IMG/VR virus record: IMGVR_UViG_3300013116_000265
Coordinates: 1-27,737 of that record
DNA: 27,737 nt
Origin: a virus
Reading direction: 5' to 3' (one strand)
Part shown: in pieces, positions 1 to 27,737 of the stretch
Numbering within the stretch: the stretch's first letter is position 1
Layout: the number at the start of each line of letters is the position of its first letter
Position numbers and translations under genes: made by a program
The notes under the pieces: generated by a model
The model's input: only the letters and a program-made list of their open reading frames with translations
The model's database searches: none
Told to the model about the DNA's origin: nothing

Positions 1-2
1 AA

Positions 3-908
3 ACTGCTCAAGCTGCTAGTGAGACTGCAAAGACAGGCGCTGAGACAGCAAAAACAGGTGCTGAGACAGCGAAGACAGGCGCTGAGACTGCGAAGGCTGG
101 GGCGGAGACTGCAGAAACTGGAGCCGAAACAGCCAAGACGGCGGCTGAGACAGCGAAGGCTGGGGCCGAAACAGCGGAGACAAATGCGAGCTCTTCAGCT
201 ACTGCATCGGCTTCAAGCGCTACTGCATCGGCTTCAAGCGCAGCAGCAGCAGCGGCTAGCTATGATGCATTCGATGATAGATACCTTGGAAGCAAGACAT
301 CTGACCCCGCAACGGACAATGACGGAAATGCCTTAGTCACTGGTTCTCTTTTTTACAACAGTAGCACTAACCTAATGCGGGTATATGGTGGGTCTTCTTG
401 GTCTAATGTTGCTCCAACAGCGACTTCAGTTACCATCTCTCAGATATCAGATTTTCCAACTCAGACAGACAATGCTGGCAAATATTTAAAGACAGATGGG
501 TCAGCGACAAGCTGGGGAACGGTGTCTTCCGGTTCGAGCGCTTCTGGGTTCGCTGAAGCAGATACTTCTGCAACAAACTACAGCGTTACTAATGCTTATG
601 AAGTTCTTCCTAGTGACACCACTTTGAGTGGCACATGGGAACTTTTTAGTGACAACATCCTTCATGTTGTTGAGCCAACATCAATAAACAGTACAGGTGA
701 CAATTTTACAGAGGCATCACAGACTCTGACAGGTTCCCACGTTTTTTATAAAACAGGAACGCTAGCAACTTATGCCACTCTTACGGTTAGCAGCGGTGTA
801 ATTTTACAAGGAGTAGGTGAGGCACCAGCACCGGGAGAGAGCAGCAGCGGTACTGTTGATACCTTCCGTTCCTACGGTGAACTCCTCTACTTCGCGAATG
901 CAGCTTAA
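3..908 (+). CDS. Phage tail fibre protein, N-terminally truncated by the window edge
   Basis: This reading frame is open from the window edge to a TAA at 906-908, giving at least 301 residues, so the real start lies upstream. It begins with eight heptads of the type AETAKTG/AETAKAG, followed by an Ala/Ser-rich linker. Next comes a module with YDAFDDRYLGSKTSDPATDN and a G-SLFYN-S-LMRVYGGSSW pattern, which is common in tail fibres of podoviruses and marine phages. The rest is Ser/Thr/Gly-rich with a beta-strand character, as expected for a fibrous trimeric protein. The heptads and the FDDRYLG module are seen directly. Assignment as an adhesion fibre is family knowledge. Four fibre-cluster and chaperone genes follow on the same strand. 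Function at the level of host receptor cannot be read. Confidence 0.85.
   Translation, partial: TAQAASETAKTGAETAKTGAETAKTGAETAKAGAETAETGAETAKTAAETAKAGAETAETNASSSATASASSATASASSAAAAAASYDAFDDRYLGSKTSDPATDNDGNALVTGSLFYNSSTNLMRVYGGSSWSNVAPTATSVTISQISDFPTQTDNAGKYLKTDGSATSWGTVSSGSSASGFAEADTSATNYSVTNAYEVLPSDTTLSGTWELFSDNILHVVEPTSINSTGDNFTEASQTLTGSHVFYKTGTLATYATLTVSSGVILQGVGEAPAPGESSSGTVDTFRSYGELLYFANAA
18..185 (+). repeat. Eight tandem 21-bp repeats encoding AET heptads
   Basis: Eight consecutive 21-base units (18-38, 39-59, 60-80, 81-101, 102-122, 123-143, 144-164, 165-185) each encode a seven-residue unit (A/S)ETA(K/E)(T/A)(G/A/N). They differ mainly at synonymous or K/E and T/A positions. Because the unit is a multiple of three, gain or loss of a unit keeps the frame open. 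Two further 21-base units encoding ATASASS follow downstream. Such repeats in fibre stalks probably set stalk length. Confidence 0.9.
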
Positions 909-926
909 TTTTAAAAGGTACTTACG

Positions 927-2471
927 ATGGTAGCTTCAATTAATAACACGACTTTGGCTCCAACATCTGCAGTCAAAATTTACACCAACAGTGGTGATAA
1001 TGATGTGATTGCAACTCTTGATCTTGTCTCACAGACAGCAACTAAAAATCCAAAGGTTAATGTTGCTTATTCATCTAATGCAGAACACACAATGAATGGT
1101 TCTTATAACGCTTCGTGGAGCCTAAGTAATAGTGTGGGTGCGGATGCTTGCCCAATAAGCCTAAGTACAGAAACTTCGACTAAGGGTAAGACACCCTATG
1201 GTATTAGTGTCACAGACGGTACTCAAGGAGTGATGACTGATATAAGTAGTTCTTCTTCCGATACAGACAGTATAAAAAACAACCAATTTCTTGACCCTTA
1301 TTTCCTCATTTCGCCCACAAGCTACAACAGCGCTTTCACTACACCACTTTTTGCTAAGAAGTACAGTTCGAGCACTGATCTCTGGAAAGATTTTCGAGAA
1401 CCGATGGAAGATTCAACCATGGAACTGCTTTTCGGGGTAAATGGTGGCGCGGCTAATTACCAGACAGGGACTGTACAGAACTATAGCGGTGGCAGTTATC
1501 ACAACAATTATTGGATTTATGACGCATACACAATGGTAGCCCTTGGCGCTGCAAACTCTGGTTACATGAGTGTCCAACATTTTTACACCAATGATAATAC
1601 ATTTGATGGGAGTAGTTGGACCGGTGAGTATGGAAACAGGACTTCTAACAGCTGTCTCTATGATGAGCTTGCTGGCAACTCCTATAGCTCGTATGACGTA
1701 CCAACGGCACAACAACCTTGGGCTCGCCCATTCAGTTGTGACAATGGGGTATTTGTTATTGATACCACTCGGTATTCCAGCAAACAGAACATCATAATAT
1801 TAAATATGGGCTCCTATTTTACAGATTTCACATCAACCTCAAGTATAGATAACGTTATAACTTCTAACCGAGGACATCGGGTAGAGCTGGCTGAAGCACA
1901 TTCATTTCGATGGATTAGATGGAACCCACACACATCGAAGTGGTACATCTGCATTGGTGGTTCTAGTAATACAAGCAAAGGGCTTTATTCTTTTGATGAT
2001 ACTTCGACGTTCTACAATTCCGATACGGGAAACGGCGCTAAGATTGAAACAATCACTGGAAGATACACGAAAGAAGAAGCTTTTGACTTTCCCGACGAGA
2101 AAATGACGATTCCAGCAAGGCTCGCAAACAAGATTTGGTTGAGCTATACCTCTGCAGGAGTTGCCTACTACTCTACTGATTTAATCACTTGGACTTTAGC
2201 AAGTGCGGATTCTGTACAACCAAGTGACATGCTAATGAAGAATACAGGTTCAGATGGTACAACTTATTATGGTTCAAGGAGTACCTCTGTTGTTAAATAT
2301 GTTTCAAGTGGCTACGAAAATGTGGATAAGGCAGGTTGGATTGAAAGCGAAACTGAAGTAGGGCGTTACGAGAGGTCAGGGATAATCATTCCTAAAGGCA
2401 CGAGTCTTTACGTCGAAAATATAGATGCCGAGACATCAATTTCAGTGAATTTATTAACCATGGGAATCTAA
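927..2471 (+). CDS. Tail-fibre-cluster protein, candidate receptor-binding protein (514 aa)
   Basis: The ATG at 927 follows AAAAGG by about ten bases, and the gene starts 18 bases after the fibre stop. The product is Ser/Thr/Tyr/Asn-rich with few charged helices, as in beta-structured virion proteins. In the C-terminal third, segments such as FRWIRWNPHTSKWYICIGG, GLYSFDDTSTF and VAYYSTDLITWTLAS resemble the S-x-D-x-x-W (Asp-box-like) spacing of beta-propeller surface-binding domains. I do not recognise a named family. Its place between fibre genes makes a distal fibre or receptor-binding role the best inference. An enzymatic (glycan-degrading) role is possible, but no catalytic signature could be identified. 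Confidence 0.7.
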   Translation: MVASINNTTLAPTSAVKIYTNSGDNDVIATLDLVSQTATKNPKVNVAYSSNAEHTMNGSYNASWSLSNSVGADACPISLSTETSTKGKTPYGISVTDGTQGVMTDISSSSSDTDSIKNNQFLDPYFLISPTSYNSAFTTPLFAKKYSSSTDLWKDFREPMEDSTMELLFGVNGGAANYQTGTVQNYSGGSYHNNYWIYDAYTMVALGAANSGYMSVQHFYTNDNTFDGSSWTGEYGNRTSNSCLYDELAGNSYSSYDVPTAQQPWARPFSCDNGVFVIDTTRYSSKQNIIILNMGSYFTDFTSTSSIDNVITSNRGHRVELAEAHSFRWIRWNPHTSKWYICIGGSSNTSKGLYSFDDTSTFYNSDTGNGAKIETITGRYTKEEAFDFPDEKMTIPARLANKIWLSYTSAGVAYYSTDLITWTLASADSVQPSDMLMKNTGSDGTTYYGSRSTSVVKYVSSGYENVDKAGWIESETEVGRYERSGIIIPKGTSLYVENIDAETSISVNLLTMGI

Positions 2472-2473
2472 CT

Positions 2474-3163
2474 ATGATTCGAGAAGCAGCTAACAATACC
2501 AGTACAGGCGGTATATCCGCTTCCGCTTCAAGTGGTGGTGGTTCTTCTGGACTAACAGAAGCTGAAGTAACAGCTTTAGCTAACACAGCGATAGCTGACA
2601 AAAGTGAATTCTTTTTTAAGCGAGCTTATGATTTTACCAGCGCACAAAATTATATTGGCGAAGATAATTTGGATGTTGATAACTATACGAGGTTGAAATT
2701 TAAAATTTATAACATCATGCCAAATAGTGGTAGTGATTATTATATTTTGCCAACAACTGATGGTTCTCCAAGCTCTACATCAATTCCTCATACAGGGCAT
2801 GGCTACAACAACAGTACTCCATATTCTTGGAATAGCAGCAGTTATCCGAAGCCAGCCAATGGAAACACTGTTTGGAGTACTGGTGTTAACAGTCAGTCAC
2901 TGTGGATTTTTGAATTCAACTTCACAAGATCAACCGACAACCTACAACAAATACAAGTGCTGTGGGACTGCGGTGTTCAACAAACAGGAGGCTATCAGTC
3001 TTATTCTCACTCAGGGCAGATGATGATTAATTGTGGTGGCACCCATTACAACGGAGTTCGCCTTATTCCCACATCTGGAGGCTTTATTGGAGAATACGGT
3101 TCTTCGGATAAATGTCGCGTTGAGGTTTACCAAGGAAAATACATTACACCCACTAGCTTATAG
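2474..3163 (+). CDS. Tail-fibre-cluster protein of unknown fold (229 aa)
   Basis: The gene starts two bases after the stop of the preceding gene, so the two are probably translationally coupled. Residues 1-28 form a Ser/Gly/Ala-rich linker, followed by a short helix (LTEAEVTALANTAIAD). A beta-rich body rich in Tyr, Asn, Ser and Gly follows to the end, with conserved-looking Trp and Cys residues. This is the style of a compact C-terminal binding domain attached to a fibre. I do not recognise the family. A structural role is inferred from position and composition only. Confidence 0.6.
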   Translation: MIREAANNTSTGGISASASSGGGSSGLTEAEVTALANTAIADKSEFFFKRAYDFTSAQNYIGEDNLDVDNYTRLKFKIYNIMPNSGSDYYILPTTDGSPSSTSIPHTGHGYNNSTPYSWNSSSYPKPANGNTVWSTGVNSQSLWIFEFNFTRSTDNLQQIQVLWDCGVQQTGGYQSYSHSGQMMINCGGTHYNGVRLIPTSGGFIGEYGSSDKCRVEVYQGKYITPTSL

Positions 3164-3176
3164 GAGCTAATTTTAA

Positions 3177-4286
3177 ATGAGCAAGTTAATAGTAGATCAA
3201 ATTCAAAAAGGCTCCAGCGGAGATCCATTGACACTCCCCGCAGTGGACGCTGCAGCAAATAATCAGCCGCTCGTATCGAGTACGGCTGGGGTACTTTCGT
3301 TTTCGCCTCTGGCTCTTCCAGCAGCAGATGGTGATGCTAATAAGCCAGTAACCACAGATGGATCAGGAACGTTGCAGTTTGGTGGCTTTGCGATTCCAGC
3401 GGGTGCTGGAACCGATGGTCAAGTGCTAACAAGCACAGGAACTGCAGCCGCCTGGGAAGCAGTAGCGGCACCCCCTGTTCCAAACGATAATATTTTATCT
3501 GTTGGCATGGTGATGACTTCATCAGCGCGAAACAATGTTTATTCGACAGGAGATTGGAGTTCTTCTGGACCATACACCACTTACTACAACTCTTTGAGTG
3601 ATGCTAACAGCATAACGCAAGCTTGGAACATGTTGTTCGGTGATGGTAAGCCACAACAAACTACGATAAATTCTTCCTACTTTATGTATGCTAATGATGA
3701 TGGAGACACTTTCCATCGAGAATTGATTTTTGCACACAACCGTAGGCTGGGGCATGCATTTCGAGACATGTATTACAACGACAATGCATCTACTGGGCAA
3801 GACTACGCAGGTGTCACTTTTAGCTGTATTCCTATTCGTAATCATGCTTCATCTGGTAGCACCAACTGTGTGATACAAACCACAAGATCTGTAGGCAGCG
3901 GAAATTATGGTGGCGCTGGTATTGTTTATTACACTCCTACTTTCTCCTCTGGCACTAACTATGCCAACGCGACTGGGGGCAGTTGGTCAACCCTAGAAAG
4001 CTATACCTCTGGTACTGATGATCGTGAGTACGAAGCAACTATTCCAGTTCCAGCACAGACTACAGTATTACTGATGATGTCATCGGCACACAGGTATCAC
4101 ACCACTTATCGCTACAAAGACACACATGGTTATTCTGATCTTCATACTGCTTTTGCGTCAGATATTATGGTTGACCAGCGGATGTTGCATGCCTTGTGGA
4201 TGGGTCGTCAGCCAGCGGCTGTTAATAGTGCCAACACACCTTATGAACTTTACACAACTTGTGCTTCACTTTTCGGAGATCGATAA
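3177..4286 (+). CDS. Phage tail fibre-like protein (369 aa)
   Basis: The start ATG at 3177 is preceded by AGGAG in the sequence TATAGGAGCTAATTTTAA. The N-terminus MSKLIVDQIQKGSSGDPLTL is the pattern found at the beginning of many marine phage tail fibre or appendage proteins. It is followed by repeated LPAVDAAANNQPL- and PAADGDANKPVTTDG-type segments, each ending in a short G-x-L-x-F turn. The body after about residue 105 is a Ser/Tyr/Asn-rich beta domain. It lies directly before the chaperone-like gene, the usual order for a fibre and its assembly factor. The fibre assignment is well supported by the N-terminal pattern. The receptor is unknown. Confidence 0.75.
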   Translation: MSKLIVDQIQKGSSGDPLTLPAVDAAANNQPLVSSTAGVLSFSPLALPAADGDANKPVTTDGSGTLQFGGFAIPAGAGTDGQVLTSTGTAAAWEAVAAPPVPNDNILSVGMVMTSSARNNVYSTGDWSSSGPYTTYYNSLSDANSITQAWNMLFGDGKPQQTTINSSYFMYANDDGDTFHRELIFAHNRRLGHAFRDMYYNDNASTGQDYAGVTFSCIPIRNHASSGSTNCVIQTTRSVGSGNYGGAGIVYYTPTFSSGTNYANATGGSWSTLESYTSGTDDREYEATIPVPAQTTVLLMMSSAHRYHTTYRYKDTHGYSDLHTAFASDIMVDQRMLHALWMGRQPAAVNSANTPYELYTTCASLFGDR

Positions 4287-4288
4287 AT

Positions 4289-4675
4289 ATGTACGCTAAA
4301 ATTGTAGATAATCAAATAGTGGAGCTAAGTGCTTCTGATTATGGGAGCGATGATTATGTTTTGGTTCCTCCCGAAGTTGAGGGCGCGGATAAAATTTATG
4401 ACACTAATACAAATTCTGTTCGCGCTAAAACTGCAGAAGAAATTGCAGCAGAGCTTGAGGCAGTTACTTTATCCGATGCTTGGGCAGCTCTTAGGGGTCA
4501 ACGAAATATAGCTCTGCGTAACACTGATGAGTTTATGGCTTCTGATAGACCAGAAACTGAAAACATGACGGAATATCGACAGTATCTCAGGGACTTACCA
4601 TCAACTTATACTGACAGCACGATTCTTGAACAAGAACCTGTTATGACATTTGATGGCTTTGTTGCCTCTTTGTAG
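4289..4675 (+). CDS. Tail fibre assembly chaperone-like protein (128 aa)
   Basis: The start is the ATG at 4289, with GGAG about eleven bases upstream. A longer in-frame start at 4259 would be a TTG inside the fibre gene and is less likely. The N-terminal half (MYAKIVDNQIVEL...YVLVPPEVEGADKIYD) is a small beta domain. The C-terminal half carries the pattern (L)SDAWAALRGQRNIALRNTDE..., ending in TEYRQYLRDLPSTY. This W-x-x-(I/L)R-x-x-R-N-x-x-L-x-x-(S/T)D...R-x-x-LRD(I/L)P arrangement is typical of phage tail assembly chaperone proteins encoded next to fibre genes. It probably helps fold or trimerise the fibre encoded just upstream. Confidence in the family is good. The exact partner is inferred from adjacency. 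Confidence 0.75.
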   Translation: MYAKIVDNQIVELSASDYGSDDYVLVPPEVEGADKIYDTNTNSVRAKTAEEIAAELEAVTLSDAWAALRGQRNIALRNTDEFMASDRPETENMTEYRQYLRDLPSTYTDSTILEQEPVMTFDGFVASL

Positions 4676-4703
4676 TTGAAGTGTAGGTCTGGAGGTAAGG
4701 ACA

Positions 4704-4937
4704 ATGACAGAAGCTGAATTGGAACTTCTCATTAATAAGGCCGCAGAGCGTGGGGCAGAAACGGCCCTCAAGAATATCGGGTTGTCAGACGAAATGGCAA
4801 TTCATGATGTTCATGAACTTCGAGGATTGCTTGATGCCTGGCGCACAGTCAAAAAGGGTGTATCAACCACTGTTGTTCAGTTTTTGACTGTTGGCATTTT
4901 GGGTGCTCTATCAGCAGTTTGGTATTTCAAATCTTAG
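4704..4937 (+). CDS. Small single-span membrane protein, holin candidate (77 aa)
   Basis: GGAGGTAAGGAC precedes the ATG at 4704. The N-terminal 55 residues are charged and helical, with the pattern MTEAELELLINKAAERGAET and then an L-x-D-E-M-A-x-H-D-V-H-E-L-R-G-L-L-D-A-W segment. This resembles small proteins of prophages and gene-transfer-like clusters annotated as DUF6127. The C-terminus has one hydrophobic segment (about residues 57-74, VVQFLTVGILGALSAVWY) ending in a basic tail. One span, small size and a place in the late operon fit a holin or other inner-membrane late protein, but neither is proven by motif. The family link is from memory. Confidence 0.6.
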   Translation: MTEAELELLINKAAERGAETALKNIGLSDEMAIHDVHELRGLLDAWRTVKKGVSTTVVQFLTVGILGALSAVWYFKS

Positions 4938-4946
4938 GTGTGACAA

Positions 4947-6326
4947 ATGAAAACAGATATTTATCACGGAGATGTAAATTTAGAAGAGAAGCACACTGTT
5001 GCGGGAAGACTGAAACAGTTTACTGATTCGGATTCTGCAGCTATGCAGTATGCTTCTGCATTAGGCAGAAGACAGGCTGGAGCTAGAGGATTAACCAACA
5101 GCTCTATAGCAGTAGGGCAAGCTGCCGAACAAGTTTTTAGAGTAGGCACAGATGTCGCTAAAGCTGATGCAGCACTTATCTCACAGCAAAGAATTGCAAC
5201 GGGTCAAAACAGGACTCAATTAGAAACGCAAAGAGCTTCTGATGCAGCAGCATTTGATAGAACTAAGCTGACAACTGACACACAAAAAGATATTCAAAAG
5301 GCTTCTGATCAAGCAGCATATGATAGAACTAAGCTGACAACTGACACACAAGTAAAAATTCAAACGCAAGGAGACAAGGCTGCAGCAGAAAGGCTAGCCT
5401 CCCAAATTACTAGCCAAGAAAAGATTGCGGATTTGCAATCTCAGACTCAGAAAGATATTCAATCTGCTGCAGATTCAGCCGCACTAGCGAGATTATCGAC
5501 ACAAATTTCTTCTAATGAAGCAATAGCACTTGCAGAACGTGCAAACGCAATGGCAATTGCAAATGTCCAAAGCGCGAGCGCACTAGCAGTAGCACAAGAA
5601 AGATCATCAAGTGCAGAAACGATAGCAGCTGCTCAGATTACTAGTGCTGAAAATCTCAATGCAGCAAACATTCAAAGTGCAGAAGATATTGCTGATGCCC
5701 GAAACGCAACTAATATCACTATATCAGCGAACAATGCTGCGGCAATTGCTGCTGAAAATGCATTGGATAGGCTGAGCTCAGAAAATATTACTAACTGGAA
5801 TAACCAGGCGCAGATGGATCTTCAAGCACTTAGAGAAAACTTTGCGCTCACAAGTGAGTATCGATCTGATGCTACTAACGCTTGGACTGCTTTTAGTAAT
5901 GGTATTGCAAATATAGATACTACGGCTTCAGCTGCAAGCCAAACTGAACAATACAATCGGCTTCAAGGCGCTTTTCAATCCCAGATGACTTATATCAACA
6001 AGACTCGTCTTAATGATTTAGTCTCGAAAGGGCTTAGTGCTACAGATACTGAAGCAATGGAAGCTTATGAAAAAGCAAGTCAGCTAGGACTCTCGGCTGA
6101 TGAACTTGATGCATTGGCAGGGGCTCCTGCGGGTACAGCTTCAGCTTGGGTAACCAACAAAGGTCTTCAGCCTTTAACAGGAAATACAGAAGATAACTCA
6201 GGCACCACTACCACAACCACCACTACCACAAGCACCGATAACTCAGGTGGAACTGATGCTGATATATATGGCGGCGGAACAGATGGTCAAATAGATTTGT
6301 CAGAAACTGTGACTCAGGTTGCGTAG
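4947..6326 (+). CDS. Coiled-coil virion protein of unknown role (459 aa)
   Basis: The start is the ATG at 4947, nine bases after the preceding stop. Residues about 60-290 are an almost uninterrupted Ala/Gln/Ser/Asp-rich helix with repeated A-x-x-Q-I-x-S-x-E patterns, best read as a long coiled coil. A 22-residue unit containing DRTKLTTDTQ occurs twice in tandem near residues 97-140. The C-terminus is low complexity, with a run of nine threonines, then Gly/Asp-rich sequence. It lies between the fibre/holin-like genes and the ejection-protein genes, so a structural component (fibre-like, tail-associated or ejected) is likely. I do not recognise a named family. Confidence 0.6.
   Translation: MKTDIYHGDVNLEEKHTVAGRLKQFTDSDSAAMQYASALGRRQAGARGLTNSSIAVGQAAEQVFRVGTDVAKADAALISQQRIATGQNRTQLETQRASDAAAFDRTKLTTDTQKDIQKASDQAAYDRTKLTTDTQVKIQTQGDKAAAERLASQITSQEKIADLQSQTQKDIQSAADSAALARLSTQISSNEAIALAERANAMAIANVQSASALAVAQERSSSAETIAAAQITSAENLNAANIQSAEDIADARNATNITISANNAAAIAAENALDRLSSENITNWNNQAQMDLQALRENFALTSEYRSDATNAWTAFSNGIANIDTTASAASQTEQYNRLQGAFQSQMTYINKTRLNDLVSKGLSATDTEAMEAYEKASQLGLSADELDALAGAPAGTASAWVTNKGLQPLTGNTEDNSGTTTTTTTTTSTDNSGGTDADIYGGGTDGQIDLSETVTQVA
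5235..5366 (+). repeat. Tandem 66-bp duplication inside the coiled-coil gene
   Basis: Two adjacent 66-base units (5235-5300 and 5301-5366) share long identical stretches, including the block GATAGAACTAAGCTGACAAC and the following TGACACACAA. They encode two 22-residue copies. Differences cluster at the ends, so the duplication is fairly recent or constrained. Confidence 0.8.
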
Positions 6327-6355
6327 CGTTTATAAGAGTACACTAAGGAAAGCTT

Positions 6356-6820
6356 ATGTATGAAATTGTGAAAGCATCAAACAAAGATGCAGTAGCAATT
6401 TCTAAAATGCTTTACGCCTCCTTAATGAATGGTGTTGATGGAAATTTTTCTTTGTCTAAAGAAAAAGTGCTAAACCATGTTATTGAAGTTATAACAAGCA
6501 ACGATGGTTTTTCAGTAATACTAAAATTCAATGACGATACAGTTGGCTGCTTTATGGGTCAGCTAACCCCGCACAAATATGCCTTGGGCTACATCGCCAC
6601 AGAGCTTGGAGTTTATATCGATCCGGCTCATAGAGGTTCAGATCATTTCGTTAAAATGTTAGATCAATTTGTTTGTTGGTCATCCAAAAAGCCTGATGTG
6701 CTTATGACCACTTTTACAATAGGACAGATCAATGCAACTACCCCGTACCTTCGTCACGAACTCAAGGCAAGAAATTTTGAGCAAGGCGATGAAGGTTACT
6801 ACATGTTGAGGGATGTATGA
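6356..6820 (+). CDS. GNAT-fold protein, positional analogue of T7 gp13 (154 aa)
   Basis: The ATG at 6356 has AAGGAAAG upstream. The sequence begins in the GNAT style (MYEIVKASNKDAVAISKML). The segment TELGVYIDPAHRGSDHFVKML resembles GNAT motif A, where a beta strand leads into an R-G-x-G/S loop that binds the acyl-CoA pyrophosphate. The canonical second Gly of that loop is a Ser-Asp here, so catalysis is uncertain. In T7-like phages a small GNAT-like protein (gp13 region) lies just before the internal virion protein genes, exactly as here. It may therefore act in virion morphogenesis rather than as an acetyltransferase. The last four bases overlap the next gene as ATGA. Confidence 0.65.
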   Translation: MYEIVKASNKDAVAISKMLYASLMNGVDGNFSLSKEKVLNHVIEVITSNDGFSVILKFNDDTVGCFMGQLTPHKYALGYIATELGVYIDPAHRGSDHFVKMLDQFVCWSSKKPDVLMTTFTIGQINATTPYLRHELKARNFEQGDEGYYMLRDV

Positions 6821-7554
6821 GCAAACTTATTAAATCAATTAAGAAAGGCATTAAGAAGATTTTTAGAGCTGTAAAGAAAGTAGTGAAAAAAATTGTCAAA
6901 TCAAAAATCTTTAAAGCCGTAGTGATAGCAGCAGCGATTTATTTCACTGCAGGAGCTATAGCAGGAACTCTTAGTTCTGGGGCAGCTAGTGGGGCAGCAG
7001 CAACGACTCAAGCTGCTTCAGCAGGAGCTGCCGCCACGAGTAGTGCTGCGGTTACAGGAGCAACAGCAACAGCTGCTCAAGCTGCTCAAGGTGCTGCTTG
7101 GTTTAACAGTTTAGCCCCAGCAGCGGCAGGGACAGTTACGGCAGGGTCAACAGCAACTGGAATTGGAAGTACTATTTCTGGGCTACTCTCTGCTGGTGCA
7201 TCCAAGGTAGGTAGCGCATTGGCTTGGACAACTCAAACCCCCGCTAATGCGATGATTACAGCTACAGGCATGAACATTGCCGGACAAGTGATAGGTGCGA
7301 AAGCACAGTCTGACGCGGAATGGGATAGGTATAAAGCAGATAAAGCTGAATACGATGCAAACACCAGTTTTCAGCTAAATGTTGCCGATAGGCTTGCAGC
7401 TGCAGGATACCCAGCAAATGACTACGGTCCTGCGCTGACGAAATACCAGCCAACGACAACCCAAGGCAAAACAGGGGGTCAGGCGCAGTTACAACAGCCT
7501 TATGCCAACACTGGCTATTATGACCCAACAACTGACACTTACAGGAATGTCTAA
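6817..7554 (+). CDS. Internal virion / DNA-ejection protein, gp14-like (245 aa)
   Basis: It overlaps the preceding stop as ATGA at 6817. Residues 1-33 contain about 14 Lys/Arg and no acidic residue, arranged as an amphipathic helix (KSIKKGIKKIFRAVKKVVKK). Next come a hydrophobic segment (about 34-52), an Ala/Gly/Ser/Thr-rich middle to about residue 150, and a polar helical segment with QVIGAKAQSDAEWDRYKAD. The A-rich body and the conserved-type G-x-x-x-G...A-K-A-x-x-x-A-x-W patch are typical of podoviral internal virion proteins that insert into the host envelope at infection (T7 gp14 class). The assignment rests on composition and position, not a strict motif. Confidence 0.65.
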   Translation: MSKLIKSIKKGIKKIFRAVKKVVKKIVKSKIFKAVVIAAAIYFTAGAIAGTLSSGAASGAAATTQAASAGAAATSSAAVTGATATAAQAAQGAAWFNSLAPAAAGTVTAGSTATGIGSTISGLLSAGASKVGSALAWTTQTPANAMITATGMNIAGQVIGAKAQSDAEWDRYKADKAEYDANTSFQLNVADRLAAAGYPANDYGPALTKYQPTTTQGKTGGQAQLQQPYANTGYYDPTTDTYRNV

Positions 7555-8120
7555 TGAGCATCGTCCAACAAATTCAAGAGCGCCAAGGCGCTTCAGTAGG
7601 TGAAGCTGTAACTCGCATGGATGAGGCAGCTGCGGAAGCAGCGAGACCAAATGCTATGCATCAAGCAAAAGCAGGGAGAGAGGCACACAGTAAAGCAATA
7701 CGCCAGGCGGGAGATGTTGAGCTTCCAGAAGAAGTCATTGCTGGGCCAGAAGAACAGCGACAGCATGAAGAAGTGGAAAAGCAGTTAATCACAATGGTGC
7801 ATGGTCAAGGCCAAAGTGCTTCTCTACTTGAGGCTGTTTTTAATCATGGAGATCCAGTGCTGGGAATTGGAACAATGGCAAGCACTATTGTCCTTCAATT
7901 ACAGGATAAAAATCCTCTTGTGACTGAAGATGTCATCGCAAGTATTGGTGAACGAGCAGTAGAAGAAATCACTGAACTTGTTGAGACTGCGAATCCTAGA
8001 GTTGATCTATCCGAAGATGAGATGGCTGAAGCGTATTCGATTGGGATGCAAACTTACATGCAGCACAAAAGTGAGCAAGTTGATGAAGTTGAAATGCAGG
8101 AGTTTCTAGGCAATGTTTAA
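7554..8120 (+). CDS. Virion-module protein of unknown function (188 aa)
   Basis: The ATG shares one base with the previous stop (TAATG), indicating coupled translation. The protein is helical and acidic, rich in Glu, Gln and Ala, with no Cys and no membrane segment. The middle part (SLLEAVFNHGDPVLGIGTMASTIVLQLQDKNPLVTEDVI) is a hydrophobic helical core, and the end is an acidic helix. It sits between the gp14-like gene and the large ejection-protein candidates. It may therefore be an internal virion protein or an assembly partner such as a chaperone. I do not recognise its family. Confidence 0.55.
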   Translation: MSIVQQIQERQGASVGEAVTRMDEAAAEAARPNAMHQAKAGREAHSKAIRQAGDVELPEEVIAGPEEQRQHEEVEKQLITMVHGQGQSASLLEAVFNHGDPVLGIGTMASTIVLQLQDKNPLVTEDVIASIGERAVEEITELVETANPRVDLSEDEMAEAYSIGMQTYMQHKSEQVDEVEMQEFLGNV

Positions 8121-9291
8121 GAGACCAGAACGGCCATTAAAGTTTAATGCAGGAATGGGTATTGGCAAGGCTTTAGAGCTTGGCGGTAACTATTATAATG
8201 AGCTCGCAATACAGAAATTGAATCAACAGGCATTGGAAGAAAGCCGCGCTTATCAGACTGAAGAGAGGATAGCCGGACAAGACTTCCAACGGGAAATGGA
8301 GGAAGAGCGTCAACAGTATCAGACTAACGCAGCAAATATTCTCCATGGCAGGAATGTAGCAGCATCGGAGACAGCTCATGACAGAACAGTAGCCAGAGAG
8401 GATAGGGGATATTCAACTGTTGATACAGAAGACACTGTTCAATGGGGGTCTTTGCCACCAGCTATACAAGCTGCTTGGGGACAAGAGTCTGGAAAATCAG
8501 AGGAAGAATTGGCAGCAATTGATCCAACGAGGCCATTTCTAATGAGTAAAGACAGTGATGGAAATATTATTAGAACCAGTGGACCAAATGTTGATTACCA
8601 CCTTATAGATGGAATATGGCAAGAAACTTCACAAGTCAGATCAGGTGGAAATCTAGGAGGACAAACTGAAGCTGAAGCTAAGTATGGTATTTATGGCTTT
8701 GCTCTAGGAAGCGCTATAGATGAGCTTAGAACTGTTCTACTCCCACACGAATCGGGGGGAATGGGCTATAACTTAAATTCTTTAAGCTCTAAGGTTGAAC
8801 AGATAGCCGGGGTGCTTTCTCCTGTTGGAGGAAACTTTTTTGTTAGTGATGCTGGTCAGGTATATCAAAATGCCCTTAACCATGCGACAGAAGCTCTCTT
8901 TAAAGGATGGTCGGGTGCTGCTGGTTCTAATGAAGAAGCTCGAAGATATGCGTCAATGTTTCCGCAGCCTGGTGACTCAGCTGGTGTAATTTCTGTGAAG
9001 TTAGAAATGGTAGATCAGCTAGTAGATAGATTCAAAATAGCATCTGGTATGTTCCCTAATGATGAAAATTACATGAGTAAATCTTCAGCGGAACGCTTAG
9101 CGCAAGACAATGCTTTAGTTACAAGGATGTATAACGAGGCTGATCAGATTGCTACACAGCATGCTTTTAATATTGATCTTAATAGATTTGAGACCTACGC
9201 TCCGGGCGGCGGTCCTGTTATCACTTCTGAGGATGACGATCTAAATAGAATCATGAATACCACCTATGGATCACCCTCAGCAAACCGTTAA
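8113..9291 (+). CDS. Internal virion protein candidate (392 aa)
   Basis: The start ATG at 8113 overlaps the preceding gene by eight bases. The N-terminus (MFKRPERPLKFNAGMGIGKALELGG) is followed by a Gln/Glu/Arg-rich helix (about residues 35-85), then a mixed globular region. Its position between the gp14-like gene and a 771-aa Gly-rich protein corresponds to the T7 gp15 slot. No lytic-transglycosylase motif or other enzyme signature was found. Function as an ejected or internal core protein is inference from order, and the family is not recognised. Confidence 0.55.
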   Translation: MFKRPERPLKFNAGMGIGKALELGGNYYNELAIQKLNQQALEESRAYQTEERIAGQDFQREMEEERQQYQTNAANILHGRNVAASETAHDRTVAREDRGYSTVDTEDTVQWGSLPPAIQAAWGQESGKSEEELAAIDPTRPFLMSKDSDGNIIRTSGPNVDYHLIDGIWQETSQVRSGGNLGGQTEAEAKYGIYGFALGSAIDELRTVLLPHESGGMGYNLNSLSSKVEQIAGVLSPVGGNFFVSDAGQVYQNALNHATEALFKGWSGAAGSNEEARRYASMFPQPGDSAGVISVKLEMVDQLVDRFKIASGMFPNDENYMSKSSAERLAQDNALVTRMYNEADQIATQHAFNIDLNRFETYAPGGGPVITSEDDDLNRIMNTTYGSPSANR

Positions 9292-9303
9292 AAGGATATA
9301 CCT

Positions 9304-11619
9304 ATGTCTGACTTTGAAATGCAGCAAATGGTAGAAAAGATAAAGGAAGCAGACGCATTCTATAACGATTTAAGTAATTCAGATGAAAGCAGAGAGCAAG
9401 CTAGGCGGGATATTATTGTTCTACAGCAAGCAATACAAGCTAAACAAAATAGTCCACAGCCACCTGTAGAAAGTGGGGGAATTGTAGAGAATGTATCTGA
9501 TTTTGGAAGAGGTATAGGGCATGGAATGCGAGACATGTATAGGTCAGGCAAAGAGCTGGGTATTCGTTTCATTGGTGATGATAATTTAGAAGCAGACCGA
9601 TTAGATCGGCTAAATGCTCAACGAGAGCAAACTAGATTAGATACCCAATATCTTAGAGAAAGAAGTCCATGGGCTTATGGCGGCGGTAAACTCCTTGGTG
9701 AAGGCATTGCTACTCTACCAGCTGGTGGAGCAGGGGGGTTTGCTGCTAAAGGGCTTGTTGGTTTAGGAGGAAAGCTTGTCTTAGGACGAGGGCTAACAAG
9801 AGGAACTGCTCTATCTGGGGGAACTTTCCTTGCTGGAGAGGGGGCGGGGGCTGGTGCTTTTTATAGTGGCGGCGATGAATCAATGGCTACTCAAGCAGGT
9901 GTAGGTGCAGTAGCTGGGCCTGTATTGGGAGGAGCAATCAAGGTAGCAGGGGGCGCTCTTGGTCCATTTTTTAGAAATAGATACAGAATGATGAGAGGCA
10001 CGCCACAAGATAGAGTTGATGCACTGACAAATCCTCAAAGGATTCAAGAGCGTGTTGATGCTGCAAAAGATTATGGCGGGTATGATTTAGATCCAGCAAC
10101 AGCTTCTGGCACTGGTAGAGCTTTACAGGCTTTAGATCAGCTAAGAAACTCTCCTGCTTCAGCCGTGGCGCAAGGTATGCGTACCGCAGAGGCTAATGTT
10201 GAAAGACAGGTACATGAACGCGCAAGAGATGTCGCTACTTTATGGGGCGCTTTGCCTAATATTGATCCTGATTCTAGAGACTTTCAAGAAGCCGGAAGGC
10301 TGGTTCAACAACACTTAGACGGCCTTAGAAAAGCAGATGAACAGCAATTTAAAAGCATGTATCGACAGTTTGATGCCATGCGAGCAGGGCAAGCAACGCC
10401 TTTTGAGCCAGCCAGCTTAAATCAAAAAATTATTGATTTAGATAGATCAGGTCAAACACTCAATAAAAAAATGATGGACGAAATTGATCTTCTTCTTGAG
10501 AACTATAGCATCAGGCCAATACGACAGGAGCCTTTACCCACTTTCCCCACTAGAGCACAGGCGAGAGCGCCAGGCAGGACTCCCGATAATGACTTAACCT
10601 TTGAAAATGTTGAGTCTTTGATTCAAGAGTTGAATGCTGTAAGCAACAATGTTTCTTTAATGGGGAATATAGGTAACGGGCAAAATTATATAAAGAATGT
10701 TAAGGCCGTTATTGATGGTCATGTAGATGAAATATTTGATGCAATGGATGGCAGTGGTGGTGTTGCTCAACTAGGAAGGCAAGCAAGAATACATAGACGG
10801 TCTTTCAGTGATAAGTGGGAATCTGGGGATATTTTAGAAAGACTAACAGCCCTAAAAAACGACAATACTCATAGGATGGATTTTAATAAATCTTTAAAAA
10901 ACATAGGTACAGAAGATTTACAAGAGTTAAAAACCAGACTTGGAATTGTGTTAAATGAAAAGGGAGCAGTAATAAAATCAGGTATAGAAAAAGACGCTTC
11001 TGGCAATCTTACAGGTAGCGACAGCGAAGTGGCGAAAAACATTTGGGAAACAATGCAAGCCGCTCCGTTGCTTGACGCTTTTGCACAAGCTACCTCAAGC
11101 ACCACTGGAGGAGTTACTCGCGTTATGGACGATGCTGGGAATGTATTCAACAATAGGAAGTTTGCAACCACTTTTAATTCCCATGTTAAAGGGGATAAAG
11201 CTGAAATTCTTTATGGTGGCTCCAGAGTTGAAGAAATGAATAAAACATTTAAAGCGTGGAATTTAAGACACGTTAGGCCAGCAGACCCTGCAAAAATTAA
11301 TGTGTCGGATTCTGCTTGGACAGCGTTAAGAAGTTTAAGATTTGCACCTGCAGGGATAATGAGAAATTTTTCTATGGTGCTCGCAGGGACTACAGGTGTC
11401 GTGGCAAACAAAATTAGAGCGGGTATGGATGCACGCGATTTTGCAGAACTTCAAGCAGGTAATATTCCTCAATCAATAACTGCAGATATGTACGCTGACG
11501 CAATGATGGAGCTGGAAGAAAAATATTTGGATTCTAGTCTTGCTAGATTTATGGGTGCCTTAAATATGTCTTTTAGAACTGGATCTGAAGGAAGGTTTAG
11601 TGAACAGTTTGATCAATAG
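9304..11619 (+). CDS. Large internal virion / DNA-transfer protein (771 aa)
   Basis: AAAAGGA lies upstream of the ATG at 9304. An acidic helical N-terminus (about 1-55) leads to a Gly/Ala-rich hydrophobic stretch at about residues 121-220, with repeats such as GEGIATLPAGGAGGFAAKGL and GAVAGPVLGGAIKVAGGALG. A long charged helical region follows to about 560, and the C-terminus has a further hydrophobic segment (about 685-700). The combination of a glycine-rich, membrane-active segment and a long helical body is typical of the biggest ejection proteins of podoviruses (position of T7 gp16). It is shorter than T7 gp16, and no transglycosylase domain is visible. It is the last gene of the + strand operon. 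Confidence 0.65.
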   Translation: MSDFEMQQMVEKIKEADAFYNDLSNSDESREQARRDIIVLQQAIQAKQNSPQPPVESGGIVENVSDFGRGIGHGMRDMYRSGKELGIRFIGDDNLEADRLDRLNAQREQTRLDTQYLRERSPWAYGGGKLLGEGIATLPAGGAGGFAAKGLVGLGGKLVLGRGLTRGTALSGGTFLAGEGAGAGAFYSGGDESMATQAGVGAVAGPVLGGAIKVAGGALGPFFRNRYRMMRGTPQDRVDALTNPQRIQERVDAAKDYGGYDLDPATASGTGRALQALDQLRNSPASAVAQGMRTAEANVERQVHERARDVATLWGALPNIDPDSRDFQEAGRLVQQHLDGLRKADEQQFKSMYRQFDAMRAGQATPFEPASLNQKIIDLDRSGQTLNKKMMDEIDLLLENYSIRPIRQEPLPTFPTRAQARAPGRTPDNDLTFENVESLIQELNAVSNNVSLMGNIGNGQNYIKNVKAVIDGHVDEIFDAMDGSGGVAQLGRQARIHRRSFSDKWESGDILERLTALKNDNTHRMDFNKSLKNIGTEDLQELKTRLGIVLNEKGAVIKSGIEKDASGNLTGSDSEVAKNIWETMQAAPLLDAFAQATSSTTGGVTRVMDDAGNVFNNRKFATTFNSHVKGDKAEILYGGSRVEEMNKTFKAWNLRHVRPADPAKINVSDSAWTALRSLRFAPAGIMRNFSMVLAGTTGVVANKIRAGMDARDFAELQAGNIPQSITADMYADAMMELEEKYLDSSLARFMGALNMSFRTGSEGRFSEQFDQ

Positions 11620-11650
11620 TAATTTCTCTCCTGCTCTTATGAGTAGTTTT

Positions 11651-11681
11651 CCCCAGTGGCTATGCTGCTGGGGCTTTTTTT
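11651..11681 (+). terminator. Rho-independent terminator of the structural operon
   Basis: The stem CCCCAG (11651-11656) pairs with CTGGGG (11668-11673), with an 11-base loop that can form an additional GC/GC pair. It is followed by C and seven T residues to 11681. It lies 32 bases after the stop of the last ejection-protein gene and one base before the stop of the convergent peptidase gene. The - strand side has no T-run, so it should act mainly on + strand transcripts. Confidence 0.88.
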
Positions 11682-11682
11682 G

Positions 11683-12102
11683 TTAAGGATTAAATGTCAC
11701 AACAAACTCATCAGTTTCATTCATGACATCAACGTGTAACCAGTTAATGTCCATCTCAAGGCGAACTGGATGAGGCAGTAATTCCCTTTCTTTATCTATG
11801 ATGTCTTGTCTAATTTCTCGATAATCGAAATCGCCTACAGCGTCGAAGGCCATGCCGTGACTATGAGCTGAATAAATTGAGTGATACTTGCTGCCTGGCA
11901 GACGTAAACCGCTGCCGATTCTATCGCCACCAAACTTATAATTGTTAATTGTCATCGGAGTATTAACATAATCTCGTATGGCATTCAGCGTAGCAATTAG
12001 TCTCGGATCGATATAACGGATCGCTCGATTACCAAACTTCTCAAAAGTCTCCGGTGGCACGAGCTCATGAACAGCAAAATTATTTAACTTGTATATTGTC
12101 AT
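11683..12102 (-). CDS. M15-family peptidase, probable endolysin (139 aa)
   Basis: The chosen start is the ATG at 12102, because GAGGAAG lies seven bases before it. A TTG at 12117 is the only longer start. Residues 78-87 read SAHSHGMAFD, the S-x-H-x-x-G-x-A-x-D zinc-binding pattern of M15 D,D/L,D-carboxypeptidases. Residues 121-125 read WLHVD, containing the third zinc ligand. Length and motif spacing match small phage M15 endolysins that cut the peptide stem of peptidoglycan. No signal sequence is present, so release would need a holin, for which the + strand 77-aa gene is a candidate. It is the last gene of the replication operon and overlaps DUF3310 by 23 bases. Confidence 0.85.
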   Translation of the reverse strand: MTIYKLNNFAVHELVPPETFEKFGNRAIRYIDPRLIATLNAIRDYVNTPMTINNYKFGGDRIGSGLRLPGSKYHSIYSAHSHGMAFDAVGDFDYREIRQDIIDKERELLPHPVRLEMDINWLHVDVMNETDEFVVTFNP

Positions 12103-12304
12103 CAACAGCTTCCTCAATAAGAAGGTCTATATAATGTTTAGCTTTTCTTAAATCTTCTATTCCTCCCTTTTTTCTCCAACGTGAAACATACTTCACCACA
12201 TTCCCTTCAGCATAGTTCAATCCATTCTTAGTAATATATTCTATCGGTTGTATTTTCATTTCGCGGTAATGATTTCCACCTACTTGTACTTTGTGGGTTT
12301 TCAT
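12080..12304 (-). CDS. DUF3310 family protein (74 aa)
   Basis: The start ATG at 12304 has AGGGA eight bases upstream, and the gene follows the exonuclease stop directly. The sequence carries the family pattern VGGNHYREMKIQPIEYI, then LNYAEGNVVKYVSRWRKKGG and DLRKAKHYIDLLI. This is the usual whole-length layout of DUF3310 proteins in phages, a small helical family sometimes annotated as nucleotide kinase-like without biochemical proof. Its location among DNA-metabolism genes is typical. Function remains unknown, although a role in nucleotide metabolism is often suggested. Confidence 0.9.
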   Translation of the reverse strand: MKTHKVQVGGNHYREMKIQPIEYITKNGLNYAEGNVVKYVSRWRKKGGIEDLRKAKHYIDLLIEEAVDDNIQVK

Positions 12305-12305
12305 T

Positions 12306-13076
12306 TCAATATCCCTGATCTAAAAGTTGTAAAGATAAAGGAGTCCATAACTCAACTACCTTGTTTTTGAAATTGTAAAAATTGGAAGATAGAATTTTGG
12401 CTAGTCGTGCTTGGATTAAAGCATCGTCTTCTGTAAATCCTTTTGATGCATAAGCTTCTATTACGCAATCCCAAAGATCTTCAGCATCCAGCTGAACAAT
12501 CTCTTCTGCATATACTGAAGCTGGACCCACCCCCGGACAGCCAGAGTAGCCATCAGTTGCATCACCAACAATCGTTTGCCACATATGAAACTGAGCGGCT
12601 TCAAGCGGAGTTATAATTTGAACACCTTGTTCTGGATGGCGGGGGTTATATACAGGAGCTGCAACAGTTCGCATGTCTTTGTCTTCGCTGACAATAATCT
12701 TTTCCCCGGCAATTAACTTTGGGTGCGTTGCGAGGATGCCCATGATGTCATCGGCTTCGAGGTGAGGTCTTATGTATGATCGATACTCAGTGGCTAGATA
12801 ATTTTTGACGCGGGGCAGTAACTCTGGCCTTGCCTTCTCATCTCTATTACGATTCCCCTTATAGGTATCAAGCACCTTATATCTGAAGTTGTCTTTATGG
12901 GTTAAACACATGACTGCCTCATCAGCATTAAGTTCAACCATGAGCTCATCAATCCGAATATCGATATCTTGCAGTGCTGATTCTTCCCAACTGTATTTAC
13001 CAAAAGGCGTGTTCACTTCATTAATGGCTGCTGCCTTAAATGCAAATATATCTGAATCAAAAAGTAGTGTTAGCAT
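12306..13076 (-). CDS. 5'-3' exonuclease / flap endonuclease, T7 gp6-like (256 aa)
   Basis: The ATG at 13076 overlaps the preceding gene by 20 bases. The N-terminus LTLLFDSDIFAFKAAA is the first metal-binding strand of the FEN/5'-nuclease fold. Further acidic clusters are LEADDIMGILAT, IIVSEDKDMRTV and VGDATDGYSGCPGVGPASV. The last combines the metal-binding D-x-x-D with the helix-3-turn-helix G-x-P-G-x-G-x-x-x-A that grips DNA. A basic YKGNRNRDEKARPE segment forms the usual arch/threading region. In T7-like replication this enzyme removes RNA primers and degrades host DNA. All expected acidic positions appear to be present. Confidence 0.9.
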   Translation of the reverse strand: MLTLLFDSDIFAFKAAAINEVNTPFGKYSWEESALQDIDIRIDELMVELNADEAVMCLTHKDNFRYKVLDTYKGNRNRDEKARPELLPRVKNYLATEYRSYIRPHLEADDIMGILATHPKLIAGEKIIVSEDKDMRTVAAPVYNPRHPEQGVQIITPLEAAQFHMWQTIVGDATDGYSGCPGVGPASVYAEEIVQLDAEDLWDCVIEAYASKGFTEDDALIQARLAKILSSNFYNFKNKVVELWTPLSLQLLDQGY

Positions 13077-13752
13077 GCTTCTCCAATTTAATTCCTATCC
13101 GTGGGAACGTAGTAAGTCTTGCAAGCATTCTTTCTCTAAGAGTGGGCTCCCGGTAACCTTTAAGTTCTTGCACGGGCAAAAAGTAATCAGAGGTTACTCG
13201 GTAAGTACCATCACTCGGCAGGATATAGTGCCTTTGAGTCATGACAACATCATTGGGTGGTCCTAGCCGCACCTTTCTGTCATATGCTTTCTTGACCATC
13301 TCAGTGAATGGTCTTGCTGTGGAGAACCCAGGCATGCCAAAACTATAGAGATTGTGTGGAGGAGAGGAAGCCGCACACATCACCATAAGACATGCCGGGA
13401 CTCCGGCTCCTACAAAAGTAGTTTTAAAATCTTCTTTATCTTCTTGCCTGTACTTCAGCATTTCTGTAGCCATGGCTGACAGGATTTCGGAATTAAACGC
13501 ACAAGCCATGTTATGAACGAAAATGTTCGCTTTAGACTCTGTGTGTGTTTCTCTTCCAGCTTTAAAAAATAGGCGATTAAATTTTGAATGCTTTTTGCTA
13601 TTGAAAGTGACAATGAAACTTTCAAAAGATTTCCAGAAGCCAACATCCAGCAAGAGCTTTTCGTTTTTAAGAACATCGAGTTGTATGCCGTTGAGAAACA
13701 CAACTTCTTTTGGTGGATCTGTAAGCATTTGAAGCGCAAGTTTTTTATGCAT
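13057..13752 (-). CDS. Hypothetical protein between DNA polymerase and exonuclease (231 aa)
   Basis: The ATG at 13752 directly follows the TAG of the DNA polymerase gene (TAGATG), so translation is probably coupled, and the gene overlaps the exonuclease start by 20 bases. The product is soluble, mixed alpha/beta and basic overall. It has a Cys-containing hydrophobic centre (FVGAGVPACLMVMCAASSPP) and a basic C-terminal third. I do not recognise the family and see no nuclease, kinase or DNA-binding motif. Its place inside the core replication operon suggests a polymerase- or recombination-linked role. Confidence 0.75.
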   Translation of the reverse strand: MHKKLALQMLTDPPKEVVFLNGIQLDVLKNEKLLLDVGFWKSFESFIVTFNSKKHSKFNRLFFKAGRETHTESKANIFVHNMACAFNSEILSAMATEMLKYRQEDKEDFKTTFVGAGVPACLMVMCAASSPPHNLYSFGMPGFSTARPFTEMVKKAYDRKVRLGPPNDVVMTQRHYILPSDGTYRVTSDYFLPVQELKGYREPTLRERMLARLTTFPRIGIKLEKHANTTF

Positions 13753-15702
13753 CTAATGTGTCTCCAGCCATGAGTCACCGACATTACCTTCGCCAGTGAT
13801 AGGTACTCTGAATTGATAGTAGGCACCAGCCTTGGGAAAGGCTTCTATTGCAATCTTGTTGTACAGCTCAACGTCTTCTTCTCGAACTTCACACTGAGCT
13901 TCATCATGTACGTTGGCAACGAACTCATAATTGCTTCCACCAAATTGCATGGGATAGAGCCCAGCGGCCTGTAAGTCTTCATCGAGAATCACGAGCCAGC
14001 GCTTCATAAGAATTGCGCCAGCGGATTGCAGCAGCATGTTTAGCGCCGAGTGGACTGATCGAATCTCAAGGATGCGGCCATCGAGAGCTTTGAGTTTTCT
14101 TTCTGAACGAGCCTTGTGTTTGACGGCAGAGATAAGTTGACCAAGGGCTGGCAATGAGCGAGAGACATTAGCTCTGCTTTTCTTGCCTAGTGATGTTAAA
14201 GCTTTATCGTAGGCCGGACCCGCAGGACCATGTTGGTCGATCAAAGATTTTTGCTTTTCGGCAGCTAAGTCATTGAAGACGATGGAGCCGAGCCGAAGGT
14301 CTCCGCTGCCATAAAGGAATGCATAGATGAATGTCTTTGCGTTTGCTCGCTTATTGAGTCCAATGGCTTTCTGGTTGACTGAATGAACATCGCCGTCCAC
14401 AACCAGTTGTCCATAATCACCGTTATCATACGCCGCCATGTAGTGTGCGAGACATCGGAGTTCAAGACCTGACGCATCATGCCCCAGTAGTTTAAAGCCA
14501 GCAGGTACTCCAAAGAGTCTCCTTGAGTCAGCTCCGAACCCCCCTCGTACCCCGAACACGATGCTGCCGTTGCTGTCTTTTCTAATGCCGGGAACCTGTC
14601 CGAGATTTGGATTCTTGTGTGAACATCTCCAAGTGTTTGTTCCCATAGGGTCAATGCGTCCATGAATTCTTTTGTCTCTAACATTTTTGAGCCAAGACGA
14701 ATTTCCAGCGGCCAGCATGCCACCGATTTTGCTGCATTGAAGGTAAGGAAGGAGTAATCGGATTGGTGGATAATCGAGTTTAGACAGTACACGCTCATCG
14801 ACAGTAGCTTTACCGTCTGCGCCAAAAGCATCAGGTTGCCATCCGTAAACTTTTTGAAGCCTGTTTTGGATATGGTCTCTGCTAGCCGGATTGAATTCAG
14901 TGACTGTGATTTTCGAGAAAGAGCAGCCAGCTGTGTAACCTTGTCTCGCATTATCCCTCTTTGGTGTAAAAACTTTGCCTCGTTTATAGAAACTTTTGAA
15001 CTCATTGATTAACTCCCCTTCGAGCTTCAACATTAGCTCTTGTATTTCGCCATATAATTTTATGGCTTCATCTTCGTTAAAATAAAAACCCTGCCGCTCT
15101 TGCCGTGACATGATGTGCTGAAACTGATTGTCCAGCGCATGGCATTCCCATGAATGCAGTTCAAGTTTTTTTAAAACTGATTCCACCAGGCGGGTTGTTA
15201 CGACAACATCTTGAACGCAATAGTCTTGCATCTCGGCTGTCCACTTGGACCAATCAGTTGTGCCTTCTTCATCAGCAATGCTTCCTTTCAGTTCCCCTAG
15301 TCGATAGCCCCATGCTTTAAGCGAGTGGGAGCCCACGAGGTTCATCTTTGCGAAGTCCTTATGCCGTCTATTCTTTTTCATAGCGTCAAAGTCTTGGCCG
15401 CGAATGTTTCTGTAGATGGCTTTAGCCATTGTCATTGAGTCAAACATTTGGCTTGGCTTTAAGTTAAAGCTCTTGGTGAATCTCTGAAGAACTGGATAAT
15501 CGAAGCCATGCCCATTATGAAAGATACATTTGTCGCACTCATTGAGAACACTCATGGCATCCTCGATGTCTCCATCTGCATCACCTTCATTGTTGAAGGT
15601 GAGCCATTTCTTTTCATTAAATTCAAAAAGAACAATACAGTGGATCTTGGTCATCTTGTCCAGAAAACCATCTGTTTCAATATCTCCGATAAAAAGTGAC
15701 AT
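13753..15702 (-). CDS. T7-type family A DNA polymerase with 3'-5' exonuclease (649 aa)
   Basis: Proofreading motifs are FIGDIETDG (Exo I, about residues 4-12), FHNGHGFDYP (Exo II, 61-70) and YCVQDVVVT (Exo III). Polymerase motifs are DASGLELRCLAHYM (A), RANAKTFIYAFLYGSGD (B, with the usual Tyr) and ANVHDEAQCEV (C). These align almost word for word with T7 gp5, and even the C-terminus (GEGNVGDSWLETH) matches T7's GKMGPNWAICH pattern. The protein is about 55 residues shorter than T7 gp5, so the thioredoxin-binding insertion may be reduced or absent. The T7 segment GAVTGRATH reads GTNTWRCSH here. It replicates phage DNA together with the primase-helicase encoded just upstream. Confidence 0.97.
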   Translation of the reverse strand: MSLFIGDIETDGFLDKMTKIHCIVLFEFNEKKWLTFNNEGDADGDIEDAMSVLNECDKCIFHNGHGFDYPVLQRFTKSFNLKPSQMFDSMTMAKAIYRNIRGQDFDAMKKNRRHKDFAKMNLVGSHSLKAWGYRLGELKGSIADEEGTTDWSKWTAEMQDYCVQDVVVTTRLVESVLKKLELHSWECHALDNQFQHIMSRQERQGFYFNEDEAIKLYGEIQELMLKLEGELINEFKSFYKRGKVFTPKRDNARQGYTAGCSFSKITVTEFNPASRDHIQNRLQKVYGWQPDAFGADGKATVDERVLSKLDYPPIRLLLPYLQCSKIGGMLAAGNSSWLKNVRDKRIHGRIDPMGTNTWRCSHKNPNLGQVPGIRKDSNGSIVFGVRGGFGADSRRLFGVPAGFKLLGHDASGLELRCLAHYMAAYDNGDYGQLVVDGDVHSVNQKAIGLNKRANAKTFIYAFLYGSGDLRLGSIVFNDLAAEKQKSLIDQHGPAGPAYDKALTSLGKKSRANVSRSLPALGQLISAVKHKARSERKLKALDGRILEIRSVHSALNMLLQSAGAILMKRWLVILDEDLQAAGLYPMQFGGSNYEFVANVHDEAQCEVREEDVELYNKIAIEAFPKAGAYYQFRVPITGEGNVGDSWLETH

Positions 15703-15710
15703 ATGGCCCC

Positions 15711-17369
15711 CTAGAAATCATTATTAACAGTTTTCTTGAAGCCATGGTCCTCGGCTGATTTAGGTCTTTCATCAGGGAACTTATAATCTGCGTCAACTTT
15801 TTGGAGGCCACTGTCCTCATCATAAGCGAGCGTTAAGACATTGCCTGTGGCTGTACCTGTATATCTATCCTTGAGGCAACGAAACTTTGAGTGTCTACGC
15901 TCCTCGATGTCATCGGCTTGGGTGTCTCGCTCAATGGCAAACATAAAGTGAGCCCAATAGCCTATAGCTCTGGACCCCTTAAAGTGACGCACATAGACGC
16001 GGCCACCTTCTTCGTGGGGGATACCATCAGGAGTAGCTAAGTGCGATATCACATAGAAGTTCACACCGAGCTGCTGTGCGAGTTGCGCCATGTCGGCACA
16101 AGTTGATTCGAGTAGCTTTCGCTCATCAGTGGCATGAGCTGCGAAAGCAGTTAAGTGATCAATGTAGAAATGTCTATAGCCCATATGAGCCAGCTGCGTT
16201 ATGTCGCGGCTCACTGTGGCCCATTCTGCTGCACCCCACTGGTCATATATGTAGGCTTGCTTGTTTTCGAGTTCTGCAAACGCAGCGTCTACATCATCTT
16301 GGGTCCAGCCTGTATTAGGAATATGAAATCGTTGTCCAGCAAATTTGCCAGCCAAACGCTTGGCAGTCTCGACAGGAGTTTGCTCAAATGAAAATAGAGC
16401 TACCTTTTCACCATTGGCGATATCACTAGCAGCTTGCTGAGTGAAGATGTCTGTCTTACCAACACCTGTACCAGCACCAAAGAAATAGGTCTCGCCTGGT
16501 CTTCGCCCATAAGTCCAATGAGTTAAGTCACTGAAGATCCACGGTAAGCCTGTGTCTACTGGTCTCAGAACATCTTCTTTAAGACTACTGAGGGATACAA
16601 ATCGAGAGGGTGTAAAAGGTGACGCTCTCCAAATGGCATCGATAATCTCGCGAGTGTGGCCCTTGGTTAAAAGCTCGTTAGCATCCTTGCAGCCAAGGGG
16701 AGTCACTGCAATTAGACACTTACCAGCTTCAAGGAGTAGGGCGGCTCGTTCAGCGGCTTGGCGGCCCGCTTCGTCATTATCGAACCACAGAATTACTTCA
16801 TCGAAAGAGTTGATGAAGGTGAACGCATTTTTAAATGCCTTCTCAAAACTGTGGGTGCCATTAGGGAGCGAACAGACGGGCCACTTGCAATTTTGCGCTT
16901 CCATTACTGAAAGTGCATCAAATTCGCCTTCAGTTATAACGAGTTTCTTGCCAGCAGACGGCCAGAGATTCTGGAAAATTAAACCAGCGTTCTCGGTGTC
17001 ACCAACAAAGCGAAACTCTTTATTTTGAAGTCGAATTTTCGTAGCAAGATGACCAGACCCATTTCCATCAGGAACTGTGACAAGGTGAGCTTTTTCGCCT
17101 ATGTAAGTCCCGATGTGGTATTGCCCGAATTCCATTGTTCTCTGAGAGATACCTCTCTTGCGGTGGAACTCGCCTGATACAGGATAAGGAGGTTTAGGTA
17201 ATTTTGTTTTGGTAATATTTTTTGGTTTATCACCATCTTTGTATTCATAGTAGTCGCAAACAAAGCATGTACCGTATCCAGATTCATACCGAGCAAAGCC
17301 ATCACTCGATGTGCATTTTTCTGACGGACACGGTTCGTGCTTCACGAATTTGCCTTTTTCGTGTGCCAT
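15711..17369 (-). CDS. T7 gp4-like DNA primase-helicase (552 aa)
   Basis: The start chosen is the ATG at 17369, because AAGGGGAA lies seven bases upstream and the zinc module then begins near the N-terminus as in T7. A longer frame to 17495 has no such signal. Zinc ligands are C14, C19, C35 and C38. The TOPRIM core is LVITEGEFDAL (about 143-153) with WFDNDEAGR (195-203). The helicase has Walker A GAGTGVGKTD (298-307), a Walker B-like HFYIDHLTAF (400-409) and a conserved ISHLATPDG segment. Residues 462-480 (HFKGSRAIGYWAHFMFAIE) match the gp4 arginine-finger region. It unwinds the fork and primes the lagging strand for the adjacent polymerase. Confidence 0.97.
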   Translation of the reverse strand: MAHEKGKFVKHEPCPSEKCTSSDGFARYESGYGTCFVCDYYEYKDGDKPKNITKTKLPKPPYPVSGEFHRKRGISQRTMEFGQYHIGTYIGEKAHLVTVPDGNGSGHLATKIRLQNKEFRFVGDTENAGLIFQNLWPSAGKKLVITEGEFDALSVMEAQNCKWPVCSLPNGTHSFEKAFKNAFTFINSFDEVILWFDNDEAGRQAAERAALLLEAGKCLIAVTPLGCKDANELLTKGHTREIIDAIWRASPFTPSRFVSLSSLKEDVLRPVDTGLPWIFSDLTHWTYGRRPGETYFFGAGTGVGKTDIFTQQAASDIANGEKVALFSFEQTPVETAKRLAGKFAGQRFHIPNTGWTQDDVDAAFAELENKQAYIYDQWGAAEWATVSRDITQLAHMGYRHFYIDHLTAFAAHATDERKLLESTCADMAQLAQQLGVNFYVISHLATPDGIPHEEGGRVYVRHFKGSRAIGYWAHFMFAIERDTQADDIEERRHSKFRCLKDRYTGTATGNVLTLAYDEDSGLQKVDADYKFPDERPKSAEDHGFKKTVNNDF

Positions 17370-17538
17370 TTGTTTCCCCTTGCATTTTGCAGTACGCGAA
17401 AATCTCTGGATCGGTGGATCGATATGACAGTCGAATTGCCATTCGTTCGCAGTCAGCGAAAGAGTCAAAGCATAAAGTCTTTGTGCAGTCATCACTCATC
17501 GTCATACCGCCGATAATTAAAACTAGTGCATAAATCAT
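17302..17538 (-). CDS. Small Cys-rich protein with hydrophobic N-terminus (78 aa)
   Basis: The ATG at 17538 overlaps the TGA of the endonuclease VII gene as ATGA, a strong coupling signal, and its end overlaps the primase start by 68 bases. Residues 1-12 (MIYALVLIIGGM) are hydrophobic without a basic n-region, too short for a confident membrane span but compatible with membrane attachment. Four Cys (18, 23, 30, 50) lie in the first 50 residues, with the pattern CFDSFADCERMAIRL and DPEIFAYCK, while the last 25 residues are basic. Similar tiny proteins occur in marine phages, but I cannot name a family. Function is unknown. Confidence 0.65.
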   Translation of the reverse strand: MIYALVLIIGGMTMSDDCTKTLCFDSFADCERMAIRLSYRSTDPEIFAYCKMQGETNGTRKRQIREARTVSVRKMHIE

Positions 17539-18080
17539 TTTTTTCTAGAAGCAGTTTTCTTTTGCTTCGGTAGGTGATAGCGAGCGAACCTTCCTTTGAT
17601 TCCTCGTTCGTACATCACATCAATTTTGTGTCCCTGCTTCCGAAGACGGTGAATTACGCTTGCCAGGCGCGAGCATCCGAAAACATGACTTGCAGTGGCT
17701 TGTGTGATTGGCCCCCTTTTTTTCATGTAGTTCAAGACGTTGTGAGAGTGAGACATAGCTCTATGTTTCGTGCGGAGTTTCATTTCGTTTTCCTTTTTTT
17801 CAACATAGGTAAGCGCCGAGCGAATCCAATCAGAAGAATCGAAAAAATAGCCTATTCCAAAATTACAGCCACGACAGAGCAGCCCCCGAATATTTCCGGT
17901 GACATGGTCATGATCAACACAAGCCTGTTGATAGTTGATTTCTTTACTAAAATCGAAGGGCTTTAGGCAAATTGCACAAGCATTATCTTGCTTAACAATT
18001 AGTTCAAAAAATTCTAATTTTTCAATCTGATATCGGTGTCGAAGGATGTACCACCTCTTCTTTTCTTGAAGCTCATCCAT
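17535..18080 (-). CDS. Endonuclease VII-type Holliday-junction nuclease with C-terminal winged-helix-like domain (181 aa)
   Basis: Residues 35-73 show the endonuclease VII core: zinc Cys pairs C35/C38 and C69/C72, the catalytic VDHDH (55-59), GNIRGLLC (62-69) and N73. The T4 enzyme uses equivalent Asp and Asn residues. Residues about 110-170 form a second module (HNVLNYMKKRGPITQATASHVFGCSRLASVIHRLRKQGHKI...) matching the layout of phage helix-turn-helix domains that read DNA shape or sequence. This domain is not part of T4 endonuclease VII. The start at 18080 overlaps the RusA stop by eight bases. It replaces T7 gp3 in debranching and maturing concatemers. The fusion is seen in the frame; its effect is inference. 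Confidence 0.9.
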   Translation of the reverse strand: MDELQEKKRWYILRHRYQIEKLEFFELIVKQDNACAICLKPFDFSKEINYQQACVDHDHVTGNIRGLLCRGCNFGIGYFFDSSDWIRSALTYVEKKENEMKLRTKHRAMSHSHNVLNYMKKRGPITQATASHVFGCSRLASVIHRLRKQGHKIDVMYERGIKGRFARYHLPKQKKTASRKK

Positions 18081-18501
18081 TAGGCATCACCGAGACATGT
18101 ACAATCACATGTCCGTTTTTAATGGGAGCTCGACGCACCACTCTCAGATCATCGACTTGACAATCGTCCTGCCAAACTCTGGCATGAGTGAGTGCATCGA
18201 GGAGCGCTTTCTTGAGGTTGTCCAAATCGCGCCGTCTTCTGTCCGGGGGGAATGCTTCCACCCAGACTTGAACACGCTCTTCTTTGGGAATAGATCGATC
18301 ACCATCGGGAATGAAGCGCAGGTACTCAATTACGTCTTTTCGAAATTGTTTGCCTTTGCTTCCTATGAACTGTTGCCCAGTTCTAGTCCTTCCATAATAG
18401 TGATTGATGGACGGAGGCCACGGCAACTTTAAAACAAATTCGGGCCTCAGTTTTTTCGGGAAAGAATTAGAACTCTTCTTCCGCTTCCTCTGTCTGTTCA
18501 T
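18073..18501 (-). CDS. RusA-type Holliday-junction resolvase (142 aa)
   Basis: After a basic N-terminal tail of about 20 residues, LKLPWPPSINHYYGRT (25-40) gives the RusA pattern P-P-S-x-N-x-x-Y-x-R. Residues 87-118 (starting DRRRRDLDNLKKALLDAL and ending WQDDCQVDDL) hold the acidic residues that bind Mg in E. coli RusA (D70, D72, D91 equivalents are D92, D94 and D112/113). It resolves four-way junctions during recombination or concatemer processing. The gene overlaps the ssDNA-binding protein gene by 35 bases and the endonuclease VII gene by eight, so the operon encodes two different junction enzymes in succession. Confidence 0.93.
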   Translation of the reverse strand: MNRQRKRKKSSNSFPKKLRPEFVLKLPWPPSINHYYGRTRTGQQFIGSKGKQFRKDVIEYLRFIPDGDRSIPKEERVQVWVEAFPPDRRRRDLDNLKKALLDALTHARVWQDDCQVDDLRVVRRAPIKNGHVIVHVSVMPNG

Positions 18502-19207
18502 TTTCTACTTCCTGTGACTCATTGTCTGAGTCTGAAATGAACCCCTCGTGTGTACCAAATCCATAGTGATCTGCAGTTCTCTCAGCTCCTGCCACTTCAA
18601 CAACTTGAACGGCCGAGATACGCAAACTGATACCAGCCTTTTTTAGACCAGCTGCAACAAATGGAACTACCTGAGTTGAGACAGCAATGCGTGAACCACC
18701 CCAAAGCTTGAGGTTGTTTCTGTCCTCTCCCATTATTTTTCCATTTGAAGAATCAAACAGTGGAACTTCTCGGCTCCACTCTTTCCCAGTTTTCTTGTCT
18801 TTTCCGCGAACAGTAGTCTTCATTTTGAACAGAAGTTTTCCTGTAGGCTCGCCCTCCTCATCGACTTCGTCATCGTAAGGAGCATATTTCTCAAGTCCGT
18901 CTTTCTGTGTCTTGAGTTTTGCTTTGGCATTGCCAGTGGCTTTCTGCCACTCTTTTTTGAGTTTTTCTTTACCTGCTTCAAAAGCTTGATCAATAAGCTC
19001 ATTGATGTCGCTAACGAATTGTTTCGCTTTTGGCTCTTCTGGATCTAGCAGCAACTTAGTGTTGCACTGATACAAGCCATTGTTTTTAAGCTGGTATTCA
19101 TCATGATCTAAAAGGTGCGGATATACAGCCACGCCGATTGGAGTTGTTCTGAAAATCTTGGCATTGGGAGAGTCAAGAGCTTCAGCAACTGTTGGTTCGT
19201 CACTCAT
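18467..19207 (-). CDS. T7 gp2.5-like ssDNA-binding protein (246 aa)
   Basis: GAGGAACC lies upstream of the ATG at 19207, which overlaps the previous gene by eight bases. The product has the gp2.5 layout, with an OB-fold-like beta region containing FRTTPIGVAVYPHL, KLLFKMKT and the near-C-terminal LRISAVQVVEVAG. A long helical insertion rich in Lys and Glu lies at about 65-110. The strongly acidic tail ends EEAEEEF. The terminal Phe after an acidic tail is the signature that lets T7 gp2.5 contact polymerase and primase-helicase. Similarity is at the pattern level, but both the tail and the operon position support it. Confidence 0.88.
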   Translation of the reverse strand: MSDEPTVAEALDSPNAKIFRTTPIGVAVYPHLLDHDEYQLKNNGLYQCNTKLLLDPEEPKAKQFVSDINELIDQAFEAGKEKLKKEWQKATGNAKAKLKTQKDGLEKYAPYDDEVDEEGEPTGKLLFKMKTTVRGKDKKTGKEWSREVPLFDSSNGKIMGEDRNNLKLWGGSRIAVSTQVVPFVAAGLKKAGISLRISAVQVVEVAGAERTADHYGFGTHEGFISDSDNESQEVENEQTEEAEEEF

Positions 19208-19580
19208 CTTTTGGTTCCTCTTTTTTACTAAAGGTGGGGGTTATATCTCGGCGCTTTAGGTCATCCCAAAGAGCCTCAATCTCTGTAACATTTTTACCAG
19301 CCTTCAAAAGTTCTAGGCTGGTTGCAGTGGATATCAATCCATTCTTGTCGTATTCGGTACGGGCTTTCTTCATTAGCTCTTTCAACTCTTTCTCCGTATA
19401 TGGAATGATTAGAATGTCAGCACGCAGATAAAGCTGTCGTAGCTTTCTGAGATGTTCAGCGCTGGCGGGTTTTGGTTTTCTTTTTTTTCGTGCCTTGGAG
19501 TGCTTGCCTACTACTTCTTCTTCGAAGACTTTCTCACCAAAGCGCTCGTAGGCTCGACGCATTTGTCTTTTGGTAGGCAT
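19200..19580 (-). CDS. Basic helical protein of unknown function (126 aa)
   Basis: AGGAG lies eleven bases upstream of the ATG at 19580. The first 60 residues are strongly basic (about 22 Lys/Arg) and helical, while the C-terminal half is mixed with an acidic end. Nothing resembling a known DNA-binding fold or enzyme motif was seen. Its end overlaps the ssDNA-binding protein gene by eight bases, so it is part of the replication operon and may bind nucleic acid. The family is not recognised. Confidence 0.7.
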   Translation of the reverse strand: MPTKRQMRRAYERFGEKVFEEEVVGKHSKARKKRKPKPASAEHLRKLRQLYLRADILIIPYTEKELKELMKKARTEYDKNGLISTATSLELLKAGKNVTEIEALWDDLKRRDITPTFSKKEEPKDE

Positions 19581-19646
19581 GACTTCTGTCTCCTATTATT
19601 TTGATGCTGAATGAGGAGCCTTCGGTATAGCTCTGTGAGTGGGTCT

Positions 19647-19961
19647 TTAGGCTTTGTCAACGGGGTGATGCGGAAAGTCTGGATCATTGAAAAGTGCAAC
19701 TGAAAGCACATAGCTGGACAGCAGGAAATGAAAGAGCTTCCCCATTGTTAGGTAATCTTCATCTTTGAATGCTGCGACAATTCGTTCTCGATACTCTTCT
19801 TCAAGATCTGAGTATTCAAGAATCTGGTGCTTGGCAAGGCTGTTAATACCGTCTGGACCAAGACCTTCCCACACAACATCTTTGTCATTGAGAAGTTCAA
19901 TGAGTTTGTTGCGATATCTTCTGTCGTTTTCTGCAATTCCGTCTAACCACTTATCTGACAT
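19647..19961 (-). CDS. Small acidic hypothetical protein (104 aa)
   Basis: GGAG lies twelve bases upstream of the ATG at 19961, and the gene begins 31 bases after the RNA polymerase stop. The sequence is helical and acidic, starting MSDKWLDGIAENDRRYRNKL and ending in PDFPHHPVDKA. It occupies the position where T7 encodes small host-takeover proteins between the RNA polymerase and replication genes. This suggests an inhibitor or modifier of a host function, but no motif supports a specific target. The family is not recognised. Confidence 0.7.
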   Translation of the reverse strand: MSDKWLDGIAENDRRYRNKLIELLNDKDVVWEGLGPDGINSLAKHQILEYSDLEEEYRERIVAAFKDEDYLTMGKLFHFLLSSYVLSVALFNDPDFPHHPVDKA

Positions 19962-19991
19962 GTGTACACTCCGATATCGGCATTACGCATA

Positions 19992-22400
19992 TTAAGCGAA
20001 AAAGAATTCAGAGTCTCTCACCAACTCAAGATTTAAGTTGCCTCGACGAGGCGGCTTTTCTAGCTTAGCTTTAACTGCATCTGGCATCGACTGATACAAA
20101 TCATTAAGCACATCTGCCTCATACATCTCTGCAAATTTTTCTCTCAGAATTTCAAACAAGTCAGGAGTTACTGCAGCGTGGGTTCCAAAGGAATCATGAA
20201 TCATGGCGAAGTCTCTAATGTCATGCCTGGCACATTCATTTACGGTCAACATTAGGTGAGAAGCATCAAGTGAATGCACGAAGTTTGGTGCAGCGCCTTG
20301 CCTCTGCTTCGGTTTTTTTATCTGTGCTGAACCAGTTCGTTGGGTAAATTTGACGGAACGGCCTTCGACAAAAACTTTAAATCTTTGCGTTTCGTAATCG
20401 TAATATTCTTGCACCACTGGCAATCCGGTAGGAGTGACCCAGCTGAAAGCTCCATCGAGATTATCAATCACTTGAGCTTTAGTGGACGCTGCAGATGCTA
20501 ACCAGTTCATCACATCAAAAGCAGCTCCAGCGACATCACCGATGACACCATGTATTTGTTCGGCTAAGAAGGCAGCAAGAGAAGAGTTAGTGCCTTCTTG
20601 ATATTCGAGCTTTCCTTTTCGGACCAGCTTACGGCACTTATCTACAATCTGATCTCGCATTCCGATCCGAGTGACACCATAAGACAGTGTCATCACTGGT
20701 TGCTTCACTACATCTCGACTCACTTTGCCTACCCAATAGTGAGCCTCTTCGATGCCTTCTGCTGCTTGTTTGGTCAGCAATATTTCAACACCATCAGCAA
20801 CCTGAGTGTATATGTCAGCCGAGTGCTCTGTATTAGTCTGCACAACATTCACTGCTTCGGCAGTCTTTTGATCGAGCATAATGCCGGCAAAGTGCTGGAG
20901 CCCATTGCAACTCCCATCGATGGCTATTGGAAGATGACTTACATAGTCTTCGCCTTCCATGGTGTAACCTAATAGCTCAAAGCAACAGGCTAGAAAACAA
21001 AAAGGCTTGTCAGCTTCCATCCAGCCTCGATTCACCATGGGGTCCATAGCATAAGCGCAGTAGTCATCTAGGTTCTCTTGAGTTGCATCAATGCGAGACT
21101 GAAGGTTGATCTTATCGTTACCCCATACGTTTTGGGCATGAATAAATAACCAAGGCACGCCTTCTTCACCAAGACGCATTCCTCTGGCAAATTTCAACAT
21201 AGCCTTACCGCTGTCATCGCCTTGTGGATTGATAGCGCCTCGTCCAGCTAAAGGATAGATGCGGCCTCGGAAATCTAGATTGTGTGGGAAATAGAGCTCT
21301 TCTTCTTCGAGCAGCAATTTACCCATCTTGAGCTTTTGAGCTTCAACGCAAGATTTTGCTTGAGCATCTTTAAGTGCTTCAAAAGCCTCTCTTCTTTGAG
21401 ATTGTCGTTTCGAAAAACCACTCTCATGCCGCTCAATCCTTTCTGGCACATTTATGTCACTTTGGTCACTGCATCCTGCTAAACCTTTGCCTATGCATTG
21501 AAGCCAGACATCCCACACGGGGACGTTGATGCACCAGGCGGTGTTTTGAATTGTATTTACTGCCTCCATCACAATCGACAAATCTGAATTTTCTAACGCT
21601 TTAGGAAAGGACTTTTCTCTGGTTCTGACGAGGCAAGCGGGATGGAGATTTTGATAGAGGTAACCACCATCATAAAGAGTGGTCCATGGAGCAGGTGGTA
21701 TAACCATCGGCAAGTGGTATGGAGCTGCAACTTGATTCGTGAAGTTGGCATCTTTGATCCACTGATTGCCTAAATCAGTAGGCTCTATGTACTTTTCAGA
21801 ATAGCAACTGTTTCGCCAATGTTGCTGGACCTCAAAGAGTCCTGTGTGAGAGCAAAACAAGTCAATTAACGTACAACCTATAGATAAAGCTTCTTGATCT
21901 GACGCTTCGATATGGACTGTCTCAGCAGTAAAAGTTTCAGATGCTATTTTTTCTCGAATGTAGCTTTTAGGTTGCCAGTTGAGAGTTCTAACTAACTTAT
22001 TAAACTTGTCTTTGTCTAACATCTCATACAGATGAGCACCACAAGCAATAAGTACATCAGTCGCCAATTGATTAACAACAGAACGATAAGTTCTATTCTT
22101 TTTGGCAATTGCATTGACTATAACGCGAGCTGTGAGAAAACTTGTGGTGGAGGTAGGGAGTATCTTAATGTATTTCAAAGAGCTAGGCTTTCTGCCCTTT
22201 TTACTTTCTGTGGATTCAATCCATGAATCCAAGAACTTAATGAATGACTCTTCGTTAGTTAATGTTTTCTTAATGAGAGTTTTGCCGCCCGGAGTGCCAC
22301 TTAATCCTTGTCGCTTAATGTCTTTGGCAATTCGATCTTCTTGAATTGCGATTGCAACTCTCTCTAAAGCTTTCTCTTTTTCCAGCTTTATGTCTTCCAT
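19992..22400 (-). CDS. T7-type single-subunit RNA polymerase (802 aa)
   Basis: The start chosen is the ATG at 22400, with AAGGGG six bases before it; the ATG two codons upstream is too close to that signal. Key blocks are LDFRGRIYPL, AIDGSCNGLQHFAG (catalytic Asp near residue 495, equivalent to T7 D537), KQPVMTLSYGVTRIGMRD (Lys and Tyr equivalents of T7 K631 and Y639), APNFVHSLDASHL and MIHDSFGTHA (second catalytic Asp near 737, equivalent to T7 D812). All catalytic residues are present. It should transcribe phage promoters; the best candidates are the two CACTWAAAGGGG elements at 22529-22546 and 27279-27297. Confidence 0.97.
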   Translation of the reverse strand: MEDIKLEKEKALERVAIAIQEDRIAKDIKRQGLSGTPGGKTLIKKTLTNEESFIKFLDSWIESTESKKGRKPSSLKYIKILPTSTTSFLTARVIVNAIAKKNRTYRSVVNQLATDVLIACGAHLYEMLDKDKFNKLVRTLNWQPKSYIREKIASETFTAETVHIEASDQEALSIGCTLIDLFCSHTGLFEVQQHWRNSCYSEKYIEPTDLGNQWIKDANFTNQVAAPYHLPMVIPPAPWTTLYDGGYLYQNLHPACLVRTREKSFPKALENSDLSIVMEAVNTIQNTAWCINVPVWDVWLQCIGKGLAGCSDQSDINVPERIERHESGFSKRQSQRREAFEALKDAQAKSCVEAQKLKMGKLLLEEEELYFPHNLDFRGRIYPLAGRGAINPQGDDSGKAMLKFARGMRLGEEGVPWLFIHAQNVWGNDKINLQSRIDATQENLDDYCAYAMDPMVNRGWMEADKPFCFLACCFELLGYTMEGEDYVSHLPIAIDGSCNGLQHFAGIMLDQKTAEAVNVVQTNTEHSADIYTQVADGVEILLTKQAAEGIEEAHYWVGKVSRDVVKQPVMTLSYGVTRIGMRDQIVDKCRKLVRKGKLEYQEGTNSSLAAFLAEQIHGVIGDVAGAAFDVMNWLASAASTKAQVIDNLDGAFSWVTPTGLPVVQEYYDYETQRFKVFVEGRSVKFTQRTGSAQIKKPKQRQGAAPNFVHSLDASHLMLTVNECARHDIRDFAMIHDSFGTHAAVTPDLFEILREKFAEMYEADVLNDLYQSMPDAVKAKLEKPPRRGNLNLELVRDSEFFFA

Positions 22401-22467
22401 ATGCATCCCCTTGCTTAGCGTTAGGTATTATATATATATGGGCTGATATATATAAAACATAAAGAAA

Positions 22468-22509
22468 GAGCCCTGCCGCAGTGCTTTTTTTAGTCAAAGG
22501 GCAGGGCTC
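22468..22509 (-). terminator. Hairpin terminator between integrase and RNA polymerase
   Basis: GAGCCCTGCC (22468-22477) and GGCAGGGCTC (22500-22509) form a perfect 10-bp stem with a 22-base loop. Read on the - strand the stem is followed by TTTCTTTATGTTTTA, an interrupted T-run suited to intrinsic termination. It lies 45 bases after the integrase stop. The long loop is less usual, so a transcript-stabilising or processing hairpin is an alternative. Confidence 0.7.
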
Positions 22510-22528
22510 AGTTGGGGAAGTGGGATGT

Positions 22529-22546
22529 TCCCCTTTAAGTGGTCCT
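22529..22546 (-). promoter_or_regulatory. Candidate phage (T3/T7-class) promoter before RNA polymerase
   Basis: The - strand reads AGGACCACTTAAAGGGGA, with +1 expected at the first G of GGGG (22533). It matches the element at 27279-27297 at 17 of 18 positions over GGACCACTWAAAGGGGAA and shares CACT-AAAGGG with the T3 promoter consensus. It is intergenic and points to the polymerase gene. Confidence 0.65.
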
Positions 22547-22553
22547 TTAGAAC

Positions 22554-23711
22554 TCAAAGACCCAATGCTCGATATTTCTGAGCCAGCTTTTCGCTGGCAT
22601 ACCGCTTCTCTGCTTCGTATTGATAAAAGTTGTAGTGCTTCTTCGTAATGTTGCTGGAAGAGGTGTGATTTAGCATGCTCTCGATCACTGAATCCTTAGT
22701 ACCTAACCGAGCAAGTTCAGTAGCAAACAATTTTCTTAGGTCATGAGGTGTAGCTCTCTGAGAGGCTCTGTGAGACATCCTTGTGCATACTTGATGAAGT
22801 GTATATTTCCCCATTGAAAACACTGTACAGGCTCCTGAGAGCCCCTGACACCACTTCTTGAGTATATCGAAGGAAGATTGCGACAGTACAATCATATGAG
22901 ACATCCCATTTTTGGTTATCTCGCCTGGCAGGACTAATTTTCTTGAAGAGAAATCCACCATGTCACGAGTGATTGCCCTGAGCTCCCCGGTTCTCATCCC
23001 GGTGAGCATGATTAATCTGAGCGCATCGAGGACCATTGGCTGGCACTTTGATTGGTGCCACGCTTCAAAATAAGCACTTAGCTGGTCATCAGTAGCAAAA
23101 AAACGTCTTGGCTTTTCTTTGCACCGAGGAATTCCAGAAGCAGGGTTATGAGTCACAATCCTTTTGTCGATTCCAAAATTGAACATCTTGGAGAAGCACG
23201 AGGCCATCCTGTTGGCAGTTGTTGGTGTGTACTTCGCGATTGAATCAATGTAGTCCCTGATGCTGTCCTGAGCATCTTGAAGAGAACATATATGTGTCGA
23301 AAGGTGAGACTCGTTGTCTTCCAAGTACACTATGAGTCGATTTATGTATGTCGAATAGGTTGTGACGGTGTCTTCTGTGAGGTTCTGCTTGGCATAGTCC
23401 CGAATGAATCGCTGCTTCAATGTGTGGAGCGTTGCATTATCACGAAAAAGATTGATCACCTGTGGCTCTAAAATAGGAGTTGGTGGAAGATGTCGTATAT
23501 TGAAAAGTGCATCATAGATAGGCATAACTTGAGCGAGATGTTCGCCTAAAGGTATGTCCTTTTGATAGGCTTTATTGCGTGATCTGTAGTAAAACTTACG
23601 GGTGCCATTCTTATAGAGCCTTAGCTCCAGATTAGGCTTAGATGGGTCACGATAGACCACCTTCTCCCCCATAGGTATTAGCTGGCTTATGGCTTCTTGT
23701 GTAAATTTCAT
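22554..23711 (-). CDS. int: Tyrosine recombinase / phage integrase (385 aa)
   Basis: AAGGGGA lies nine bases before the ATG at 23711. The N-terminal part (residues 18-56, KVVYRDPSKPNLELRLYKNG...) resembles the DUF4102-type arm-binding domain of prophage integrases. Residues about 95-185 form the SAM-like core-binding domain, and residues 205-385 the catalytic domain. Catalytic residues are R240 (LTGMRTGELRAI), a beta-hairpin Lys near 267, H323 and R326 (PHDLRKLFATELARLG), H349 (LNHTSS) and the nucleophile Y360 (KKHYNFYQYE). All are present, so the enzyme should be active, and the phage is probably temperate. The repressor gene lies just upstream in the same direction. Confidence 0.96.
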   Translation of the reverse strand: MKFTQEAISQLIPMGEKVVYRDPSKPNLELRLYKNGTRKFYYRSRNKAYQKDIPLGEHLAQVMPIYDALFNIRHLPPTPILEPQVINLFRDNATLHTLKQRFIRDYAKQNLTEDTVTTYSTYINRLIVYLEDNESHLSTHICSLQDAQDSIRDYIDSIAKYTPTTANRMASCFSKMFNFGIDKRIVTHNPASGIPRCKEKPRRFFATDDQLSAYFEAWHQSKCQPMVLDALRLIMLTGMRTGELRAITRDMVDFSSRKLVLPGEITKNGMSHMIVLSQSSFDILKKWCQGLSGACTVFSMGKYTLHQVCTRMSHRASQRATPHDLRKLFATELARLGTKDSVIESMLNHTSSSNITKKHYNFYQYEAEKRYASEKLAQKYRALGL

Positions 23712-23714
23712 CTT

Positions 23715-23735
23715 GGTTCTCCCCTTTAGCTTGGT
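23715..23735 (-). promoter_or_regulatory. Weak T3-like promoter match overlapping the integrase ribosome site
   Basis: The - strand reads ACACCAAGCTAAAGGGGAGA. It shares CTAAAGGGGA with the two better elements but lacks the CCACTWAAA spacing by one base. Its GGGGA also serves as the integrase Shine-Dalgarno sequence. It may be only a ribosome-binding site. Confidence 0.3.
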
Positions 23736-23887
23736 GTTCTAACTATCGATCACCTAAGAATTTTCTTGAGTGTTGCCATCCACTTTTTATCTCTATTTTC
23801 CTAATAAGGCCCACTTATAGGAGAAGAGAAACGATCTTGGTACATTATGTAAGCAAATTGCTTCTCTCCCGGCACATTGGTAGGCGA

Positions 23888-23917
23888 ATTCTACATTTAT
23901 CTGAATATTATTATCAA
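23888..23917 (-). promoter_or_regulatory. Candidate sigma70 promoter for the integrase
   Basis: On the - strand, TTGATA (23917-23912) and TAGAAT (23893-23888) are separated by 18 bases. Each hexamer matches the host consensus at five of six positions. Transcription would start near 23881 and give a leader of about 170 bases. One copy of the 24-bp repeat lies 39 bases upstream of the -35, where a regulator could act. Confidence 0.5.
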
Positions 23918-23955
23918 TATATTTTGTATTACTAATAAATAGACATTGATTTAAT

Positions 23956-23979
23956 AAATTTCTAACACTCTAGAAGCGC
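23956..23979. repeat. 24-bp repeat, copy A
   Basis: This copy starts AAATTTCTAAC and ends CTCTAGAAGCGC. It matches the copy at 24996-25019 at 22 of 24 positions, in the same orientation. It lies between the repressor stop and the integrase promoter candidate. Confidence 0.8.
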
Positions 23980-24009
23980 TTTTTCTGAAATCTCAGTGAT
24001 TATCAGTGA

Positions 24010-24633
24010 TTAAGACCCGCCGAACCTTACGCTAGACAGTATGTAGACCTTCTCTAATTTTTCTTGATCCAGCTTTCTATAGTCATAATCGTTAATTATT
24101 TCGAACTTACTGCTACCTAAACGCTGAATTACCCAATTGTCTGGCTCAATATTAGTATTACATTCCCATTGCCCTTCGTGAATTGGATCTAAAACTGATA
24201 TAGAACTACCAGCGGGTAGTGTCATAAGAGTGCCATCGAGTAAGAACCATGTAATCTTTTTGTCGATCACAATTACCTTGTACTCAAGATTTGGATTGAA
24301 CAAAAAATCCCTATTAAGCGGAGTCTCTGCATCAGATATCTTATAAAGTATCTTAGAAGACGCTCTGTTTGGCAGTATGTCCGAGATTTCGGGATAGATC
24401 TGCTGCGGCGGCACCTTGAGGATGTTACATACTTTGATTATGAACTTAACTGATAGCGTTATTTTGCCAGAAAGATATTGGCTGAATGCTGACTGTTCGA
24501 TGCCTAGTGCATGCGCTATGTCGGTCTGAGTGAGCGCCTGGCGCTTCCTCTCTCGCTCCCAAACTTCACGCAGTCCAATGAGGAAAGGTTGCTGTAGCTC
24601 ATTAGGTAACCGAGCTGGATTAATCCGAGTCAT
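24010..24633 (-). CDS. HTH (XRE/cI-type) transcriptional repressor (207 aa)
   Basis: The ATG at 24633 has TAAGGGA upstream and overlaps the preceding gene by 14 bases. Residues 18-80 form an HTH_3 domain, with LTQTDIAHALGIEQSAFSQYLSGK (35-58) as helix-turn-helix and a following helix typical of lambda-repressor-like folds. The C-terminal 120 residues are beta-rich (YKVIVIDKKITWFLLDG, MTLPAGSSISVLDP) but show no clear Ser-Lys pair of S24 self-cleaving repressors. Release by RecA-stimulated cleavage is therefore not supported by the sequence. Next to the integrase, it is the best candidate for the lysogeny repressor. The operator is not proven; the 24-bp repeats flanking it are candidates. Confidence 0.85.
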   Translation of the reverse strand: MTRINPARLPNELQQPFLIGLREVWERERKRQALTQTDIAHALGIEQSAFSQYLSGKITLSVKFIIKVCNILKVPPQQIYPEISDILPNRASSKILYKISDAETPLNRDFLFNPNLEYKVIVIDKKITWFLLDGTLMTLPAGSSISVLDPIHEGQWECNTNIEPDNWVIQRLGSSKFEIINDYDYRKLDQEKLEKVYILSSVRFGGS

Positions 24634-24967
24634 CTTGAATTTCCCTTAGTTTTTCTTCGAGCTGGACCGCTAAGATGCCAGCTGCTGTATAGTGTAAGCA
24701 TTGACCTACTGCCATTCTTGCTTTGAGTTCTTCGCTTTTGAATTCGGTGAACGGTATGTTGGTCTCACCGCTGCGGATGAAGGCTAACACATGTTTTGAC
24801 TCATTCTTGCATGAAGAGTTGAATTCATCGAAATATTTGCGTGCGAGGTTTATCGCTTTTTTCTCTTCTTTGGATATTTCACCGACTTCCGGCCTCTCAA
24901 AATTGCTGATCTTGGTGCCAGGCGTAAAAAAACTCATCCGGGGCCAAGTGTTTTTTTGATTGCTCAT
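24620..24967 (-). CDS. Hypothetical protein upstream of the repressor (115 aa)
   Basis: The ATG overlaps the previous TGA as ATGA at 24967, and the end overlaps the repressor start, so it is cotranscribed with it. The protein is helical and charged, with two internal Cys and the segment LHYTAAGILAVQLEEKLREIQ near its C-terminus. No membrane segment or DNA-binding motif is seen. Its constant pairing with the repressor is the only clue: it could be an antirepressor or a partner that modulates repression. The family is not recognised. Confidence 0.65.
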   Translation of the reverse strand: MSNQKNTWPRMSFFTPGTKISNFERPEVGEISKEEKKAINLARKYFDEFNSSCKNESKHVLAFIRSGETNIPFTEFKSEELKARMAVGQCLHYTAAGILAVQLEEKLREIQDDSD

Positions 24968-25155
24968 GGTTGTGTCCGTTGATTTTCAGAAAATAAAATT
25001 TCTAACGCTCTAGGAGCGCCATTTTGAGAATTTCTAACGATGTAGGAAGAGGCAATTATTTTGCCGATTGCTGCATATGCGACGAGTTGCTCGAAGCTGT
25101 CTTTTTCGAGATTCTCGGCAATGCTCGCGAGCTTCGCGATTTTTTCAGTTTTCAT
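24964..25155 (-). CDS. Small hypothetical protein overlapping the 24-bp repeats (63 aa)
   Basis: The ATG at 25155 lacks a clear Shine-Dalgarno sequence, but the stop overlaps the next gene as ATGA. Residues 1-40 are helical (KTEKIAKLASIAENLEKDSF). The C-terminal 25 residues are encoded by the two repeat copies at 24996-25047, so the repeat may constrain the protein end, or the short gene may itself be mainly a regulatory stretch. Real coding is likely but not certain. The family is unknown. Confidence 0.5.
   Translation of the reverse strand: MKTEKIAKLASIAENLEKDSFEQLVAYAAIGKIIASSYIVRNSQNGAPRALEILFSENQRTQP
24996..25047. repeat. 24-bp repeat copy B1 and diverged tandem copy B2
   Basis: B1 (24996-25019) carries the dyad CGCTC-TAG-GAGCG after AAATTTCTAA. 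B2 (from 25029) repeats AATTTCTAACG and TAGGA 32 bases later, about three helical turns. Both lie 29-80 bases upstream of the start of the repressor operon's 115-aa gene, a typical operator position. Confidence 0.75.
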
Positions 25156-25169
25156 AGATTAGCCCATTA

Positions 25170-25337
25170 TTATTTGCATGGTTCGAGTTCCCGGTAATCG
25201 GGCCATATTTGATAGATGCATACATTCTCAAAATATAGGCGCTCTGCTTCGCGCTCGGCTTCCAGATCTGAAGTACTAGCAAAAGCATATAGCGCGAGCA
25301 CTGCTAGAAGCGCAGCACTGCCTTTTAACGGTTTCAT
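25170..25337 (-). CDS. Small secreted or membrane-anchored Cys protein (55 aa)
   Basis: The start is the ATG at 25337, with GAGGT about ten bases upstream; a TTG 15 bases further is the only alternative. Residues 1-22 form a signal-like segment, with basic MKPLKG, hydrophobic SAALLAVLALYAFA and then STS. Residues 24-34 are an acidic/basic helix (DLEAEREAERL), followed by a conserved-looking tail with two Cys (40 and 54) in C-IYQIWPDYRELEP-C. Similar tiny proteins with a C-x-Y-x-x-W-P-D-Y-R motif recur in marine phages, from memory. Its role is unknown; periplasmic superinfection exclusion or lysis regulation are possible. Confidence 0.65.
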   Translation of the reverse strand: MKPLKGSAALLAVLALYAFASTSDLEAEREAERLYFENVCIYQIWPDYRELEPCK

Positions 25338-25574
25338 AGTGTAATACCTCAATTATCAGCGTTAATGCATATAAACGGCCTAAACTGGCCGAAAATAGGC
25401 AATTAAGAGAGAAAAGCGCAATTTTCGAGCTCACTAGGAGCGATTACAGCGATTTTCCCGGTTCACTTGATGCGATAGTAGGGCCAAATTATCGGCCCTC
25501 ATATCGGCTTATATGCATTCGTATGATTTAACGCATATACAAAAGCCGACTGCTTTGCAGCAATCGGCTTTAAT
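25338..25574. promoter_or_regulatory. Intergenic region dense in short repeats and hairpins
   Basis: AATGCATATA occurs at 25364-25373, again inverted at 25510-25519, and as AACGCATATA at 25530-25539; the last two form an inverted repeat. Two GC hairpins, CGGCC/GGCCG (25375-25390) and AGGGCC/GGCCCT (about 25481-25500), lie between. A relative of the 24-bp repeat with CTAGGAGCG lies at 25434-25442. No gene is present. It is probably a promoter/operator region for the genes to its left; an origin is possible. Confidence 0.55.
25542..25571 (-). terminator. Hairpin terminator after the early gene block
   Basis: AAAGCCGA (25542-25549) pairs with TCGGCTTT (25564-25571), and an inner CTGC/GCAG stem closes a three-base loop. 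On the - strand it ends in CGGCTTTTG, a short T-run, immediately after the stop of the 74-aa gene. It could also work weakly on the + strand. Confidence 0.65.
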
Positions 25575-25799
25575 CTAGGCGCTCGTATCGTAATCAGTCG
25601 ATTTGAGCGTGCGCGTGATATGCGCCGTCCATGTAGCTGTATAGTTGATTATTTGACCATAGAAAGCGGCCGCTTCTTTATAGTCGCTGAATGGTCGATA
25701 GTCATCGGAAAATCCCCCATTGCTAAGCTTGGTGGTCCAACACACTAAATAAGATCCACGGCGCTTATTCTGCTGCTTTGGTTTTTGATCTTGCTTCAT
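25575..25799 (-). CDS. Hypothetical early protein (74 aa)
   Basis: The start is taken as the ATG at 25799, which overlaps the preceding TGA as ATGA; a start 27 bases earlier is possible. The N-terminus is basic and Gln/Lys-rich (MKQDQKPKQQNKRRG). It is followed by a compact alpha/beta segment (SYLVCWTTKLSNGGFSDDY, then FSDYKEAAAFYGQI) of a kind seen in small phage proteins. The last gene before a hairpin terminator, it ends the early block. Family and function are not recognised. Confidence 0.6.
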   Translation of the reverse strand: MKQDQKPKQQNKRRGSYLVCWTTKLSNGGFSDDYRPFSDYKEAAAFYGQIINYTATWTAHITRTLKSTDYDTSA

Positions 25800-26218
25800 T
25801 GCCATTGCCCGCCAATTAGTTTCCATGTTTCGACTGCAGCGGAATTAAGTAACTGCGTCATTGTTATCCCGGTTTCTCCCCGCTTGTCTAATTCTTCAGC
25901 GCGTCCGGTTGCATCGGTTTCGCTATCAAAAATATCCAAATTGGGAGCGGTAAAATTGTTAGAGTCATAGCCGATTTGCCATTCGGTTTTTTCCACTAAT
26001 TCGTCAAAGCTATTTATTTCGGGATTCTTGGAAATAGTGAATGACTTCGAAATTTCAATGTGTCCATCAGGGTGAACATCATCGAGAAAAGAAGCCAATA
26101 CTGTATTAGCTTCATAATCGCCTAACGTGCCGTCTAATCTTTCGACGATATCGGGCTGACATTTAGCAATTAACCATTCGTATAAAGTTTTGTATTTATC
26201 TTGCTCTCGTAAACTCAT
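25796..26218 (-). CDS. Hypothetical acidic early protein (140 aa)
   Basis: GAGGAG lies ten bases before the ATG at 26218, one base after the previous stop. The product is acidic (many Asp/Glu) and single-domain, beginning with a helix (REQDKYKTLYEWLIAKCQPDIVE) and ending in VETWKLIGGQWQ. No membrane segment and no motif of a known enzyme or anti-restriction protein was seen, although acidic DNA-mimic proteins are common in this genome position. The family is not recognised; its role in host takeover is inference from location. Confidence 0.65.
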   Translation of the reverse strand: MSLREQDKYKTLYEWLIAKCQPDIVERLDGTLGDYEANTVLASFLDDVHPDGHIEISKSFTISKNPEINSFDELVEKTEWQIGYDSNNFTAPNLDIFDSETDATGRAEELDKRGETGITMTQLLNSAAVETWKLIGGQWQ

Positions 26219-26219
26219 G

Positions 26220-26417
26220 CTAACGTGCTCCTCTTAATGATTCGTATAACGAAATTTCTTTTTCTAAATGGTTTATTTCGTTTTCAATTAGTGCTTTTGT
26301 AATAGGTGAAAATGGTGGTTCACCATCGCAAATGCCGGGATTATTGAAATCATTAACACTTTCTAAATCACTTTTTAATAATTTAAGATTTGTTTCCAAA
26401 TGGGCTTCTGTGTTCAT
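26220..26417 (-). CDS. Small coiled-coil hypothetical protein (65 aa)
   Basis: AAGGGGA lies eight bases before the ATG at 26417, which shares a base with the stop of the GP88-like gene (TAATG). Two helices with leucine spacing (LETNLKLLKSDLESVN and IENEINHLEKEISLYESL) are separated by a Pro/Gly-rich loop, giving a helical-hairpin appearance. The family is not recognised. Tight coupling to the GP88-like gene suggests a shared role. Confidence 0.65.
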   Translation of the reverse strand: MNTEAHLETNLKLLKSDLESVNDFNNPGICDGEPPFSPITKALIENEINHLEKEISLYESLRGAR

Positions 26418-27274
26418 TAGTGTATCCCCTTGTCGCTAGCAATAAGCGAATTTAATTTATTGAATGATTCAGGATTGAAGAAAAAAGAATTGTTTTTGTT
26501 TTCGGCTTCGCGCTGCGCTTTGCTCGATCCTTTGCGAGTCAATGCGCCAAATGCTCCCCGTCGATCAAGAAAGCGTAGGTCTGTAGTATCAAAATTGTCG
26601 AGATTGCCAGGCGTTTTAAATTCGCCTGGTAAATTTTTGGTATTGAAAGCTATTGCAGTGTTAATCCCGGCATTGATTGCCTTTGCAGTGTTCTTAATCG
26701 AGCGAGCATTAAACGCCGAACCGGAATAAGTTAAATGGTAGTTTGGTAGTTTGTTCTTGATAACGCGGCTATATAGCTTAGTGTAATCGTAATGCATTAC
26801 ATCGGGATTCGCTTGTATAACATCGGTCCAATCAATGTCACTAGTTCCATTTAGGCGAATAGCTAGCGCTTTACCATGCTTCTTAGCGGCGCGCTCTATT
26901 TCATTTATTAATGCTGCTTTGAATAGCTTAGGAAATAGCAAATATAAAACGGTGCGCTTTGCCATTGCGTCGCGCCCTACTGGCATACCAAGCTGGCCCG
27001 ATTGATATAAGCAGCCATCAGCGCAGCCAGCACTTTTAGCAGCTGGGCAAATTGTAGTTTTTGCAATGGCATTATGCGGGAATAGATACATCACTTTGGT
27101 AATGATCTTTTTCGCTTCGCCTTTTTCGACTTTCTTACTACTGCCTAGTAATTGCATTGGCTTTACTAGGTAATCGATATTATCGAAACACCATTGCTTA
27201 GCTGTATTGGTTAATAGATCGCTCGCAATGACTAGCACGAGCATTCGAAAAGCTGAGTAGTTGGATCTAAACAT
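26417..27274 (-). CDS. GP88-like Cys-motif phage protein (285 aa)
   Basis: The ATG at 27274 has AAAGGGGAA upstream, which is also the start of a candidate phage promoter. Residues 76-88 give CPAAKSAGCADGC (C-x7-C-x3-C), followed by LYQSGQLGM and, near 140-149, IRLNGTSDIDW. The later YDYTKLYSRV and YHLTYSGS segments complete the pattern of the phage/plasmid 'gene product 88' family. The closely spaced Cys may bind a metal or Fe-S cluster, but the family has no established biochemical role that I know of. It is the first gene after the methyltransferase and probably an early gene. Confidence 0.8.
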   Translation of the reverse strand: MFRSNYSAFRMLVLVIASDLLTNTAKQWCFDNIDYLVKPMQLLGSSKKVEKGEAKKIITKVMYLFPHNAIAKTTICPAAKSAGCADGCLYQSGQLGMPVGRDAMAKRTVLYLLFPKLFKAALINEIERAAKKHGKALAIRLNGTSDIDWTDVIQANPDVMHYDYTKLYSRVIKNKLPNYHLTYSGSAFNARSIKNTAKAINAGINTAIAFNTKNLPGEFKTPGNLDNFDTTDLRFLDRRGAFGALTRKGSSKAQREAENKNNSFFFNPESFNKLNSLIASDKGIH

Positions 27275-27278
27275 TTGT

Positions 27279-27297
27279 TTCCCCTTTTAGTGGTCCC
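27279..27297 (-). promoter_or_regulatory. Candidate phage (T3/T7-class) promoter before the GP88-like gene
   Basis: The - strand reads GGGACCACTAAAAGGGGAA, preceded by AATT as in the T3 consensus. Expected +1 is the first G of GGGG (27284), so the leader would be only GGGGAAACAA before the ATG at 27274. It is nearly identical to the element at 22529-22546 and intergenic. Confidence 0.68.
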
Positions 27298-27299
27298 AA

Positions 27300-27737
27300 T
27301 TAATTTATTGATGGTTTTAGAAAAAGTGATAGAAGCGCCTCGGTGATTTTGACGGGCTGCAGATAGTCAACAGATTGGCCAAGTATTTCGTGCGCTGTTG
27401 TTTTTGGTAGATTGTCGATCAAGTGCGCTGGCGCTGATTTAACGCGAGCGTGTTCGATAGGAGTTAATAAGCGTTCCATACCATCAGCGCGCACTATGAA
27501 TGGCTCAGTACTACGCTTCTTGTTGTAGAATCTGCCTATAGTGCCGCATTCGGTCTCGCTACCATTTAGCAGCTGGCGCTTAAATCCTTTTCCTGCTTTT
27601 GCATCGCGCTTGGCTTTCTCTTTTAGGTAGTCATTTTCGGCCCATAATTCGGGATCTACTTGGTTTTCAAGAATGCTTGCAATGGTGCGCGTGTTAACTT
27701 GTCCCGCTGGAATCTCGAAGGATTCAGGCGCGAGTCC
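27300..27737 (-). CDS. C5-cytosine DNA methyltransferase, C-terminal part (window edge)
   Basis: The frame is open from the window edge to the TAA at 27300-27302, giving about 145 residues; the start and the catalytic Cys domain lie beyond the window. The end carries RLLTPIEHARVKSAPAHLID, then TAHEILGQSVDYLQPVKITEAL. This matches the L-T-P-x-E-x-A-R-x-x-x-x-P...LGQSV C-terminal motifs (IX-X region) of Dcm-type enzymes. Upstream there is a Lys-rich segment (ENDYLKEKAKRDAKAGKG) and GTIGRFYNKKRSTEPFIV, perhaps the end of the target-recognition domain. No restriction enzyme gene is in view, so it may protect phage DNA as an orphan enzyme. Confidence 0.82.
   Translation of the reverse strand, partial: GLAPESFEIPAGQVNTRTIASILENQVDPELWAENDYLKEKAKRDAKAGKGFKRQLLNGSETECGTIGRFYNKKRSTEPFIVRADGMERLLTPIEHARVKSAPAHLIDNLPKTTAHEILGQSVDYLQPVKITEALLSLFLKPSIN

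Follow-up and report, generated by a model that had tools for sequence, protein, structure and literature searches.

Gene order at the right end of the window

The window, which is the whole of IMG/VR record IMGVR_UViG_3300013116_000265 (27,737 bases), was identified by Pfam profiles as a fragment of a T7-like phage that carries an integrase. Its minus strand codes for an RNA polymerase (PF00940), a DnaB/Toprim helicase-primase, and a family A DNA polymerase, as well as for an exonuclease, an endonuclease VII, and a T7-type SSB. At the right end, the genes on this strand are arranged in the order methyltransferase, GP88, small genes, HTH regulator, integrase, and RNA polymerase. The original prediction had named a methyltransferase C-terminus, a promoter, and a GP88 protein with a C-x7-C-x3-C cluster, in that order, and all of these are present. 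At the opposite end of the window (positions 3-191), we observed 21-base tandem units (n = 6) within an open frame.

The methyltransferase fragment (145 aa; 27300..27737, minus strand) is open at the contig end, with its 5′ part off the contig, and is separated from GP88 by 25 bases. It had no Pfam match of its own, and was recognized by the PADLOC model MTase_II (E = 8.6e-7) and by tblastn, where it was 60.7% identical, over 77% of its length, to the C-terminal part of a CDS from Pseudoalteromonas phage KB12-38 that is itself a PF00145 protein (E = 3.2e-17). Judged from these matches, the encoded protein is a C5-cytosine methyltransferase, of which the C-terminal portion is present. Compared with the C5-methyltransferases of PF00145, in which the catalytic cysteine motif is PCQ, the window gene matches the C-terminal region, while the catalytic N-terminal half lies beyond the record.

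GP88 itself (285 aa; 26417..27274, minus strand) was assigned to Pfam family PF17338 (E = 4.1e-28; 99.2 bits against a cut-off of 24.4; profile positions 12-222 of 230) and to phrog_1617 (E = 1.8e-47). It is followed on the same strand by a 65-aa gene (26220..26417) whose start overlaps the GP88 stop by 1 base and which matched no family in Pfam, phrog, PADLOC, or NCBIfam; by a 140-aa gene (25796..26218) without a Pfam or phrog match; by an 83-aa gene (25575..25826) with a weak match to phrog_9971 (E = 0.0095); and by genes of 63 aa (24964..25155) and 115 aa (24620..24967), for both of which a similar open reading frame was seen by eye in one of the two nearest relatives (L002). The original prediction had put the small genes within 26417-27737; they are real open reading frames but lie at 24620-26417, outside that interval. 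A further 60-aa frame on this strand (25170-25352) has a TTG start, a hydrophobic N-terminus, and a weak match to phrog_6168 (E = 5.6e-4). Beyond the small genes come, all on the minus strand, an HTH_3 repressor-like regulator (24010..24633; PF01381, E = 5.5e-8), a tyrosine integrase (22554..23711; PF00589, E = 9.7e-17), and the T7-type single-subunit RNA polymerase (19992..22406; PF00940, E = 2.7e-110).

Immediately 5′ of the GP88 ATG, at 27279-27296 on the minus strand, lies an 18-base motif, GGACCACTAWARGGGGAA, which contains a core resembling the T7 promoter core and which we list as a T7-type phage promoter motif (GGACCACTAAAAGGGGAA). A second copy with one mismatch was found by motif scan at 22528-22545 (minus strand), in the interval between integrase and RNA polymerase and thus 5′ of the latter; two copies of the motif occurred in 0 of 100 shuffles of the window. 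The motif was retained right before the GP88 start in both nearest relatives (L002/L194 and L003/L018, where L018 is the same contig as L003), whose GP88 proteins are 78% (L002) and 74% (L003) identical to that of the window. Since the motif precedes both GP88 and the RNA polymerase and is kept in these relatives, GP88 probably heads a transcript of the phage polymerase, as far as the sequence can tell. A plain T7 promoter was considered and rejected, given that the consensus with up to three mismatches is absent from the window and the local motif is a variant. Across 114 GP88 loci, T7-core-like sites before the gene matched at 10/10 positions in two cases, both from one contig, and at 9/10 positions in four cases against ~0.8 expected, a slight excess. 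On the upstream side, both relatives have a long intergenic region between GP88 and a divergent hydrolase-like gene (580-920 in L002; 5540-5960 in L003), and these two regions have blocks in common, for example TTGGTCGATTTTTGATCAAT and TTTTTGGGGACC. The methyltransferase occupies the side of the window that corresponds to this intergenic region.

The GP88 family and its cysteines

GP88 is shared by unrelated phages whose bacterial hosts live in the sea, in soil, and in the gut. A tblastn search with a limit of E ≤ 1e-3 turned up the gene in no fewer than 265 phage records, 237 of them mycobacteriophages and the others including pelagiphages, roseophages, HMO-2011, rhizobiophages, and jumbo phages. 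The family was furthermore present in at least 593 viral-contig stretches and at 26 loci from cellular genome contigs, with one member in a Lachnospiraceae metagenome-assembled genome. In Pfam, the window protein matched GP88 and no other family at E ≤ 1, neither a radical-SAM family nor PF07505, and PADLOC and NCBIfam returned nothing worthwhile for it. Papers that address what a phage GP88 protein does did not turn up in our searches, although work in subscription journals may have been missed, and the accessible parts of the toxicity and expression papers held nothing on GP88 itself.

The position of the gene is early-sided in many of these phages. GP88 is gp1 in HMO-2011, gp2 in CRP-143, gp3 in HTVC134P, HTVC115P, and HTVC120P, and gp4 in HTVC035P, and in Peaches and Turbido one annotated CDS separates it from the right end. 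Isolated pelagiphages have the order GP88, small genes, (Dcm), MarR, integrase (and RNA polymerase), which agrees with that of the window and bears out the original placement of GP88 at the start of the early region. L5 gp88 is presumably a member of the family as well. In L5, transcription from the early promoter Pleft meets gene 89 before any other CDS (PMC6550527), so that gene 88 would be the next. An early position was not plain in the stretches from DC31, RAS14, XacN1, Sansa, HTVC023P, Tunturi_5, and ctYwJ313. The gene can also be lost, as Rhizobium phage RHEph21 (L223, 641-880) retains an 80-aa remnant of GP88 at the place of the complete gene in TRX32-1, a phage of the same genus. Two unusual architectures were seen: In jumbo phage Tunturi_5 (L016, 2293-3753) the GP88 domain is fused to an inorganic pyrophosphatase domain (PF18823), and a further locus (L063, 6054-10010) contains a 1319-aa frame with the GP88 domain in the middle of the protein and no further domain recognized; long proteins similar to this one are listed in BFVD.

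The cysteine cluster of the protein is C76-x7-C84-x3-C88 (27011..27049, minus strand). Among 122 aligned relatives, all 120 that cover the site have the cysteine triad, and the cluster is therefore not a product of chance. The spacing varies (x7/x3 in 68, x6/x3 in 46, x5/x3 in 4, and other in 2) and differs from the canonical CxxxCxxC of radical SAM enzymes, of which variants are known: C-x5-7-C-x3-C accounts for 118 of the 120, with a last spacing of x3 where the canonical motif has x2. Further near-fixed motifs are RLNGTSD (residues 140-146; 26837..26857), YDYTK (residues 162-166; 26777..26791), N-Y-x-x-T-x-S, D-x-x-D-x-R-x-x-D, and K-G, where the coordinates are again on the minus strand. 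At single positions, S145 is kept in 118/122, D146 in 122/122, K166 in 120/122, and S184 (26723..26725, minus strand) in 122/122 sequences. Among the charged residues, R140 and D232 are invariant, and K48, K51, D229, R234, D237, and K248 are nearly always present.

The methyltransferase and other neighbors of GP88

We took a census of GP88 neighbors from the best 80 of the at least 593 viral loci, the 26 genome loci, and selected phage records. This census is biased to close homologs, since the best-scoring loci were taken, and many of the records are fragments. Within 6 kb of GP88 (121 loci), the families found, each named after one member, were DUF932 (34 loci), PF03013 (15), C5-methyltransferase (8), and PF25735 (7). 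When the loci were clustered at 70% GP88 identity (122 loci, 93 clusters), the corresponding counts were 21, 11, 7, and 5. DUF932 is often the gene next to GP88; PF03013 is the pyrimidine-dimer glycosylase family, and PF25735 is the L5 gp82 family, to which HMO-2011 gp2 also belongs.

A C5-methyltransferase lies within 2.5 kb of GP88 in HTVC134P, S42-C7, Sansa, Peaches, and two further loci (L047 and L060), and in the 8 records where both PF00145 and GP88 occur, their median distance was 1.55 kb. This nearness yielded a combined p of 0.0064 against uniform placement, in a post hoc test that includes one weak methyltransferase match (G006, 34 model positions). Such proximity speaks for the idea that methyltransferase and GP88 form a single DNA-modification or anti-restriction module, yet we consider this improbable, as several observations count against it. 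Neither of the two nearest relatives, in which GP88 and its promoter are both present, has a methyltransferase there. PF00145 occurred in 8 of 94 GP88-bearing records (3/50 and 5/44) compared with 9 of 50 control phage records (Fisher p = 0.11), where the control was the first 50 of 80 DUF5131 loci, chosen through DUF5131 and not host-matched. The methyltransferase is upstream of GP88 in the window but downstream in HTVC134P and S42-C7. Moreover, no GP88-linked methyltransferase resembles that of the window well, the best match being 32.6% identity over 43 residues (E = 0.06).

GP88 is also missing from the two records that carry the nearest kin of the window methyltransferase. A scan of RNA polymerase relatives for GP88 and methyltransferase was uninformative, as the close ones, except for the L002 contig, end before the GP88/methyltransferase side; GP88 was found in 0 of 18 records searched, a search run without a positive-control genome. 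The closeness of the two genes can be explained by a shared location in the early region. With the nearest relatives lacking the methyltransferase, no enrichment over the control, and a differing placement, the window methyltransferase looks like a separate gene that was independently gained into the early block. We accordingly dropped the module as the main reading of the locus. The functional tie proposed in the original prediction, a DNA-modification or defense-evasion island, is not supported by these findings, none of which points to defense evasion, and the co-occurrence in other phages on which it was to be checked was not enriched over the control.

Predicted fold and possible chemistry of GP88

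The AlphaFold2 model of GP88, built with 101 sequences, reached a pLDDT of 92.5 and a pTM of 0.90 and displays a TIM-like barrel. Along the chain, a first strand is followed by the cysteine loop, helices, and three strands that carry RLNGTSD, YDYTK, and HLTxS. C76, C84, and C88 sit between the first strand (58-61) and a helix (93-96), while RLNGTSD lies at the end of strand 137-140, YDYTK at the end of strand 160-165, and S184 at the end of strand 179-184. Foldseek gave no match to the model in the PDB at E ≤ 1e-3, and among viral models it returned GP88 proteins plus a DUF7227 protein (E = 5.1e-4); searching the PDB by sequence, with the GP88 profile as query, likewise gave no credible match. 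With VIA-align, the best solved structure was spore photoproduct lyase (4k9r; Z = 5.5, 181 residues, rmsd 5.8), a weak match, as its Z value is below the range that excludes unrelated barrels. Classed by title, radical SAM enzymes accounted for 11 of the 20 best rows and for 16 when all 50 displayed rows are counted; one of these rows, 2qgq, we take to be a radical SAM enzyme.

A second line of evidence came from profile comparison. We aligned the GP88 profile with hhalign to a set of 63 profiles that comprised DUF5131, rSAM_PA0069, spore photoproduct lyase, 30 single radical SAM proteins, 27 neighbor clusters, and 3 reversed profiles, where the neighbor clusters served as negative controls and are real proteins of several folds rather than random ones. 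DUF5131 came out on top with a score of 33.6, followed by 21.9 for the next profile, against 16.5 for reversed DUF5131; with 96 DUF5131 sequences (80 viral ones added), the score was 35.5 versus 20.1 for the reversed profile. The match probability was nonetheless only 28-36%, and spore photoproduct lyase (14.0, from 2 sequences) and rSAM_PA0069 (17.9) both fell within the control range. The aligned stretch pairs VRLNGTSDI..FYDYTK..R of GP88 with VFVNSMSDLF..LTKR..R of DUF5131, and a global alignment puts the cysteine triads side by side, C-x6/7-C-x3-C in GP88 and C-x6-C-x2-C in DUF5131, where 79 of the 80 viral members have C-x6-C-x2-C-Y. For two marine GP88 proteins, the existing annotation is Gp37/Gp68-like. 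Still, GP88 is not a DUF5131 protein, because it has no PF07505 match and a different cysteine spacing.

For DUF5131 itself, the structural match was stronger. A model of one member (L225 of L225-L304; pLDDT 92.6) matched spore photoproduct lyase with Z = 14.2 over 196 residues (rmsd 3.0), and its next matches were viperin, RlmN, lysine aminomutase, and lipoyl synthase, while a PDB sequence search with the DUF5131 profile yielded no credible match. From the modeled fold, DUF5131 (phage Gp37/Gp68) is very probably a radical SAM enzyme. Spore photoproduct lyase has the cysteine motif CxxxCxxC, and its residues S142, K174, and S195 presumably contact SAM. Its C140 is the hydrogen-donor cysteine according to PMC3742179, where, as in a second paper, we found no mention of SAM contacts for those three residues. 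When the motifs are compared by eye for their order, rather than by superposition, and the lyase is numbered so that its catalytic cysteine is residue 140, lyase C140-T-S142-D, T-K174, and S195 correspond to G143-T-S145-D, T-K166, and S184 of GP88.

On balance, and with modest confidence, we favor the reading that GP88 is a diverged iron-sulfur enzyme of the radical-SAM type, from the spore-photoproduct-lyase/DUF5131 branch and with a non-canonical cysteine motif. The cluster, the use of SAM, the radical chemistry, and the substrate that we infer would fit together as follows. A [4Fe-4S] cluster would be ligated by C76, C84, and C88, which follow the first barrel strand in a loop; this cluster and the strand-end residues S145, K166, and S184 would together provide the binding site for SAM; and the walls of the substrate site would be made up of R140, D232, K48, K51, D229, R234, D237, and K248. 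Once SAM is reductively cleaved, the resulting radical would, early in infection, modify a substrate that is small or nucleic-acid-like.

A barrel without radical chemistry must be weighed against this. The cysteine triad, together with another ligand, might bind zinc or another metal in a TIM-like barrel that acts as a binder of host proteins or as a hydrolase. The structural search leaves room for such a protein, as xylose isomerase, GH18/chitinase, and proline dehydrogenase barrels scored within Z 1 of the lyase match, similar to radical SAM enzymes, and C-x3-C is not the canonical radical-SAM spacing. What makes it somewhat unlikely is the DUF5131 profile match with its coinciding strand-end motifs, given that the predicted DUF5131 fold is clearly of the radical-SAM kind. 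A narrower proposal would make GP88 a DNA photoproduct lyase that repairs UV damage in the incoming phage DNA. Its best fold match would agree with this, and so may the occurrence of PF03013 within 6 kb in 15/121 loci and 11/93 clusters. We regard this as very improbable. GP88 is not a strict spore photoproduct lyase, since the place of the hydrogen-donor and catalytic C140 corresponds to G143, which is glycine in 118 of 121 sequences and cysteine in 1, and a member is found in the Lachnospiraceae metagenome-assembled genome, where light is unlikely to matter. The radical-SAM reading can also be extended to a phage-wide early enzyme whose target, a nucleotide or nucleic acid, is altered in a viperin- or lyase-like manner for the sake of host takeover or the blunting of defenses, an extension that we put forward as a speculation with rather little likelihood.

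Should GP88 indeed turn out to be a radical SAM enzyme, there would be a testable chemistry for an early gene that has long gone unexplained in mycobacteriophages and pelagiphages. The same would hold, with stronger support, for DUF5131, a common phage gene.

Among known systems, the window protein belongs with the PF17338 members of Peaches (gp85), Turbido (gp94), HMO-2011 (gp1), and the HTVC phages, with which it shares both the family and an early-region position, while it differs from the members in isolated phages by ~40 extra N-terminal residues and an identity of 31-37%. DUF5131 (PF07505) is the nearest of the 63 profiles compared and has, like GP88, a three-cysteine loop followed by S-D, T-K, and S at successive strands. 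The two are set apart by their cysteine spacing, C-x5-7-C-x3-C in GP88 and C-x6-C-x2-C-Y-A in DUF5131, and by the VGGESG and FKQWG regions, which are conserved in DUF5131 and were not seen in the GP88 consensus. Spore photoproduct lyase is the best fold match for GP88 and DUF5131 alike, with T-S-D-I, T-K, and S motifs in the same order, and GP88 departs from it by the x3 spacing and by the glycine in place of the catalytic C140.
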